64,000 nucleotides of DNA, taken from the NCBI GenBank assembly GCA_902780525.1, contig CACZFL010000002.1:1-64000 (forward strand). The letters are read 5' to 3'. The number at the start of each line of letters is the position of its first letter. Position 1 is the first letter of the stretch. This DNA is from an uncultured bacterium (GTDB lineage Bacteria > Cyanobacteriota > Vampirovibrionia > Gastranaerophilales > Gastranaerophilaceae). Below are positions 1 to 64,000 of this stretch, piece by piece. Position numbers and translations under genes: made by a program. The notes below the pieces were generated by a model. The model was given only the letters and a program-made list of their open reading frames with translations, was not told the origin of the DNA and did not search any database.

Positions 1-20
1 TTACTCTCCTTAAATATCGC

Positions 21-39
21 TTACATATATATAAAGTAT
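21..39 (-). repeat. 19-bp AT-rich element, copy 1, ahead of an off-edge gene
   Basis: This stretch is repeated at 446-464 with one mismatch. Read on the minus strand it is followed by AAGGAGAG at 11-4, a strong SD sequence, so a minus-strand gene very probably starts just beyond the left edge. The second copy sits in the equivalent place upstream of the small gene at 214-390. The two genes may therefore share promoter architecture or have arisen by tandem duplication. Confidence 0.5.
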
Positions 40-149
40 ATAAAAAATAAAAAATTGCCTTTTTTAGTCCAAATTGTTAAGAAATGTAAAATTAAATTTG
101 CTAAAACAGTAGAATCTTAACATGCCTAAACAAAAAAACATGTAAAGCA

Positions 150-187
150 AAAGAACATTCTTTGTCTTTCAACAAAGAATGTTCTTT
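150..187 (-). terminator. Rho-independent terminator of the small gene
   Basis: A perfect 16-bp stem (150-165 with 172-187) with a 6-base loop lies 26 bases past the stop codon of the small minus-strand gene. Reading on, the minus strand is T-rich, with a run of seven T about 10-15 bases beyond the stem. The long perfect stem is clear; the delayed T-run makes it less canonical. Confidence 0.65.
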
Positions 188-213
188 AACTCAAAAATTT
201 AACTATTCACAGA

Positions 214-390
214 TTACGTTGTCCAGATGCTTGCGTCTCTGTATCCTTTTGGATCGCCGGTTCCAGTAGCACTAAAATCAAGAGGTGAATTATCTATTTG
301 GTAATTATATGCTACATATCCTCCGGCAGTTCCAATGCCGTCTTCAATGTGTTTCTTATCTCCGCCGATTGCTGCTATGCTGTCACTCAT
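214..390 (-). CDS. Small protein of unknown function (58 aa)
   Basis: I do not recognise this protein. The start is set by a good SD (AAAGGAAG) about 7 bases before the ATG of MSDSIAAIGG; an upstream in-frame ATG would add 14 residues but has no SD. The product is short, acidic and Gly/Ser/Tyr-rich, with GG pairs near residues 9-10 and 23-24 and a C-terminus ending IWTT. It has no signal peptide or membrane segment. It is monocistronic, with its own terminator (150-187) and an upstream AT-rich element shared with a gene off the left edge. The gene structure is convincing; the function is unknown. Confidence 0.6.
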   Translation of the reverse strand: MSDSIAAIGGDKKHIEDGIGTAGGYVAYNYQIDNSPLDFSATGTGDPKGYRDASIWTT

Positions 391-445
391 ATTTATACTT
401 CCTTTCTTCTCTATTAATCTTCGTATAACCATGGTTCAACATGAT

Positions 446-464
446 TTACATATATACAAAGTAT
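446..464 (-). repeat. 19-bp AT-rich element, copy 2 (promoter region)
   Basis: Near-identical to 21-39 (18 of 19 bases). It lies 56 bases upstream of the chosen start of the 58-aa gene. On the minus strand it contains ATACTTT and TATATATG-like AT-rich sequence suitable for a promoter, but no unambiguous -35/-10 pair. Confidence 0.4.
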
Positions 465-577
465 TTCATTTCTATAAAATTGCTTTTTACAGGACAAAAG
501 TTTACAAAAGTTTACACAATAAATTCCGAACAGTTATGTTTATTGAAAATCGGCATTGTTCGTGGTATTATCCTAAT

Positions 578-843
578 GCCGTACTCCACGGGGAATTAGC
601 GGTTCTCTCGACTCGAACGCTTTATGCGAGGTGAAGAGCCTGCCATGAGGGGTATAGTGAAATAGCCTATGTTTATAGGGCTGTTAATAGCTTAGAATAT
701 AATGGCGTAAGATATCGAACCGTGTCAGGATGGAAACATAGCAGCACTAAGGTAATCCTTGCGGGTGTTATACTTCTAAGAAGTAGGTCAGATAAGCAAA
801 AACTGTTTTATTTTACTTCGATAGGCAGTGGTACGGCTTTTTT
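578..843 (+). ncRNA. ffs: Signal recognition particle RNA, large type with Alu-like domain
   Basis: The conserved SRP domain IV is at 722-747: GTG/CAC helix, symmetric TCAGG/AGCAG internal loop, ATG/CAT helix and GAAA tetraloop, flanked by ACC/GGT. A long helix 5 follows outward (about 692-707 with 761-780, one bulge). The ends pair (578-589 with 828-837), and a T-run at 838-843 gives the likely 3' end. A further hairpin at 601-640 fits an Alu-like 5' domain. The total of about 266 bases matches the Bacillus-type scRNA rather than the roughly 100-base 4.5S form. It acts with Ffh in co-translational membrane targeting. The exact 5' end is inferred from the closing helix. Confidence 0.88.
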
Positions 844-850
844 ATGCAAT

Positions 851-886
851 AAAAAGGCGGTTTAGGTATACCCAAACCGCTTTTTT
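851..886. terminator. Bidirectional rho-independent terminator
   Basis: The arms 857-866 and 871-880 pair with one mismatch around a TATA loop. T6 follows on the plus strand (881-886), and A5 precedes (851-855), giving T5 on the minus strand. It can stop both SRP RNA transcription and the acetyl-CoA synthetase gene whose stop codon lies 22 bases away. Confidence 0.85.
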
Positions 887-908
887 ATTTTATATTTACC
901 TTTACCTA

Positions 909-3074
909 TTAGTAAGAGCAAGCGCAAACGCCATCTTTGCAGTGGTAGCCGAGAGCTTCCTGAGCTTCTGACATACGAACTTTGATACGTCCGTCAACTG
1001 CAATACCTTCACCTGTTTTTTCAGAGATAAGCAATGGGTTGATGTCTAGTTCATCGATAAATTTGAAATCAGATACCAATTGAGATAATCTCAACAATGT
1101 TTCTTCAATTTGTTCCATTTGAGCAGGTGTAGTACCTCTTGCACCTTCAAGAAGCTTGTATGCTTTAACTGACTTAATCATGTCTTTAGCATCCATATCA
1201 GTTAAAGGAGCGATTCTGAATGTTACGTCTTTCATAACTTCAATGAACACACCGCCTAAACCGAACATCATCATAGGACCGTATTGAGGATCTGTTGCGA
1301 TACCGCAAACCATTTCTCTTGAACCTTTAACCATTTCTTGAATAATTACACCTTCTAAGCCCTCAAGAAGTCCTTTTTCTGTTAACTTAGCAATTAAGTC
1401 TTGGTATTCAGCTCTTAATTGTTCAGCAGACTGAATGTTAACTCTTACACCACCAACATCAGTTTTGTGAGAAGTTGTTTTTGAAGTCATCTTCATAACA
1501 ACCGGGTATCCGATAGAGTCAGCGATTGAAACTGCTTCATCTTCAGATTTAGCAAAACCTGATTTACAAACCCTGATTCCGTATGCATCTAATACATCGA
1601 TAGATTCACGAGTTGTAAGTTGGTCACGACCTTCATTGATTGATTTTGCAATGATTTCCTGAGCCTTCTTATAATCAACGTCATATTTCATGATTGTTCC
1701 TTCAGGTCTTTCAATCCATTTTCTCTGTTGATTTAATCTGTTGAATCCATCTGCAGCTTCTTCTGCGTACATAAAGAATGGCATGTTAACATCCATATCA
1801 GAAAGTGCTGTGAAGAATTCTGACTTAGTCATGAATACACCAATAACAGGTTTGTGAGGATATTGAGCCTTGATTTCCATAACGGCTTTAGCAACATCTA
1901 TATCTTTCAAACCTAAGAACGGTAAGTAGATAACCATAATCATATCAACGTTTTCATCAGCAATAACTGTTTCTAATGTTTGCTTGTAGTGTTCAATAGG
2001 AGCTGATGCAATCATATCAATCGGGTTTTTAACTGATGCTGCAGAAGGTAAGAAGCTTCTGAGTTTTTCTTTTGTTTCATCAGAAATCTTAGCCATTTGC
2101 ATACCATATTCGCAAACTGCGTCAGTTGCCATGATACCGGGGCCGCCTGAGTTAGTAATAATTGCAACTCTGTCACCATTCGGAATTGGGCAGTTTGCAA
2201 AAACTTTAGCTGTTGCAAATAAATTTTTCAAAGAGTATTCTCTGATTACACCTGATTGACCTAATAATGCATTTGCTGCTTTATCTGCACCAGCAAGTGA
2301 ACCTGTGTGAGAAGATGCTGCTGAAGCACCTGCTGCAGAACGACCAGCCTTAAGAGCTAAGATTGGTTTTTTCTTAGAGATTCTTGAAGCTAACTTACGG
2401 AAGTTTGCTGGGTTTTGGATTGATTCCATATAAAGTAAAATCTGTTCAACGTCAGCATCATTTTCCCAGTATTCAAGAGCTGTTTCAGCGTTTACATCAG
2501 CCTGGTTACCAATTGAAATAAACTGAGCAAAACCTAAGTTAAGGTCTTTAAGGATGTTAAGAATACCACCGCCTAAAGCACCTGACTGAGAAACGAAACC
2601 AATGTGTCCTCTTTCAGGAAGGCTTTCTGCGAAGCAGCCGTCCATAGAGATTTCAGGAAGAGTGTTTACAACACCTAAGCAGTTAGGACCAACACATCTC
2701 ATACCATATTCCTGAACTTTTGAAAGTAATGCTTTTTCTAGTTCAGCACCTTCTTTACCTGTTTCTTTAAATCCCGCTGTAATAACACAAAGACCTTTGA
2801 TACCCTTTTGGTGGCATTGGTCGATTGTATCTAAAACAAATTTAGCATTTACAACGATAATAGCTAAATCAATTTCGCCCGGAACTTCAAGTACGGAAGT
2901 GTAAGCTTGTAAGCCTTCAATAATTCCGCCCTTTGGGTTAATCGGGTAAATATTTCCCTTGAATTTGTACTCTTGTAATCTTTTCATAATGTCAGAGCCG
3001 ATAGTGTGTTCTTTTGTAGAAGCACCGACAACTGCAATGGATTTTGGTTTCATGATTTTGTCTAAATTGCTCAT
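909..3074 (-). CDS. Acetyl-CoA synthetase (ADP-forming), fused alpha and beta subunits
   Basis: Converts acyl-CoA plus ADP and phosphate to acid, CoA and ATP, conserving energy during fermentation. The 721-aa product has the full fused layout. A CoA-binding Rossmann domain comes first (VGAS near 16, GPNCLG near 129), then succinyl-CoA-ligase-like domains (VSQSGALGG near 161), and then a C-terminal ATP-grasp domain from about residue 490 (YPVVMK, GGVRV, DINPLL). The phosphorylated histidine is probably His256 in SSHTGSLAG. The SD AAAGGATG supports the start. The last ten residues form an unusual Cys-rich tail (CKDGVCACSY). The family is certain; acetate is the likeliest product but other acyl groups are possible. 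Confidence 0.93.
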   Translation of the reverse strand: MSNLDKIMKPKSIAVVGASTKEHTIGSDIMKRLQEYKFKGNIYPINPKGGIIEGLQAYTSVLEVPGEIDLAIIVVNAKFVLDTIDQCHQKGIKGLCVITAGFKETGKEGAELEKALLSKVQEYGMRCVGPNCLGVVNTLPEISMDGCFAESLPERGHIGFVSQSGALGGGILNILKDLNLGFAQFISIGNQADVNAETALEYWENDADVEQILLYMESIQNPANFRKLASRISKKKPILALKAGRSAAGASAASSHTGSLAGADKAANALLGQSGVIREYSLKNLFATAKVFANCPIPNGDRVAIITNSGGPGIMATDAVCEYGMQMAKISDETKEKLRSFLPSAASVKNPIDMIASAPIEHYKQTLETVIADENVDMIMVIYLPFLGLKDIDVAKAVMEIKAQYPHKPVIGVFMTKSEFFTALSDMDVNMPFFMYAEEAADGFNRLNQQRKWIERPEGTIMKYDVDYKKAQEIIAKSINEGRDQLTTRESIDVLDAYGIRVCKSGFAKSEDEAVSIADSIGYPVVMKMTSKTTSHKTDVGGVRVNIQSAEQLRAEYQDLIAKLTEKGLLEGLEGVIIQEMVKGSREMVCGIATDPQYGPMMMFGLGGVFIEVMKDVTFRIAPLTDMDAKDMIKSVKAYKLLEGARGTTPAQMEQIEETLLRLSQLVSDFKFIDELDINPLLISEKTGEGIAVDGRIKVRMSEAQEALGYHCKDGVCACSY

Positions 3075-3109
3075 TTTCTCATCCTTTCTTTTGTAAAATA
3101 AATTTTTAT

Positions 3110-3595
3110 TTAAATTTCATCTAATATTTGTTCAAATTTTTCCGACCATTTTGGATTTATATAATACAAAATATCATTCACGATAAACAGCGGATAAAGA
3201 GCTGCTAAGCCCGCAAAACTTTTTATGTCTTCTTTTATTTGCCGTTTTTTATTATTTTCCCACTCTTTTTGTTCTTTGTCATATAAAACTTTTTCATACA
3301 TATCTAAAGCATCTTGTGCCGCACTGATATATTTGGATGCTTTTGATGTAATCGGTACATTTACCTGTGCAATGCCGTCCTTGTTATTTTCAAACGGATA
3401 AAAACTATCGCATGTCATTTTTACATTATTATTACCGTAATCTTGCTCTAAATATAGATTCCAGTCTTTTGGCCGGATTAATTTCTCCAGCTCTGCAGAA
3501 GTTTTTGCAATATTTTGTTTCGGCTTGTTACTATATTTCCCTAAAACAACAAGTTTACCTTGAAAGTTGGTTATATCTGCCCGTTCGGTCTTCAT
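3110..3595 (-). CDS. F-x-G-motif protein of unknown function (161 aa)
   Basis: No known family recognised. The N-terminus carries NFQG at residues 10-13, the motif shared by nine proteins in this window; here it continues KLVVLG. The next gene downstream in coordinates has GFNGKLVIE at the same place, so the two are probably divergent paralogs. The middle is hydrophilic, with helical, Lys/Glu-rich sequence near 95-125. A mildly hydrophobic stretch (FAGLAALYPLFIV) follows near 126-138. The start is supported by SD CAGGAG. It is probably co-transcribed with the 117-aa gene that precedes it on the minus strand (19-base gap). Confidence 0.7.
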   Translation of the reverse strand: MKTERADITNFQGKLVVLGKYSNKPKQNIAKTSAELEKLIRPKDWNLYLEQDYGNNNVKMTCDSFYPFENNKDGIAQVNVPITSKASKYISAAQDALDMYEKVLYDKEQKEWENNKKRQIKEDIKSFAGLAALYPLFIVNDILYYINPKWSEKFEQILDEI

Positions 3596-3614
3596 TGATT
3601 ATCTCCTGAAAAAT

Positions 3615-3968
3615 TTATTTTTTTAAGGCTATTTTTGAAATATAATTTTCAAACATTTCTATAGCATCTTTTGCCGCATCAACAATGGAAGCTGCCATAA
3701 TACTGGATTGTATTTTCACTGTGTATTCTTTTACAGCTTTAGCTTTTTTCAGCGATTTATTTGCTGCGATATTATAAAAATCAGGATTTTGCTTATTTTT
3801 GAACATGAACAAATCGTACGGCTTATCCTTCATAATCGACGCAATTTCATCAAATTTTGAATCAAGCTTATTTAAAGCAATAACCTCATTAATTTTGGAT
3901 TTTGAATCCTTCTCTATAACAAGCTTTCCGTTAAAACCCATTTGTTGTGTAATCGGCTGGATATACAT
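3615..3968 (-). CDS. F-x-G-motif protein of unknown function (117 aa)
   Basis: Function unknown. It has GFNG at residues 11-14 followed by KLVIE, matching the 161-aa neighbour (NFQGKLVVL). Both also end in a helical region with a similar pattern (here AAKDAIEMFENYI, there AQDALDMYEKVL), which supports common ancestry. No signal peptide or transmembrane segment is visible. A strong promoter (TTTACA, 17 bases, GATAAT) lies about 55 bases upstream and an SD (AAAAGGA) precedes the ATG. It is likely first in a two-gene operon with the 161-aa gene. Confidence 0.7.
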   Translation of the reverse strand: MYIQPITQQMGFNGKLVIEKDSKSKINEVIALNKLDSKFDEIASIMKDKPYDLFMFKNKQNPDFYNIAANKSLKKAKAVKEYTVKIQSSIMAASIVDAAKDAIEMFENYISKIALKK

Positions 3969-4021
3969 GCTTTGTCCTTTTCTTTTAAGAAGCGGTAAAC
4001 ACTCTCTTTACGCCTGCCAAT

Positions 4022-4050
4022 ATTATCTTACAGACAGGGGTAAATGTAAA
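4022..4050 (-). promoter_or_regulatory. Sigma-70-type promoter for the two F-x-G genes
   Basis: On the minus strand, TTTACA (4050-4045) and GATAAT (4027-4022) are separated by exactly 17 bases, predicting a start near 4015 and a leader of about 47 bases that contains the SD. Confidence 0.6.
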
Positions 4051-4148
4051 GGGGCTAAAGAGCGTTTTTTAGGACCGAACTATTTTATTATATTTACCCC
4101 TAAAAAAACCCCTCTTTAGAAAATTAAATAAAAATAACTAAAGAGGGG
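4037..4148. promoter_or_regulatory. Set of mutually exclusive inverted repeats upstream of rdgB
   Basis: The 11-bp pair 4109-4119/4138-4148 (CCCCTCTTTAG with its complement) competes with a longer pairing of 4055-4073 with 4099-4119 (CTAAAGAG and TTTTTTAGG matched to their complements). A third pair, 4037-4045/4092-4100, is compatible with the first. On the plus strand the 4138-4148 arm overlaps the GGGGAGG SD of a 19-codon ORF. On the minus strand the first hairpin is followed by T7 and could act as an intrinsic terminator. Which strand is transcribed here is not settled. Confidence 0.45.
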
Positions 4149-4159
4149 AGGATTGAGCG

Positions 4160-4219
4160 ATGAGGATTCTTTATTATGATAAACTTGTATCAGCAAACAA
4201 ACATTGGACTTTGTGTTAA
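4160..4219 (+). CDS. Possible leader peptide (19 aa) ahead of rdgB
   Basis: A short ORF starting MRILYYDKL and ending WTLC has a strong SD (GGGGAGG, about 9 bases before the ATG) and ends 35 bases before rdgB. Its SD is part of the right arm of the hairpin at 4109-4148, so translation could be switched by RNA folding. It may be a regulatory leader or chance; no homolog is known to me. Confidence 0.3.
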   Translation: MRILYYDKLVSANKHWTLC

Positions 4220-4254
4220 AATGGAATAAATAAAAAGGAGTAAGCTTAAGGATT

Positions 4255-4833
4255 ATGAAAATAGTTTTGGCATCATCAAACAAACACAAAGTTCAGGAGA
4301 TTAACGATATAGTAAAATCTTTGGGATTAGATATTGAATTTATACTTCCGCCCGGAGATTTTGATCCCGTTGAAGACGGCAAAAATTTTGAAGAAAATTC
4401 GTATATAAAAGCTTATGAAGCCTGGAAACTTTCAAAAACATGGGTTCTTGCAGATGATTCAGGGCTTTGTATAGACGCACTTGGCGGAAAACCCGGAATA
4501 TATTCAGCACGTTATGCAGAAACACCGGCCTTGAGAATTGAAAGAGTGCTGAAAGAACTTGACGGTATTAATAACAGAGATGCACATTTTACTTGCTCTA
4601 TGACACTAATGAACCCGCAAGGGGAAGTTGAACACAAGTATCAGGGGATTTGTGAAGGTTCAATTATTACAGAAGCAAGAGGAATAAACGGTTTCGGATA
4701 TGATCCTATTTTTCTTGTGAAAGGTGATACAAGAACAATGGCAGAATTGTCAGAAGAAGAAAAGAATCAGATTTCTCATCGCTCGGTTGCGCTAAGACAT
4801 ATCCTTGAATATTTGCAAAAAATAACCAAGTAA
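4255..4833 (+). CDS. rdgB: XTP/dITP diphosphatase (HAM1/RdgB family)
   Basis: Hydrolyses non-canonical purine triphosphates (dITP, XTP) to monophosphates, keeping deaminated bases out of DNA and RNA. The 192-aa length is typical. Family motifs are intact: SSNKHKVQEI at 7-16, the FEENSYIKA helix near 45, the catalytic LADDSGL near 66, GIYSARYA near 80, the substrate-binding GFGYDPIF near 146 and SHRSVALRH near 174. A weak SD (AAGG) precedes the ATG, with a stronger AAGGAG farther upstream. It is monocistronic and convergent with the secreted-protein gene; its leader contains the structured region at 4037-4148. Confidence 0.95.
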   Translation: MKIVLASSNKHKVQEINDIVKSLGLDIEFILPPGDFDPVEDGKNFEENSYIKAYEAWKLSKTWVLADDSGLCIDALGGKPGIYSARYAETPALRIERVLKELDGINNRDAHFTCSMTLMNPQGEVEHKYQGICEGSIITEARGINGFGYDPIFLVKGDTRTMAELSEEEKNQISHRSVALRHILEYLQKITK

Positions 4834-4872
4834 CGCCGTCGGATAAATTTTTGCCCTTTAGGTGTTTACCTC

Positions 4873-5304
4873 TTAATGAAGCTCGCTGGGTTGATATTTA
4901 CTAAAGTTTTCAATCAAACCGCCAACAGGATACATGTTTGTAGTAGGCATCTGCATTTCCTGTGGGTTCATTCTTTCCTGTTCCATTGCTTCAATTCTTG
5001 CATTATAATCACTGTTTTTTTGATATTGTTTTACTTTCAAATCCTGATAACAAGAAATCTTTTCACTATTGCCTTCTACTGCACGGCATTTTTCTATGCC
5101 TTTATCAAATTCAACTCTTCTTTTATGCCAATAGCCCACTACGTCATTGAACTTTGCCAGACCCTTCGGCTCCTTTACATCAACGTATGCAACTGGTGCA
5201 AAATCCTTCCATTGCGGTTCATCAAAACCTTCAAGCGAGATATTCTCATTTGCGCATACCAACAACGGCAGTGACAACATTAATAAAACAATAATCTTTT
5301 TCAT
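4873..5304 (-). CDS. Predicted secreted protein of unknown function (143 aa)
   Basis: The first 19 residues form a Sec signal peptide (KK, then a Leu/Val-rich core, probable cleavage after VCA). The cysteine in LLVCA is not a good lipobox because Val precedes it. The mature part is hydrophilic, with two further cysteines near 78 and 89 (KCRAVE, SCYQDL) that could form a disulfide, and a Met/Gln/Pro-rich C-terminal third. SD AAAGGA supports the start. It has no recognised domain and is likely periplasmic or extracellular. Confidence 0.75.
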   Translation of the reverse strand: MKKIIVLLMLSLPLLVCANENISLEGFDEPQWKDFAPVAYVDVKEPKGLAKFNDVVGYWHKRRVEFDKGIEKCRAVEGNSEKISCYQDLKVKQYQKNSDYNARIEAMEQERMNPQEMQMPTTNMYPVGGLIENFSKYQPSELH

Positions 5305-5345
5305 ATTAAAATCCTTTTTTGCATTATAACATTTTTTAACAAATA

Positions 5346-5374
5346 TTGTCTAGAATGGTAAGATTCATGATAAT
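5346..5374 (+). promoter_or_regulatory. Promoter of the MarR-type gene, near-leaderless
   Basis: TTGTCT and GATAAT are spaced 17 bases apart, and the ATG follows nine bases after the -10 box. There is no SD, so the predicted transcript starts at or within a few bases of the start codon. Confidence 0.5.
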
Positions 5375-5383
5375 ATAAAAAAT

Positions 5384-5827
5384 ATGGAATACCAAATTAA
5401 CGAAAAAGTAAAATATCTGAACAGCATGTTGTGTGAAATTGATAATATGTATCAGACAATATTAATGAAAAAAAGCTTATCTGACAGTGAATATGTTGTT
5501 CTTTTTTCAATATTAGAGCTTGGCGAAGGGTGTTTGCAAAAGGATATTGTAAATAACAGTTATATTAATAAAAAAACAACAAATTCAACAATAAAAAAAC
5601 TCGAAAAAAACGGACTGATAATATTAAAAGCAGGTAAGTATCCTAACATGCATATATATTTAACGGATTCGGGAAAAGAGTTTGTAAAAACTCACATTGT
5701 ACCTATTGTAAATATGCAGACAAATGTAATGAGCAGCGTCCCTGATTCGGATTATGAAGTTCTGGTTAAATTACATTCCAAGTATATGCAAATTTTTAAA
5801 AATGAAATAGAAAAACTTCCAATATAA
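5384..5827 (+). CDS. MarR-family transcriptional regulator
   Basis: A 147-aa winged-helix regulator. The pattern is MarR-like: an N-terminal dimerisation helix, LSDSEYVVLFSILELGEGCLQKDIV (helices 2-3, 33-56), a recognition helix around KKTTNSTIKKLEKNGLI (66-82), and a wing ending in IYLTDSGKEFV (94-104), then C-terminal helices. Such proteins repress neighbouring genes and respond to small ligands. No divergent target is obvious: the upstream neighbour is the secreted-protein gene transcribed away from it, and tRNA-Gly follows two bases after the stop. There is no SD; the promoter position suggests leaderless translation. Confidence 0.88.
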   Translation: MEYQINEKVKYLNSMLCEIDNMYQTILMKKSLSDSEYVVLFSILELGEGCLQKDIVNNSYINKKTTNSTIKKLEKNGLIILKAGKYPNMHIYLTDSGKEFVKTHIVPIVNMQTNVMSSVPDSDYEVLVKLHSKYMQIFKNEIEKLPI

Positions 5828-5828
5828 T

Positions 5829-5900
5829 GCGGACGTAATTCAGTGGTAGAATGCAACCTTCCCAAGGTTGACGTCGCCGGTTCGAGCCCGGTCGTCCGCT
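5829..5900 (+). tRNA. tRNA-Gly (anticodon CCC)
   Basis: A full cloverleaf: acceptor GCGGACG/CGTCCGC with discriminator T, D-arm with AGTGGTAGA, anticodon stem CAACC/GGTTG with loop TTCCCAA (anticodon CCC), and T-arm GCCGG-TTCGAGC-CCGGT. CCA is not encoded. It begins two bases after the MarR-type stop codon. The last 16 bases of the gene plus 38 downstream bases are duplicated at 6058-6111. Confidence 0.95.
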
Positions 5901-5938
5901 TTTTATTTTGGAAAGTAGTATGAATCCGGGCGAGAACC
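5885..5938 (+). repeat. 54-bp direct repeat, copy 1 (tRNA-Gly 3' end plus flank)
   Basis: Begins inside the tRNA T-arm and covers the acceptor 3' strand, the following T-rich stretch and 28 more bases. It is identical to 6058-6111 except for one base. A repeat that starts in a tRNA 3' end is typical of integrase attachment sites or of a local duplication. Confidence 0.85.
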
Positions 5939-6057
5939 ACCAAACAGAGTTTGGTCAGGTTCGAACGCGAGTGAGCAGAGTGCGGAGGATTTTTGCAAAA
6001 AAATGTAAGTTCTTTGAAGCAAAATCCGAAGACACGATTTTTGCGAACGAACAAGAC
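5939..6057. other. Non-coding segment between tRNA-end repeats
   Basis: This 119-base segment lies between the two 54-bp repeats and encodes no credible protein; translations across it are read-through of tRNA sequence. It contains inverted pairs (AAACAGAGTTT near 5942; GGATTTTTGC near 5987 with GCAAAATCC near 6019). Two 15-mers (5962-5976 and 6043-6057) recur, on the opposite strand and in the same order, in the non-coding region at 37837-38018. Confidence 0.5.
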
Positions 6058-6111
6058 AGCCCGGTCGTCCGCTTTTTATTTTGGAAAGTAGTATGAATAC
6101 GGGCGAGAACC
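6058..6111 (+). repeat. 54-bp direct repeat, copy 2 (partial tRNA-Gly 3' end)
   Basis: Carries the last 16 bases of tRNA-Gly and the same downstream flank as 5885-5938 with a single mismatch. No complete tRNA is present here, so this copy is a truncated tRNA remnant. Confidence 0.85.
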
Positions 6112-6137
6112 GGCTAACTGGTTTTATTGATTTATCT

Positions 6138-7196
6138 CTACTCTTTATTAATAAACATACAGTCACCGTAACTGTAAAAACGGTATTTTTCTTTTATAGC
6201 TTCTTCATACGCCTTGAATATAAAATCTTTTCCTGCGAGTGCGCTCACAAGCATCAACAATGTTGATTTTGGCAAATGGAAGTTTGTAATCAATTTATCT
6301 ATAACCTTAAACTCATACGGTGGATAAATAAACAGTTCTGATGCGCTTTTGCAAGCCTTAATGCACCCAAATTGTTTATAAGCGGTTTCAAGAGTCCTGA
6401 CGGTTGTAGTCCCGACTGCAACAATCTTTTTTCCGTCAGCCTTTGCTCTGTTGATTAAATCAGCTGTTTCCGGTGAGATTTCAAAACTCTCGGAATCCAT
6501 TTTGTGGTCTAATACATTTTCGCATTTTACGGGTCTGAAAGTTCCTATTCCCACGTTTAGTGTTACGTAACCGATTTGGACTCCTTTATCTGCAAGTTTT
6601 TTCAGGATATCCTGCGTAAAATGTAAGCCTGCTGTCGGAGCTGCAACAGAACCTTCATCTTTTGCATAAACCGTCTGATACCTTTCAAAGTCAAGCTTTT
6701 TCAGTTCATCACTTGTCATTTTACGTTCGATGTAAGGAGGGAGCGGGATATTGCCGACTCTGTGCAAAATATCCAAAATATCACCCTCGTATATCATTCT
6801 GACAAGCCATTTTCCGTCATCAGGAAGAGGCTTAATTACTTCAACAGACAACTCTTCGGCTATCTTAACAACAGTACCCCCTTTTACTCTTTTGGAAGGT
6901 TTTATTAAAACCTGCCATTCATTGTTTACCCCTTCTTTTAATAAAAATACCTCAATTTTTGCGCCGGTATCTTTATGTCCGTAAAGCCTTGCCGGAATAA
7001 CTTTGGTATTATTAAGAATAAGTACGTGTCTGTCGTCAAGCAAATCTACGATATCGTAAAAATGCTTATGTTGAATGGTGTTATTCCCGTTTGCCCCAAC
7101 CCCAAGAACCATCATACGCGAATTTTCCCGTTTTTCAGCGGGGGTCTGTGCAATCAGTTCTTCCGGCAATGTGTAATCAAATTCTGTAACTAACAT
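6138..7196 (-). CDS. queA: S-adenosylmethionine:tRNA ribosyltransferase-isomerase
   Basis: Transfers the ribosyl moiety of SAM to preQ1 at the wobble position of tRNAs with GUN anticodons, forming epoxyqueuosine. The 352 aa match the family length. It starts with FDYTLPEELIAQ and contains HVLILNNTKVIPARL near 54, the AAPTAGLHFT motif near 184, the GTFRPV segment near 218, VGTTTVRTLE near 268 and NFHLPKSTLLMLV near 312, all diagnostic. The gene is convergent with the tRNA region and separated by 37 bases from the F-x-G genes upstream on the same strand. Confidence 0.96.
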   Translation of the reverse strand: MLVTEFDYTLPEELIAQTPAEKRENSRMMVLGVGANGNNTIQHKHFYDIVDLLDDRHVLILNNTKVIPARLYGHKDTGAKIEVFLLKEGVNNEWQVLIKPSKRVKGGTVVKIAEELSVEVIKPLPDDGKWLVRMIYEGDILDILHRVGNIPLPPYIERKMTSDELKKLDFERYQTVYAKDEGSVAAPTAGLHFTQDILKKLADKGVQIGYVTLNVGIGTFRPVKCENVLDHKMDSESFEISPETADLINRAKADGKKIVAVGTTTVRTLETAYKQFGCIKACKSASELFIYPPYEFKVIDKLITNFHLPKSTLLMLVSALAGKDFIFKAYEEAIKEKYRFYSYGDCMFINKE

Positions 7197-7233
7197 AATA
7201 ATTTTATTATATTACAAACAAATTGATTACTAA

Positions 7234-7608
7234 TTATGCGTATCTTCCAATTTTGTATGTTTCTTCTAAGGATTCAACTTTCAGCAAAACTTTATGTATA
7301 AAATTGCGTGGTTTAAAGTTAAGAAGATTTTTTAGCCAGCCTTCTTCTATGTATGTAAAATTTTCATCCTTTGCACACGGATGTTTGTATGTTATCATAG
7401 CATCTAATCTGTCAAAAGGTTTGCTGTCTGCTAGGCCTAATGTTGTTTCAACAGGACTTTTTTTCAATATGCTGAAAAAGGAATCAACCTCTTCTTGCGG
7501 CAGCTTTTTGTATAAAATTTCTTTTACTTCTTTTTCAACCGAAGCATTGTATTTTGTGTGAAACTTTAAACCCTGAAAATTTATTTGATAATTGTTATTT
7601 ACTTTCAT
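7234..7608 (-). CDS. F-x-G-motif protein (124 aa), tandem paralog 1
   Basis: Unknown function. It starts MKVNNNYQ and has NFQG at residues 10-13. The C-terminal half aligns with the next gene on the minus strand: LDAMI-Y, then F-YIEEG-L, LN and a final F--K pattern (here LDAMITY, FTYIEEGWLKNLLN). The two are therefore tandem duplicates that kept a core domain while their N-terminal linkers diverged. No signal peptide or membrane helix. SD AAGGAG supports the start. It lies in a run of three F-x-G genes with 14-22-base gaps, suggesting one operon. Confidence 0.75.
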   Translation of the reverse strand: MKVNNNYQINFQGLKFHTKYNASVEKEVKEILYKKLPQEEVDSFFSILKKSPVETTLGLADSKPFDRLDAMITYKHPCAKDENFTYIEEGWLKNLLNFKPRNFIHKVLLKVESLEETYKIGRYA

Positions 7609-7630
7609 AAGAATACTCCTTTTTCGGTTA

Positions 7631-7987
7631 TTAAATATGTCCCTTTAAGCCGATAGAAACTACATCTTTATCTATTTGTCTGTTAATTTTGTTCATAAAA
7701 ACTTTTGGATTTAACATACTGCTTAAGATACCTTCTTCTATATAGCGAAAATGATTTTTACCGTATTCAATCATTGCATCAAGACCATTCTTTAAACCTA
7801 CGCCTGCACCTAAAATAATATTGTATTCAGAATCGTCATGTCTTGTTTTAAATCTTTCTACGAATTTTTGGTACTGCTCCTTCGGAAGTCTTGAACGGAG
7901 AATTTTTAGTGCTGCCGGATCAATTCTTCCTGCTTTGAAGCTTGTTTGATAATTATGGTAATTGTTATAATTATTGTTTATTTGCAT
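7631..7987 (-). CDS. F-x-G-motif protein (118 aa), tandem paralog 2
   Basis: Unknown function. The N-terminus is Asn/Tyr-rich and flexible-looking (MQINNNYNNYHN), with SFKA at 16-19. The core LDAMIEYGKNHFRYIEEGIL pairs with the same region of the neighbouring 124-aa protein. A Gly-rich loop (ILGAGVGLKNG) near 57-67 is specific to this copy. SD AAGGAG is well placed. The gene sits between its paralog and the 118-aa protein ending at 8002. Confidence 0.75.
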   Translation of the reverse strand: MQINNNYNNYHNYQTSFKAGRIDPAALKILRSRLPKEQYQKFVERFKTRHDDSEYNIILGAGVGLKNGLDAMIEYGKNHFRYIEEGILSSMLNPKVFMNKINRQIDKDVVSIGLKGHI

Positions 7988-8001
7988 ATATAAACTCCTT
8001 A

Positions 8002-8358
8002 CTATGCTTTTTTACCCAAAATCAATCGTTCTTGTTCATCAAGAGTTTTACAAAGTTTTTTAAAAAACTTTTCTGAACGGTTAAAGACACTCGTAAAGAT
8101 TGTTTCTTCTTCATACGATTTTGTCATTAGCACACCGGCAGCCGGTTTTTTTTGCTTGAATGTTGCACACAAACGAATACTTTCTTCGGATATTGTATCA
8201 ATAACTATATCCAATGGAGATTTTTTATATTTATTTATCATACTTTCCTGTATGGAAATAAACTTCCCGGAAGGCATTTTTTCGCTCATTGCAGCCAATG
8301 CTCTTGGTGAAAAAGTTACCGCTTTAAAGTTTAGATTTGAAGAGTTGGTTACTTGCAT
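8002..8358 (-). CDS. F-x-G-motif protein of unknown function (118 aa)
   Basis: The start is set at MQVTNSS by a clear SD (TAGGAG) 11 bases upstream; a longer in-frame reading adds 18 residues without an SD. NFKA is at residues 10-13. The body is helical and basic at the C-terminus (KFFKKLCKTLDEQERL). It is not obviously homologous to the two neighbouring F-x-G proteins beyond the N-terminus, although the idea of a family with a long central helix cannot be excluded. It is probably first in a three-gene operon on the minus strand. Confidence 0.72.
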   Translation of the reverse strand: MQVTNSSNLNFKAVTFSPRALAAMSEKMPSGKFISIQESMINKYKKSPLDIVIDTISEESIRLCATFKQKKPAAGVLMTKSYEEETIFTSVFNRSEKFFKKLCKTLDEQERLILGKKA

Positions 8359-8413
8359 ATATATAAAACTCCTATGTTCTGCATAAACACTGTCAAGATT
8401 TATTTTTGCCATG

Positions 8414-8458
8414 AAAAAAGGAACAAGTTTACAAAAATTTACATGTAATCTTGTTCCT
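8414..8458 (-). terminator. Rho-independent terminator of yidC
   Basis: The stem 8419-8427/8450-8458 (AGGAACAAG and complement) is followed on the minus strand by T5 (8418-8414). It lies 15 bases past the yidC stop codon and separates it from the F-x-G operon. Confidence 0.75.
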
Positions 8459-8473
8459 GAATTATATTTTGAA

Positions 8474-9556
8474 TTATTTTTCGCTGATTTGTTTTGCGTT
8501 AGCTAAATCAATATCGCTGACTTTGTTTTCTTTCTGAGCATCTTCCAGCTCAAGCTGTTTATTAATAATAACAGTCTGTACTACCTGGAAGCAGTTGCTT
8601 GCTACAAGGTATAAAAGAACGCCGGCAGGAATAGGAATAATAAAGAAAGTAAAACCTAACATAAGAGGCATGAACGTATTCATTGATTTTTGCATAGCTG
8701 CCTGAGCAGGATCCTGATTGGCGTTTTTATTCATTGCCATCATTGCTTTTTGTGACATTACCATAGTCAGCATAAATAATATCAATAATGCAAATACATC
8801 CCAGTGGAATGCAGGTTTAACTTCTTTTGTAGGAATTGTGCTTACAAGCAGTCCATCCTTTCTTACGAAAGTCATATTTTCAACTTCTTTAGTATTAACA
8901 TCAGTTACTGCAATTTCAGCTTTTTCTATTTGGTCAAGCTGGCTGAATTTCAGATTTAAACTATCAAGGCTGACTTTAAAATCAGCAGGTTCTCCAGGAT
9001 TTAAAGTACCCTGAACTTCAACAGCCTTGTTTGGTTTTTCAATTTTTACATTGTCCATCGGCTCCATATCAGCCTTAAAATAAACTTTTGCAGTTTTGCC
9101 TGTCATAAATGAATCATATCTGGAAACACCAAAAACACCGTCATTTGAAATACCGGCAGATGTTTTCATTGTTGCATCAAGTCTTTTGACAAACAAGAAT
9201 TGAGAGTCTCCCGCCATTGAAATAAATTGAGGGCTCATCAATGTTGAATACAAAAGAATAAATATAGGCATCTGTATAAGGAGCGGAAAACAACCTGCCA
9301 TCGGATTGAATTTGTGTTCCTTATAGAACTCCATCATTTTTTGCTGCATAACCTGAGGGTTGCTTTTGTATCGTTCCTGAATAGCTTTCATCTTAGGCTG
9401 AAGCATTTGCATCGTTCTCATTGAACGCTGCTGTGAAACACCCAAAGGCCACATTGCCGCTCTTACGATAATGGTAAGTAATATGATACCAATGCCGTAT
9501 CCACCGACAATTGATAACATTTTTAATACTTTGATAGTTAGTGTAATAAAATCCAT
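8474..9556 (-). CDS. yidC: Membrane protein insertase YidC/Oxa1
   Basis: Inserts and folds inner-membrane proteins, alone or with SecYEG. The 360-aa protein lacks the large N-terminal periplasmic domain of proteobacterial YidC, as in cyanobacteria and chloroplast Alb3. Segments are: a first helix with the conserved groove Arg (IIVRAAMWPLG near 28-38), a coiled cytoplasmic hairpin with MQQKMMEFYKEHKFNP (near 70), helix MPIFILLYSTL (near 96), then an unusually long insertion of about 130 residues (110-240), and the closing helices with IPAGVLLYLVASN near 313. Its terminator is at 8414-8458. Confidence 0.92.
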   Translation of the reverse strand: MDFITLTIKVLKMLSIVGGYGIGIILLTIIVRAAMWPLGVSQQRSMRTMQMLQPKMKAIQERYKSNPQVMQQKMMEFYKEHKFNPMAGCFPLLIQMPIFILLYSTLMSPQFISMAGDSQFLFVKRLDATMKTSAGISNDGVFGVSRYDSFMTGKTAKVYFKADMEPMDNVKIEKPNKAVEVQGTLNPGEPADFKVSLDSLNLKFSQLDQIEKAEIAVTDVNTKEVENMTFVRKDGLLVSTIPTKEVKPAFHWDVFALLILFMLTMVMSQKAMMAMNKNANQDPAQAAMQKSMNTFMPLMLGFTFFIIPIPAGVLLYLVASNCFQVVQTVIINKQLELEDAQKENKVSDIDLANAKQISEK

Positions 9557-9686
9557 ATCTTCTCTTCCCTGATTTTGTTTTCTGAAATGTACAATAATTG
9601 TACTATTCTAAAATACTTAAAACATGAAGTGAAGTCAATTAAGAGAGGAACAAATATTAATTATGTAAATATCAAATGTGTAAATA

Positions 9687-10616
9687 TTAAATGGGTGAAT
9701 CTAATTTGCCAAACTGTTCAGAAAAATCCTCGTCAACAAGATTAATCAGCGGTAAATTATATTCCTGCGCGAGTTTTTCAACCTTTGGGTCATAGTTTAT
9801 TGCAAGGGTTTTTACACCGGCTTTTATTCCGATAACATTTGCGTGAAACCTCATCGCAATAAGATATTCTAAATCGGAAATGGTATCAATAATCTCTGTC
9901 AAAGATATGCCTTTATTAACACTTATATTATTAGCACCTTTTTCTTTGAGTATCCGTGCAAATTTTTCACAAACTTCCTCATCAATACTTTTTTGCAGTG
10001 GCAAAATAACAATGTGTTTATCGGAGAAATGTTTACAAACCTCATCTGCAAGTTTTTTCAAAAACAAATCGTTTACCCCTTTATAGCTTCTTAACTGAAC
10101 CCCAACCTTTCCTTTGCTGTTTTTTTGAGAGAGTTCAAGTTCAAAAACAGGGTCTTTAACCAACTCCGAGCCTATTCCCCAGTTTTTCAGAAGCTCCTGT
10201 GATTTGTTATCTCTTACGGTGATTTTTGAAGCTCTTTTGAGTGCAAATTTTGTTAAAAGCTGACCAAGTTTTGATTTTATTGGTCCAATCCCTTGTGCAA
10301 ATATTTCCACTTTTTTACCGAAAATGAGCGCAGAATAAATAACTACAAGATAATATAAAAGACTTTTAAAGCTTGTTACGTCCTGTAAAAGACTCCCACC
10401 ACCGGATATGAGTACATCAGACTCAAGAATTGAAGGCAAAAACTTTAACATACCGCAAGAGGAAACCCCGTGTATATCAGATGTTTTTTCCGGATTTGAT
10501 GATATAAGCGTTATTTTTTCCGCACCCTTTGATTTCAATTTTTGCGATAGAACGTGAGCGATAGCTTCATCGCCGAAATTATCAAATCCAATGTAGCCAG
10601 AAACTACATACTTCAT
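9687..10616 (-). CDS. csaB: Polysaccharide pyruvyl transferase, CsaB-like
   Basis: Transfers pyruvate from phosphoenolpyruvate to a cell-wall polysaccharide, creating ketal-pyruvylated sugars that anchor SLH-domain S-layer or outer-membrane proteins. The N-terminus GYIGFDNFGDEAI is diagnostic, followed by ISGGGSLLQD near 91, FAQGIGP near 125 and the late AMRFHANVIG near 254. The 309 aa fit the family. The start overlaps the kdgK-like stop by four bases (ATGA), so the genes are translationally coupled. A sugar-kinase/aldolase pair upstream is an unusual context for csaB. Confidence 0.88.
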   Translation of the reverse strand: MKYVVSGYIGFDNFGDEAIAHVLSQKLKSKGAEKITLISSNPEKTSDIHGVSSCGMLKFLPSILESDVLISGGGSLLQDVTSFKSLLYYLVVIYSALIFGKKVEIFAQGIGPIKSKLGQLLTKFALKRASKITVRDNKSQELLKNWGIGSELVKDPVFELELSQKNSKGKVGVQLRSYKGVNDLFLKKLADEVCKHFSDKHIVILPLQKSIDEEVCEKFARILKEKGANNISVNKGISLTEIIDTISDLEYLIAMRFHANVIGIKAGVKTLAINYDPKVEKLAQEYNLPLINLVDEDFSEQFGKLDSPI

Positions 10617-11551
10617 GCTTCCATGTTCTCCATAACGGTTTTTAAATAAGGAATAGACTGGATAGCCCCATAGTTTTGCGTCTGAAGACCTGATACAACA
10701 GATGCAAACTTGGTAGCTTCATTTGGTTGATAGCCGTTGGTTATTGCGTATAAAAATCCGCCGTTAAATACATCACCGGAAGCTGTTACATCTATTGCTT
10801 TTGATGTGTTATAAAACTCAGTAAAACTTATACTGCCGTTATATCCTGTGTAATAACCATTATCAATGTGGGATTTTATAACAACAATTTTTACACCTCT
10901 GTCCCAGAAGTGTTTCATTATTTGTTCTACGGAATCAACTTCATATAACCTTATAGCGTCACCCTTAAGGCTCAAAAATATTATATCCGTATAATCCAGA
11001 ATCTCTTCAAGAAGTTCTTTGGTATCGCCTGAGCTCATAAAACAAGATGTATAGTTAGGGTCATAAGCTGTAATAACTTCATTTTCCCTTGCTATTCTGA
11101 AACTTTCTCGTATGAGCTCTCTTGAACTTGCACTCAACGACTGAACAATTCCTGTTGAATATACAAGTTTAACCTGCTTAATATAATCTTCTGAAATGTC
11201 TTCTATATTTAATTTTGTTGCTGCAGTTTTTCGCTTGTAGTATAAGAGTTCTTTTTTATTCTGCGGATTTGCAACTATGTACATACCGTTTTGTTCGTCG
11301 TTGGTTTTTATAAGTGAAGTATCTATATTTTCTTTTTGCAAACTCGATAAAATAAACTCACTAAACCCGTCATTTCCGACTTTTGTTACATAACTGACAT
11401 TTCCACCCATTCTTGATGCTGCAACTGCTGTTGTAACAGTATCTCCGCCAAAATATTTATTCAGAGTCGAGCTTTCTGCTAAACTTCCGTTAGAAGTAAG
11501 CTCTATTAAACATTCACCTATAATAACTATATCTGTTTTTTGTTGGTCCAT
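10613..11551 (-). CDS. kdgK: PfkB-family sugar kinase, probable 2-keto-3-deoxygluconate kinase
   Basis: A 312-aa ribokinase-fold kinase. IVIIGECLIELT opens the Rossmann core, FGGDTVTTAVAASRMG (34-49) is the substrate-binding GG region, and DVTASGDVFNGGFL (near 254-267) is the PfkB signature carrying the catalytic Asp. In canonical members this reads DTTGAGD; the VT-AS variation is seen here. Its position directly after a KDPG-aldolase-like gene (25-base overlap) makes phosphorylation of 2-keto-3-deoxygluconate the likeliest job; other sugars cannot be excluded from sequence alone. Confidence 0.82.
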   Translation of the reverse strand: MDQQKTDIVIIGECLIELTSNGSLAESSTLNKYFGGDTVTTAVAASRMGGNVSYVTKVGNDGFSEFILSSLQKENIDTSLIKTNDEQNGMYIVANPQNKKELLYYKRKTAATKLNIEDISEDYIKQVKLVYSTGIVQSLSASSRELIRESFRIARENEVITAYDPNYTSCFMSSGDTKELLEEILDYTDIIFLSLKGDAIRLYEVDSVEQIMKHFWDRGVKIVVIKSHIDNGYYTGYNGSISFTEFYNTSKAIDVTASGDVFNGGFLYAITNGYQPNEATKFASVVSGLQTQNYGAIQSIPYLKTVMENMEA

Positions 11552-12165
11552 TTTTTATAATCTCTTATTTCTCTCAAAATATCCTTTGTTCTTTGGGTAA
11601 TAACCTTTGGTTCGAACCCCTGATAGAAATCACGGCCGACACCAACAGCCACAGCCCCTGCTTTAATATAAGTTACAACTTCATTCAACTTTATATTGCC
11701 CATAGGAAGAAGTTTTAAAAATGGCATTTGTCTTAATATATCTTCTATGTATCTTACTCCGCCCAGTGCTTCCGTCGGAAATATCTTAATTAACGGAATT
11801 CTTGTTTTCCAGGCGCTGTATGCTTCATTTGCGGTTGTAGCTCCTGCAATAAAAGGAACATGTTTATTTTTTGAAATCTTTATCAAACCCATCTGAAAAA
11901 TAGGAGAAGAAAACATAACTGCACCGCTTTTAAGTGCTGCATCAAGCTGTAAAGATGTAACTATACCGCCTGCACTTACACAAGCAAATTTAGAAACCTC
12001 TTTTATCGCTTCGTACATTGAAGGACTTTCTACGTTCAGTTCGACGACCCTGATTCCACCATCGACCAGTGCCTTTGCTGTCTGAATAGCAAAGTCGGCA
12101 TCAGAACATCTGATTATCGGATAAATTTTATCCTCTGCTATCATTTGAATATAATTATCACTCAT
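11527..12165 (-). CDS. eda: KDPG/KHG aldolase
   Basis: Cleaves 2-keto-3-deoxy-6-phosphogluconate to pyruvate and glyceraldehyde-3-phosphate. The 212-aa TIM-barrel protein has YPIIRCSD near 15, the catalytic Glu in VVELNVESP near 39-47, AGATTANEA near 108 and the Schiff-base Lys in LIKIFPTEALGG near 125-136. The phosphate-binding PMGNI near 154 replaces the usual PTGG. SD AAAGGA fixes the start. It is first in an eda-kdgK-csaB operon, divergent from the CHASE2 cyclase. With kdgK it forms the lower half of uronate or Entner-Doudoroff-type catabolism. Confidence 0.85.
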   Translation of the reverse strand: MSDNYIQMIAEDKIYPIIRCSDADFAIQTAKALVDGGIRVVELNVESPSMYEAIKEVSKFACVSAGGIVTSLQLDAALKSGAVMFSSPIFQMGLIKISKNKHVPFIAGATTANEAYSAWKTRIPLIKIFPTEALGGVRYIEDILRQMPFLKLLPMGNIKLNEVVTYIKAGAVAVGVGRDFYQGFEPKVITQRTKDILREIRDYKKWTNKKQI

Positions 12166-12231
12166 TTGTATGTATCCTTTTACTTTAAAATATTATATCA
12201 TAAAAAGTATATTAATGAATTTAGGGGAATT

Positions 12232-14214
12232 ATGAAACATTTTAAATTTGCTATATTCAGTCTGTTAATTGTACTTCTGTTGAGTTTTACAGCTTATCTG
12301 ACATATAACTTTGCCGAACCGAAGGCGTATGATTTTATGGTTAAACACGTTATGACGGAACGACTGCCTTTTGACGAAACCAAAAATATCTACGGGCACG
12401 ACAATGTTGTTCTTGTTGTTATTGACGGAGAATCATTAGAGAAATACCGCTGGCCCTGGAAAAGAGATTTAAACTGCAAAATATTTGATTACTTTAATGA
12501 ATATGCAAAACCGAAAGTATTTATTCATGACGCAATAGTCACAAGTCTTGACAAAGATTCACCCGAGTCCGATAAAAAGTTTTTTAACTCAATAAGCAAA
12601 TTCCGTAACCTGGTTGAAGGTTTTTTGTTTAGCGTTAAACCCTTTGACAACGAGGAAAAAGGAAAGGCTTACAACAAACAATTTATAGACAAATACTCAA
12701 TAAAAAACGCAGAAGCAACAGTTGATTTTCCGCAAATATTTAACAGCGTTCTTACATCCCCCCAGGAATTTCTTGATTCAGTCGAAAACTTTGGTTCAAT
12801 TTCAATGATTCCCGGTTTTCTGAACGGAAATCCCGTTGATGATACCTACAGAACGGGAATCTATCTTGCTAATTACAACGGTGCGCTTATGCCTTCACTT
12901 GCAATGAAAGGTTTTCTGATTACACATAATAATCCTAAAATTATTATTAATAAGGACTCTATAGATTTTCCTGAACTTAATTACAAGATTAAGCATAAAA
13001 TGTCACCATATATATATACATCAATTGTTCCGATAAGATTTTACAAACGCCTGCCAAACAGCGTATATTCTCACAAACACTACTCGGCAATTGATATTAT
13101 GGATTCGTATGACAGCATCAAAAACGGTAAGAAACCAAAGATTAGTCCTGAAGTCTTCAAGGATAAATATGTACTACTCGGAGTTAATGACCCGCTAAAA
13201 GACGGGCTGAACGATAACAAAAGTTCTCCTGTTGCCGTAAACCATCCTGCTCTCGATATACAGGCTACAAGTTTGGACAATATCATTAACAGAGATTTTA
13301 TAACAATATTACCTGTCTGGCTAAACATTCTGTTCACACTGATCATAATGCTGATAGTATATTACACCATAAGAACACATCAGTTGGTAAAAGCAGTCAG
13401 CTACTCTATTTGCTTTATACTCCTTATACCGGTAATCTCAGCAACTTGCTTTTATTACAGTGTTGTAATAAACACGATTACGCCCGTAGTAATGAGTGTA
13501 CTGACAATGATTTTGGCATATATTCACAGGTATATCATAGAGGCACGGTCAAAAGAAAAAGTTGAAAAAGCTATGGGCAAATATATGTCCGAAGATGTAA
13601 TGAAGCGAGTTATACAAAACATTGATAACCTTGGACTTGGAGGTAAAAAAGCAGTCGTTACAGTTCTGTTTTCGGATATAAGAGGCTTTACTTCTATGTC
13701 AGAAAAAATGTCTGCACAAGAAGTTTCTCAGCTTTTGAACGAATATTTTTCAGAGATGGAGCCTATTGTTACCAAGTACAACGGAATAATTAACAAATTT
13801 ATAGGCGACGCCATAATGGCTGTTTTTGGGGAACCGATTCAGGACGAAAATCACCCCATTAACGCTGTGAAGTGCGGATACGAAATGCTGGAAAAAGTCA
13901 GCGAGCTTAATAAAAAATGGCAAAATAAAAATAAACCGGCAATTCAAATTGGCGTAGGAATTAATACGGGCGAAGTTTTTGTAGGAAATATCGGTTCTGA
14001 AAAACGTATGGAATATACAGTAATCGGTGATACGGTAAATCTTGCAAGCAGATTGGAAAGCTATAATAAAACATACAAGACTTCTATTCTTATAAGCCCG
14101 ACGACTTATGAATACTCAAAAACTAATCTGTCGGTGAACAAAATTTCCGATGTAGAAATCCGTGGAAAAGCTGAAAAAATTGATATTTTTGAAGTTTTGG
14201 ATTGTAATTTATAA
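12232..14214 (+). CDS. CHASE2-domain class III adenylate cyclase
   Basis: A membrane sensor that probably makes cAMP. The start at MKHFKF is chosen for SD AGGGGA; a longer reading adds 29 residues without one. After an N-terminal anchor, an extracytoplasmic CHASE2 domain spans about 25-340 and three membrane helices lie about 360-420. The catalytic domain starts near 470. Metal-binding aspartates are near 481 (FSDIRGFT) and 525 (GDAIMAVFG). A Lys in INKFIG and the EYTVIGDTVNLASRLE segment fit adenine rather than guanine specificity. CHASE2-cyclase fusions are common in cyanobacteria. The ligand is unknown. Confidence 0.92.
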   Translation: MKHFKFAIFSLLIVLLLSFTAYLTYNFAEPKAYDFMVKHVMTERLPFDETKNIYGHDNVVLVVIDGESLEKYRWPWKRDLNCKIFDYFNEYAKPKVFIHDAIVTSLDKDSPESDKKFFNSISKFRNLVEGFLFSVKPFDNEEKGKAYNKQFIDKYSIKNAEATVDFPQIFNSVLTSPQEFLDSVENFGSISMIPGFLNGNPVDDTYRTGIYLANYNGALMPSLAMKGFLITHNNPKIIINKDSIDFPELNYKIKHKMSPYIYTSIVPIRFYKRLPNSVYSHKHYSAIDIMDSYDSIKNGKKPKISPEVFKDKYVLLGVNDPLKDGLNDNKSSPVAVNHPALDIQATSLDNIINRDFITILPVWLNILFTLIIMLIVYYTIRTHQLVKAVSYSICFILLIPVISATCFYYSVVINTITPVVMSVLTMILAYIHRYIIEARSKEKVEKAMGKYMSEDVMKRVIQNIDNLGLGGKKAVVTVLFSDIRGFTSMSEKMSAQEVSQLLNEYFSEMEPIVTKYNGIINKFIGDAIMAVFGEPIQDENHPINAVKCGYEMLEKVSELNKKWQNKNKPAIQIGVGINTGEVFVGNIGSEKRMEYTVIGDTVNLASRLESYNKTYKTSILISPTTYEYSKTNLSVNKISDVEIRGKAEKIDIFEVLDCNL

Positions 14215-14321
14215 AATAAAAAATGTGTAAATATTTGTAACAATGTTTGAAATTTTATTAAAGTTTTTTGAATTTGTGCCGTATAACATAGATATATTTG
14301 ATTCACCCAGAGGACTATAGT

Positions 14322-14501
14322 ATGAACACTGCATACAAATGGTATAGTTATAACAGTAGTATTATCCAATTTTATTCAGGTTATTCTCTTACTAAAGCAC
14401 CCGAAAGACCTGTTGTTGACTATGTACAGGAAACATATAATCAGACGTTTGATTACTCTGAAGGTAAAATTACATATCAACCTGAAATAAATCTCAACTG
14501 A
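14322..14501 (+). CDS. Small Tyr-rich protein of unknown function (59 aa)
   Basis: Not recognised. The ATG of MNTAYKWYSY has an SD (AGAGGA) nine bases away; an upstream in-frame ATG would add eight residues through the SD itself. The protein has nine tyrosines in 59 residues, no cysteine and no membrane segment, and ends in a Pro/Asn-rich stretch (QPEINLN). It stands alone between the cyclase and the convergent topA gene. Confidence 0.5.
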   Translation: MNTAYKWYSYNSSIIQFYSGYSLTKAPERPVVDYVQETYNQTFDYSEGKITYQPEINLN

Positions 14502-14537
14502 ATACAAAAAAGGGATTAACCAAATGAAGAAAAGTAA

Positions 14538-14554
14538 AATCAGGATTCCTGATT
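14538..14554 (-). terminator. Weak terminator-like hairpin at the topA stop codon
   Basis: A 7-bp stem (AATCAGG/CCTGATT, 3-base loop) overlaps the topA stop codon and is followed on the minus strand by TTTTACTTTTC. The stem is short and overlaps coding sequence, so the call is tentative. Confidence 0.35.
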
Positions 14555-16858
14555 ATTTTCCGTTTGCGGTTTTTCGATCGGTCGTCTAAATGAACAGACT
14601 CTGTTTGAGCAAACCTCAAATTCGCCGTTCTTTGTTATTTTTTTTAACAAAAGTTCACCACATTCAGGACACGTATTGCCTGTTGGTTCATCCCAGAGTG
14701 CGTATGAACAATCAGGATAACGGTTGCACCCAAAGAATATTTTACCGTGCTTCGATTTTTTTTCAATAATAGTTCCGTCTCCGCACTTAGGGCACTTAAC
14801 CCCTGTTGAGCGGACATATTTTTTGCGATTGCCACATTCTTTGCACTCATAATATTTGCCGTACGGACCTGTTTTCAGACTCATTTGTCCGCCGCATTTG
14901 TCACATTTTTCATCAGCAATAACTTCTGTTCCCGAGCCTTCTGTGTTCTCTTCATCACTGGTGCTGTCAAGCTCATTCATATTATTTAATGAAATAATTG
15001 TTTTACATTCTGGATAACCTGAGCAGCCAAGGAATTGTGTTCCGAAACGGCTTGTTTTGACAAGCATTACACGTCCGCAATTCGGACATTTTTTGTCACT
15101 TTCAATGGTAACTTTTTTAGCCCCTTTCATTACGGATTGAACAACTTCCATAAATGGAGTATAAAACTCTTGTAAAACAACATTCCAGACGGCTTTCTTT
15201 TCAGCAATCAGGTCGAGTTTTTCCTCCATGCCTGCAGTAAATTTGTAATCCATAATATTTGAAAACTGTTCTACAAGCTGCTTGCATACTGTTCTTCCCA
15301 AAAGTGTCGGAATAAGAGCTTTGTCTTTCTTTTCGACGTATTTTCTTGTCTGAATAACGGTAATAATTGTTGCATAAGTTGACGGACGACCGATACCGTG
15401 TTCTTCAAGAGCTTTTACCAATGATGCTTCGTTGTATCTCGGAGGCGGCTGAGTAAAGTGTTGTTTTGGTGTTACTTCTTTGCAAACAACTTTATCACCT
15501 TCATTAAGATCAGGAATCTTTGCTTCTTTTTCCTGCTCTTCCTCTTCTGCATCGTTGTATAACTTTAAGAAACCGTCAAATACAACCTTGCTTGTTCCGG
15601 CTTTAAGATTATAATCGCCTGCTTTGATATCAATTGTCTTGTTGGCTATGGTTGCAGCCTGCATCTCAGAAGACATAAACTTTTCCCAGATAAGTTTATA
15701 TAATCTGTACTGGTCATTATCCAAATACGGCTTAAGACTTTCCGGAGTTCTGTTCGGATAAGAAGGTCTTATAGCTTCGTGTGCATCCTGAACATTTTGT
15801 TTGCCTTTTACATAAATATTTGTTTTTTCGGGATAATATTCTTTTCCGTAGTTATTTAAGATAAAATCTTTAGCTGCTGCGTGCGCATCATCTGAAATAC
15901 GAACACTGTCAGTTCTCATATAAGTAATCAATCCGACAGGAGTTCCGTCGATTTCCATACCTTCATAAAGTTTTTGTGCTACCTGCATTGTTTTTTGTAC
16001 ACCGAAACCGAGTTTTGTACTTGCGGCTCTTTGCAGGGTTGAAGTTATAAAAGGTGCCGTCGGTTTGCGTTTTGTTTCTTTTTTTGTAACTTTTTCAACA
16101 ATACATTCTGTTTGTGGATTAAGAAGAACCTCTTTTATTTTTGTTGCGGCTTCTTCATTGTTTATATCAAATTTCTTCCCTTTATACTTATTAACTTCTG
16201 CCTCAAAGAGCTTTCCGTCTTTATCCATTATTGTGTGGATTGACCAGTATTCTTTCGGAACGAATGCTTCAATCTCTTCTTCTCTTTCACAAATCATACG
16301 TAGAGCAACAGACTGAACACGACCTGCTGAGAGGTGATAATTACCCAATTGTTTCCAGAGAACGGGCGACAATTTATAACCAACAAGTTTATCAAGAATT
16401 TGTCTTGTCTGTTGAGCTTTAACCCTGTCCATATCAATTTCTCTTGAATGTTCAACAGCGTATTTAACAGCCTTTGGAGTGATTTCGTTAAACTCGATTC
16501 TCTGAACCTTATTATCTTCTACCGGCAACAATTCTCTGACGTGCCACGCAATAGCTTCTCCCTCACGGTCAGGGTCTGATGCAAGCAGAACTCTGTCAGA
16601 GCGTTTTGCAAGCTCACTCAGTTTTGTAACAACTTTTTTCTTATCCGGAATAATTACATAAGTCGGCTTAAATCCGTTATGCACATCAAAACCCAGAATA
16701 TTATCAGGCAGGTTTCTTACATGACCGAAACTTGCTTCAATTTGGTACCCGTCTCCCAATATCTTTTTAATAGTCTTAGATTTTGCAGGTGACTCGACTA
16801 TTACCAAAACTTTTTCTTTTTTCGATTTTTCTTGTTTTTCTGTAACCGCTGCCGTCAT
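14540..16858 (-). CDS. topA: DNA topoisomerase I
   Basis: Relaxes negative supercoils by a 5'-phosphotyrosine intermediate (type IA). The 772-aa protein has a TOPRIM domain (VIVESPAKSKTI near 20; SDPDREGEAIAW near 95) and the active-site Tyr in GLITYMRTDSVR (near 318). Four C-terminal four-cysteine zinc ribbons follow (CPNCG near 601, CDKCG near 660, CPKCG near 690, CPECG near 737). A short charged N-terminal extension (TEKQEKSKKEK) precedes the core. It lies two bases after dprA, the usual dprA-topA order, and is translated from the same operon. Confidence 0.97.
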   Translation of the reverse strand: MTAAVTEKQEKSKKEKVLVIVESPAKSKTIKKILGDGYQIEASFGHVRNLPDNILGFDVHNGFKPTYVIIPDKKKVVTKLSELAKRSDRVLLASDPDREGEAIAWHVRELLPVEDNKVQRIEFNEITPKAVKYAVEHSREIDMDRVKAQQTRQILDKLVGYKLSPVLWKQLGNYHLSAGRVQSVALRMICEREEEIEAFVPKEYWSIHTIMDKDGKLFEAEVNKYKGKKFDINNEEAATKIKEVLLNPQTECIVEKVTKKETKRKPTAPFITSTLQRAASTKLGFGVQKTMQVAQKLYEGMEIDGTPVGLITYMRTDSVRISDDAHAAAKDFILNNYGKEYYPEKTNIYVKGKQNVQDAHEAIRPSYPNRTPESLKPYLDNDQYRLYKLIWEKFMSSEMQAATIANKTIDIKAGDYNLKAGTSKVVFDGFLKLYNDAEEEEQEKEAKIPDLNEGDKVVCKEVTPKQHFTQPPPRYNEASLVKALEEHGIGRPSTYATIITVIQTRKYVEKKDKALIPTLLGRTVCKQLVEQFSNIMDYKFTAGMEEKLDLIAEKKAVWNVVLQEFYTPFMEVVQSVMKGAKKVTIESDKKCPNCGRVMLVKTSRFGTQFLGCSGYPECKTIISLNNMNELDSTSDEENTEGSGTEVIADEKCDKCGGQMSLKTGPYGKYYECKECGNRKKYVRSTGVKCPKCGDGTIIEKKSKHGKIFFGCNRYPDCSYALWDEPTGNTCPECGELLLKKITKNGEFEVCSNRVCSFRRPIEKPQTENNQES

Positions 16859-16860
16859 TC

Positions 16861-17967
16861 TTATTTACTTAATCCTTTATACCTGTCTCCGTCTGTTTGT
16901 TCAATAAAACCTTCGAGTTCCATAATAGTCAGGGTTTTTAAAAGTTCATCAGTATTCATGCCTGTTTTTGCTTGAATTTCATCAAAACCCAAAGGTTCAA
17001 TTCTTATTATATCAGAAATTATTTTATATACATGATTTTGTTCCAAATCAGGATTGTTTGTACATTTTAAAGGTGCTGAACTTTCTTTTATTATTTGCCA
17101 GTTAAGTGTGTTCAAAACATCTTCCCCTGAAGTTACCATTGTTGCTCCATTTTTAAGTAGCTTATAAACACCTTCCGTATTTTTATTATTAATTGAACCC
17201 GGAATACACATCAGCTCTCTGCCCTGTTCCAGGGTTAAATTTGCAGATATTAAAGCTCCGCTTTTAAGTGCAGCTTCCCCGACAACCGTTCCGTAAGAAA
17301 GTCCCGTAACTATTCTGTTCCTTTGAGGGAATCTGAATTTTATCGGTTCAAACGTCGGGTAATATTCAGTAACAACAGCACCGTACCCGCGTTCAAGTTT
17401 GTCGTACAAATCTTTGTTTGAAGCAGGGTATTTATAATCAAAACCGCTTGCAATTACACCTATTGTTTTAAGGTTATTTTCAATAGCAGCCCTGTGAGAA
17501 GCCGCATCTATGCCTTCTGCAAGACCTGACACGATACAAATATCAGTATTTCTGAAATCGCTGATAATTTTTCTTATACTGTCTTTACCATTTGTACTGG
17601 CTCTTCTTGAACCGACAAATGCAACGGTTCTTTCTAAATTACAGGAAAACAAATCCCCTTTATAATAAAGAACCATCGGAGGGTTATAAATTTCTCTCAG
17701 CATCTTTGGATAACGTTCATCATCAAACGTTATAACTTTTATCCCTCTTCTTTCGACTTCTTCCATTGTTTTCTCAATGTTTACTTTGTCACGCAGCCGC
17801 AAAAAAGTTTCGGCTTTCTTTATATTTACCCCTTCAATTTCTGTCAGGTCTTTTCTTGAACAATCAAAAGCACGTTCAATGTCACCGAAATACTCATAAA
17901 TATTACGGACAAATGCAGAATCAATTTGCTCTATGGAAGAAAGTCCAATCCAAAACTTCTGTTTCAT
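16861..17967 (-). CDS. dprA: DNA-processing protein DprA
   Basis: Loads RecA on incoming single-stranded DNA during natural transformation. The 368-aa protein has an N-terminal SAM/HhH-like region (LTEIEGVNIKKAETFL near 41-56), the Rossmann core with VAFVGSRRAS near 118, VSGLAEGIDAASHRAA near 149, GSGF-type IASGFDYKYP near 177, FRFPQRNRIVTGLS near 213 and EAALKSGALISANL near 235, and a C-terminal winged-helix domain (about 305-365). It is intact. With the pilus genes at 30.3-36.2 kb it could belong to a DNA-uptake system, but comEC/comEA are not in the window. Confidence 0.95.
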   Translation of the reverse strand: MKQKFWIGLSSIEQIDSAFVRNIYEYFGDIERAFDCSRKDLTEIEGVNIKKAETFLRLRDKVNIEKTMEEVERRGIKVITFDDERYPKMLREIYNPPMVLYYKGDLFSCNLERTVAFVGSRRASTNGKDSIRKIISDFRNTDICIVSGLAEGIDAASHRAAIENNLKTIGVIASGFDYKYPASNKDLYDKLERGYGAVVTEYYPTFEPIKFRFPQRNRIVTGLSYGTVVGEAALKSGALISANLTLEQGRELMCIPGSINNKNTEGVYKLLKNGATMVTSGEDVLNTLNWQIIKESSAPLKCTNNPDLEQNHVYKIISDIIRIEPLGFDEIQAKTGMNTDELLKTLTIMELEGFIEQTDGDRYKGLSK

Positions 17968-17990
17968 AAAAAAGATTTTAGCATTAAAAG

Positions 17991-18365
17991 TTATTTATGC
18001 AACGAAAGTTTTCCCCCCAAATCAGCAACTGCTTCTTTGACAGCATTAATAAATTTTGCTTTGATATCCGATTTATTTGTTGCTTCTGTTTCTTCTGCGA
18101 AAAAAGAACTATTACCCATAGGGCGGAATAATTTCTTAAAAAAACTTAGTGTTTTTCCCAGTGGCATAACATCGATGTCAACAAATGTCGCACCGGGGCT
18201 GCTAGCATCATAACAAGACGTTATTCTTATGTCGTATTTATCGCCAAGTTCTCTCAGTTTTTTCATGTTACCTCTAATTAAGAGTTCTCTGTCAATAGTG
18301 GAAACATTGGTAAAATTTAATCCCTTAAAGCTATGAGAATAATTATTTGTTGGTTGAACTTGCAT
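17991..18365 (-). CDS. F-x-G-motif protein of unknown function (124 aa)
   Basis: Starts MQVQPTNNYSHS and has SFKG at residues 12-15, the shared N-terminal motif. The rest is a compact alpha/beta-looking domain with LRELGDKYDIRITS (37-50), VDIDVMPLG (62-70) and a C-terminal helix (KAKFINAVKEAVADL). There is no signal peptide. SD AAGGAG lies before the ATG. It is followed 23 bases later by dprA on the same strand, so it may be the first gene of the dprA-topA transcript. The function is unknown. Confidence 0.7.
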   Translation of the reverse strand: MQVQPTNNYSHSFKGLNFTNVSTIDRELLIRGNMKKLRELGDKYDIRITSCYDASSPGATFVDIDVMPLGKTLSFFKKLFRPMGNSSFFAEETEATNKSDIKAKFINAVKEAVADLGGKLSLHK

Positions 18366-18410
18366 TATTAACTCCTTACATTGATTTTCTAAACACTATA
18401 CACTTGATAA

Positions 18411-18441
18411 AACCGAAAAAATTTTTTTTGCTATTTCGGTT
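18411..18441 (-). terminator. Probable terminator after the TPR gene
   Basis: The stem AACCGAAA/TTTCGGTT (18411-18418/18434-18441) encloses a 15-base A/T loop and is followed on the minus strand by TTTATC. It lies 39 bases beyond the TPR gene stop. The long loop and short T-run lower confidence. Confidence 0.45.
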
Positions 18442-18480
18442 TATAAAATTTTACAATACGGTATGCAGATTAATATTCTA

Positions 18481-19254
18481 TTATATTTTGGATTTAACTC
18501 TGTCAATAAGTTTTTGAACATTATCCTTTTCTTCATCAGGAATATCAAAGTCAAGATAATTTTCAAAGTATTCTATTGCATCTTCATAATCTTCTCTTGC
18601 AAGGAAGAGTATGCCGACTTTTTTGTATGCATGAAGGAATTTATCATTTACGGCAATCGCTTTTAAGTAGTTTGAGATTGCTTTATCTATTTCATTATTT
18701 GCTTCATAGGCTTGAGCTAGTGCATAATATATAAGCTCATTATTTTGATTCTGCTCATAAGCAAGTACGTTTTCAAAGTTATCGATGGCAATATCGTAAT
18801 CTCCAAGTTCAAAATATATGTGCCCCAAATCATAATACGCATCGTAGTTGTCAGGTTCTCCGTCCAAAACCCTTTCCAGCTCAACAATAGCATCTTCCCA
18901 TCTTTGGTCTTCTATATAAACCCTTGCAAGCAGATGTGCTATTGTTAAATTGTCCTGAAGCTCATAACTTCCTCTCTGCAGAGTTCCTACTGCAGACGCT
19001 ATATCACCGGTTTTGTAATACAAATCAGAAAGGTTAATATAAGCCTGTGCAAGTTCAGGGTCCAGTTCTATTGCACGAACATAACACTTTTCAGCATGTT
19101 CAAAATCACCTACGCATGAATATGCTACACCCATATTATTGTAAACATCAGCATTATCCGGTTCTGTTTCAAGAACCGAACTAAAAGCATCTATTGACTC
19201 TTTATACTTCTTTTCGCTGAAAAGCGACATTGCTTTTTCTATTTTTTCGGACAT
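18481..19254 (-). CDS. Tetratricopeptide-repeat protein (257 aa)
   Basis: Built almost entirely of about seven TPR units from residue 1: SLFSEKKYKESIDAF, then NNMGVAYSCVGDFEHAEKCY (near 37), YINLSDLYYKTGD, VYIEDQRWEDAIVEL, YYDLGHIYFELGDYDIAIDNF, YYALAQAYEANNEIDKAISNY and a last unit near 215. TPR arrays are protein-interaction scaffolds. It is cytoplasmic, with no signal peptide. Its ATG overlaps the stop codon of the LptA-like gene by one base (TAATG), so it is coupled to the lipopolysaccharide-transport genes, but a role there is only inferred from position. Confidence 0.88.
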   Translation of the reverse strand: MSEKIEKAMSLFSEKKYKESIDAFSSVLETEPDNADVYNNMGVAYSCVGDFEHAEKCYVRAIELDPELAQAYINLSDLYYKTGDIASAVGTLQRGSYELQDNLTIAHLLARVYIEDQRWEDAIVELERVLDGEPDNYDAYYDLGHIYFELGDYDIAIDNFENVLAYEQNQNNELIYYALAQAYEANNEIDKAISNYLKAIAVNDKFLHAYKKVGILFLAREDYEDAIEYFENYLDFDIPDEEKDNVQKLIDRVKSKI

Positions 19255-20213
19255 TACAAATCACCGTCTTTCGTATCTACATTATGGATTATAGTTTTAA
19301 CATTTCCTTCTGCCGTAAAGTCTTTTGGGTTCATTGTCATTCTGATTTTATCGGCTATAATATCTTTTTCCTGCTGAATAATCTTTGAACGACCTACAAA
19401 ATATACAAGATTTGGTTTGTTTGTCTTAGGATCAGGGAATACGGAAACCTTCGGACCCTGCGCAAAGTAATCCTCATACCATATTTTTACGTGACCGCTT
19501 CCTATGTATGAATTCTGTCGTTTGTGGTATTGCTGGTAATCTGAGTGAATGGTAAGTTTTTTACCTTCTTCAGAGATGGCAATAGTTTTTGTATTTCCTT
19601 CAACACTCATTTCGTCGGTTATAGCATTATAGACAAAATGATGTCCTTCAGATTCGTTTTGTTCCTGCTTAACTCTGGCATTACCAAATAGGTCGATTTT
19701 CTTAACCCCGCCTTTTTCGTCCGCTACGATAACAGCTTTGTCAGAGTATGTATCAATATCTTTGTATTTCATTGTTACGGCACCTGTTGCAACCATAACG
19801 TTGCTATTTGTATCATATTCCTGAACGTCTGCGTTTATGATAATTATCGGTGTATTTCCTTCTGTGATTACAGATTGGGTTTCGCCTTCCGCTCTGACAA
19901 TTTTGTTAATAAGAGATACCTGCAAAATGTTTGATTTAACTTCACGTTTCTTGTTTCCGTTAATCTCTACCGCAAACGGTTTGTCATAAAAAGTTGCAGT
20001 ATCCAGTTTGTTGTTACGCCTGATTGTTACATCAGCTTTATCACTTTGTACTGTCAGGTTATCAAGTTTAACTTTTACATCACCGTTAAGTTTAATTTTA
20101 CGTTCAGAATCAGAAAAAACCTGAGATTTTGACTCAATTTCCAAGTCGGAAGCAATAACACCGATCCCGATAACTGTAAAAATTATTCCTAATATTATTA
20201 AAAGTTTTTTCAT
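19254..20213 (-). CDS. lptA: LptA/OstA-like periplasmic LPS-transport protein
   Basis: The start MKKLLIILG is chosen for SD AAAGGA directly upstream; a longer reading adds 15 charged residues. An N-terminal hydrophobic segment (4-22) exports or anchors the protein. The remainder is beta-rich, with repeated OstA-type strands: KLNGDVKVKLDNLTVQSDKADV (near 40), VATGAVTMKYKDIDTYSDKAVI (near 155) and GSGHVKIWYEDYFAQGPKV (near 235), ending AEGNVKTII. OstA proteins form the beta-jellyroll bridge that carries LPS across the periplasm. At about 319 aa it is longer than E. coli LptA and resembles tandem OstA repeats. It is directly downstream of lptC. Confidence 0.82.
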   Translation of the reverse strand: MKKLLIILGIIFTVIGIGVIASDLEIESKSQVFSDSERKIKLNGDVKVKLDNLTVQSDKADVTIRRNNKLDTATFYDKPFAVEINGNKKREVKSNILQVSLINKIVRAEGETQSVITEGNTPIIIINADVQEYDTNSNVMVATGAVTMKYKDIDTYSDKAVIVADEKGGVKKIDLFGNARVKQEQNESEGHHFVYNAITDEMSVEGNTKTIAISEEGKKLTIHSDYQQYHKRQNSYIGSGHVKIWYEDYFAQGPKVSVFPDPKTNKPNLVYFVGRSKIIQQEKDIIADKIRMTMNPKDFTAEGNVKTIIHNVDTKDGDL

Positions 20214-20238
20214 CTTTTTCCTTTCATTATTTAAGAGC

Positions 20239-20859
20239 TTATTTTTTCTTTTTCTCAAATACTTTTGTTACTGTTTTTCCTTTAATTTTGAATTTATCAT
20301 ATCCCGGGCTGATAATACATTTTTCAGCAGTAGATACAAGCTCATCGTCTTTTTTTATTATGACATGACCGTCAGCAATCGTTTCTTTATCGCCTCCTGA
20401 CCAGATAAGCTTGTCCGTTTTAAGAGAAATACCGTTTTTCAGGACAATATATGTGTTTTCAAACAATGTAATTACGCCGGTATTTTCATCGTATGTTCCT
20501 TTTGATGACTGAAAACTCATATATACTTCATTGTCTTTATAAAAATTACCGATTACATTGTTTAAAGTTGCCAAACTGTGGTCATTGCTATAATGCCCAT
20601 TTTCGCCGTATATTTCAAAATACTTTGTTCTTTCTTTTGTTTCTGTGATAATTATACCGATAGCATCAACCTTCTGTTCATTTTCCTTGTTCTTAAGCTG
20701 GGCACGGTTAAAGTTGGCAGTTATGATTCCTGCATAAATAAAAGCCCAAAGCATTACAAAGACCACGGCTAATATCGCTATTACGTATGCCTTTTTTTTC
20801 TTGTCAAAGCTTTGAAATTTTTCGTATAATTTTACGGCAAATTTTTTTAATTTTTCCAT
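20239..20859 (-). CDS. lptC: LptC-family LPS export protein
   Basis: Inner-membrane anchored bitopic protein that links the LptBFG transporter to LptA. The start is set at MEKLKKF; a 10-residue longer reading starts upstream of a promoter-like TGG-TAGAAT and is less likely. A basic cytoplasmic stretch is followed by one helix (YVIAILAVVFVMLWAFIYAG, about 29-48). The LptC beta-jellyroll follows, with FEIYGENGHY (near 82), FQSSKGTYDENTGVITLFENTYI (near 114) and GHVIIKKDDELVSTAEK (near 165). lptBFG are not in the window. Confidence 0.82.
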   Translation of the reverse strand: MEKLKKFAVKLYEKFQSFDKKKKAYVIAILAVVFVMLWAFIYAGIITANFNRAQLKNKENEQKVDAIGIIITETKERTKYFEIYGENGHYSNDHSLATLNNVIGNFYKDNEVYMSFQSSKGTYDENTGVITLFENTYIVLKNGISLKTDKLIWSGGDKETIADGHVIIKKDDELVSTAEKCIISPGYDKFKIKGKTVTKVFEKKKK

Positions 20860-20866
20860 AGTAAAT

Positions 20867-20875
20867 ATTCTACCA
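20867..20875 (-). promoter_or_regulatory. Extended -10 promoter, leaderless lptC start
   Basis: On the minus strand TGG-TAGAAT ends seven bases before the lptC ATG. No SD is present between them, so the transcript probably begins at or next to the start codon. Confidence 0.45.
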
Positions 20876-20999
20876 CATAATTTGTACAATAACCCATTTG
20901 TGTAAATTTATGTGTATTTTAACTAAATATTAATTAATGATTAATTTTCCTTGATTTTTTAAAAATAGCATTAAGATATATATATACGGAGTTAAAAAT

Positions 21000-23594
21000 A
21001 TGATTAATTTTGAAAAATTTACTAATTATTCTCAGGAAATAATCTTTGCGGCAAACGCTAAAAAAGATTTTTACAAGAATACGGAAGTGCAACCTGAACA
21101 TATTGTTATGGCAATGATTGAAGATAAAGGAATTGCCAAAGATTATTTGGAAGAATTAAAACTTTTAAATCAGAATTTTATTAACGCAATTGTTAGTAAA
21201 ATTAAAGAGTTTCCGACAATTTCAGGCGCTCCGGCCGGACAGCAGGTGTTCTTGTCACGTGATACAAATGCACTTTTAGAGATTGCTACTCAGGAAGCTC
21301 AAAACCTGAAAGACGAGTTCATCGGAATTGAATGTATTTTAATTGCTATGACTAAACTTGAAGGAGTAAATATAACAACTCTTTTGAAAAGGTTTGGTGT
21401 AACTACCAACTCCGTTTTAAACGCTATGAAAAAAATAAGAGGTAATAAAAAAGTGGATACTAAAAACGCAGAAGAAAATATGAAGGCTTTGGAAAAATAT
21501 TCAACAGACTTAACAGAACGTGCACGTAAAGGTAAATTAGACCCAGTAATCGGACGTGACGAAGAAGTCAGAAGAATTATTCAGGTCTTGAACAGACGTA
21601 CTAAAAATAACCCTGTCTTAATCGGTGAGCCTGGGGTTGGTAAAACTGCTATTGTCGAAGGTTTGGCTCAGAGAATTATCCGTGGTGATGTTCCTGAAAG
21701 CCTAAAAGAAGTAAAATTAATCTCTCTTGATTTGGGTGCACTTGTTGCAGGGGCAAAATTCAGAGGTGAGTTTGAAGAAAGACTTAAAGCAGTTCTAAAA
21801 GAAGTTCAGGAATCAAACGGCGAGATTGTTATGTTTATTGATGAACTTCATACCGTAGTCGGCGCAGGCGCAACAGAAGGTTCAATGGACGCAGGAAATC
21901 TTCTTAAACCGATGCTTGCGAGAGGTGAGCTCAGAACAATCGGTGCAACAACTGTAAACGAATATCGTAAATACATAGAAAAAGATCCGGCGCTTGAAAG
22001 ACGTTTCCAGCCTGTTTTGGTTGATGAGCCTTCAGTTGAAGATACAATCTCAATTTTAAGAGGTCTTAAAGGCAAATATGAAGTTCACCACGGAGTTCGT
22101 ATATTAGACAGTGCTCTTATAGCAGCTGCTCAACTCTCTGACAGATATATTACTGACAGATTTTTACCGGATAAAGCTATCGACTTAATTGACGAAGCAG
22201 CTTCGGCTCTTCGCATTGAGATAGATTCCATGCCGGAAGAAATCGATGTTATGATGAGGCAAAAAATTCAGTTGGAAATTGAAAGAGAAGCTCTGAAAAA
22301 AGAAACTTCTCCTGAAAGTATCGCTAAAATCGATAAACTGACTTCCGAAATCGATGAACTTAACGGCAAAATTGATACCCTAAAAGCTCAGTGGGAAGTA
22401 GAGAAAAACTCTATTACCGGTGAAGCAGGAATCAAAGAAGAAATAGACAAAGTTAAAACAAAAATTGCGGAGGCTGAACGTAACACAGATTTACAAACTG
22501 CAGCTGAGCTTAAATACGGAAAATTGATGGAGTTGGAAAAGAAACTTCAGTCAATCCAGGGCAAAGAAAAAAGTGAAAACCGTCTTTTGAAAGAAGAAAT
22601 TGACGGCGATGACATTGCTGCAATCGTTTCTAAGTGGACAGGTATTCCTGTTACAAAACTTGTTGAATCAGAAATGCAAAAACTTCTTCGTATGGAAGAC
22701 GTTTTACATAAACGCTTAATCGGTCAGGAAGAAGCTGTCGATACGGTTTCTGACGCTATCCGTCGTGCACGTTCAGGTTTGAAAGACCCGAAACGTCCTA
22801 TCGGTACCTTTATTTTCCTCGGACCGACAGGTGTTGGTAAAACCGAACTGGCAAAAACACTTGCAGAGTTCCTGTTCAATGACGAGGAAGCTATTGTAAG
22901 AATCGATATGTCAGAATATATGGAAAAACATAATGTTGCAAGATTGGTTGGAGCTCCTCCGGGATACGTAGGCTACGAAGAAGGCGGACAATTAACCGAA
23001 GCCGTAAGACGTAAACCATATTCAGTTGTACTTTTTGATGAGATTGAAAAAGCTCATCCTGATGTATTCAATATTATGCTTCAAATATTTGATGACGGTC
23101 GTTTGACTGACTCTAAGGGCAGAACTGTTGATTTCAAAAACACGGTTATCATCATGACTTCAAATATCGGAAGCGATATTATTCTGGAAGATTCTCTGAA
23201 TAATCCGAACGGAAACTTTGATGACACAAAAGAAAAAGTTAATGCAGTAATGAGAGAACGCTTTAAACCAGAGTTTTTAAACAGAGTCGATGAAACAATT
23301 TTCTTCAAAGGCTTAACAATGGCTCAGCTATCATCAATTGTTGATATTCAGATAGAAAACTTAAGAAAACTTCTTAAAGACCACAATATGACATGCGAAA
23401 TAACAGATGATGCAAAAGAACTTCTGGCACGCAGAGGATTTAATCCAATTTATGGTGCAAGACCTCTTAAACGTGTAATCAGACAATTGGTTGAAAATCC
23501 ATTATCCAAACTTATTTTGAGCCAAAAATTCATCGATGGCGACTGCATAAAAATTGATACCAATGACGATGAAATATCTTTCACAAAAGGATAA
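21000..23594 (+). CDS. clpB: ATP-dependent protein disaggregase ClpB
   Basis: A hexameric AAA+ chaperone that with DnaK pulls proteins out of aggregates. The 864-aa protein has a Clp-N repeat domain (1-145), NBD1 with Walker A GEPGVGKT at 209-216 and FIDELHT Walker B, the ClpB-specific coiled-coil middle domain (about 400-530), and NBD2 with GPTGVGKT near 605 and the GYVGYEEGG pore loop near 660. The C-terminal D2-small domain ends with [19 protein letters not shown] precedes the ATG. No CIRCE inverted repeat (HrcA site) is visible upstream, so heat-shock control is not evident from sequence. Confidence 0.97.
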
Positions 23595-23618
23595 GCAAAT
23601 AATTTATAAAAACAAGTT

Positions 23619-23648
23619 TTGGCTGTAAGGAAGAAACCTTACAGCCAA
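23619..23648 (+). terminator. Rho-independent terminator after clpB
   Basis: A perfect 12-bp stem (23619-23630/23637-23648) with loop AAGAAA lies 25 bases beyond the clpB stop. The following sequence is A/T-rich rather than a pure T-run. Confidence 0.65.
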
Positions 23649-23845
23649 ATTTAATTTATAATCAGACAGAAATTCCTGCTCTGGTTAAAACGTTGTATGA
23701 TTTTTTTGTTTTTGATAAAATAAGTTCGTGTGGAGTGTATGGATGTTGATAATAACTTTGTAACAAAATGTTAAAATCATGCTTTTTCACTAGCAAAAAT
23801 TTTTATTTACATGATTTCTATTAGTAAGTACCATATGGGGTTTGT

Positions 23846-24919
23846 ATGATAAAAGAAGTAAACTTATCAGATAAAATTATAAGCTTCAGGCAAAATGAAA
23901 TCACCAAAAAGCCCGACAAACATGATGAGTCTGAAATCGTTCCGAATACCTTAAAAACAAGGGTATTACAGAAATATGACAAGACTCTGAATGCTATTAC
24001 AGAATACCCCGTCAAAGGTCTGAAAGGTGATGTTAATTCTGATTTTTACGAATTTTTATCAATGGGAATTATTCCATACATTGTCGGCAGCGGTATGTTT
24101 ATGGCAATGTTTAACCTAATCAATAAACACCTTACTCCCAAAGCTTCTCTCAGAGGTAAAAAAATGGGATTGGGTGTTATTTTTTACGGTATAGGAAAGA
24201 CCCTGTCCAATGATTTTGTAACAAGACCTGTAAAATGGGGAACAGGGGTTGATATAGAACTGCCTTACAGGAATATATATTGCACACTTCCTACAAAACC
24301 CGGTGCAGATGCTGAAATTGATCACAAACATCAGCAAAGAAAAGTTTATGACAGTATAGAATTCTTCAGAAAAGATTTAATCGCAAAAGACCCTAAATAT
24401 GGCGTAAAATACTATGACGAAATTGCAAAAAAACTCGGAATGGGAGAGAACTTAAACGATTCAGTAACAGAAACAACCCCTATCATACAAAGCATTGTTG
24501 CATCGACAAAAACTGCTAAAAGTTTATCTTCATACTGCTGGGCAGCAGTCGGAGTTTGCATTGCAGTTCAGGACTGCTGGGCAGAATTCTTTAAGGCATT
24601 CTCTGACAGACCTAAATATATTACCAAAAACGGAGAAAGCTTCTTCTCAAAAGTCGGTGGTAAACTCGCAAACACAGCTAAAAATGCCTTAAATTTATCC
24701 CAAACTTTTGTAAAAACCTTAGGCAAGGCATGCAAAACCCTATCTCTGGGAGAAGAAGGCTCCAGAGGCTTTAAAAAACACTGGGGTAAGGCTTGGTTAC
24801 TCTTTACCCTTGCACTGACCATCGGTTCAACATACAACGTAATCCACAGAGCAAAACAAATGGGAAAACTCGCAAACAAAGATTTGATTAATAAAAATCA
24901 GGAAAGTACGGTGATTTAA
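23846..24919 (+). CDS. Membrane protein of unknown function (357 aa), operon gene 1
   Basis: I do not recognise this protein. The first 60 residues are soluble and charged, followed by hydrophobic segments near 73-93 (SMGIIPYIVGSGMFMAMFNL), 108-122, 228-248 (SYCWAAVGVCIAVQDCW) and 312-330 (AWLLFTLALTIGSTYNVI). The loop at 125-215 contains charged sequence and DKH/HQQ residues. The ATG follows a GGGG-containing leader. The next gene begins one base after its stop, so it is first in a three-gene operon ending with a GH13 glycosidase. It lies after the clpB terminator with its own 200-base upstream region. Confidence 0.72.
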   Translation: MIKEVNLSDKIISFRQNEITKKPDKHDESEIVPNTLKTRVLQKYDKTLNAITEYPVKGLKGDVNSDFYEFLSMGIIPYIVGSGMFMAMFNLINKHLTPKASLRGKKMGLGVIFYGIGKTLSNDFVTRPVKWGTGVDIELPYRNIYCTLPTKPGADAEIDHKHQQRKVYDSIEFFRKDLIAKDPKYGVKYYDEIAKKLGMGENLNDSVTETTPIIQSIVASTKTAKSLSSYCWAAVGVCIAVQDCWAEFFKAFSDRPKYITKNGESFFSKVGGKLANTAKNALNLSQTFVKTLGKACKTLSLGEEGSRGFKKHWGKAWLLFTLALTIGSTYNVIHRAKQMGKLANKDLINKNQESTVI

Positions 24920-24920
24920 G

Positions 24921-27479
24921 ATGGCTATAACTCCTGTACAACCGAATATCAAACATAATACAACTTATAGGGATGCTAAAAAACCTATTAAGACAACAAA
25001 CCTTGTTCATCCGCAAATCGCACAAGGACATCTTGTTCATGATTCTTTGCTTGCCATTCCCAAATTTTGGTGCAAAGATATCGCTTACGATCTGAAAGCC
25101 GTAAAAGACGGTTTCAGCGGAAAAGCTAAAGACCATCAGACAGGACGATTAAATGATGTCGGATTAAAACTGGGCGGTATCGGAATTGCTACATATTTGG
25201 CAACTCAAACATCTGACCCTAAAATGAGAGTTATGGAATATGTAGGCTTAGGAACGTTCCTTGCCTGCATGTCATTATATCCGATGATAGCAATAAACAC
25301 TCCGTCAAGACTGGTTCAGGGATATGATATCGGCAAAAAATACATTGACGATCAGGGACGCAAGAAATCAGTATTTCAGGATGGTAACTACATTCCATAT
25401 GATATGTACAGAGGCGAGTATGATGGCGAAAATCTTGATATCATCGGCGACAGAATGGGAATTCCGCGCAACATCAAGAATCGTCATGAGCTTATCAAAG
25501 AACAAATGAGAAAAATTGCAATCCAGAATAACACATTATGGATGCTAGGCGCAGGTTTTGCAACACCGGTTATGACTGCTCTTATGTGCAGCGGTTTAGA
25601 GCATGTGCTTTCTCCTGTTCTGGAAAAATTCCGAAACGGCAGAGCAAACTCCAAAATAAGCGATTTGCTTGAAAAAACACAACAAATGACGCTTAATGTT
25701 GATGAAATTATTAATAACGGTCTGAACAAAAAAGTTGAAAAGCTTTTAAAAGAATACAAAGACAAAGAACTTCCGAAAGAAAAATTTGAAGAACTTGTAA
25801 GAATGTTATCAAAAGAAACAGATGACAATCTTACAAAAGGTATAACTGAAGACCTCGATAAATTATTTAAAAGCGAAAAAAATGCTTTTGTTCTCGGAAA
25901 TGATTTCATCGATGAAGTCAACAAAGTTATCGATTCTGCCTCTAACGGAAGAAACAGCGAAACTTTTGCAGATATCTTTAAACCTTCACGTGTCGAACTG
26001 GAGGACACTATTGCAAAAACAGGTTCTGACGGTAAATATATAAATGCTGAGCAGCTGGATAAATTAAAAACAGAGCTGAAAAATATTTTTGAAAGAAAAA
26101 TAGAAGCAAGTTCCGGAAATAAAGAATTCCTCCGTATGCAGGAATATACGATTATAGATAATATCTCAAAACTTATCCAAAAAACACCTTCATCTTTTGT
26201 AAGCAAAAAAAGCATGAAAGAGGTTATAAATTTTGCAAGAGTTCTTGGCGAATTCAAAGCAAATAACAGAGCATTAGACAGGTGCAAGTCCGTCAAAGTT
26301 GAACACTCTCCCGAAACAATGCTTGCACGTTCATACAAAAAATTTGAAAATGCATTGTTTAGTGCACTTGATATAAAATTCGGCGAACTTAAGCAAATGA
26401 AAGAATCAGAAGCTTTCACAAAAGAGATTATTGAAAAGAAAATTCAGGCACTTGTAAGCAATGAAGCAAAATACAAAAAAACAGTTGCAAAATTAGCAAA
26501 AATTATGGCAACTACAGAGGTAAGGCTTCACGGAAAATCTGCAACCGAATCACACATAAAGAATTTGATTTCCGCTTATGAAAATAATTATAACAATACC
26601 GCAAAAAGAATAAATAATATAAGCAACAGCCATTTTACCAACACAATCAACAGACTTATCAAAGAAGATATCAACAATAACCTTGAAAACACAGTAAAAT
26701 CAAGAGAAGATTTGTTTGATATCATTGACGGACTGAAAGAACCTTTTAAAGCAACCGTGACAGAAAATGAAAATTACGGAGAAAACAAAATGCAGTGTGC
26801 CCGTGAATACTCAAAAGGGGTCGGTTCTTCAAAACGTATGTCAATATCACGTATTATTGACAGAATACAGGGCGTTGAGAACAGCCAGCGTCGTATGCTT
26901 CACGCTCTTGATGTATTTAAACGTGAGATTCCGAAAGATGAATACGGCAAACATCTGAACGCAGCACTAAAAGACATTCTTTTACAGGCAACATCTGCTG
27001 ACCATACCCTTAAATTAAATACAGAAAACAACCCGAAATACTATCAGGATTTAATGGCTGAAGGCTGGACAAAAGCTCTTAATGATACTACAAAAAAATC
27101 AATTCAGTCAGCCGGAGATGTAACAAAGGGTAGTGTATATGAAAGATTTGTAAAATACATCGAAAGATTCAGAAATATAATGGGGCAAAATAACATTGAC
27201 TTCAAAAAACCGGGTCACAGATTTGGCAAAGAGATAAAGAATTTCTACGGACCTGATTCAATTACCCTTATGCAGAAGTTTAACCTTGTTGCACAAAATC
27301 CGATAGATTTCTTTAAAAAGGCTGCAAAAACAAGATTTGAAAATCAGAAATGGTTGAGAATTGCATCAGGAATTGGCGGAGTAGTTATTGGTGCAACTGT
27401 TTTGGCACAATTCAGCTTCGGCAAGATTAAAAATCCCCACAACATACAAAAGCAGGTGAATGATGATACTATCAGTTAA
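24921..27479 (+). CDS. Large membrane-anchored coiled-coil protein of unknown function (852 aa), operon gene 2
   Basis: Not recognised. Short hydrophobic segments near 79-93, 104-123 and 208-224 suggest an N-terminal membrane domain. A very long hydrophilic, Lys/Glu/Asn-rich helical region (about 240-800) follows, with coiled-coil-like stretches such as NGLNKKVEKLLKEYKDKEL (near 268). A last hydrophobic segment near 820-836 (ASGIGGVVIGATVLAQF) precedes the end. A big soluble body held between membrane segments at both ends suggests a scaffold. It starts one base after gene 1 and overlaps gene 3 by 20 bases, so the three products are very likely made together. Confidence 0.75.
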   Translation: MAITPVQPNIKHNTTYRDAKKPIKTTNLVHPQIAQGHLVHDSLLAIPKFWCKDIAYDLKAVKDGFSGKAKDHQTGRLNDVGLKLGGIGIATYLATQTSDPKMRVMEYVGLGTFLACMSLYPMIAINTPSRLVQGYDIGKKYIDDQGRKKSVFQDGNYIPYDMYRGEYDGENLDIIGDRMGIPRNIKNRHELIKEQMRKIAIQNNTLWMLGAGFATPVMTALMCSGLEHVLSPVLEKFRNGRANSKISDLLEKTQQMTLNVDEIINNGLNKKVEKLLKEYKDKELPKEKFEELVRMLSKETDDNLTKGITEDLDKLFKSEKNAFVLGNDFIDEVNKVIDSASNGRNSETFADIFKPSRVELEDTIAKTGSDGKYINAEQLDKLKTELKNIFERKIEASSGNKEFLRMQEYTIIDNISKLIQKTPSSFVSKKSMKEVINFARVLGEFKANNRALDRCKSVKVEHSPETMLARSYKKFENALFSALDIKFGELKQMKESEAFTKEIIEKKIQALVSNEAKYKKTVAKLAKIMATTEVRLHGKSATESHIKNLISAYENNYNNTAKRINNISNSHFTNTINRLIKEDINNNLENTVKSREDLFDIIDGLKEPFKATVTENENYGENKMQCAREYSKGVGSSKRMSISRIIDRIQGVENSQRRMLHALDVFKREIPKDEYGKHLNAALKDILLQATSADHTLKLNTENNPKYYQDLMAEGWTKALNDTTKKSIQSAGDVTKGSVYERFVKYIERFRNIMGQNNIDFKKPGHRFGKEIKNFYGPDSITLMQKFNLVAQNPIDFFKKAAKTRFENQKWLRIASGIGGVVIGATVLAQFSFGKIKNPHNIQKQVNDDTIS

Positions 27480-29217
27480 CAGAACAGGTTTTAACAGAAT
27501 AACTAATTATACGGCATTCCATGGTGAATACCATACTTCTCCTGTCAAAAACGAAACAAAAGACAACAAGGTTTCTGAAAAGTACCTCGATAATCTTGCT
27601 ATGATTAACGCACCTGCCGTAAAAAAAGTTGATAACAAAAAAGCAGAAAATAAACCTTACAAGAATAATCTTCGCTCAATGATACAAAATAATGAATCAG
27701 TTATGCTGGCAATCGTTCCGAGAATTTTTAATGCAAAAGATTTGAACGGTGATGACAGAATATCAATAAAAAGCGGCGAACAGGTAGGAACATTTTTAAA
27801 CGCAATCGACAGACTCGACGAGCTGAAAGCTGACGGATTTAATACTATACACGTACTTCCTATCCACCCTACCGGCAAGAAAAATGCTATGGGAACAGCA
27901 GGCTCTCTGTATTCACCGTTAAAATTTATTGAAGATAACGGAGATTTAGCTATTGACCCGATGCTAATTGAACCGAATGACCCGAGAACTCCAAAAGAAC
28001 AGTTTAAAGCATTTATTGATGAATGTCATAAACGCAATATTAAAGTTATGCTTGACTTACCAAGCTGTGCATCGGTTGAACTTTTTGAAAACGAACCGGA
28101 GCTTATGGCATTTGGCAGAAACGGTGAAGATAAAACTCCTCAGGGCTGGGAAGATATCAGAATGTTTGAGCCCTGGGCAGATATTACAAAAAGGACTCTG
28201 AACCCCGCTTTATACGAAATGCACAGACAATACGTTGATGCTTGTATAGATTTGGGTATTGACGGAATAAGAGCAGACGTTGCACGTGCGAAACCGACAG
28301 AGTTTTGGGATAAATTAATAACATATTCTCATACAAAAGACCCTGAATTTGGTTGGCTTGCAGAAAGCTATACGTATGAGTGTGCGTCTCCTATGATAAA
28401 TATGCCCTTCGACAGACCCGAAGATTTATTAAATGCAGGTTTTGACGAATATTACGGGCAATATCACATTTTCCACGACTGGAGAAGTGCAACTGAGTTT
28501 AATGATTATATAAAATCTAACCTTGATATGTCTCACAGACTTCCGGCAGGAAAATCAGTAATCGGTTCTTTTCTGACACACGATGATGTTTCATCAATGT
28601 TACACGGCGGAGAGAACTTCTGTAAAATGACAACTGTTCTCCAATCTACAATCCCGATGTGCAATCCGTATTTTGTAGATGGTTTCCAGACAGGTGATTA
28701 TTATGATTACAAGTACAGAGATACAATCGATCCTGAAACACGCACTGACAGAAAAGAATCAAATGAACACCGTTTCCACCTTGCAATTTTCAACCTGGCA
28801 AGAAAACCAGGAGGAGAACATCCTGATATAGAACGTGTAATTCAGGGCTGTGCAAAAATGAGAGCGGAAAATCTGGATGTTTTGGCTGATCCTCATTCAA
28901 GCTTCATAGAGCTGGACAAAAGAGAAGATATGAATGACCAGATTATTACTTTCGCAAGACATAACAATGGCAGAACAATCCTGGTTGTCGCAAACAAAAA
29001 TCCGAACAGAAATGTAACAGGAATAATTGAGATTCCGGGGCTTAAGAAAGAACAAAAACTTGTAAATATGGTTCCTGAATACGGTGAAAAAAGTACATTC
29101 CAGACCGGGGACAACGAATTAAAGGTAAACCTTGCACCTGCCGATGCGTACGTGTTTGAAATAGATACACCATATCTTGAATCAGACAGAAAAGAACACG
29201 CTTACAGACAAAAATAA
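27460..29217 (+). CDS. GH13-family (alpha-amylase-like) glycosidase with N-terminal F-x-G motif
   Basis: A 585-aa TIM-barrel enzyme acting on alpha-glucans. The probable nucleophile is Asp273 (IRADVA), the acid/base Glu302 (WLAES) and the stabilising Asp375 (FLTHDD). The region-I motif, normally D-x-V-x-NH, reads DLPSCA near 199, so the Asn/His pair is missing. The C-terminal beta domain runs from about 470. There is no Sec signal; instead residues 1-22 carry the AFHG motif (19-22) found on the small F-x-G proteins, followed by a Lys/Asn-rich linker to about residue 70. It overlaps gene 2 by 20 bases. Specificity (hydrolase or transglycosylase) is open. Confidence 0.88.
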   Translation: MMILSVNRTGFNRITNYTAFHGEYHTSPVKNETKDNKVSEKYLDNLAMINAPAVKKVDNKKAENKPYKNNLRSMIQNNESVMLAIVPRIFNAKDLNGDDRISIKSGEQVGTFLNAIDRLDELKADGFNTIHVLPIHPTGKKNAMGTAGSLYSPLKFIEDNGDLAIDPMLIEPNDPRTPKEQFKAFIDECHKRNIKVMLDLPSCASVELFENEPELMAFGRNGEDKTPQGWEDIRMFEPWADITKRTLNPALYEMHRQYVDACIDLGIDGIRADVARAKPTEFWDKLITYSHTKDPEFGWLAESYTYECASPMINMPFDRPEDLLNAGFDEYYGQYHIFHDWRSATEFNDYIKSNLDMSHRLPAGKSVIGSFLTHDDVSSMLHGGENFCKMTTVLQSTIPMCNPYFVDGFQTGDYYDYKYRDTIDPETRTDRKESNEHRFHLAIFNLARKPGGEHPDIERVIQGCAKMRAENLDVLADPHSSFIELDKREDMNDQIITFARHNNGRTILVVANKNPNRNVTGIIEIPGLKKEQKLVNMVPEYGEKSTFQTGDNELKVNLAPADAYVFEIDTPYLESDRKEHAYRQK

Positions 29218-29233
29218 ATATTGTAATACAAGT

Positions 29234-30046
29234 TTAGTCAATGTAGCATTTAGGGTCTTCTCCGGTAACACCGGCATAAAGTTCCAGGAATTGTTTTGAA
29301 GGACTCATATTTATTTTTGTGATTAAAACTTCTTCTATCTGGAAAAACCCTACTTCTGCAGACATTTCAATATCAATTCGGATCGGCTTCTTTTCACCTC
29401 TGTGAATACTTATTCTGTCGATTGCATTTGCAGAATATTTATGAATATCTCCGACTTTTGGAGTTGTGTTGATTGCAAGAGGAATTTTTGCTCTGCCTTT
29501 AGTCATATCGCAACCGTCAGCGATAAGAATAATACCCGCTTCAATAGAATGGATTCTTCTTGAAGCCATATGTCCTATAATAGCTTCTATAGCAACAGAT
29601 TTTATGACGGTTCTCCGATGTAAATCATCAGGGAAAATATGCATAACTGCTCTTTCCAAAATTGGTTTAGCCAGTGTGACAGACATTTGCTCATGACCTT
29701 CACGGCCTATCATCATACCCAAATCATGCATAAGCCCTGCAAGAATAACAGCACACATACTGTCTTCAAAACAGCCTATTTCTTCTGCTTCTAGTGATGT
29801 TTTAATACCACTCTCGTGTATAATATTGAGCATTTTAATAGCATTTGCCGTTACCTGACGCATATGAACAGGACCGTGGTCATTGTACCCCAGACGTTTT
29901 ATTGAAACATTGTTTGCATAATCCTGCATTTCCTGTAATTCTGCATCATTAAAAAGATAATTTACAAGCTCCAGGCACTTGGGGTGATTCTGCAAACGTT
30001 TCAAAATTTTTGATTCTATTGAAACTTCTTTTACCGACTTCATCAT
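29234..30046 (-). CDS. HD-domain phosphohydrolase (270 aa)
   Basis: An HD-superfamily metal-dependent phosphohydrolase. The ligand set is visible: YNDHGPVHMRQV (near 54-65), the central HD in AGLMHDLGM (near 103-111), a GHE/GHM pair (REGHEQMS near 115, EAIIGHMASRR near 154) and LIADGCDM near 176. The C-terminal 70 residues are an added alpha/beta domain (KPIRIDIEMSAEVGFF). HD proteins act on nucleotides or cyclic dinucleotides; the substrate is not predictable here. It is convergent with the GH13 gene (16-base gap) and divergent from the pilus operon, with a leaderless-type promoter. Confidence 0.85.
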   Translation of the reverse strand: MMKSVKEVSIESKILKRLQNHPKCLELVNYLFNDAELQEMQDYANNVSIKRLGYNDHGPVHMRQVTANAIKMLNIIHESGIKTSLEAEEIGCFEDSMCAVILAGLMHDLGMMIGREGHEQMSVTLAKPILERAVMHIFPDDLHRRTVIKSVAIEAIIGHMASRRIHSIEAGIILIADGCDMTKGRAKIPLAINTTPKVGDIHKYSANAIDRISIHRGEKKPIRIDIEMSAEVGFFQIEEVLITKINMSPSKQFLELYAGVTGEDPKCYID

Positions 30047-30052
30047 ACTATC

Positions 30053-30080
30053 ATTTTAACATACAATTTCATTCTTTCAA
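30053..30080 (-). promoter_or_regulatory. Promoter of the HD-domain gene, leaderless
   Basis: On the minus strand TTGAAA (30080-30075) and TAAAAT (30058-30053) are 16 bases apart, and the ATG begins six bases after the -10 box. There is no SD, as expected for a transcript starting at the A of the ATG. Confidence 0.55.
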
Positions 30081-30266
30081 TAAAACTACGGAAAACATTA
30101 AAACAAAAAGAACAAATAAGACAAAATATAAACAAAAATAAAAATATTGCCATATATTAAAAATATGATATGATTATATTAGGTTTAGATAGTGTGAGAA
30201 TTTTTAATTTTTCCATTATATTTGAACTGACTAATATAAATAAATGATTTAATCGGCGGGAAATCG

Positions 30267-30295
30267 TTGTATATTTAATTATGTATTAGTATAAA
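30267..30295 (+). promoter_or_regulatory. Promoter of the pilus/secretion operon
   Basis: TTGTAT and TATAAA are spaced exactly 17 bases apart, predicting a start near 30302, about 18 bases before the first ATG of the pilus/secretion operon. Confidence 0.6.
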
Positions 30296-30319
30296 AGAGA
30301 GTTTTTATAGTTAGAAGTA

Positions 30320-31000
30320 ATGAGTAAACATAATATTATGAAGGAATTAGATTCAGAAACTATGACACTTACGGCGGAAGATTATCAAAAGAACTTTTCA
30401 GTCCGTAAAAAAAGGGGAAAACACCCTGCAAAATGGTATTGTTTATTGATTACTGTGCTAGTTATTATCTGTGCAGGAATCTTTATGGCAGCACCAAAAA
30501 TAACTTGTTTGGAAGCAGGAGAAACCATATCAATTACTGCTTCTCCAATAGCTGCAACTGCCGGCAAAAAGGATGTAATCTCAATACCAACAGGAATTGT
30601 TAAAGCGAATCCGTTTGTGCCGTACAGAAGTCTTGGAAATGAAATAAAACGACCAACAGAGCTGATAAACGATATTCCGAAGTTTGACCTTATTGCTCCT
30701 CCTGAAAAACTTGCTGCAGATTCAGACGCAGAAAAAATTCTCAGCACAACAATTTCAGGTATCTTGTACGATAAGTACAGTCCTACGGCAATAATAAAAA
30801 TTGACGGAAATGACTATTTGGTAAAAAAAGGCGACAAAGTTAATAAGTTTACAGTTATTGCAATCGAAAAAGACAGCGTAACCGTAAAATTAGGAAATAA
30901 TACCTATAAAGCCGGAATTGGCGAATTGTTAACCGATAGTTCGGTAAATTATAATGACGTTTCAAACTTAAATAAGAAATTCGGAGGAGAAAGACGATGA
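30320..31000 (+). CDS. PilP/GspC-like inner-membrane pilus or secretion protein
   Basis: A bitopic protein of 226 aa: basic N-terminus, one helix (WYCLLITVLVIICAGIFMA, 40-58), a Pro/Ala-rich linker, and a small beta domain (about 140-205). That domain has SGILYDKYSPTAIIKIDGNDYLVKKGDKVNKFTV, the strand pattern of PilP and GspC homology regions that contact the secretin. Its position immediately before the secretin, overlapping it by four bases (ATGA), fits either role. Sequence does not decide between type IV pilus and type II secretion. It is the first gene of a four-gene core. Confidence 0.72.
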   Translation: MSKHNIMKELDSETMTLTAEDYQKNFSVRKKRGKHPAKWYCLLITVLVIICAGIFMAAPKITCLEAGETISITASPIAATAGKKDVISIPTGIVKANPFVPYRSLGNEIKRPTELINDIPKFDLIAPPEKLAADSDAEKILSTTISGILYDKYSPTAIIKIDGNDYLVKKGDKVNKFTVIAIEKDSVTVKLGNNTYKAGIGELLTDSSVNYNDVSNLNKKFGGERR

Positions 31001-32868
31001 AGCATAATCATATAAAAGGTTTATTATCAGCAGCGTTATTATTAGCGTTTACCGTGCCTTCGGCAACGGCTTATTCGTCATATAACAGCAAATATAGTGC
31101 TAATACATTGCCGCAGCAAGCATCAACAGTTATTTCTGGTGATGTAAACTTAACAAAAGGTAATGAAAAGATTAACTTAAGCCTTCGCGATTCTGATGTA
31201 AAACAGGTTTTAAGAATGTTTGCCGACAAAGCAGGAATGAACATTGTATTTCATTCATCAGTAAACGGCAAAATTACATTAGACCTTGTTGATATGCCGA
31301 TTAACGATGCTTTTTCCCTGGTTCTTCAGGTAAGCGGACTGAATTATTACTCAAAAGATAATACCTTAGTTATCATATCAAAAGACAATACTGACAATGC
31401 CTCTTTCTCAAGACAGGAAATGATGGTTTTCCCTGTTCAGTATGTTAGTGCATCAAGCATTGCAGATTTCTTAAACAAAAATGTTTTTGCAATGAAAAAA
31501 GCAGGTATGTCAAGTGTAGAAGCTGCAACAGTTAATTCAGCAACAAACGAAGTAATTGTATTTGGTATGCCGTCTGATGCTGAGATTGTAAGAAAAGTTA
31601 TATCGCAGCTCGATAAAGAACCTATAAGCAAAACATATACTCTTAGCCATACAACGCCAAGAGAAATGGCTAATATGATTTGTAATATGCTATTACCGGC
31701 ACATGGTTCCAATAATTCCAGTGGCGGCAGCGGTTCAGATAGTTTTGGAAGGATAACAGGCGGTGCTTCCTCAACAAGTAACGACGCAGTTACAAATGTT
31801 GTTTTGGGAGAGGGGGTTGTTGCTTGTCAAACAACACAAAAAGCTTCGTCAAATGCAAGCGGTAATATTGCATTTGATGCACAGAATATTGCTATTGCAT
31901 ACTACCAATCTCGTGGTGCAGTCATGATGATTGGCGGTTCTGTTGCTCAACAAAATTTAGTTGAAGAATTCATTAAAGCAAACGATATAAAACAACGTCA
32001 GGCATATCTGGAACTGTCAATTGTTGAACTTAATGAGGACGGAAGTAAAGAATTCCAAAACAATTGGAGTCTTCAGTCACAAAACTGGGGAGTAACTTTT
32101 AATAATGGCAGAACAACCGGAGGCAGACCCGCATCACCTACACCAACCTGGTATGATACAACAAGGTATGAATGGGTTGACGGTAAATGGAGTGCTGATG
32201 GTAGTACATATACACCATCAAAATTCTATGCAATACCAGGCAAACAGCAGGGATTATATAATGCCGGCCCATACATTTCATGGCAGATGAATTATCTTAT
32301 TGAGAATAAAAAAGGCAGAGTTCTTGCAAATCCGAAAATTTTAATAACAAACGGACAACAATCTACTATAGATTTAACCGAAGATTATGTTGAAAAAGTA
32401 ACTTCTGAGTTCTTGTCTTCTACTTCTACCGGAGCAGGAGCTTCAGGTTCTGTTCAAAAAACATACACAATAGGGGATGATAAGGGTATTAAAATATCAT
32501 TAATACCGTTCATATCTCCCGATGGTTATGTAACAATGAATATTAAACCTGAATATTCTACAGAAGCAGGCAGAGAATATTCAACAAATACAGATGGTAC
32601 GAAAGATGTTGCAGCTACTTTATTGAACAGAAGAAAATTAGATTTGAAAAATGTAAGAATTAAAGATGGTGAGACTTTAGTAATCGGCGGCTTAATAAGA
32701 GAATCAGAAGATAAAATTGTTCAAAAAATTCCTGTATTGGGAGATTTACCGCTAGTTGGTGCAGCTTTCAGATCAACATCTTCCAAAAAGGTAAAAACGG
32801 AACTTGTTATAATGATTACACCAAAAATTATTAATGACGGAGAGGGTACCGTTGCGGATAGCTTGTAA
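30997..32868 (+). CDS. Secretin (PilQ/GspD family)
   Basis: Forms the gated outer-membrane channel of type IV pili or type II secretion. A signal peptide (1-25, ending ATA) is followed by N-domains: an STN-like segment (ISLRDSDVKQVLRMFADKAGMNIVF near 56) and NolW-like repeats (FPVQYVSASSIADFL near 148). A Ser/Gly-rich loop (GSNNSSGGSGSDS) follows near 235. The C-terminal secretin domain has VLANPKILITNGQQ near 440 and the final VIGGLIRESEDKIVQKIPVLGDLPLVGAAFRS signature split across 566-597. SD GGAG is good. At 623 aa it is of usual size. Confidence 0.93.
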   Translation: MKHNHIKGLLSAALLLAFTVPSATAYSSYNSKYSANTLPQQASTVISGDVNLTKGNEKINLSLRDSDVKQVLRMFADKAGMNIVFHSSVNGKITLDLVDMPINDAFSLVLQVSGLNYYSKDNTLVIISKDNTDNASFSRQEMMVFPVQYVSASSIADFLNKNVFAMKKAGMSSVEAATVNSATNEVIVFGMPSDAEIVRKVISQLDKEPISKTYTLSHTTPREMANMICNMLLPAHGSNNSSGGSGSDSFGRITGGASSTSNDAVTNVVLGEGVVACQTTQKASSNASGNIAFDAQNIAIAYYQSRGAVMMIGGSVAQQNLVEEFIKANDIKQRQAYLELSIVELNEDGSKEFQNNWSLQSQNWGVTFNNGRTTGGRPASPTPTWYDTTRYEWVDGKWSADGSTYTPSKFYAIPGKQQGLYNAGPYISWQMNYLIENKKGRVLANPKILITNGQQSTIDLTEDYVEKVTSEFLSSTSTGAGASGSVQKTYTIGDDKGIKISLIPFISPDGYVTMNIKPEYSTEAGREYSTNTDGTKDVAATLLNRRKLDLKNVRIKDGETLVIGGLIRESEDKIVQKIPVLGDLPLVGAAFRSTSSKKVKTELVIMITPKIINDGEGTVADSL

Positions 32869-34934
32869 TGTCTAATCAACTGGAAAAATTAAAAAACAGT
32901 ATAAACAAAGAATATGTTAAGCAATTTGAATCAAACCTGATGAAAACATCAGGTTTTATTCCAGTGGACAAAAGACAAAATAATTTTTACGTAATACTTA
33001 ACAAAGAATACACGAATAATAAAAACTCTATCTCAGGAATTATTCAGGAAAAACTTGGAGAAGTCGTTCCTCAATTTATTCCGTTGGAGCCGGACGCTTT
33101 TGATGAAGTTTTTAATGACATTGGTATAAAGACAAACCCAGATGCCAACGATACACAGATCATGGATAATTCAGAAAACAAAAATTCAGGTTCCAAAGAA
33201 TTGACTCCTGAGGATATGTTGATTGGTATAGGTTGGATAACTGAAGACCAGCTTACAGAGGCAAAACACCTGAGTGCCGAACGCAACGTTCCGCTTGATG
33301 GTATATTTTTTGAAAAACAAATACTTACTCCTGATAAAATCGCATCATATTTGCAGAAAAAATTTGGGAATAAGGTAATTTCAAAATCGGATATAAAAGT
33401 AAATGAAAAGATTTTGAAATTACTACCTGATGATTTTGTAGAAAAGAAAAAAGTGATAATAATGTCTTTGGAAAACGGCAATAAACTCGGCGTTGCAATG
33501 CTTAATCCGGAAGACAAAAACACAATCAAGGAGATATCGCTTTCTACCGGACGCAGTGTTAATGTATATACTGCGCCATATTACGTTTTCGACGGATATT
33601 TAAAAGAGTATTATATAAAAAAGAAATCTGAGCAATCTGCCAAAGAAACTGAACGTATCATTCAGAGTATTGAAGAAGAAACAGCGGAGTTTGCAGATGA
33701 AGATCAATTATGGGCACAGGTTGAAAAAGAACTTCAGGATGCAAGCGGTAACGTTGCAAAGTTTGTTTATAAAATTATTACTGATTCTATTGATGCAAAA
33801 GCTTCGGATATTCATATTGAGCCGCGTATCGGGTATTATGTCGTAAGGGTCAGACACGATGGTATATTAAAAAAAGTTCTTGATATCCCCGGAAGTATTG
33901 AACAGGCTGTTATAACCCGTTTTAAGGTATTGGCAAGAATGAATATCGCAGAACACAGACGTCCGCAAGACGGAACTTTTTCAATAAAGTATAACGACAG
34001 AATGTATGACTTCCGTATTAATACTTTACCCGTATCCGGCAAAGAAAAGGTTGTAATTCGTATTCTTGCTCCGGCTGTCAGTTTAAAAACAGCAGGCGAA
34101 AAAATGGTCATACAGGGCGCGACAGAAGAAGATATTAAGAAAATTCATGATATGGTCCAGTGTCCAAACGGAATTATCCTGACTTCAGGCCCAACAGGTT
34201 CCGGTAAAACAACCACCCTTTATACAATATTAAAATCTCTGAATAAAGAAGATGTTAATATTACAACAATCGAAGACCCTGTCGAAATTAAGCTTGAGGG
34301 TATAAATCAATCACAGGTAAATACAAAAGCAGACATTACTTTCGCTTCTTGTATGAGAGCCATTTTAAGACAAGACCCTGATATCATACTTGTCGGTGAA
34401 ATCCGTGACTTTGAAACTCTGGAAACAGCTATATCAGCTGCACTTACAGGTCACCTTGTTTTAAGCACGGTACACACAAACTCAGCAGCAGCAACTATTA
34501 CCCGTCTAATCGAAATGGGAGCTAAAGATTATCTTGTATCTTCTACATTAACTGGTGTTATCGCTCAGCGTCTTGTAAGAAGACTTTGTGATAACTGCAA
34601 AGAAGCGTATTTTCCTTCCGAAGAAGAAGCGAAACATATTTCAAACAATCCGGAAACACAAAAAGAAATAATGCAGACAAAACTATACAGAAAAAAAGGG
34701 TGTAAGGATTGCGGATATCTCGGTTACACAGGACGTATCGGTATTTATGAAATAATGCCTATAACAAGAGAAATAAAACGTCTTATTGCACAGGGTGCGC
34801 ACGATATAGAAATTGAAGAAACCGCTGTAGCTGCAGGAATGAAAACTCTTAAAGCTTCGTGTTTAAACCATATCTTAGCCGGTGAAACAACAACAAGTGA
34901 GTTTATAAGAGTATTAGGTTATGCAAATGAATAA
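32868..34934 (+). CDS. pilB: Type IV pilus/type II secretion assembly ATPase (PilB/GspE)
   Basis: A hexameric ATPase driving pilin polymerisation. The 688-aa protein begins with an MshEN-like N-terminal domain (GIGWITEDQLTEAKHLSAE near 121-140). The ATPase core follows: Walker A SGPTGSGKTTTL near 440, the Asp box TIEDPVE near 468, Walker B DPDIILVGEIRD near 502, and the His box STVHTN near 534. A tetracysteine zinc motif is split as CDNC and CKDC (near 566 and 610). The ATG overlaps the secretin stop by one base (TAATG). The extended form is closer to PilB than to retraction ATPase PilT. Confidence 0.94.
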   Translation: MSNQLEKLKNSINKEYVKQFESNLMKTSGFIPVDKRQNNFYVILNKEYTNNKNSISGIIQEKLGEVVPQFIPLEPDAFDEVFNDIGIKTNPDANDTQIMDNSENKNSGSKELTPEDMLIGIGWITEDQLTEAKHLSAERNVPLDGIFFEKQILTPDKIASYLQKKFGNKVISKSDIKVNEKILKLLPDDFVEKKKVIIMSLENGNKLGVAMLNPEDKNTIKEISLSTGRSVNVYTAPYYVFDGYLKEYYIKKKSEQSAKETERIIQSIEEETAEFADEDQLWAQVEKELQDASGNVAKFVYKIITDSIDAKASDIHIEPRIGYYVVRVRHDGILKKVLDIPGSIEQAVITRFKVLARMNIAEHRRPQDGTFSIKYNDRMYDFRINTLPVSGKEKVVIRILAPAVSLKTAGEKMVIQGATEEDIKKIHDMVQCPNGIILTSGPTGSGKTTTLYTILKSLNKEDVNITTIEDPVEIKLEGINQSQVNTKADITFASCMRAILRQDPDIILVGEIRDFETLETAISAALTGHLVLSTVHTNSAAATITRLIEMGAKDYLVSSTLTGVIAQRLVRRLCDNCKEAYFPSEEEAKHISNNPETQKEIMQTKLYRKKGCKDCGYLGYTGRIGIYEIMPITREIKRLIAQGAHDIEIEETAVAAGMKTLKASCLNHILAGETTTSEFIRVLGYANE

Positions 34935-34953
34935 AAAAAGGATATAGATAAAT

Positions 34954-36153
34954 ATGCCAATATATAGTTATCAAGCATTAAAAGCAGGAAAAGAGATTAT
35001 AAAAGGTGAAGTCACCGCTTCAAATTTGAAGGATGCAAGGGATGTCATCAGAAAAATGGGATTGGTACCAACGCAAATATCAGAGTTCTCTGATACAAAA
35101 TCGAAAAAAGGCCAAACTATTTCATCTCTGTCACTTACAGAAAAAATTGATTTTATATCAACATTGCAAATATTATTGTCTTCCGGTATTCCTGCGGTTG
35201 AATCACTTATGTTTATGGAACAGGAAGCGGCCAAAAAGAAAATTCGCGAACTGTCACGTATTCTTAAAACACAAATTATGGCGGGTTCAACATTCGCTGA
35301 TACTCTTGCAAGATATCCGAGTGCATTCGGTTATATATTTATCGGTTTGGTAAAAGCAGGTGAAGAAGCCGGTGAACTGGAAAAAACACTCGGTCGTATC
35401 AAAGATTTGCTTACAAAACAACAAAATACAAAAAGCAAAGTTATCGGAACTCTGATGTATCCTGTTTTCGTAATTATCCTTGCATGCATAATTTCTCTTG
35501 TTATGCTTATGTTTGTATTCCCAGCATTCAAAGAAATGTTTGAACAACAAGAAAAGGCTTTGCCGTGGATTACACAGATGATGATTAACGCAGGAGACTT
35601 TCTTAAAGCGTATTGGTTCACCATACCAATATTCATAATAGCTCTTGTTGCTACATGTTATTTTTCATACAACTGGAAACCGACAAGAGAATATATTGAC
35701 CAAACCATGTTAAAAATACCGCTGTTTAACAATTTGGTTATGTATTCTAATTATTCAAACTTTTTCTCTGTATTTAGCGTTTCATATGACGCAGGTATCC
35801 CGATTGTTGACTGCCTGCAGCTTGGAGTTATAACACTTACAAACACTATTCTGAACCAGAAAGTTTCTAATGCAGTTACAAAAGTTTCTCAAGGTTTACA
35901 GGTTTCACAGGCACTAAAAGCAACAAAGGTTATGCCTAAAATGCTCTTGTTTATGATTGCAACAGGTGAACAATCAGGTCGTTTGGGAGAAATGCTTGAA
36001 AAAGCGGTTAACTTCCTAGACAAAACACTTGACGGCATCATTGATACGGTAACAAAAATGATTGAACCGATAATGCTTTTGGTTATAGGTTCAATAGTTC
36101 TTATAATGGCATTGGCATTATACTTACCGTTGTTCCAGTCATATCAACAATAA
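34954..36153 (+). CDS. pilC: Inner-membrane platform protein (PilC/GspF)
   Basis: A 399-aa polytopic protein that anchors the assembly ATPase and organises pilin addition. It has the two tandem GspF domains. The first begins with KIDFISTLQILLSSGIPAVES (near 65-85) and YIFIGLVKAGEEAGELEKTL near 125, then membrane helices at about 170-195 and 222-240. The second has NFFSVFSVSYDAGIPIVDCL near 270 and LLFMIATGEQSGRLGEML near 331, ending in a helix LLVIGSIVLIMALALYLPLF. SD AAAAGGA precedes the ATG. pilM/N/O and pilT are not in the window. Confidence 0.94.
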   Translation: MPIYSYQALKAGKEIIKGEVTASNLKDARDVIRKMGLVPTQISEFSDTKSKKGQTISSLSLTEKIDFISTLQILLSSGIPAVESLMFMEQEAAKKKIRELSRILKTQIMAGSTFADTLARYPSAFGYIFIGLVKAGEEAGELEKTLGRIKDLLTKQQNTKSKVIGTLMYPVFVIILACIISLVMLMFVFPAFKEMFEQQEKALPWITQMMINAGDFLKAYWFTIPIFIIALVATCYFSYNWKPTREYIDQTMLKIPLFNNLVMYSNYSNFFSVFSVSYDAGIPIVDCLQLGVITLTNTILNQKVSNAVTKVSQGLQVSQALKATKVMPKMLLFMIATGEQSGRLGEMLEKAVNFLDKTLDGIIDTVTKMIEPIMLLVIGSIVLIMALALYLPLFQSYQQ

Positions 36154-36165
36154 AAAGGATTCTAT

Positions 36166-36447
36166 ATGGGTGCAAAAGAAAAATCAGCTTTAACCGAAAC
36201 GGTATGGAAAGAAAAAGTTTATATAGAAACAGCCGAGTTTAAGATTATCGGTTTTATTTACATGCCCAAAATCGGTAACAAATCAAGGCTGCTTACTGAA
36301 GTTTTAAACAGCAACAAACAGTTTATTGCCGTAAAAGAATGTAAGTTGGAGTATAAACTTTTACCACAAAAAGAAATTGAATATCACGATTTTTTACAGG
36401 TAAATATTGCTACAATATTATTAATGAGACCTGTGTATGAAGATTAA
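36166..36447 (+). CDS. Small conserved-looking protein of unknown function (93 aa)
   Basis: A beta-rich small protein: ETAEFKIIGFIYMP (22-35), RLLTEVLNSNKQFIAVKECKLEYK (41-64) and a hydrophobic last strand VNIATILLMRPV (77-89). It is read directly after pilC (12-base gap) with SD AAAAGGA, and overlaps the SDR gene by 11 bases, so it is co-transcribed with the pilus genes. I do not recognise the family with certainty. The fold resembles small beta-barrel regulators that sense or bind nucleic acid or ligands, but that is a guess. Confidence 0.6.
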   Translation: MGAKEKSALTETVWKEKVYIETAEFKIIGFIYMPKIGNKSRLLTEVLNSNKQFIAVKECKLEYKLLPQKEIEYHDFLQVNIATILLMRPVYED

Positions 36448-37273
36448 GACATACGTAATTACAGGCTCAGCATCGGGAATAGGTCGGGCTTTATTACTAA
36501 AGCTCGCCGAAAACAATATTATTTTTGCCGGGTACAGAAATAAATCCCAAGAAGCTGATTTGAAAAAAATATCTTCTAATATTTATCCGTTTTACGTTGA
36601 CTACAATGAGCCTGAAACCATAAAAAAAGCCTGTGAATACATTTTATCAAAGTGTACGAAAATTGATTCTCTGATAAATATTGCCGGCTGTGTTGTTGCA
36701 GGTCCGGTAGAAGACGTAAATATAGATGAAATCCGACGTCAGTTTAATGTTAACGTATTCGGACACCTTGACTTGACTCAAAGACTTTTGCCTATTTTGG
36801 AAAATGGTAAAATTATTAATGTAAGCTCAATGGCAAGCTTTGGGATTTTTCCTTTTATTTCACCATACTGTGCATCAAAAAGATGTTTAGATATGTTTTT
36901 TAACTCTCTGCTTGTTGAAAACAAGAAAAATATTAAAGTTATATCAATAAAACCGGGAGTAATAGCGACTCCTCTCTGGGGAAAATCGATTGATGAAAAC
37001 TCAAAATATTTTGACAACTATGGCGACTATTCGGCAGAGATGAAATATGTTATAGCAAACGCCCAAAAGAACGAAAAATCTGGTCTTTCTCCGAATAAAG
37101 TTGTTGATGTTATCTTAAAAGCAGACCGTTTGGAGAATCCGAAACTCTCATATACAGTAGGGCGTGACGCTTTTCTTGCGAGTCTTGTTTCAAAACTTCC
37201 GCAGGATATGATTAATAAAATTGTGAAGTTTGGGATAAAAATGAAGGTCAGAAATTCCAAAGAAAATCTATGA
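36437..37273 (+). CDS. Short-chain dehydrogenase/reductase
   Basis: An NAD(P)-dependent oxidoreductase with the classical SDR layout. The cofactor loop is TGSASGIGRAL (9-19), the stabilising NIAG is near 79, and the catalytic Ser is in INVSSMASFG (near 126-135). YCASK supplies Tyr and Lys near 143-147, followed by a PGVIATPLW segment near 171-179. At 278 aa it is an SDR of ordinary size. The substrate cannot be predicted. It is last in the pilus transcript and its end overlaps the convergent 70-aa gene by six bases, leaving no room for a terminator between them. Confidence 0.9.
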   Translation: MKIKTYVITGSASGIGRALLLKLAENNIIFAGYRNKSQEADLKKISSNIYPFYVDYNEPETIKKACEYILSKCTKIDSLINIAGCVVAGPVEDVNIDEIRRQFNVNVFGHLDLTQRLLPILENGKIINVSSMASFGIFPFISPYCASKRCLDMFFNSLLVENKKNIKVISIKPGVIATPLWGKSIDENSKYFDNYGDYSAEMKYVIANAQKNEKSGLSPNKVVDVILKADRLENPKLSYTVGRDAFLASLVSKLPQDMINKIVKFGIKMKVRNSKENL

Positions 37274-37480
37274 TTCTATAAATAATTTTTCAGAAAATAA
37301 CTCAAACTTATCTTGCAAACTAACCAACTTGTCATGTATTATTTCAATATTATGTTCCATATCTTTATGCGTAAGCTCAAAATCTTCATTCTCAGCTGCT
37401 GCTAAAAGAGTCTTGATAAAACTATTGAGTTCTTCTAAATCATATCTATATTCTGCATACAAATTTTCACAGTCTTTCAT
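37268..37480 (-). CDS. Small coiled-coil protein of unknown function (70 aa)
   Basis: The start is set at MKDCENLYAEY, preceded by SD TGGAG; a longer reading adds ten residues without one. The product is acidic and almost wholly helical (LEELNSFIKTLL, EHNIEIIHDKLVSLQDKF), with heptad-like spacing of Leu/Ile/Phe. It lies next to a palindromic operator candidate (37514-37550), divergent from an XRE-type regulator, so it may be that regulator's target or partner. The small size and the regulator pairing also recall toxin-antitoxin modules, but no known toxin motif is seen. Confidence 0.6.
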   Translation of the reverse strand: MKDCENLYAEYRYDLEELNSFIKTLLAAAENEDFELTHKDMEHNIEIIHDKLVSLQDKFELFSEKLFIES

Positions 37481-37513
37481 AAATTTCTCCAATATTTCAA
37501 AATATAACAATAA

Positions 37514-37550
37514 GTAACTTATAATATGCTATTATTATAGCATAAGTTAC
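37514..37550. promoter_or_regulatory. Palindromic operator candidate between divergent genes
   Basis: Outer arms GTAACTTA (37514-37521) and TAAGTTAC (37543-37550) surround inner arms TGCTAT/ATAGCA, giving a nested dyad of 37 bases. It lies between the 70-aa gene and the XRE-type gene where both promoters must lie, the usual place for an autoregulatory site. Confidence 0.5.
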
Positions 37551-37577
37551 CAATTTTCAACTTTTAAAATGAAAATA

Positions 37578-37583
37578 TATACT
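37578..37583 (+). promoter_or_regulatory. -10 box of the XRE-type gene, leaderless
   Basis: TATACT ends six bases before the ATG, with TTTCAA 17 bases further upstream and no SD. Confidence 0.45.
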
Positions 37584-37589
37584 TAAAAT

Positions 37590-37802
37590 ATGTATATAGT
37601 TAATTTATATAACGTTCGTTGGAAACAAAAATATACTCAGGAAGAAATAATGAAGGCTACAGGATTAAGCAAGAAAACCGTTAGCCAGTTATTTAGCGGG
37701 AAATACTATAATTATACATTACAGACACTTGAAACTATTGCAAAATTTTTTGATTGCAGAATACACGACATCTTGATTCAGGTTGAAGATACTCAAACAT
37801 AG
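37590..37802 (+). CDS. Small XRE-type helix-turn-helix regulator
   Basis: A 70-aa single-domain Cro/C1-type DNA-binding protein. Helix 1 is YNVRWKQK, the HTH is YTQEEIMKATGLSKKTVSQLFSGK (15-38), and the last helices are LQTLETIAKFFDCRIHDILI (44-63), the usual XRE ending. Small stand-alone XRE proteins often regulate themselves and a divergent neighbour. The nested palindrome at 37514-37550 is a good candidate site. A -10 box six bases from the ATG and no SD suggest a leaderless transcript. Confidence 0.9.
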   Translation: MYIVNLYNVRWKQKYTQEEIMKATGLSKKTVSQLFSGKYYNYTLQTLETIAKFFDCRIHDILIQVEDTQT

Positions 37803-38130
37803 AACTCTTAGTTTGAGTTCATACTCTATAAATTGGTCTTGCTCGTTCGCGTTGAACGGGTCTTTAGTGTTATACTCCAAGCTTGTATCGCATTTTGCTC
37901 CGAAATTAAAACCGAATTATTCGGGCGCGCATAGCTTTTTGTTTCACTATAAAATGCTGACGCTTTTTAGCGTTCAACAACAGCTATTGCTCTTACGGGT
38001 TAGGCTCACTCGCATTCGCCATCACCCTACCGAAAATTCGCAAAAAAAAGACCTTGTGTATTATACCAAGGCCTGTCCGTTTAAATAAGAAGAGAGAGCT
38101 TTATGTTTTTTCTAAAATGTGTCAATAAAA
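37803..38130. other. Non-coding, relatively GC-rich intergenic stretch with hairpins
   Basis: No credible gene is seen. Several small stem-loops are present (CCGAAT/ATTCGG near 37902; ACGCT/AGCGT near 37970). Two 15-mers, 37837-37851 and 38004-38018, match in order, each at 14 of 15 positions, the reverse complement of the segment between the tRNA-Gly repeats (6043-6057 and 5962-5976). It is probably a decayed dispersed element. Confidence 0.5.
38042..38071 (-). terminator. Rho-independent terminator, minus strand
   Basis: The stem CCTTG-GTA/TAC-CAAGG (38052-38071, one bulge) is followed on the minus strand by T8 (38049-38042). It is a second stop for the polymerase operon or belongs to the decayed element. 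Confidence 0.55.
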
Positions 38131-38155
38131 AATTTTGCTATTTAAAAGCAAAATT
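38131..38155 (-). terminator. Rho-independent terminator of the Y-family polymerase operon
   Basis: The stem AATTTTGCT/AGCAAAATT (38131-38139/38147-38155) has a 7-base loop and a T-rich continuation on the minus strand, 33 bases past the polymerase stop codon. Confidence 0.65.
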
Positions 38156-38187
38156 CTTTACAAAAATTAACAATTTAGAATCCCTAT

Positions 38188-39408
38188 TTAGACATCATGG
38201 GGTGAAGTTAAAAAACCTTGCTTAAAGGGGACTTCTTTGTCGGTAAACCCTGTCCGGACAATATTTCTGCCAAATTTCTGTTCCAGTATATCTAGACTTT
38301 TTCCGAGTTTTTCATTCTGTTCCAGCCTGTCGTTGTCTGTAAACAAAAGTAATTGTTCCTCAGATGTTCTGTTAAAATCTTCAAGAACAACTCCTACACT
38401 TCTGTACAAAATGTTCGACTGATAAAGGTTTTCCAAAATCCCAAAAGCAATCTTTGAAATATCAAACTCAAAATTTAGCGGAACCTCCAGTTCTCTTTTT
38501 TCATAATATGTTTTAAAATCTTTTGCCTTAACAAAAACTCCGACAACACTGCATTTGCAATTGATTTTTCTAAGCCTTTTACAGCAGGAATGAATATGTA
38601 TTGATAATTCATTTTTTAGGAAATTCAAATCCGAAGTAAACTCCAAAAATGATTTTGAGTCACTCACAGACTTTGGAAGTTCAACCTCGTTTGATATAGC
38701 AGAAATCATTGTTCCCAGAAGCTCTGCTTTTGTAACCAATCCGTTCTTCCCAAATCGTTTTTGTATCCAGGCGTCATCTTTTTGTGTATAGTCATGAGCC
38801 GTTTTTATACCGTACCCCCTGAGTTTTGCACCAAGTTTTCTTCCTATCCCCCAAATTTCATCTATTTCGGTTTTCTTGAGCAAATTTATACGGGTTTTGT
38901 TTCCGGCAAGTGCCACACGTGAAGATGTATTTTTTGCCTTATCGGAAGCCAGTTTTGAGAGTGTTTTTGAAGTGCTGATACCTATTGTTACAGGTATATT
39001 TACCTCTTTCCAGACTCTTTTCTGGAGTTCAAGCCCAAGTTCGTAGTAATTTTTTTTGTACAGTTTTGTTAATCCCGTAAAATCAACAAACGCTTCATCT
39101 ATTGAATATATCTGAACATTCGGACTAAAGTCTTTTAACACAGACATGACCATTTTAGATATTTTTGTATAAGCATAATGATTGGCAGGAATATATAAAC
39201 ATTTCGGATAGTTTTCAACCGCCTGAAACAAAGGAATACCCATAGGAACACCGAGCTGCTTTGCCTCTCTGGAGCGTGCAATTACACAACCTCTTTCTCC
39301 TGAAACAACACTTACGGGAAGACCGTTCAATTCGGGATTAAGCTTCCTTTCACATGACACAAAAAAGCTGTCACAATCCACAAGCGCTATGTATTTTTGA
39401 TTCGTCAA
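38188..39408 (-). CDS. Y-family DNA polymerase (UmuC-like)
   Basis: Translesion polymerase. The catalytic core is intact: IALVDCDSFFVSCER (7-21) with the first metal-binding Asp, CVIARSREAKQLGVPMG (near 41-57), the SIDEAFVDFTG motif (near 102-112) with the Asp-Glu pair, and a helix-hairpin-helix thumb IWGIGRKLGAKLRGYG (near 180). The C-terminal little-finger region reaches 406 aa. RSREAK and IPLFQ favour the UmuC branch over DinB. No umuD-like protease gene is adjacent; instead a 73-aa gene overlaps its start by four bases. Some UmuC proteins work without UmuD. Confidence 0.9.
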   Translation of the reverse strand: MTNQKYIALVDCDSFFVSCERKLNPELNGLPVSVVSGERGCVIARSREAKQLGVPMGIPLFQAVENYPKCLYIPANHYAYTKISKMVMSVLKDFSPNVQIYSIDEAFVDFTGLTKLYKKNYYELGLELQKRVWKEVNIPVTIGISTSKTLSKLASDKAKNTSSRVALAGNKTRINLLKKTEIDEIWGIGRKLGAKLRGYGIKTAHDYTQKDDAWIQKRFGKNGLVTKAELLGTMISAISNEVELPKSVSDSKSFLEFTSDLNFLKNELSIHIHSCCKRLRKINCKCSVVGVFVKAKDFKTYYEKRELEVPLNFEFDISKIAFGILENLYQSNILYRSVGVVLEDFNRTSEEQLLLFTDNDRLEQNEKLGKSLDILEQKFGRNIVRTGFTDKEVPFKQGFLTSPHDV

Positions 39409-39626
39409 AAAGTTTCCTCTACCCTTTTTTCTTTCCAGTTATATATTTTCTTTTTGGGCAAAATTTCCATATAAAGACCTTCGTTATACCTTGCGGCATA
39501 ATTTTTTTGGTACGCAATAGCTTCGTTTATATCTGCTGAACAAAATTTTTCTTCCTTTTTGCCGCCTTTTATACGAAACATCTTATAAAGAGCCTCAATT
39601 TGCTCAAGAGAATCTATATCTAACAT
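39405..39626 (-). CDS. Small protein translated with the Y-family polymerase (73 aa)
   Basis: Unknown. A short, basic, soluble protein with a helical start (SLEQIEALYKMFRI) and central INEAIAYQKNYAARYNEG. It overlaps the polymerase start by four bases (ATGA-type), so the two are translationally coupled. It lacks the Ser-Lys dyad and cleavage site of UmuD/LexA proteins. The promoter ends six bases from the ATG (leaderless). It may be an accessory or regulatory factor for the polymerase, an inference from coupling only. Confidence 0.6.
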   Translation of the reverse strand: MLDIDSLEQIEALYKMFRIKGGKKEEKFCSADINEAIAYQKNYAARYNEGLYMEILPKKKIYNWKEKRVEETF

Positions 39627-39632
39627 AACAAT

Positions 39633-39661
39633 ATTGTATCTTACGTTTTATCAGTTGTAAA
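39633..39661 (-). promoter_or_regulatory. Strong promoter of the polymerase operon, leaderless
   Basis: On the minus strand TTTACA (39661-39656) and TACAAT (39638-39633) are spaced exactly 17 bases apart. The ATG begins six bases after the -10 box, so transcription should start at the A of the ATG. No obvious LexA-type palindrome overlaps it. Confidence 0.65.
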
Positions 39662-39662
39662 C

Positions 39663-40262
39663 TTAGAGAGGCAGATAATCGGAATAAATAATACTTGACC
39701 AGTTATCAACAAAATAGCTGATTTGAGTAAGTGAACCCGTTTTAATAAGCATCTTAAACTGATTTTCAGGTGTCAAATTAAGAGTTAAAGCAACAGCAGC
39801 CTGAACAACATCAGGTGTTGTTACAACTATAATCCGGTTACCGTGATTTTCTTCAACAAGTTTGTTGATCACTTCACCGACTCTTTTATTAAAATCTTTT
39901 ATACTTTCTCCGCCCTTTGGTGTTGTTGAGACAACATGGATGCCAAACTCTTTATAAACATCATTAAATGACTGTCCACTCCATTCTCCCAGCTTTCTTG
40001 CGGGCAAATCAATCGTTGTTATGCGCTTTTTAAAAAGTTTTGCTACTATCTGAGCAGACTGAGTGCACCTTGTTGATGAACTCGTATAAATTTTGTCATA
40101 GTGAACTCCTCTGTTTGTAAGATATTCACATACTTTTTCAATCTCCTCTACACCGATATCATTAATCTTCGGGAATTTATCCGAATCACTTAAAATACCG
40201 TCCATTGTATGGACAGTTGCACCGTGTGTTATGAAAGTTATTTTACATTTACGTTTAAGCAT
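39663..40262 (-). CDS. Histidine-phosphatase-fold protein with catalytic residues lost
   Basis: Phosphoglycerate-mutase-like fold. The start is ATG with SD AAAGGA; a GTG seven codons upstream is possible. The first motif, normally L-x-R-H-G-x-T, reads FITHGAT (9-15), keeping the phospho-acceptor His but replacing the phosphate-binding Arg with Thr. The second, normally VVSHGG, reads VVTTPD (near 153), losing the second catalytic His. The scaffold is otherwise intact: TSSSTRCTQSAQ near 60-71, KLGEWSGQS near 89 and KGGESIKDFNKRV near 115. It is probably a pseudoenzyme with a binding or regulatory role, unless a different chemistry is used. Confidence 0.75.
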   Translation of the reverse strand: MLKRKCKITFITHGATVHTMDGILSDSDKFPKINDIGVEEIEKVCEYLTNRGVHYDKIYTSSSTRCTQSAQIVAKLFKKRITTIDLPARKLGEWSGQSFNDVYKEFGIHVVSTTPKGGESIKDFNKRVGEVINKLVEENHGNRIIVVTTPDVVQAAVALTLNLTPENQFKMLIKTGSLTQISYFVDNWSSIIYSDYLPL

Positions 40263-40361
40263 TGTCAAAATCCTTTTTTTCACTTATTATATACTAGTAT
40301 ATCTTAAATCTTGTAAAAAATAAATCGTTATTGTATAATAAAAACGAAAAGGGTTAGGAAT

Positions 40362-40805
40362 ATGTTAGAAATATCGGACTTAAGTTCTTTATTACAAAAT
40401 TCTTTATTGTTACGTGCTACTGAAAAGAGTAATAATAGAGAAAATCAGCTGCAGCAAATTCAGAAGCAGCTTGATAATATTCCCTCACTACTTGATAAGA
40501 ACACGTTAACAAAGCTGAATAATGGTGAATATGGAATCTCTTTAAAGAAATATACTGAGTTAAACTCATACAATACAATGATGTCTGCATTGTACGGGAA
40601 CAACTCAGCTAACAAATTCCAAAATACGCTGAACATTTTAACAAATTCTGCAGAAAATGAACTTGCTACAGCAAAAACCTTTGTTGAAGCTATGCGCGAA
40701 AACGGTATGTCGCCAAAAACTGCTGTTCAGACTTATGCAGCTCTTCAAAAATATTCTTTTTTGTCCTCAGGCACAAATTACAGCTTTGTAAATGCAAATG
40801 CATAG
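40362..40805 (+). CDS. Hypothetical soluble helical protein (147 aa)
   Basis: Not recognised. It starts MLEISDLSSLLQ after an SD-like AGG and a good upstream AT-rich promoter (TTGTATAAT near 40330). The sequence is Asn/Gln/Leu-rich, with helices such as ENQLQQIQKQLDNIPSLL (27-44) and a Met/Pro turn ENGMSPKTAVQTYAALQKY (near 115). It has no signal peptide, Cys or membrane helix. It stands alone before the matrixin-like gene (79-base gap). Confidence 0.55.
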   Translation: MLEISDLSSLLQNSLLLRATEKSNNRENQLQQIQKQLDNIPSLLDKNTLTKLNNGEYGISLKKYTELNSYNTMMSALYGNNSANKFQNTLNILTNSAENELATAKTFVEAMRENGMSPKTAVQTYAALQKYSFLSSGTNYSFVNANA

Positions 40806-40884
40806 CAAATTACTTTTTTTCGTGTTTTTGTGTATAATATAGATGTTAAATTGTAAGAATACAGAAAATGAGGTCTCTTAGAAA

Positions 40885-42114
40885 ATGAAAAAGATTGTTA
40901 TTTGTACATTCCTTATCGCAGCGGGTACAGCCGCTTTGTTGAATATTGACAACAAAATAGACACAAACGCTCCCGAGTTTACATTAAAAAATTCTTATGC
41001 CATTACCCTTGGTTATGACAAATCAATGAGCGAAAAGATTATAAAAGCTGCTGTTATTGACAGCTATTTCAGAAATGTTGCCAAAAACGGCAAAATTATA
41101 AGATGGAATAAATCAACATTCCCGTTAAAAGTTTATGTTCAGGACTCAGCTGATGTTCCCGGATACTACAGAGATGTTGTTATGAGTGCATATCAGACTT
41201 GGCAGAGAGCAAGTGACGGACTTGTAACATTTGATTTTGTCGAAGACGCAAACGATGCTGATATGAAATGCTATTTCAAAAATACTGATAACACAAAATC
41301 AATCGGTGTTCATGCATTTACAATTAACGGCAACAAAATTACCGCATCAACAATTATTTTCAACAAAGTAGATGCAAAAGGTCACAGCCTTGATTCTAAG
41401 CAGTTGTTCTCATCTGCTCTTCAGGAAATAGGTCATTCTTTAGGTATAACCGGTGCAAGCCCAAGTATTTATGACGTTATGTATCCTGTAGGAACAAAAT
41501 TCAACACTGAGATTACAGCTCGTGACTTAAAAACATTAGCTCTAATATATTCAGTTAAGCCAGATGTAACAAACGTTCCTCTGACAACAACTGAACAAAG
41601 CCAGTTATTCACCGTGTCAGAGATTCTTAATACATTAAACGTACCTGTATCTAAAGATACAAAAAACCTTGACGAAGTTGTTGCATCGGATGTCTCAACT
41701 CACCTGGCACTTGCTGAAGAATACAGAAGACGTGCAGAATACACAAAAGCAGCAAAAGAATATCAGGCTGTTGCTCAGGCAAAATCTGACAGAAGAAGCA
41801 AGTCAGAAGTTTATTATGAAATTGCAGTTATGTACCTTGATGCAGAAGAATTTGATAATGCAAAAAGCTGTGCTGAAATTGCAATGGCAACAGATGAAAA
41901 TGATTTAACAGATACTCTGCCTGCTTTAATTGATTATTATATGAAACGTTCTAACTCTGCAACAGATCAGTTGGAAACAATACTTAAACATAATCCGTAT
42001 AACAAGTATGCATACAAACTGCTTTGCCAGATTTACAGAGAAAAACATCATGAAAATCTTTTAAATGCTACTATCAGAAAATACAGCAAAACAGCTGGTG
42101 ATGAAGAACTGTAA
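40885..42114 (+). CDS. Secreted matrixin-like protein with degenerate zinc site, plus TPR domain
   Basis: The N-terminus is an export signal or anchor (1-20). Residues about 60-210 resemble the matrixin/metzincin metalloprotease domain: WNKSTFPLKVYV (near 76), an AYQTWQRASDGLVTF helix (near 102) and a Met-turn DVMYP near 199. The zinc signature, normally HExxHxxGxxH, reads QEIGHSLGITG (near 183), so two of three His ligands are missing while the Glu is kept. The C-terminal half has TPR-like helices (LALAEEYRRRAEYTKAAKEY near 272). It is likely a non-proteolytic binding protein, or the metal is held otherwise. It is followed by a strong terminator. Confidence 0.72.
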   Translation: MKKIVICTFLIAAGTAALLNIDNKIDTNAPEFTLKNSYAITLGYDKSMSEKIIKAAVIDSYFRNVAKNGKIIRWNKSTFPLKVYVQDSADVPGYYRDVVMSAYQTWQRASDGLVTFDFVEDANDADMKCYFKNTDNTKSIGVHAFTINGNKITASTIIFNKVDAKGHSLDSKQLFSSALQEIGHSLGITGASPSIYDVMYPVGTKFNTEITARDLKTLALIYSVKPDVTNVPLTTTEQSQLFTVSEILNTLNVPVSKDTKNLDEVVASDVSTHLALAEEYRRRAEYTKAAKEYQAVAQAKSDRRSKSEVYYEIAVMYLDAEEFDNAKSCAEIAMATDENDLTDTLPALIDYYMKRSNSATDQLETILKHNPYNKYAYKLLCQIYREKHHENLLNATIRKYSKTAGDEEL

Positions 42115-42131
42115 TAACAAAAACTAAATAA

Positions 42132-42168
42132 CAAAACGGCAGGCTGTACAACCTGCCGTTTTGTTTTG
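42132..42168 (+). terminator. Rho-independent terminator after the matrixin-like gene
   Basis: A 12-bp stem CAAAACGGCAGG/CCTGCCGTTTTG (42132-42143/42152-42163) followed by TTTTG-rich sequence, 17 bases past the stop codon. It also rules out a start of the next gene at 42161. Confidence 0.88.
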
Positions 42169-42199
42169 TTGCATTATTCCCTTAACTTGTTTTTTAGTT

Positions 42200-42205
42200 T
42201 ATAAT
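42200..42205 (+). promoter_or_regulatory. -10 box of the AsmA-like gene, leaderless
   Basis: A consensus TATAAT ends six bases before the ATG at 42212. No SD and no clear -35 are seen. Confidence 0.5.
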
Positions 42206-42211
42206 TTATGT

Positions 42212-44983
42212 ATGAAGAGCAGGGCTAAAAAAATTTTTATATTCGTACCGGCGGTATTGTTTGTATTTACCTGCATATTACTAATTTTTTATAAATGGAT
42301 AATTCCTGCATTTGTAAACAGTTATTCCGCAGAGCTTCTTTTTGAAAATATTGCAAAACAACAATTAGGAGCAGATGTTAATATTGACGGAATGAAGCTT
42401 AGAACAGGACTTGATATTTCATTCAATGTTAAGGGAGTTGCGGTTGATAAAGACGGAAATAATTACCTGACTCTTTCGGATATTGAAACGCAAATATCAA
42501 TAAAAGAGCTATATAAAAGAAAAATTGAAATAAAAAAAGTTCTGGCAAAAAATATTTATGCAGATACATATAACTTGTCCAAACTATTGCCAAAACACGA
42601 AAAGAAAAAGAAAAAAGGTTTTATACATTTTAATTTTTACAACACTCTGCTCGGTATAAAAAATGCCCTGTTTGTTTACCATTCGCCCTCATTTGATATG
42701 GAACTGGCTGTAAAACGAGCAATTTTTGACAGAACCTGCAAAAGAAAATTTCTGCACCTTAATTTTGATCTTAAGCTTCAGAAAGCTGGACGGAATATAG
42801 CGATTTCAGCAGATGACCAAAACCGTATCTTTATGGAAAACCATGTTGCTTATATAAAAGACTTTCCGATAGAGATAGAAAAATCTAAAATCATTATTAA
42901 CGCTCAAATGACAAACAAGGGTAAATATGAGATCAACGTAAATGCAAAAGATTTTAATGCAAAAGACGTTGCGGATATTATAAGTTCAAACCTTGTTGTT
43001 GCAAACGGCAGTCAAATGCTTGCACCGGTCAAAGATATAAATGGTACTGTTGATTTTAATGTCAGATTATTAAATGGGGTTTTTGCTTCAGATATAAAAG
43101 TTAACGGAATTGATTTAAAAGTAATACCCCTTTTAGATATGCCTGTAAAAATTACAGGAGGGAAAGTCGATATCGGAAACAATGATATAAACTTCTCTGA
43201 TTTTAAAGGATATTACAACAACAAAAAAACAAATACGCTTTCAATGAAAGGGTACACAAAAGATTACCATAAAACTTGTGATACAAAACTTGATTCGGAC
43301 ATTTTTGTAACAAATGATTTCTTCAAAAATTATCTTTCAAAAATGCTCGGCTCTCCTGTCGAACTTGTCGGCGATTCAATGTCTAAACTGATTATCAAAT
43401 CAAAACACGGTTCAGTTGATATTGTATGGTACTTTTTACTCAGAGAAAACCATGGATTCAAATTCGGCGAACAATCAATGGTGCTTAAGGAATACAAATC
43501 ATTTTTTAAAGTTGATTTAAGTGTTCTGAAAAATATCTTAAAAATAAATACTATAGATTATCATATAACCAAACATCTAAAACGCGGACAAACACCACTT
43601 GTTAAAATCAACGGTAATATAGATATGGCGAACAATATGAAGATTCTTGATTTGGATATTAATATGCCGCGCCCTCTTCCGAGTGAGTTTTTAAACTTCC
43701 TTTCTTGCCAGAAAATATTTAAAAACGGAAATGTTTCGGGAAGCATGAAAATTGACAACCACGGGAAAGTTGCAACGATGAATGGTGAGTTTATGCTGGA
43801 CAAAGTTTTTGTTCCGGATTTGAGATTATATATCCGTTCTGCCAAAATGAAAGCAGACGGAAACAGAATAGCTTTGATTTCAGAAGGAAGATTAAGACGT
43901 GAACAATACAAATTTAACGGTCATATTGTTAACGAACTGAAGCTTCCCGTAATCGTAAAAGAAGTTAACTTCTCTGTTGACAGCATAAACCTTAAGGAAT
44001 TATTTGATGCTGCACATAAAGGATTTAGTCAGGGTGAAACTGGTAGTGAAACTCAAAACACCGATACTCAACCGATTGTTGTTGCAAAAAACACAGAAAG
44101 TGAAGAAGAAATTATTCCGCCGTTTAAAAAGGGTCTGCTTATAATAGAAAACTGTTCTTTTAATTTGCTGAAAGGTGTTTATGATCAAATAAACTTTGGC
44201 AATATTCACGCAGACCTGACACTTGATAAAGACGGAGTTTTAAAGATTAAATCAAACAGATTCGATATAGCAGACGGCCACTCTTCGCTGAGGGTTAATG
44301 CGGATTTGGTTAACAGACAGTACAATCTTAAACTTGGCGTAATGAATGTTAATTCTGATATTATGGCAACTTCAATTCTGGGACTGCCAAAACAGATTAG
44401 CGGCAAGGCAAAGGGACTACTCGATTTATCAACTGATAAAACACTAAGACTTAACGGTGATATCAAGTTTAAAATTAATGACGGCACAATCGGACAAGTC
44501 GGTTACGTTGAATATATCTTAAAAGTAGCTTCGCTTTTCCGAAATCCGCTTGCAATGATAAGTCCGTCAATTTTGGCAGATTTGGTAAGTATTCCTGACG
44601 GCAAATTCGATGACATTCAGGGCGAAATGAAGCTTGAAGACAATATTATTAAAAGAATGAAAATAACCTCTATTGCTCCAGAACTTGCAACTTTGATTTT
44701 CGGACGATATGATTTAACCACCAATGATTCATCACTTAGAATATATACAAAAATTACAGATGAAGGTAAGGGTTTTGCCGGAGTTTTAAGAAATCTTTCA
44801 TTGAACTCTATTGCTGCTAAATTACCTATAAGCGCAAGAAATGAAAGCAATTATTACGCAAACGAGCTTGAGATGATACCGACACTTGAAAACGGAGAAG
44901 AACGTTCACAGGTATTTTTAACCAAAATCGACGGGGATTTAATTAATTACAACTTCCTGTCATCATTAAAGAGAATAAAATAA
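42212..44983 (+). CDS. AsmA-like membrane-anchored protein (bridge-type lipid transport family)
   Basis: The start at MKSRAKK (923 aa) is chosen because a longer reading would begin inside the terminator stem and adds residues that read through the promoter. One N-terminal helix (IFIFVPAVLFVFTCILLIFY, 8-27) anchors a very long beta-rich periplasmic body. Features resemble AsmA/TamB: early ADVNIDGMKLRTGLDISFNVKGVAV (near 53-78), repeated short amphipathic strands, and a C-terminal AsmA-like block with KLEDNIIKRMKITSIAPELA (near 808-828). These proteins move phospholipids or help outer-membrane assembly. Its neighbours are surface-polymer genes. There is no SD; the -10 box is six bases away. 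Confidence 0.75.
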   Translation: MKSRAKKIFIFVPAVLFVFTCILLIFYKWIIPAFVNSYSAELLFENIAKQQLGADVNIDGMKLRTGLDISFNVKGVAVDKDGNNYLTLSDIETQISIKELYKRKIEIKKVLAKNIYADTYNLSKLLPKHEKKKKKGFIHFNFYNTLLGIKNALFVYHSPSFDMELAVKRAIFDRTCKRKFLHLNFDLKLQKAGRNIAISADDQNRIFMENHVAYIKDFPIEIEKSKIIINAQMTNKGKYEINVNAKDFNAKDVADIISSNLVVANGSQMLAPVKDINGTVDFNVRLLNGVFASDIKVNGIDLKVIPLLDMPVKITGGKVDIGNNDINFSDFKGYYNNKKTNTLSMKGYTKDYHKTCDTKLDSDIFVTNDFFKNYLSKMLGSPVELVGDSMSKLIIKSKHGSVDIVWYFLLRENHGFKFGEQSMVLKEYKSFFKVDLSVLKNILKINTIDYHITKHLKRGQTPLVKINGNIDMANNMKILDLDINMPRPLPSEFLNFLSCQKIFKNGNVSGSMKIDNHGKVATMNGEFMLDKVFVPDLRLYIRSAKMKADGNRIALISEGRLRREQYKFNGHIVNELKLPVIVKEVNFSVDSINLKELFDAAHKGFSQGETGSETQNTDTQPIVVAKNTESEEEIIPPFKKGLLIIENCSFNLLKGVYDQINFGNIHADLTLDKDGVLKIKSNRFDIADGHSSLRVNADLVNRQYNLKLGVMNVNSDIMATSILGLPKQISGKAKGLLDLSTDKTLRLNGDIKFKINDGTIGQVGYVEYILKVASLFRNPLAMISPSILADLVSIPDGKFDDIQGEMKLEDNIIKRMKITSIAPELATLIFGRYDLTTNDSSLRIYTKITDEGKGFAGVLRNLSLNSIAAKLPISARNESNYYANELEMIPTLENGEERSQVFLTKIDGDLINYNFLSSLKRIK

Positions 44984-44986
44984 TCT

Positions 44987-46360
44987 ATGGAAACGGTTTT
45001 AGATAAAGAGAAAATTCAAAAACAAATTGACGCACTCTCCAAAAAATATTATGGGAAAAAGATTGTAATATACGGTGCAGGCGATTATTTTTTGTTCGTC
45101 AGAGATAATATTGATTTGTCAGGGTTAAATATCACAGGAATTTCAGATAAAAAATTTGAAGTTTCCAAAGAAGAAAATCCAAGCAATTATATAGCACTTA
45201 CCCCGGAAGAGCTCAAGGATTTTGATTTTGATATTATCCTTGTTTTGCTTAAAAATGATAAAAAATTATGCGATTATATCGAGTACGAACTTTTAATGAA
45301 TACAAAAAATGAAGATAAAAAAGTTCTGTCTCTGCTTAATACGAAGCTTAAAACAAACGCAAGACAGCATTACATAAAAGGGAAACGCTTATATGAGTTT
45401 ATTTATGGCATAACTTCAGACGAGGACAAAGATAAAATAAACAGCAAACTGTCAGAGATTTTACAAGAGCTGAAACAAGTCAAGATTTGTTCATTTTTCC
45501 CTGCTTGTGAAAAAAAATACAAACAAGCCTATAAATGCTACAAAAAAATGACTGATTTATTACTTGAAAACATTGATATTACCAAAATAAAACCCACGCA
45601 GAAAAAGAAATACAGAAAATTTCAACTTGATACGGCAGAGTTTTGCAAGAGAATGACTGACTTTCTTGACAAAAACGGTATTGAATATTTCATATCTTCA
45701 GGCACTCTTATCGGAGCTATAAGACACAAAGCATTTGTTCCGTGGGATGATGATTTTGACACAGGGGTTTTAAGAAAAGATTTTGAAAAATTAAAAACAA
45801 TATTAAAAGAAAACTTTGAAGAAATTGATAACTCGGAAGTTTCAATATCCAAAAACAACCGTTTAGAAATTATTGATAAAGCGCTCAGAAGAAGCAAGGG
45901 TAAAATTTTATTCTTCCATGGCATAGAATACCTTCAGCTTTACCAGGGCAAAAATATTAATGACTGCGTCTCTATGGATATCTTTTCACACGATTATTAC
46001 AGAGATGATTACACCTGGGAAGAACACAGAGAATATCTTAAGTACGTACGTGCCAAACGTATCGAACTTGATAAATTTCCTGAGATTATAAAATTTTTGG
46101 ACAGCGAAATTCGTTCAAACCCAAATATTGTTGAGAAGAGTAATAAAATTTATTACGGAATAGACAACCTGGGGGGATATATTGTTACCCCAACCGCATT
46201 TATGAAAGAGGGCACTATTTACCCGAGAAGGAAAATGGTTTTTGAAGGGTATGAGTTCTTTGCCCCAAACTCACCTGAAGGTTATACAGAAGTGCAGTAC
46301 AAAGATTTTATGAGCTTTCCCAAAAATATTCCGCTCGGGCACGATGGATTTAAGAGATAA
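44987..46360 (+). CDS. LicD-family transferase with N-terminal Rossmann-like domain
   Basis: The C-terminal region is LicD-like: SSGTLIGAIRHKAFVPWDDDFDTG (near 240-263) carries the Asp cluster used for nucleotidyl/phosphocholine transfer to surface glycans. The N-terminal 120 residues form a separate domain, GKKIVIYGAGDY (near 23) and LNITGISDKKF, like the nucleotide-binding domain found in some sugar-modifying enzymes. A similar N-terminal domain is fused to the methyltransferase at 58517. It starts three bases after the AsmA-like stop and overlaps the convergent gene by 11 bases. Substrate unknown; phosphocholine or another phospho-substituent is plausible. Confidence 0.85.
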   Translation: METVLDKEKIQKQIDALSKKYYGKKIVIYGAGDYFLFVRDNIDLSGLNITGISDKKFEVSKEENPSNYIALTPEELKDFDFDIILVLLKNDKKLCDYIEYELLMNTKNEDKKVLSLLNTKLKTNARQHYIKGKRLYEFIYGITSDEDKDKINSKLSEILQELKQVKICSFFPACEKKYKQAYKCYKKMTDLLLENIDITKIKPTQKKKYRKFQLDTAEFCKRMTDFLDKNGIEYFISSGTLIGAIRHKAFVPWDDDFDTGVLRKDFEKLKTILKENFEEIDNSEVSISKNNRLEIIDKALRRSKGKILFFHGIEYLQLYQGKNINDCVSMDIFSHDYYRDDYTWEEHREYLKYVRAKRIELDKFPEIIKFLDSEIRSNPNIVEKSNKIYYGIDNLGGYIVTPTAFMKEGTIYPRRKMVFEGYEFFAPNSPEGYTEVQYKDFMSFPKNIPLGHDGFKR

Positions 46361-47618
46361 CGTCGGATAAAATATCATTTATAATTTTTTCTGCGCTGTT
46401 GCTGTTTTTAAAACCAAGTTTTTCCAGCAGTTTAATCCGTTCTTCTTTTTTGTAATCACCTTTATCAAGAATAACCTGATGAAAATATTTAATCAGGTCA
46501 TCCGTATTGTATGCCATATAGTATGTTTTATCAATTTCTTTTATTGTACTGTTTGGTTCAAGATGTTCTGAAATAAGGTGTATAACGGGATTTCCCGTCA
46601 CAAAATATTCCGTCAGAAACGAACCGCAGTCAGTAATCATTGCATAAGACTGTTTGAACAAATCAATATAATCACCGCCTTCGCTAAATTCTGCGAAACT
46701 TTTCCACTCATCATAATATTGGTCTATATCCTGTTTCCTCATAAAACCTGATGTAATAGCAAAATTATATAAAAGCGGATGCGGACGAAACACCCAATTA
46801 AGCTCTTTGTGCGCTTTAGCAAGCTCTAAAACCTTTTCACCACTCCACTTAAAGGTTCCGAATCTCAGATTATCTCCGCATACTGTCCAGTGAGGCGCAT
46901 AAATTATATATTTTTTCTCAGCTGTTTCATTATTCTTATAGCTGTCTAAAACCGGGTGTCCCACTACTCTAAATGAGTGTTCTATGCTTGGCATATTTTT
47001 TGAATAATATTCCCGAACAGATTCTGTGGGAACATAGTGCCTGTAGATATATTGATGGAATCTGAGTCCGTATTCGTGCCATTGCTCTGATGCCGGTAAA
47101 AAATACGGAATATAATAAGTCAGAGCAAACTTTGAACATACCACAGGACCCTGAGTTTCATATACATACCACGGATGAGAATAAATAATTATGTCGGGAT
47201 AAAATTTTTCAAAAGGAATAAAGTATTCGTTCGACCCCGACGGATACGGGAAATTAGCAGTTACATCGTATCCATACTCTACATTCATTCCCTTGGATTT
47301 AAAAAACTCATAACATCTTTTAACATCGTCAACTGTCTGAAAATTCGGATTTCCTTCCGGTGCACAATTTTTGGTAACTATAACCAAAGGATCAAACCTG
47401 TCATCTTTTTCCATCCAATCGTAAACTGATTGTGATTTCCACTTTGACTCATCATAAACATAAAAAACGACATTAAGCGGCAGTTTGTCTCTGAGTTCTC
47501 CCAAAACACGTTTTCGGTTTCTTTTAATATAATCAAGGTTTTGTTTTACTTTAAGGTCATAAAAAAAGCTTTTTCCAAATCTTAAAAATTTACCGATTTT
47601 TTCATAATCTATATACAA
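46350..47618 (-). CDS. CDP-glycerol glycerophosphotransferase-family protein (TagB/TagF-like)
   Basis: A TTG start is preferred because a very strong SD (GGGGGAGAG) lies six bases before it; a GTG nine codons upstream (47645) has none. Family marks are PDIIIYSHPWYV, the VGHPVLDSY segment, IIYAPHW and ITDCGSFLTEYFVTGNPVI, which in TagF bind CDP-glycerol and the acceptor. Members add glycerol-phosphate or related alditol-phosphates to teichoic-acid-like or capsular polymers. In a Gram-negative this points to an unusual surface polysaccharide, together with the convergent LicD-like gene. No signal or membrane helix. Confidence 0.83.
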   Translation of the reverse strand: MYIDYEKIGKFLRFGKSFFYDLKVKQNLDYIKRNRKRVLGELRDKLPLNVVFYVYDESKWKSQSVYDWMEKDDRFDPLVIVTKNCAPEGNPNFQTVDDVKRCYEFFKSKGMNVEYGYDVTANFPYPSGSNEYFIPFEKFYPDIIIYSHPWYVYETQGPVVCSKFALTYYIPYFLPASEQWHEYGLRFHQYIYRHYVPTESVREYYSKNMPSIEHSFRVVGHPVLDSYKNNETAEKKYIIYAPHWTVCGDNLRFGTFKWSGEKVLELAKAHKELNWVFRPHPLLYNFAITSGFMRKQDIDQYYDEWKSFAEFSEGGDYIDLFKQSYAMITDCGSFLTEYFVTGNPVIHLISEHLEPNSTIKEIDKTYYMAYNTDDLIKYFHQVILDKGDYKKEERIKLLEKLGFKNSNSAEKIINDILSDVIS

Positions 47619-47662
47619 TAATCTCTCCCCCGCCGATAAAATCACTGTGACCGGAGTAAATT

Positions 47663-48865
47663 TTAATCATTCACTCCCAATTCCGATTTTTTACTTTTTC
47701 TTTTAAGAATTTTTTTCTGATATTTTTCATCATACTGGAATTTGTATCCGTTGACAAAATCCTTAACAATTGCCTTTGAAAAAGTTCCTCTTGCCGTCCA
47801 GTATGAAGTATGGGCAAGAGCAAAACATCTCTTACTCCAAACCCCTGAATCATCATAAATAACACCTGTCGGATTATTTATACTTACACCCAAACGTTGT
47901 TCAATTTCCTTTGCGGTAAGATTTCTGCTTGTCGGAAATCCCAGCGGGTCTTCGCGGAAGTTTACAGTAAGCATGAAAATTCCGTGTTCCATTATGTATT
48001 TAATCATTAACCTGTTATAAAAATTTAACTCGTAATTATTATCAGAAATATCAGAATAGAAAAGAACTATAGGACATGCAAAATTAACGACACCCTTAAC
48101 TCTTCCTTCCGGCGCACAGGCTTTTTGTGTCATATCATCTATTGTAAGATAATTTTTCTTAAGCTGTTCTTTATTTTGGTTCAGAATTAAATGACCTGCA
48201 CTTGAAACGTTGCCGATGCCTGCATAATCATATGAAAGTGCTGATATGCAGGTATTTTTTCTCGGGTTAGCTTTAACAAAATCTATGACATCTTTATCAG
48301 CATTTAATGTTTCAAAAAGTTTTTCCAGATTAATATACGGAAGTTTATTAAACAAATACTGGTATGTAACAAAAGTTCCTGCCGAATATCCGTATAAAAT
48401 AACATCATCACCTGATGCAACTTCTTTTTTGACTGCTTCATTAAGCTCATCTAAGATAGGAAGCATATTGTGAGTCTTTTGAACCCATAATGCATCATGA
48501 AGATATTGAGAAATAAGACTTCTCGCAAAATAGGCACCTGAAGAACTTATCGCTTTTGAAATATTAAGTTGTTTTTTTACAAAATCCAAATCGGTTTTGC
48601 TTTTATCACCCCAAAAGAAAATAACGGGTTCTTCTTTTATTGCGAGTTTATCGTCAAAACCTTTATAATATTTTTTTATGGCAGAATTTTTAAGAAATCT
48701 TTTTCTTAAAACAGGATGCAGTTTATTAACCCCGTTTTCGTACCAGTTTTTCATTTTTTCATCATTGTTATTCGAGCCGTTTATGTATATGAAACTAAGC
48801 TCATTTGCATTACAAACCAGGTTCATACCCAGCATAAGAATAAAAATTAAAAAAATCTTTCTCAT
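47663..48865 (-). CDS. Secreted alpha/beta-hydrolase-like protein, paralog A
   Basis: A signal peptide (about 1-20, FLIFILMLGMNLVCNA) precedes IYINGSNNND, a start also seen in its paralog. The nucleophile elbow is GYSAG in VILYGYSAGTFVTY (near 157-170), and a conserved AHTSYW near the C-terminus probably supplies the catalytic His. The rest has CPIVLFYSD-like strands matching the paralog (FGSPLSLFYSS). The pair belong to a lipase/esterase-like family I cannot name more closely. The promoter (TTGAAT, 17 bases, TATACT) ends nine bases from the ATG without an SD. The 400-aa product has a basic C-terminal tail. Confidence 0.78.
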   Translation of the reverse strand: MRKIFLIFILMLGMNLVCNANELSFIYINGSNNNDEKMKNWYENGVNKLHPVLRKRFLKNSAIKKYYKGFDDKLAIKEEPVIFFWGDKSKTDLDFVKKQLNISKAISSSGAYFARSLISQYLHDALWVQKTHNMLPILDELNEAVKKEVASGDDVILYGYSAGTFVTYQYLFNKLPYINLEKLFETLNADKDVIDFVKANPRKNTCISALSYDYAGIGNVSSAGHLILNQNKEQLKKNYLTIDDMTQKACAPEGRVKGVVNFACPIVLFYSDISDNNYELNFYNRLMIKYIMEHGIFMLTVNFREDPLGFPTSRNLTAKEIEQRLGVSINNPTGVIYDDSGVWSKRCFALAHTSYWTARGTFSKAIVKDFVNGYKFQYDEKYQKKILKRKSKKSELGVND

Positions 48866-48874
48866 AATAAAAAC

Positions 48875-48903
48875 AGTATATCAACAATACTGAATGTATT
48901 CAA
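48875..48903 (-). promoter_or_regulatory. Promoter of hydrolase paralog A, near-leaderless
   Basis: On the minus strand TTGAAT (48903-48898) and TATACT (48880-48875) are 17 bases apart; the ATG follows nine bases later without an SD. Confidence 0.55.
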
Positions 48904-48914
48904 GCATAACAATA

Positions 48915-50030
48915 TTATATACGCTCATTGTATTTATTCCAGCGGCACTCGTATTCCTTAACGGCTTCAGCAGCTTCTTCTTCAGTATATTTGTACCTTC
49001 CAAGGCTTATCATAATTCTGCCGTTAGATTCTTCCATAAGTTTTTTCTTTATTTTATAAGGATATGTTTCGTTACCTTTCAATCCGCCTTCATGAATATT
49101 ACGTATAACATCATCAATATAAATCTGCATGTATGACGGAATTTTTGGATGTCGTTTTATATATTCGGTTAACGGCATATTTTCTCTGTACCTATTTCCG
49201 TCAGCCGTCGTCAGTAAAAAATTCCCTATGGAATTTTTACCGCCTAAAGACTCGGGTGTTACGTGTTCAATTGAGCCAGTTGAACCAATAAACAAACGCC
49301 TTGCTGCCTCCTCTTGTTCTCTCCTGGAATATTTAACAACAAAAGCGTTTTTACTGCTTCCTGATGTCGGAAGAAACAGAGCTTTGTTCTTAATATCATT
49401 AAAAATTTCACGCTCGTTTTCGTTTGGAATAATTTCATCAAGAGAAGCTAAAAAAGTTTTTCGCTTGAATGAGTCCTGAAGTTTATTATCCAGAATTATC
49501 TGCCGGCATCTTGTTGTTTTGTGCCTGAGTTTTAATGCCGTACTCGGAGAAAGCTTTCTTGACATAACATCAACTTCATCAAGGACATAAAACTCTTCAA
49601 GTTTAAGCTTTGTCAGGCAATTTGTGTAAATCATCTGGAGACAGTTTTTAATATTGTCCTCTGGGTTCAGCATCGAAAAATCTTTAAAAATTGCATACAT
49701 AGATTTTTCCGTCGGAAGCAGACTATCATAATATTGCCCGAGCAGATTAACAATATCCTGTGAGTTTCCGCATCTTGCAAGATTCTTTTCAAACCCTCTT
49801 AGTGCCGTCCCCGGAATAATTTTAATACCACGATAAGGGCAGGTAATGTCTTTAAGTTTCCTCAAAGGCTTTCCTGCTGAGGTTGAACCTTGAAATGGGA
49901 TATCGTAATAGTAATAGAGGTAATTTTCTTCGGTTATCCTTGGTTTATGCGACGCTGAAGGTTTGGACACAGATAAAGAGCTCCTATATAAATTATATGG
50001 TTTATAAAAAGAAACGGACTGAATACGCAT
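48915..50030 (-). CDS. HNH-like protein with F-x-G motif (371 aa)
   Basis: A region near 258-290 has the order of an HNH nuclease: SIEHVTPESLGGKNSIGNFLL and then GNRYRENMP (EH-x-x-P, GG-x-N, N-x-x-R). The middle (60-250) is helical and unrecognised. The N-terminus starts MRIQSVSFYK, like the F-x-G proteins, and PFQG occurs at 45-48 after a longer Ser/Lys-rich lead-in. There is no signal peptide. If the metal site is real this could be a nuclease effector; the first HNH His is present, but activity is unproven. It is divergent from the PPP-type gene (78-base gap). Confidence 0.65.
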   Translation of the reverse strand: MRIQSVSFYKPYNLYRSSLSVSKPSASHKPRITEENYLYYYYDIPFQGSTSAGKPLRKLKDITCPYRGIKIIPGTALRGFEKNLARCGNSQDIVNLLGQYYDSLLPTEKSMYAIFKDFSMLNPEDNIKNCLQMIYTNCLTKLKLEEFYVLDEVDVMSRKLSPSTALKLRHKTTRCRQIILDNKLQDSFKRKTFLASLDEIIPNENEREIFNDIKNKALFLPTSGSSKNAFVVKYSRREQEEAARRLFIGSTGSIEHVTPESLGGKNSIGNFLLTTADGNRYRENMPLTEYIKRHPKIPSYMQIYIDDVIRNIHEGGLKGNETYPYKIKKKLMEESNGRIMISLGRYKYTEEEAAEAVKEYECRWNKYNERI

Positions 50031-50093
50031 ATCAACTATCTTAATCTTCTTTCATGATAACAAATTTTCAAAAACAGCGCAAGATTGTAACTG

Positions 50094-50102
50094 TGATATA
50101 AT
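50094..50102 (+). promoter_or_regulatory. Extended -10 promoter of the PPP-type gene, leaderless
   Basis: TGA-TATAAT (an extended -10) ends six bases before the ATG at 50109 and there is no SD. Confidence 0.6.
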
Positions 50103-50108
50103 TTAATT

Positions 50109-50738
50109 ATGCCAAGATATATTGCAATAACTGATATACACGGTGAATTGGATAAATTAATAAGTGTTTTATCCAAAATTGAAACACGTCCTGATGATAT
50201 TTTTGTATTTATGGGAGATTACATTGACCGCGGTGGGAAATCAAAAGAAGTTGTTGACAGAGTAATTGAACAGTCAAACTACAATAAATGCGTTTACCTT
50301 ATAGGCTCTCACGAATACGCAATGCTGCATGCAAAAACAGATGAGTACTATAAATTTCTTTTTGATAATTATGGCGGTCCTGCAACAAGCAGAAGTTACG
50401 GCAGATTTGAAAACATTATGAAAATCCACGGTGACTTTTACAGGAGTTTAAAATTTTATTATCTTACCGATAAATACCTTTTTATCCACGCAGGAATTGA
50501 CACAAATTATCCTCTGGAAGAACAAAATGAAGTTGATATGGTGTATATAAGAGATAAATTTATATATTCAAAACACAATTTACCACAAAAAATAATTTTC
50601 GGTCATACGGAATTTGACAAACCATATATAGCTGATGATAAAATAGGTATAGATTTAGGATGTGGTAAATATAAAAATGCACATCTTTGTGCTTTAATTT
50701 TAGATGAAAACGGAAAAGAAGAATTTGTATATTCATAA
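50109..50738 (+). CDS. PPP-family metallophosphatase-like protein
   Basis: A calcineurin-like phosphoesterase of 209 aa close to bacterial PPP phosphatases: AITDIHGELDKL (near 6-17), FVFMGDYIDRGGKSKEV (near 35-51), then LIGSHEYAML (near 67-76), LFIHAGID (near 124) and IIFGHTEFDKP (near 160). The third motif is normally GNHE; here Asn is Ser, removing a usual metal ligand and transition-state contact. The other metal ligands look present. It may act on protein phosphoserine or nucleotide substrates. It is followed 15 bases later by the Lys/Ala-rich secreted protein. Confidence 0.83.
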   Translation: MPRYIAITDIHGELDKLISVLSKIETRPDDIFVFMGDYIDRGGKSKEVVDRVIEQSNYNKCVYLIGSHEYAMLHAKTDEYYKFLFDNYGGPATSRSYGRFENIMKIHGDFYRSLKFYYLTDKYLFIHAGIDTNYPLEEQNEVDMVYIRDKFIYSKHNLPQKIIFGHTEFDKPYIADDKIGIDLGCGKYKNAHLCALILDENGKEEFVYS

Positions 50739-50753
50739 AACAGGAGAAAAATT

Positions 50754-51218
50754 ATGAAAAAGTTTTTAACTATTACAATAGCTGTTGCAGCGAGCCTTTT
50801 ATTAGCTTCAAATATAACTTTTGCTGAAGTTGAAGAGCAAACTGCTGCTGAATCAACCTGGGAAACTGTTTCGGTTATGTCACAGGCTGCTGCAGAAAAA
50901 ACGGCAGAAAGTGTAAAATCCGGTTCTAAAAAAGCAGGAAAAGCCATTGCAGAAAGCTCTAAAAAAGCTGCTGATAAAGCTAAACCTCATATTGAAAGCG
51001 GAGCAGAAAAAGTTAAAACGGCAACTCTAAGAGGTGCAAACAAAGTTTCTAACTCAACCGCAAAAGGTATGAAGAAAATGGGTAAAAAAATGCAAAACTC
51101 TGCAGAAAAAACAATTAAAAAAACAGATAAATACTTAGAAGAAACAGCTCCGAAATGCAAATGTAAATGTAAATGCGGAAATAATTGCCAGTGTGACGAA
51201 AAAAAAGGTTGTGAATAA
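50754..51218 (+). CDS. Secreted Lys/Ala-rich protein with C-terminal Cys-rich tail (154 aa)
   Basis: The signal peptide (1-24, cleavage after TFA) is followed by an acidic start and then a long Ala/Lys/Ser-rich helical region (about 45-125) like histone H1 or LEA proteins. The last 25 residues are a Cys-rich tail, CKCKCKCGNNCQCDEKKGC (7 Cys in 19), a pattern of metal-binding or disulfide-locked sequences such as metallothioneins. I know of no such combination. SD CAGGAG precedes it. It is co-oriented with the PPP-type gene and ends at a strong terminator. Confidence 0.7.
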   Translation: MKKFLTITIAVAASLLLASNITFAEVEEQTAAESTWETVSVMSQAAAEKTAESVKSGSKKAGKAIAESSKKAADKAKPHIESGAEKVKTATLRGANKVSNSTAKGMKKMGKKMQNSAEKTIKKTDKYLEETAPKCKCKCKCGNNCQCDEKKGCE

Positions 51219-51224
51219 TTGTTA

Positions 51225-51252
51225 AAAAAGCTCTTTTTTGAAGAGCTTTTTT
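51225..51252 (+). terminator. Rho-independent terminator
   Basis: The stem AAAAAGCTCTT/AAGAGCTTTTT (51225-51235/51241-51251) has a 5-base loop and ends in a T-run. It lies seven bases past the stop of the Cys-tail gene. Confidence 0.85.
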
Positions 51253-51310
51253 ATTTATTTGAAATAGTAAGAACAGAGTTCTGACCGATAATTTTTGTAT
51301 ATTACACGCC

Positions 51311-52327
51311 TTAATCTTTTTCAATATTTTTTATGTATAGTTCTTCAACTGCAACACAAACCGCAGCAGCTATTGCAGGTGCAAAGATTACGCCAATGAC
51401 ACCCAAATATTTTGCACAAATAAATAAAAATATGTATATTATTATTGGGTGAAGATTTAATAATTTACCAAAAACGTAGGGTTTTACAACATTATTTTCT
51501 ACTAATTGCGCTATTGCAAATATTGCAACAATAAGTACTAATGTTATAGGATTTGTACTACCTGCAGCAAGCAAGGTAATAATTAATGCAATTCCGGGAC
51601 CAATAACAGGAATAATGTCAAAAATTGCAGTAATAAAACCTAATAATACAGCATATTTAACCTGAAGCAATAAAAGCCCTGCTGTCATTATTACCCCAAC
51701 GCAAACCATTCCCGCAACCATTCCGGTAATATAACCGCTGACTTTTTTGGTTGTAATTTCGAACATCTTAGCTCTCGCTTCACGAGCTTTTGGCGGTATA
51801 AGTCTTAAAAGTGTATCTCGGATAGTTTTTTCGTCTGCCATAAAGAAGTATGTAAAAAGAACAGATATAATAAAATACACAATAGTAAATGATAAATTTT
51901 TCATTACATCCACTACATTATTTGCCAAATCAGAATACCCTGCCATAACCGTGCTTATATCGAATTTTGAAATATCTATACCTTTCAGATACGGAGTTTT
52001 TTCAACAACATTTTCAAGATTTCCTATGATATGAAAGAATTGAGATGTTATATTATCAAATTGAGTACAACCCATTACTACAATAGGCAAGAAAAGCAAA
52101 AATATAACACCTAAAAATGCAAACAGAACAATAGCTGATGCCATACTTCTTTTCATCTTTTTTTCTAATTTGTCAACTAGAGGATTAAGTGAACATGCTA
52201 TTACAAAACTTGCAAAAAGCATTAAGGCAATATCTGTCAAAACAAATAAAAATATTAAATATAATATAATGCCTATTGAAAATGTAATATTTTGTTTATT
52301 AAAAAATTTTTCAAAAAATTGAATCAT
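51311..52327 (-). CDS. AI-2E family transporter (PerM/YdiK-like)
   Basis: A 338-aa inner-membrane protein with about eight helices. Early pairs are ITFSIGIILYLIFLFVLTDIALMLFASFVIACSLNP (14-49 region), then a long middle loop, and the conserved C-terminal block with PIIIYIFLFICAKYLGVIGVIFAPAIAAAV. The family signature GFITAIFDIIPVIGPGIAL is near 229-247. Members include a putative autoinducer-2 exporter and sodium/proton antiporters; the substrate is undefined. SD AGGAG supports the start, 20 bases downstream of paralog B's stop on the same strand. Confidence 0.9.
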   Translation of the reverse strand: MIQFFEKFFNKQNITFSIGIILYLIFLFVLTDIALMLFASFVIACSLNPLVDKLEKKMKRSMASAIVLFAFLGVIFLLFLPIVVMGCTQFDNITSQFFHIIGNLENVVEKTPYLKGIDISKFDISTVMAGYSDLANNVVDVMKNLSFTIVYFIISVLFTYFFMADEKTIRDTLLRLIPPKAREARAKMFEITTKKVSGYITGMVAGMVCVGVIMTAGLLLLQVKYAVLLGFITAIFDIIPVIGPGIALIITLLAAGSTNPITLVLIVAIFAIAQLVENNVVKPYVFGKLLNLHPIIIYIFLFICAKYLGVIGVIFAPAIAAAVCVAVEELYIKNIEKD

Positions 52328-52347
52328 ACTATATGCTCCTAGTCTTA

Positions 52348-53466
52348 TTAATACAACTCATAAAAGTTAGTGTAACCTTTTTTATAAGCATCTCTAACAG
52401 CTTTTGCAAATCTTTTTGCGTGTTTCCAATATGCAAAATGAGCAGTTGCGAACATTCCGCCGCTTCGTGCTTTTGAGTATGTATAAATAAAACCTTTTCC
52501 ATTCTCACTCAAGTTTGTATTAAATTCCATTTCAATGTCAGCCTTTGATATATTTCTGCTAACCGGAAATCCTACCGGATCATCCGCAAAATTAACATTT
52601 AATAAGAAAATATTGTTTTCTTGTATATATTTTAGAAAATAATATTGATAGGCTGCATTATTTCCGTTAGAATGAGATATTTGACTTGAATAGAACAAAG
52701 ATAACGGACTTCCGAAGTTTACTGCACCAAGAATTGTATTATCCGGTACACAAGCAATTTCAGTATATTTATCAATATCGTTATATGCTTTTGCAAATTG
52801 TTTTTCATTTGGATTTAACGCAAGTTTGTCTGTTGCAAGTTTGTAACCCAGTCCTGATTTAACAAAAGCATCGATACAAGTATATTTATTATCTTTTTTA
52901 CCTGTAAATTTATCAAGATTTACAACTTTTAATTTGTGTATCATATATTCATAAGTAACAAAACTTCCTGCACTATGTCCGAACAAAATAGCTTTTTCAC
53001 CTTTTTCGTGAGCAGACATAACATATCTGTGCAGTTGATCTATAATCTTTTGCATATTTGTTTCTCTTTGCACCCATATTGCATCGTGCATACAGTGTGC
53101 AAGTATGCTTCTGATAGTTTGAGCCATAACCGGACTCGATTTTTTTGCTTCAGCCAAATTATTTTTTATAACATCTAATTCCTGATTTGAATTAAATCCC
53201 CAAAACAGAATTTCTTCATTACTGTTTATGGCATATTTTCCATTATCTAATATGTTTTGATACATAAATTCGTCAGTTTCAAAAATATTTTTCATTTGCT
53301 TATGCATAGCATGAAAACCTTTTACATAAGCTTCTTTTGCTCTTTCATCATTTGAGTTGGAGCCGTTTATGTAAATAAATTGAATATTTTGTTCTGCAGC
53401 TAAAGCATACGCACAATTTGTTGCCGCTAACAATATTCCGAAGAACAAAGCTAAAATCTTTTTCAT
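52348..53466 (-). CDS. Secreted alpha/beta-hydrolase-like protein, paralog B
   Basis: The start MKKILALF is chosen for SD GAGGA; the ATG five codons upstream overlaps that SD. The signal peptide (1-24, ending ALA) is followed by IQFIYINGSNSND, matching paralog A. The nucleophile elbow is GHSAG (AILFGHSAGSFVTYEY) and the C-terminal AHFAYW carries the probable catalytic His. A shared mid-region, VNFADDPVGFPVSRNI, matches VNFREDPLGFPTSRNL of paralog A. The two lie 3.5 kb apart with unrelated genes between, so they are not a tandem pair. Likely periplasmic or extracellular. Confidence 0.78.
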   Translation of the reverse strand: MKKILALFFGILLAATNCAYALAAEQNIQFIYINGSNSNDERAKEAYVKGFHAMHKQMKNIFETDEFMYQNILDNGKYAINSNEEILFWGFNSNQELDVIKNNLAEAKKSSPVMAQTIRSILAHCMHDAIWVQRETNMQKIIDQLHRYVMSAHEKGEKAILFGHSAGSFVTYEYMIHKLKVVNLDKFTGKKDNKYTCIDAFVKSGLGYKLATDKLALNPNEKQFAKAYNDIDKYTEIACVPDNTILGAVNFGSPLSLFYSSQISHSNGNNAAYQYYFLKYIQENNIFLLNVNFADDPVGFPVSRNISKADIEMEFNTNLSENGKGFIYTYSKARSGGMFATAHFAYWKHAKRFAKAVRDAYKKGYTNFYELY

Positions 53467-53669
53467 TTTCTTAATCCTCATATTTAACTCTATAATACTT
53501 TACTTAACAAAAATTATTATATATCACATGTCATATATTTCAATGCGTATTTTAATGTTTTTAAATATTTAATAATTAATCTATTAACTCAAATGAATAA
53601 ATCTTTACAATTCGTTTTTTATTATAATTAATTCGTAATAAAAATAAAGGTTGCAAATAATTTACTATA

Positions 53670-53697
53670 TTGTAAATACCCAAAAATATGATACAAT
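53670..53697 (+). promoter_or_regulatory. Promoter of the RND efflux operon
   Basis: TTGTAA and TACAAT are 16 bases apart, predicting a start near 53704 and a leader of about 28 bases that contains the SD AGGAAG. The rest of this AT-rich gap (53482-53731) shows no other features. Confidence 0.55.
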
Positions 53698-53731
53698 CAA
53701 GAAGGGTTTTTACTAAAAATAGGAAGAGAAT

Positions 53732-54934
53732 ATGAAAATAGATTGGAAATCAAAACAAACTAAAATTACAGCAGGTATTTTAGCGGTAATACTTATCCCA
53801 ATAATGTGGAACCAAGGAAAAGCTGCAATCACAGGGGCAATTACAGCTTATATGATGTCTCAGCCAAAAACAGTTGAAGTCGCAACTCCTATCGCTAAAG
53901 ATATTCAGCCGACATATTCAACAACCGGTCGTATAGAAGCACAAAAATCTGTTGATATAATCGCTCGTGTAAGCGGTTGGCTTCAAGAAAGATACTTCCA
54001 GGAAGGAGACAGAGTTAAAAAAGGTCAAAGACTTTTCCTTATAGAGCCTGATGAATACGCACTTGCCGCACAAACCGCAAGAGCAAGAGTTAATGAAAAT
54101 TCTGCTGTATATAAAAATTCAGAAATTGATTTACATCGTGCAGAACAATTACTTAAAGAAGATTTGGTAAGTAGAGAATATTATGACAACGCACTTACGC
54201 AAAGAAATAAAAACAGAGCAACTTTAGACGGTGCCATTTCAGACATGAACAAGGCAAATCTGAATTTAAGCTACACAAACATAACTTCTCCTATGGATGG
54301 AAGAATCGGTAAATCTATCGTTTCTGTCGGCAACTATGTTACACCTTCAACCGGTGTAATTGCTCAGATTTATACTACAAATCCAATGAAGGTTACTTTC
54401 CCGATGAAGAGCGGTGATTTTATTGAGTTAAAAAAATACTTTAAAGATAATCACATTAATGCGGATGCTCCTGCTACTGATGCAAATGTATCAATTCTGT
54501 TAGGTCTTTCTGATGGTTCAACCTATGAAAAAGAAGGAAAAGTAGAGTTCGTAGATAACAAAGTTGATCAAAATACCGGTACCGTAACAATGAGAGCTAT
54601 CTTTGAAAACCCTGATGAAATATTGGTTCCGGGTGACTATGTAAACGTAACAATAAGAGTTAACGTACCTCAAAAAGTTATGCTTATTCCGCAATCTGCT
54701 ACAAAAACAGACGTTGGTACGGGATACTACGTTTGGGTTGTAAAAGACGGTAAAGTTGTTAAAAAGGACATTATCGTAAACGAAAACTACGAAAATAATT
54801 GGATTGTAGAAAAAGGTCTTGATTATGACGATGTTGTAGTAATGAAGGGTATTCAAGATATTTATAAATCAGGACAAAAAGTAAAAACAAAACCATATAC
54901 ACCTGATAACACAGAATCAAAGGACAAAAAATAA
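53732..54934 (+). CDS. RND efflux membrane-fusion protein (AcrA/MexA family)
   Basis: The periplasmic adaptor of a tripartite pump. A single N-terminal hydrophobic segment (ITAGILAVILIPIMW, 13-27) anchors it and there is no lipobox. The barrel and lipoyl halves are visible: TTGRIEAQKSVDIIARVSGWL (near 65-85), GDRVKKGQRLFLIEPDEY (near 91-108), the alpha-hairpin region (110-180), and the mirrored lipoyl half with LNLSYTNITSPMDGRIG (near 175-191). The membrane-proximal end is QSATKTDVGTGYYVWVV (near 323). It is first in an operon with the RND pump and, farther on, a TolC-like protein. Confidence 0.94.
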   Translation: MKIDWKSKQTKITAGILAVILIPIMWNQGKAAITGAITAYMMSQPKTVEVATPIAKDIQPTYSTTGRIEAQKSVDIIARVSGWLQERYFQEGDRVKKGQRLFLIEPDEYALAAQTARARVNENSAVYKNSEIDLHRAEQLLKEDLVSREYYDNALTQRNKNRATLDGAISDMNKANLNLSYTNITSPMDGRIGKSIVSVGNYVTPSTGVIAQIYTTNPMKVTFPMKSGDFIELKKYFKDNHINADAPATDANVSILLGLSDGSTYEKEGKVEFVDNKVDQNTGTVTMRAIFENPDEILVPGDYVNVTIRVNVPQKVMLIPQSATKTDVGTGYYVWVVKDGKVVKKDIIVNENYENNWIVEKGLDYDDVVVMKGIQDIYKSGQKVKTKPYTPDNTESKDKK

Positions 54935-55219
54935 ATGAAGGTTGATTCTGTTTCAAATCAAAATTTTCAGGGAAAAGTTATCGGTTGCTCTTGGTTTAAA
55001 CCAAAACAAAGAGAGGTTTTTAAACAGGTAAAACCTTGTTTGGAAAAACTTGTTAGAAACAAAGATTATGATTTGAAACTGTACAGGTTTTACGGCGGAG
55101 AGCTGAGAATATCAGCAGGTAAAAAACCTGAATATGCAGTTATAGATTCAAACAATCCGGCAATATGGATAAACAGAGCAAAAGAAATTATTGAGGGATT
55201 TGAAAAAGAACAAAAGTGA
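54935..55219 (+). CDS. F-x-G-motif protein inside the efflux operon (94 aa)
   Basis: Unknown. It starts MKVDSVSNQ and has NFQG at residues 10-13 followed by KVIG, close to NFQGKLVVL and GFNGKLVIE of the genes at 3110 and 3615. Its ATG directly follows the adaptor stop codon (TAA-ATG), so it is translated from the same mRNA. The body is basic with KPCLEKLVRNKDYDLKLYRF (near 33-52) and no signal peptide. It is the only F-x-G gene inside a recognisable machine, which makes it a good probe for what the motif does. Confidence 0.75.
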   Translation: MKVDSVSNQNFQGKVIGCSWFKPKQREVFKQVKPCLEKLVRNKDYDLKLYRFYGGELRISAGKKPEYAVIDSNNPAIWINRAKEIIEGFEKEQK

Positions 55220-55225
55220 GATTAA

Positions 55226-55262
55226 CCCCTCACCCTAACCCTCTCCCACAAGGGGCGAGGGC
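55226..55262. repeat. REP-like CCCTCACCCTAACCCTCTCCC element
   Basis: A GC-rich island in AT-rich DNA: CCCCTCACCCTAACCCTC followed by TCCC, a short loop and GGGGCGAGGG, which folds into a hairpin (about 55240-55261). The same kind of sequence is a common intergenic repeat in many bacterial genomes. It lies between the F-x-G gene and the RND gene. It probably affects transcript stability or transcription termination locally, but that is inference. Confidence 0.75.
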
Positions 55263-55288
55263 AAAAATAAAAAGAGGAAAAAGAGAAT

Positions 55289-58200
55289 ATGGCTATAAAC
55301 AAAGACGATTTATATTTTTTCATTAAAAAACCGAGATTTGCAGTTGTAATATCTGCATTTATTGTAATTTTAGGTTTGCTTTCACTGTTTGGTTTGCAAC
55401 AGGAAAAGTATCCTAATATTACTCCGCCACAGGTTACAGTATCTGCTAGTTATCCCGGAGCAAGTGCTGCTGTTATTGAATCTTCAATAGCTTCACTTCT
55501 TGAATCTCAACTTAACGGTGTTAAGGATATGATTTATATGTCCTCAACCAGTTATGATAATGCTTATTCTCTTAATATATATTTTAAAACAGGGACTGAT
55601 AATGATATCAACCTGATGAATGTTCAAAATAAACTTCAGCAAGTTCAGTCACTTCTCCCTCAAGAAGTTGTTCAGCAAGGTGTTACGGCAGAAAACAAAG
55701 TTGGCGGTGCAGGTGCTATTATCTTAAATCTTGCGTCCGAAAATGAATCTTGGAACCAATTAGATTTAACTAACTATGCTAATATTTACGTTAAAGATGC
55801 GATAAAGAGAATTAACGGCGTCGGTTCAGTTAACGTATTCGGTGCAGATGATTATTCTATGAGAATTTGGCTTGACCCTGCAAAACTTGCAAGTTATAAA
55901 GTTACAATCGGAGAAATTCAAAATGCAATAAGAACTCAAAATGTTCAAATATCAACCGGTGCTTTGGGGGATTTACCTACAAACACAAATCCGAGCTTGA
56001 AGCTTTCACTTCTTACAAAAGGCCGACTTCAAACACCTGAAGAATTTGGAAATATCGTAGTTCGTTCTAATTCTGACGGTTCAAAATTAAGATTAAAAGA
56101 ACTAGCAAGAGTAGAACTCGGTGCAAAATCATATTCTATGTTCGGTATAGTTGATACAAAACCTGCCGCTTTGATTCAGGTTATGCCGTTACCGGGTGCA
56201 AATACTGTTGAGATTTGTGAAAATGTCCGCAAAGTAATTAACGAGCTTTCCGAAACTATGCCCGATTCGTTGAGACTCGATATTATGTTAGATAGCTCAA
56301 CTTTCATTACCGAATCAATGGATGAAGTTGAGTTTACAATTCTTTTGACATCATTAATCGTTATTTTAATTATATTTGTATTCTTAGGTGATTTTAAGGC
56401 AACGTTAATTCCTTGTGTAACGATTCCTGTATCTTTAATAGGTACATTCATTGCCCTGAAGGCCTTAGGAATGTCTATGAACCTGTTAACGCTGTTTGCG
56501 CTTGTACTTGCAGTTGCGGTTGTAGTTGACGATGCGATTGTTGTAATAGAAAACGTAAAACGACATATTGAGGATGGTAAATCGGCACTAGAGGCAACAC
56601 AAATTACCATGGGTGAAGTTGGCGGTTCACTTGTTGCAATGGCTGCCGTTCTTATGGCAGTATTTGTTCCAATGTGCTTTATGAGTGGTTTATCAGGTAC
56701 AATGTATAAACAATTTGCAGTTTGTATCGCAGTATCAATCGCATTTTCTGCTGTTTGTGCATTGTCACTTTCACCTGCAATGTGCTCAATACTTTTGAAA
56801 GTTAAAAAGAATGTTAAACCGCTTCCTCAGTATTTGGAAAAACTAAACGGGTATTTAAGCATAGGATTAACTATATTTAATGAAAAATTTGATAAGCTGA
56901 CTAATTATTATATTGAACTTGTTAAAAAATTCGTTCACGATAAAAAGCTGACAATAATTACGTACGTTGCAATTGTACTATTGATGCTTGGCTTATTCAA
57001 AGTTATTCCTACAGGATTTATTCCTGATGAAGACCAAGGTATGCTTATATCAGTTGTAACACTTCCCGATGGTGCATCATTAAACAGAACGGAAGATGTA
57101 TGTATTAAATTTATAAAAAGAATAGAAAACATAGAAGGTATCGATAAAGATAGAACTGTTGCTTTTGGCGGTATGGGACCTTCTAACCAGGCAACTGTTA
57201 TCATTCAGTTAAAAGAATGGGGTGAAAGAAAAGTCAGTCTCATTGGAAAAGTAGTTCGTGCTATTCAAGGCAAACAAACAGACCTTTCTCACAACGGAAT
57301 TTTAATGGAAATTTATAAACGTACTGCTGATATTAATGAAGCTGCAATATTTACATTATCGCCACCGGCGATAGACGGTTTGGGTATGGCAGGTGGTTTT
57401 GAATATCAGCTTATCTCGACAGGTAACGCAAGCGTTCAAGATATTGCTGCATTTACTGACGAATTCGTAGCTAAAGCCAATGAAGATCCTACTTTACAGA
57501 ATGTATATACACAATTTCAGGCAAATGTTCCTCAATACTTATTGAATATAGATTATGAAAAAGCTCTTGCACAAGGAGTTGATATAAATGAACTTCATAA
57601 TACTTTAGCTTCAACCTTGTCTTATGCGTATGTAAATGACTTTAATAAATTAGGCAGAGTATTCAAAGTATTTATGCAGGCAGAGGGTGATTACAGAAAC
57701 AAGATTGAAGATTTACAAAAAATCTTTGTTATGAATAAAAACGGGCAACCTGTTCCTATTATGACAATGATTACACCAAAACAAACTGTTGGTGCGGTTT
57801 CTATTACAAGGTTTAACCAATTCCGTGCTGCTCAAATTCAAGGTTCTCCTGCAAACGGAAAATCGTCAGGTGAAGCAATGAACGCAATGGTAAATTTGTC
57901 TAAGAAAAACTTACCGCACGATTACACTTTTGCTTGGTCCGGAACATCGCTTCAGGAAAAGGAATCTTCAGGACAAACAGGACTTGTTGTCGGTTTTGCA
58001 CTCTTATTTGTTTACCTGTTCTTAGTTGCACTATACGAAAGCTGGATGATACCTGTTGCGGTACTTTTAATATCGCCGGTCGCAGTTGTAGGTGCGTTAA
58101 TATTCCAATTAATGATGGGACAAGCGCTTGATTTGTATTCACAAGTAGGTCTGATTACATTAATAGGTTTGGCAGCAAAGCAGTCTATTTTGATTGTAGA

Positions 58201-58501
58201 ATTTGCCAAAGAAGAGCATGAATCACATGGTTTATCAATCTGCGATGCAGCTGTTAAAGCGGCTCTTTTGAGATTCAGAGCAATCATGATGACGGAAGCT
58301 GCGTTTATCTTAGGTATTTTACCTTTGTTATTTGCGTCAGGAGCCGGTGCAAATAGCCGTATATCAGTTGGTTCAACAGTAATCGGAGGTATGATTGTAG
58401 CAGCAACCCTGGGTACTGTTTTAACTCCTGCTTTTTATGTTATAATTCAGGATGTAGTTGATAAATATTTCAATAGCAAGAAAGAAGAAGATACGATTTA
58501 A
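55289..58501 (+). CDS. RND multidrug efflux pump (HAE1/AcrB family)
   Basis: A trimeric inner-membrane proton-driven exporter of 1070 aa. The first helix is at about 14-34 and the two large periplasmic loops at about 40-340 and 570-880. The proton-relay Asp pair is in [20 protein letters not shown] (near 409-428), and the second half has its own helices with a conserved Lys in [17 protein letters not shown] (near 964). [24 protein letters not shown] near 465 and SPAMCSILL near 500 complete the family pattern. The final 30 residues are cytoplasmic and charged. It pairs with the adaptor upstream and the TolC-like gene downstream. Confidence 0.96.
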
Positions 58502-58516
58502 CGGAAGGGTATATAT

Positions 58517-59788
58517 ATGAGCAATCTCTTTTTAGCTAAAAAATGTATTTTGAAACAGCTGGAAGAAAATAAAAACCGCAAAGTGGTTTTTTGGGGTGCA
58601 AGTTTATTCTTAAAAGATTTTTTGGAAAAGAATGATTTAAAAGATTATAATATTGTCGGTATTGTTGATTCTGACAGCCAGAAATGGGGCACTGAGTTCT
58701 ATGGTTATACAATTTTATCTCCTGAATCGTTAGGAGTAATCCAGCCGGTTTGCGTTATTTTTACAATAAAGAATAATAATGAATTAATATATAACAAAAT
58801 AACAAAAAGCATAACGGAAAATGATAATTGCAGTTCGGTAAAAATCTGTCCTAATATTTTTACTGAAATGTACAAAATTTATATGGAAGATATAAAATCT
58901 AATGATAAGATGCATCCTGGGTTCAAATTTTTAACTCCGACGTCTGATGACATTAAAGGGCTTCAGGATTTGGGAGAGGATTATAAACAATATTCCGAAA
59001 TGCATGATCAGGACAGATTGTTTTTATACTCAGCGATTCAAAAGTTTAAACCTAAAAAAGTTTTGGAAGTCGGCGTGTCTTCAGGCGGCTCATCTTACAT
59101 TATGCTTAATGCATTAAAGAATATCAAAGATTCTCATTTGTATTCTCTGGATCTTGGTACTATTCAGCCTGCTTTTCAGAAGAGTGTCGGTTTTTATCTA
59201 GATAAATACCCTGAACTTAAACAAAACTGGACATTAAAAACAGGTAAAATAAGTTTATACTTCATGGACCAAATTGGGTCAGATGAAAACGAAGATGAAA
59301 AATTTGATTTTTGTTTTCTGGACACTGCCCATTCTTTGCCGGGCGAACTTTTGGACTTTTTGCAAATTTTGCCATATTTGAAAAAGGATTGTGTATTTCT
59401 TTTGCATGATATAAATTGGCATTTGGCAGGTGCAGATGACGTAAGAAACAGTATTTTTTATTCAAATAACATTCTGTACAGTTCTATTGCAGGTGAAAAA
59501 ATTCTGCCAAATCAGTCAGTTTATCCGCACTCTTTTGGTAATTTTATAAGTAATATCGGCGGAATTAAATTAAATAAAGATACATATGATAATATCTTTA
59601 ATGTATTTAATAATTTATCAATACCATGGAAATGGATACCGTCAGACTACGACCTGGAAAATCTTACAGATTTCTTCTGTAAGCACTATGGCCTTTATTA
59701 TGCTTGTTATTTTGAACAAGTGGTTAAGAAGCAAAAACAATTATCAAAAATTCGCCAGGAAGCTCTGCAAACACTAGTTTGCATATAA
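58517..59788 (+). CDS. Class I methyltransferase-like protein with Rossmann-like N-terminal domain
   Basis: Two domains. The first 120 residues repeat the domain seen in the LicD-like protein at 44987: RKVVFWGASLFLKDFL (near 20-36), YNIVGIVDSDSQKWG and SPESLG. The second (about 160-390) is a SAM-dependent methyltransferase/cephalosporin-hydroxylase-like fold: KKVLEVGVSSGGSSYIML (near 179-196) is the SAM-binding loop, LYSLDLGT near 211 the acidic strand, and DFCFLDTAHSLPGELLDFL (near 263-281) a later motif with LLHDINWHLAG near 294. It probably modifies a surface sugar. It lies between RND and TolC genes, in the same orientation. Confidence 0.78.
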   Translation: MSNLFLAKKCILKQLEENKNRKVVFWGASLFLKDFLEKNDLKDYNIVGIVDSDSQKWGTEFYGYTILSPESLGVIQPVCVIFTIKNNNELIYNKITKSITENDNCSSVKICPNIFTEMYKIYMEDIKSNDKMHPGFKFLTPTSDDIKGLQDLGEDYKQYSEMHDQDRLFLYSAIQKFKPKKVLEVGVSSGGSSYIMLNALKNIKDSHLYSLDLGTIQPAFQKSVGFYLDKYPELKQNWTLKTGKISLYFMDQIGSDENEDEKFDFCFLDTAHSLPGELLDFLQILPYLKKDCVFLLHDINWHLAGADDVRNSIFYSNNILYSSIAGEKILPNQSVYPHSFGNFISNIGGIKLNKDTYDNIFNVFNNLSIPWKWIPSDYDLENLTDFFCKHYGLYYACYFEQVVKKQKQLSKIRQEALQTLVCI

Positions 59789-59828
59789 ATATAGTAATAT
59801 AATCGATAAAAAAATGAGAAAGAAGAGT

Positions 59829-61289
59829 ATGAAATTTAATAAGAAACAAATTATAAGTTTAGCAATATTATCCTGTTTTGTATTAACTTCTGTTGATACG
59901 GTTCAGGCTTTTTCCTGGGGTAAATCTAAGAAAAATAACAACACTCAGGCTGTAACATTAACTAAAACAAAAACAAAAAAGAAAAATAATACAGAAGAAA
60001 AACCGCCATATACAAACGAGGTTCATTCCGTATTTTCACTTAACGACTGTGTAGAAAATGCAATTAAATACAATCCAGGAATTCAAGCTTCAATATATAA
60101 TGAAGAAGCATACAAAACAAGAATCGGACAAGCCTGGGCAAATTATTTTCCGACAATAAGTGCAGGTCTGGATGTTTCAAGAAGCGGCAATAAATACGTT
60201 GGCGGAAGTCCATACGGCGGTACAGGTGGAAACCAATACTTGACAATGGGTTATATTCCTTCCGTTTCAGCTGATATGCTTATTTTCGATTTCGGAAAAA
60301 CAAAAGCTTCTGCAGACATGGCAAAGAGAATGTATGAGTCTACAAAAGAAGATACAAAAGAGAATATCAATACAATTATCTATAGTATAAAATACACATA
60401 TTATAACATCTTGTTTGCGCAGGCACAGGTTCATGTGTATGAAGATACGGTTGCTGATTACCAGCTTCAGTTAGACCAAGCATGGGGTTTCTACCGTTAC
60501 GGAACAAAACCGAAAGTTGATGTTGTAACAGCTGAATACAACCTCGGAAAAGCAAGACTGAACTTAGTCAAAGCAAAGAACGTTCTTGAAGTTGCAAAAG
60601 TTCAGTTATCTCAGATTATGGGTATTCCTGAATACACAAACTATGAACTTTCCGACCAGCTTACGCTTAACCTTTTTGATATAACAGAAGAGAATGCTAT
60701 TAATACAGCTTTTGAAGTAAGACCGGAACTTATTTCTGCTGAAAAGATGGCTGAAGCGGCTAAAATGAATCTTAGAGCTGCAAGAAGAGATTTCACACCT
60801 AATTTGGGCATATACGGAAGCTACAATAACGGTATCGGAAATGAATACAATTTACAGTCAGGACAAGTCGGTGTAGGACTTACTTATAACGCATTTAATA
60901 TTTTGAGAATCAAAAAGCAAGTAGATCAGGCTAAAGCAGAATACAAAAGAGCCAAAGCAGAATATGAAGATACTAAACACAATGTCTATTTCAACGTCAA
61001 GAAAAACTATATGGAGCTTGAAACAAACAGAGAAGCCATCATAATTGCAAAGCTTGCATTAGACCAGGCAAAAGAACAATACAGACAGGTAACAGGAAGA
61101 TATAAAGCAGGCGTCGGTAATGCTATCGAACTTAAAGACGGTGAAAATACATACTTAAACGCTCGTCTTGATTTTTATAACGCAATGCTTAACTATAACA
61201 ACACTGCAGCAAGTCTTGAAAAAGAAATCGGCTTACCTCTGAAACTCAAACCTGAAAAAGTTTTGAATATTACAAAAGATGACCTATAG
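59829..61289 (+). CDS. TolC-family outer-membrane efflux protein
   Basis: The outer-membrane channel of the pump. The start MKFNKKQII is chosen because it has an SD-like AAGAAGAG; an ATG five codons upstream is possible. A signal peptide (about 1-27, ending VQA) is followed by a Lys/Asn-rich stretch. Two tandem OEP halves follow: SLNDCVENAIKYNPGIQAS (near 70), a beta segment with ISAGLDVSRSGN, and coiled-coil helices, then FEVRPELISAEKMAEAAKMNLRAARRDF (near 293) and ELKDGENTYLNARLDF (near 433). A -10-like TATAAT upstream could give it an additional promoter. Confidence 0.93.
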   Translation: MKFNKKQIISLAILSCFVLTSVDTVQAFSWGKSKKNNNTQAVTLTKTKTKKKNNTEEKPPYTNEVHSVFSLNDCVENAIKYNPGIQASIYNEEAYKTRIGQAWANYFPTISAGLDVSRSGNKYVGGSPYGGTGGNQYLTMGYIPSVSADMLIFDFGKTKASADMAKRMYESTKEDTKENINTIIYSIKYTYYNILFAQAQVHVYEDTVADYQLQLDQAWGFYRYGTKPKVDVVTAEYNLGKARLNLVKAKNVLEVAKVQLSQIMGIPEYTNYELSDQLTLNLFDITEENAINTAFEVRPELISAEKMAEAAKMNLRAARRDFTPNLGIYGSYNNGIGNEYNLQSGQVGVGLTYNAFNILRIKKQVDQAKAEYKRAKAEYEDTKHNVYFNVKKNYMELETNREAIIIAKLALDQAKEQYRQVTGRYKAGVGNAIELKDGENTYLNARLDFYNAMLNYNNTAASLEKEIGLPLKLKPEKVLNITKDDL

Positions 61290-61310
61290 AGTGTAATCTT
61301 TGCCGACAGC

Positions 61311-62582
61311 TCACATTTTTAAAAGTTTGTTTAGCTTTGGTGTAAGAATTAAAAGTAGCAAAAATGCCGCAAAAGATAAAACAGCAAGCGGTGTAAAGAG
61401 CTGAAGTGAAGTCAGGCTGTCATATTTTCCGCCCCAAAAACCAGCAATGGCATCACCTAAGAAACACATAATAAACCAACAGCCCATTGTAAGCGAAAGA
61501 AATTTTGCAGGCGCAAGTTTTGATACCAAAGATAAGCCGATTGGCGATAGACAAAGCTCTGACACCGTCATTACAAAATATGCCAGGACAAGCCAAAGCA
61601 GTGAAATTTTGCCTGTATCAGACATTAATCCTGCCACGATCATAATTACATAAGAAACAGACATCAAAAATAGTGCTGCAGAAAATTTTTCAATAGAAGT
61701 CGGTTCCATCCTCCTCTTATTTAACCAACTCCATAAACCGGACGTAAGCGGAGCAAGAAGAATTATGAATAACGGGTTTAAGGACTGAAAATACCCTGTA
61801 TGTATCTGAAATCCGAAAAAATCTCTGTTTACCTTATATTCCGCAAACAAGGTTAATGAAGAACCCGCCTGTTCAAAACAAATCCAAAAAGGTATTGTAA
61901 AGAGCATTAATATAAGAAGACCGATAAACTTTGATTTGTTTACGTCGTCTGTTGAGATATTGTTTTCCTGTTTTATACAAACAGGTTTTGAACCTGTATC
62001 ACCTAGCAGCTTATGTTCAAAAAGTTTGTAAGTAACAAGCCCGATTAACATTCCAACCCCTGCCGATGCAAATCCCCATTCAAAGCCGTACTTTGCGGCA
62101 AGCGTTCCGCATACAAGAGGAGATAAAAATGCACCAAAATTTATTCCCATATAAAAAATCGTAAACGCAGAATCTTTTTTATCATTATCATCACCATACA
62201 ACAATCCGAGAACAGAACTTATATTTGACTTAAAAAAACCGTTTGCACAAATCATTAAAAACAAAGAAAGCAAAAAAAGTTCTTTTCCGCCAAATGCCAG
62301 CAAAAACAACCCGGCGCTCATAAGAACAGCACCGGCAGTAATACAACGCCTCTGTCCGATAAATCTGTCAGCAAGATATCCGCCGATAAGAGGAGTCAGA
62401 TAAACAAGTCCCGTATAGATGCCGTAAATATTTCCTGCTTTCTGTGATGAAAACATGAGTTCGTGCACCATATACAAAACTAAAAGGGCGCGCATTCCGT
62501 AGTAGGAAAATCTTTCCCACATCTCAACAAAAAATAATAAATACAAACCCTTTGGATGTTCCTGATTAAATATATTCTGCAT
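61311..62582 (-). CDS. POT-family proton-coupled oligopeptide transporter
   Basis: A 12-helix MFS transporter of 423 aa importing di/tripeptides. The POT marks are present: the proton-coupling region FVEMWERFSYYGMRALL (near 18-34), GGYLADRFIGQRR (near 67-79), the second motif FYMGINFGAFLSP (near 147-159) and GCWFIMCFLGDAIAGFWGG near 369. The E-R-F motif (ExxERFxYY) supports function. It is in tandem with the NSS transporter (four-base gap) and converges with the TolC-like gene across only 21 bases, with no clear terminator. Confidence 0.93.
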   Translation of the reverse strand: MQNIFNQEHPKGLYLLFFVEMWERFSYYGMRALLVLYMVHELMFSSQKAGNIYGIYTGLVYLTPLIGGYLADRFIGQRRCITAGAVLMSAGLFLLAFGGKELFLLSLFLMICANGFFKSNISSVLGLLYGDDNDKKDSAFTIFYMGINFGAFLSPLVCGTLAAKYGFEWGFASAGVGMLIGLVTYKLFEHKLLGDTGSKPVCIKQENNISTDDVNKSKFIGLLILMLFTIPFWICFEQAGSSLTLFAEYKVNRDFFGFQIHTGYFQSLNPLFIILLAPLTSGLWSWLNKRRMEPTSIEKFSAALFLMSVSYVIMIVAGLMSDTGKISLLWLVLAYFVMTVSELCLSPIGLSLVSKLAPAKFLSLTMGCWFIMCFLGDAIAGFWGGKYDSLTSLQLFTPLAVLSFAAFLLLLILTPKLNKLLKM

Positions 62583-62586
62583 ATAA

Positions 62587-63891
62587 CTATTTTAACCCAA
62601 CATATAATAACGCAACCAGAATAATAGGCACAACATACTTAAGCCCGATATCAAACAGGAATGCAAAAAATTTGTTCTGTATAAAATGTTCTCCTTTTAT
62701 CTTTAAAAACCAGCCTGCAATTAAACATAAAAATAAAGCATTTAATGGCATAAGAATACTTGATGTTGTGAAATCAAGAAAATCAAAAACTGTTTTTCCG
62801 CACAATTTAAAATTTTCAAGCTGACCAAAGGACAAAGTCGCGGGTATTGAAATTAAAGCAATTATTGAGAATACTGCCGCACACGCTTTTGTACGGGTTA
62901 ATTTTAGTCTTTCAACCATAGATGCAATAGGAACTTCTATTATACTTATGCCAGAAGTTACGGCAGCCGCAAACAAAAGAACAAAGAATGCTGCCGAGAC
63001 AATATTTCCGTAAGGAATCTGTGCAAATATCTGTGGAATTGTAATGAATACAAGTCCTGCTCCGGAGTTAGGTTCAAGTCCAAACGAGAATATCGCAGGG
63101 AATATCATTATACCAGCCATAAGAGCAAATAAAGTATCTGAAAAAATAATTGTATAAGTTGATTTCAGAATACTTTTATCTTCTCTTATATAACTTCCGT
63201 ATGTTAACAAAGCTCCCATACCTATACTCAGTGTAAAAAGAGCCTGACCGAGTGCTGCCAAAAACATGTGGGCATTAACCTTGGAAAAATCCGGCTTAAA
63301 CATATAAATAAGACCTTCATGAGCATTCGGAAGATTAAGTGAAAATACAATTAATCCCAAAAGTATAACTGCAAATAAAGGCATTAAAACATTGTTTGCA
63401 AACTCTATACCTTTCTTTATACCCCTTGCTGCAAATATAATGCATATAAGTAAAAAAACCAAAGTAAAAACACATGCGGATACAGAGTCTTGGATTAATG
63501 TAACAAAATAGCTTCCGTAATCTTCTATTTTAATATTAGTAAGACTTAAAAATATATAATCAATAATCCAGCCTCCGACAATAAAGTAAAAAGAAGCTAC
63601 CAAAATGCCTGTCAGAGGATTCAGGAATCCAAAAATTTTAAACTTCGGATTAACAGACTCAAAAGCACCAATACATTCTTTTTTTGTTATTTTCCCCATT
63701 GCAAGTTCTGCAAACAGAGGAACAAAACATATTGTAAGAATTAGTAATAAATATACGACAAGAAACACTGCTCCGCCATTTTGCCCCATTATATAGGGAA
63801 ATCTCCAAATATTTCCCAGACCTACCGCAGAACCAACTGCCGCAAGAATGAATGTTAACCTTGATGACCAACTTGGTCTGTTCTCTTCCAT
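62587..63891 (-). CDS. Sodium-dependent neurotransmitter-symporter-family transporter (SNF/NSS)
   Basis: A sodium-coupled amino-acid importer of the LeuT fold. TM1 is classic: FILAAVGSAVGLGNIWRFPYIMGQNGGAVF (14-43 region), with the unwound centre at GSAVGLGN, followed by TM2 LVVYLLLILTICFVPLF. TM6 and TM8 appear as AALGQALFTLSIGMGALLTYGSYI (near 211-234) and the VSAAFFVLLFAAAVTSG segment near 297. At 434 aa it has about 11 helices, a little short of LeuT. SD GAGAAGG supports the start. The order NSS then POT on one transcript suggests a nitrogen-scavenging, amino-acid/peptide uptake role. Confidence 0.94.
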   Translation of the reverse strand: MEENRPSWSSRLTFILAAVGSAVGLGNIWRFPYIMGQNGGAVFLVVYLLLILTICFVPLFAELAMGKITKKECIGAFESVNPKFKIFGFLNPLTGILVASFYFIVGGWIIDYIFLSLTNIKIEDYGSYFVTLIQDSVSACVFTLVFLLICIIFAARGIKKGIEFANNVLMPLFAVILLGLIVFSLNLPNAHEGLIYMFKPDFSKVNAHMFLAALGQALFTLSIGMGALLTYGSYIREDKSILKSTYTIIFSDTLFALMAGIMIFPAIFSFGLEPNSGAGLVFITIPQIFAQIPYGNIVSAAFFVLLFAAAVTSGISIIEVPIASMVERLKLTRTKACAAVFSIIALISIPATLSFGQLENFKLCGKTVFDFLDFTTSSILMPLNALFLCLIAGWFLKIKGEHFIQNKFFAFLFDIGLKYVVPIILVALLYVGLK

Positions 63892-64000
63892 AAAAAACAG
63901 CCTTCTCTTCTTCGTTTAACTATTAAGATTATATTACAAAATCATAAATACGTTAATATTATCGGACAGAAGATTTGCTACATTTTTGCCACTACTATAT

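Follow-up and report, generated by a model that had tools for sequence, protein, structure and literature searches.

A conserved three-gene unit of Gastranaerophilales encoding two predicted membrane proteins and a GH13 enzyme

Layout and conservation of the gene unit

The window, i.e. the whole stretch of 64,000 nucleotides that was analysed, harbours three closely packed genes on its forward strand, which are bounded upstream by a terminator-like stem and downstream by a convergent gene (29234-30046, minus strand). The elements of the locus are as follows:

23618-23649, plus strand: terminator-like stem of 13 bp between clpB and gene 1, the upstream boundary of the unit
23846-24919, plus strand: gene 1, 357 aa, with ISFRQ, a motif of the I-x-F-x-[AGSQN] type, in a disordered N-terminal leader
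24921-27479, plus strand: gene 2, 852 aa
27460-29217, plus strand: gene 3, 585 aa, a GH13 enzyme without a signal peptide; start at 27460 or 27463

A single nucleotide lies between genes 1 and 2, and genes 2 and 3 overlap by 20 nt when counted from the first of the two tandem ATGs with which gene 3 begins, just behind an AGGTG. The coordinates, lengths, 1-base gap and 20-base overlap given in an earlier, sequence-only reading of this DNA were thus all confirmed. The tight packing is not due to chance, since a gap of +1 nt between genes 1 and 2 recurs in 47 of 71 relatives, and an overlap of 17 nt between genes 2 and 3, matching the second ATG of gene 3, in 42 of 70.

Of 57 relatives, 49 were found to contain gene 2. 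On contigs of sufficient length, five families of Gastranaerophilales (f1, f3, f4, f6 and f7) show the three genes in the same order; in a sixth (f5, genome G037) gene 3 directly adjoins gene 2, and gene 1 is found on a separate contig, most likely owing to an assembly break, because gene 2 is located at the contig end. The sequence-only reading had proposed that the genes form a unit, a proposal that was to fall if the neighbourhood were conserved in no relative; across Gastranaerophilales, the gene order is conserved. In addition, a survey for relatives of gene 2, with one genome per GTDB species, yielded 347 stretches, of which 79, from named genomes, were fetched. Every intact locus among these 79 contains all three genes in the same order, and the named records with the unit include Candidatus Gastranaerophilales and Melainabacteria MAGs.

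The profile of gene 1 matched each of the 130 genomes sampled from the window's family, Gastranaerophilaceae, and one further member of the order, with no match in the sampled genomes outside Gastranaerophilales. The unit is universal among the genomes sampled from this family, of patchy occurrence in the other families of the order and not detected in the rest of the phylum. The three genes adjoin one another in the same order in all 27 genomes examined for this, which represent 25 genera of the window's family. Meanwhile, no flanking gene family is found in more than 22 of the 94 loci; the flanks vary while the three-gene order persists, and it is therefore the unit, rather than its neighbourhood, that is conserved.

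Co-occurrence was examined with three profiles in 17 genomes: seven seemingly devoid of gene 2, six from outside the order and four positives. As this sample was chosen by gene 2 status, it bears on whether genes 1 and 3 accompany gene 2, and not on the frequency of the unit. Twelve of the 13 presumed negatives carry none of the three genes; the thirteenth (G049, a 66% complete MAG) contains gene 3 along with the 3' end of gene 2. The 99% complete genome G045 lacks all three genes, all of which are present in its congener G053, a contrast which suggests loss as a unit.

One must bear in mind that neighbours in a bacterial operon need not bind each other, and that a short lineage-specific operon can persist through co-regulation alone. 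Genes 1 and 2 might accordingly have a role in the envelope, gene 3 being merely co-transcribed with them and its product physically unrelated to theirs. This explanation seems rather unlikely, however, given that the arrangement of the genes, including their spacing, has been retained in at least five families amid changing surroundings, and that the genomes tested nearly always have either all three genes or none of them.

Two predicted membrane proteins with a common domain

The hydropathy of the products of genes 1 and 2 is modest. When averaged over each family, it reveals four membrane-like segments in either protein, near residues 71, 107, 223 and 316 of gene 1 and near residues 77, 107, 208 and 815 of gene 2; application of the positive-inside rule to the charge pattern of both proteins gave no clear topology. 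Both products are probably located in the membrane. Profile-profile comparison and structure prediction led to the delineation of the following parts:

23918-24547, plus strand: domain of gene 1 common to gene 2 (residues 25-234), from profile-profile comparison
25014-25565, plus strand: domain of gene 2 homologous to gene 1 (residues 32-215), from profile-profile comparison
25608-27290, plus strand: predicted all-helical body of gene 2 (residues 230-790), from the AlphaFold2 model, block pLDDT mostly 80-96
27300-27410, plus strand: predicted C-terminal membrane-like helix of gene 2 (residues 794-830), from the AlphaFold2 model and hydropathy

The AlphaFold2 model of gene 1 was built from 67 sequences (pLDDT 78.7, pTM 0.72) and that of gene 2 from 63 (pLDDT 83.8, pTM 0.73). 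In agreement with the sequence-only reading, which had described gene 2 as having membrane segments at both ends and a long helical body, three of its membrane-like segments are N-terminal and one is C-terminal, and the helical body is supported by the model. The same reading, however, called gene 2 a scaffold and missed that its N-terminal domain is paralogous to gene 1, which means that the two proteins are not unrelated.

The comparison of the wide alignments of the two families (A1 versus A2) by hhalign resulted in a probability of 96.4% (E 1.3e-9), which rose to 97.1% (E 5.9e-11) when only the domain of either gene was used; the reversed control gave 0.8% and ten column-shuffled controls gave at most 3.1%. 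The homology was not seen between the narrower alignments (A4 versus A5, 2.3%), and the claim of paralogy thus rests on the wider set, which passed the controls. The first three hydrophobic segments are similarly placed in the two proteins (71/107/223 and 77/107/208), and both AlphaFold2 models exhibit the same order of elements, namely two long helices, a beta hairpin, two short helices and a long helix. Moreover, in genome G048 the HMMs of gene 1 and gene 2 each weakly match the other gene (E 0.001 and 0.08). Judged from these comparisons, gene 1 is an ancient paralogue of the N-terminal domain of gene 2, and the two genes would represent a duplicated pair whose products probably form a heteromer.

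The kinship is further supported by G037 (contig C23, locus L198, 1324-3219), whose gene 1 product, at 631 aa, resembles that of gene 2 in possessing a long body and a hydrophobic helix at its C-terminus; it is possibly a picture of the ancestral form before the paralogues diverged. The C-terminus of gene 1 (window positions 24902-24916) reads ESTVI and is near-constant in close relatives; other short tails are found in other genera.

No Pfam family was matched above the cut-off by genes 1 and 2, either as single proteins or with all 44 orthologues of each, and the searches against NCBIfam, PHROGs and PADLOC returned nothing above threshold, only isolated sub-threshold or single-member matches. 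Neither protein has a relative among PDB sequences, gene 2 giving chance helical matches only. In comparisons of the models with the PDB, the best Foldseek E-values were 0.047 for gene 1 and 0.16 for gene 2, and the Z values obtained with VIA-align, at most 5.4 for gene 1 and at most 7.8 over 92 residues for gene 2, whose N-terminal domain was barely covered by the comparison, fall short of what would indicate kinship between helical models. Fold matches to BAR-like proteins, XPR1 and PAL were discarded, as they rest on common helical arrangements. No further copies of genes 1 or 2 were found in the window's genome at E<=1, and no earlier description of the three-gene unit turned up in the literature searched. 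The statement of the sequence-only reading that no known family has such a layout is in accordance with these results; a match of genes 1 and 2 to a well-characterised family of another role, which would have counted against that reading, was not found. Judged against Pfam, NCBIfam, PHROGs, PADLOC and the PDB, the two families of predicted membrane proteins and their arrangement have no convincing counterpart.

The GH13 enzyme, its exported twin and its leader

The profile built from 44 orthologues of gene 3 is closest to PDB entries 4gkl, 1gju and 3dhu and to GlgE, with E-values down to 1.6e-25. PF00128 was detected at E<=0.001 in 40 of the 44 orthologues; the window's gene 3 taken alone scores below the cut-off of this family (16.9 versus 22 bits). 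Four conserved regions of GH13 enzymes were located in gene 3:

28054-28068, plus strand: region I, D-L-P-S-C (D199-C203), replacing D-x-x-x-N-H
28276-28278, plus strand: catalytic nucleophile D273 in region II, GIRADVARAKP, invariant in 44/44
28363-28365, plus strand: catalytic acid/base E302 in region III, WLAES, invariant in 44/44
28582-28584, plus strand: transition-state stabiliser D375 in region IV, FLTHDD, invariant in 44/44

R271 and H374 are likewise invariant in the 44 orthologues. The assignment of gene 3 to GH13 is based on the homology of the catalytic domain and on the Asp/Glu/Asp of regions II, III and IV, and the invariance of the catalytic residues indicates that the enzyme is very probably active. 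The Asn-His pair of region I, which is typical of GH13 members though not required for membership, is replaced by PSC in 44 of 44 orthologues; region I reads D-x-P-S-C throughout, with D199, P201, S202 and C203 invariant in all 44. In the alignments with PDB sequences the pair is kept by 4gkl and 3dhu, whereas GlgE and the maltosyltransferase of Thermotoga maritima lack it. Both of the latter are transferases, and a transglycosylase is hence preferred over a hydrolase as the probable activity of gene 3, although the loss of the region-I histidine alone is no proof of transferase activity.

A link to glycogen was considered and rejected. A match to GT5 (glycogen synthase) was obtained in 20 of 20 genomes, with or without the unit (in two f7 genomes that carry the unit it was weak only), and the presence of phosphorylase was likewise uninformative on that of the unit. 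As the unit tracks neither of them, its substrate need not be ordinary glycogen, and the unit does not simply belong to ordinary glycogen metabolism.

Past the C-terminal domain of GH13, gene 3 continues into a tail (window positions 29155-29214) of the form FEI[DN]TPxIE...[VA][YF][KR]Q, which is conserved across families of the order and is a candidate docking peptide.

As was stated in the sequence-only reading, gene 3 has no Sec signal: a Sec-like hydrophobic leader was found in 0 of 44 orthologues. The window's genome (G000) additionally encodes a GH13 twin of 512 aa (contig C17, 1884-3422; locus L081), which is 38% identical to gene 3, possesses a Sec signal peptide and is not adjoined by genes 1 and 2. 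Such a twin was found in 27 of the 27 genomes of the window's family that were tested. Of the 14 twins read out for their leader, 13 show a strongly hydrophobic one and the fourteenth is borderline, and region I reads D-[LI]-P-S-C in 11 of 15. In four genomes of other families with a match to gene 3, no twin was detected at E<=1e-20. Set against the exported twin, the lack of leaders in gene 3 orthologues makes a cytosolic location of gene 3 most likely.

The co-occurrence of exported and cytosolic twins in all 27 family genomes would also be in line with the uptake of alpha-glucan or maltodextrin, in which genes 1 and 2 would constitute a transporter or its subunits, the twin would trim the substrate outside and gene 3 would process the entering product; two homologous membrane proteins could indeed make a heterodimeric pore. 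Nevertheless, uptake is considered unlikely, as no transporter family or fold was matched, the unit contains no ATPase, and the unit also occurs in other families of the order, in which no twin was detected. The sequence-only reading itself had suggested a glucan-processing or export unit. The export of glucan, or the assembly of a capsule at the membrane, would account for membrane proteins adjoining a glucan enzyme, and in mycobacteria glucan made inside the cell is exported via an unknown route (PMC11046441). However, the unit harbours no export ATPase, channel or outer-membrane component, its neighbours are not conserved, and nothing tested points to a capsule. Since, moreover, nothing transporter-like was found, gene 3 itself seems to be cytosolic and an exported twin is encoded separately, the suggestion of export is not supported and is regarded as very improbable.

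The F-x-G motif attributed to gene 3 in the sequence-only reading is present in its N-terminal leader:

27511-27525, plus strand: F-x-G leader motif TAFHG of gene 3 (residues 18-22)

A similar motif occurs within residues 5-30 of 34 of the 44 gene 3 orthologues, compared with 9 for the reversed motif. Given that F-x-[GA] leaders were found on several proteins of the window's genome (14 of 406 ORFs versus 3 for the reversed motif) and that orthologues of both gene 1 and gene 3 carry them, genes 1 and 2 might form a sorting machine that recognises or carries proteins with polar, Asn-rich F-x-G leaders, gene 3 being one client. The excess over the reversed motif is modest, however, and the matches include false positives such as UvrA. 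In gene 2 the motif is mostly absent, the unit-bearing genome G038 shows no such leader in 91 ORFs, and similar leaders are present in G034, a member of the order without the unit, so that F-x-G leaders are no peculiarity of the unit and are treated here as an observation of their own. Sorting by genes 1 and 2 thus appears very improbable. As an export signal specific to the unit, the leader was rejected on account of its occurrence in a unit-less genome and its modest excess.

The leaders are polar and Asn-rich, end in F-x-[GA] and are found on small proteins, membrane proteins and enzymes; they may represent a sorting or docking signal of Gastranaerophilales. ORFs with such leaders are located in the window at 3110-3595, 7234-7608, 7631-7987 and 8002-8412 (all minus strand). 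Elsewhere in the same genome they lie on contig C1 at 27145-28719 (minus), 87215-88885 (plus) and 118320-119549 (minus), on C2 at 68481-68930 (minus) and 124076-125473 (plus), on C4 at 16046-16576 (plus) and 60192-60770 (minus), and on C17 at 17120-17512 (plus). The first of the C1 ORFs (27145-28719; locus L168, 7145-8719) carries the F-x-G leader SFRGD and no Sec signal, and is presumably 5'-nucleotidase-like, as named from its motifs YVNDLHGQ...GGDNDIGD...GNHEMD; relatives of this kind are usually exported.

A possible membrane platform and its relation to known systems

The reading preferred here, held tentatively and at somewhat short of an even chance, is that of a heteromeric membrane platform which holds a cytosolic alpha-glucan transglycosylase, the product of gene 3. 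The three gene products would make up one membrane-associated complex, in which those of genes 1 and 2, with their common N-terminal membrane domain, most likely form an inner-membrane heteromer and the helical body of gene 2 may serve as an arm or dock. The active GH13 enzyme would stay in the cytosol, held at this platform, and would remodel alpha-1,4-glucan or maltodextrin by the transfer of glycosyl, perhaps maltosyl, units rather than by simple hydrolysis. In the window's family, the exported twin would act on the opposite side of the membrane. A membrane-associated role in glucan processing, as such, is plausible in view of the intact GH13 active site of gene 3. The fuller picture of an undescribed membrane machine, in which two paralogues with no recognised fold dock and control an alpha-glucan transglycosylase at the cytosolic face and which works with the exported twin as a core trait of the family, is more doubtful.

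Gastranaerophilales are widespread animal-gut relatives of cyanobacteria for which, to our knowledge, almost no experimental biology exists. A unit that no sampled genome of one family lacks offers a rare way into the cell biology of these bacteria; gene 3, with its clear active site, is directly assayable and may serve as bait for the two proteins without known relatives. Should the complex prove real, alpha-glucan metabolism would be coupled to the bacterial membrane in a new way.

Among known systems, GlgE (GH13_3), an enzyme with maltose-1-phosphate as donor, resembles gene 3 in its GH13 barrel (profile E about 1e-13), in the absence of the region-I Asn-His and in a common P-I-H-P-x-G stretch. 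It differs, however, in that its PDB chains comprise 663-723 residues with a longer N-terminal part, and the GLGE_C profile remains under its cut-off on gene 3 (15.7 versus 27 bits). Furthermore, GlgE of mycobacteria is co-transcribed with the branching enzyme GlgB (PMC11046441), whereas the partners of gene 3 are two predicted membrane proteins. The T. maritima maltosyltransferase (PDB 1gju) is similar to gene 3 in profile (E 1.1e-19), in the start of the domain and in lacking the region-I Asn-His, but the best matched stretch spans only part of the barrel. We know of no membrane partners of this enzyme. The best PDB match of gene 3 is 4gkl (E 1.6e-25), listed in the PDB as 'Alpha-amylase' and taken here to be AmyB of Thermotoga neapolitana; unlike gene 3, which has PSC, it retains the region-I Asn-His. 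Pairing of a GH13-like protein with a membrane protein is known from the heteromeric amino-acid transporters, in which rBAT or 4F2hc is combined with LAT. The GH13-like part of rBAT and 4F2hc is membrane-anchored, extracellular and inactive; gene 3, in contrast, is a soluble and probably cytosolic protein in which no catalytic residue is missing.
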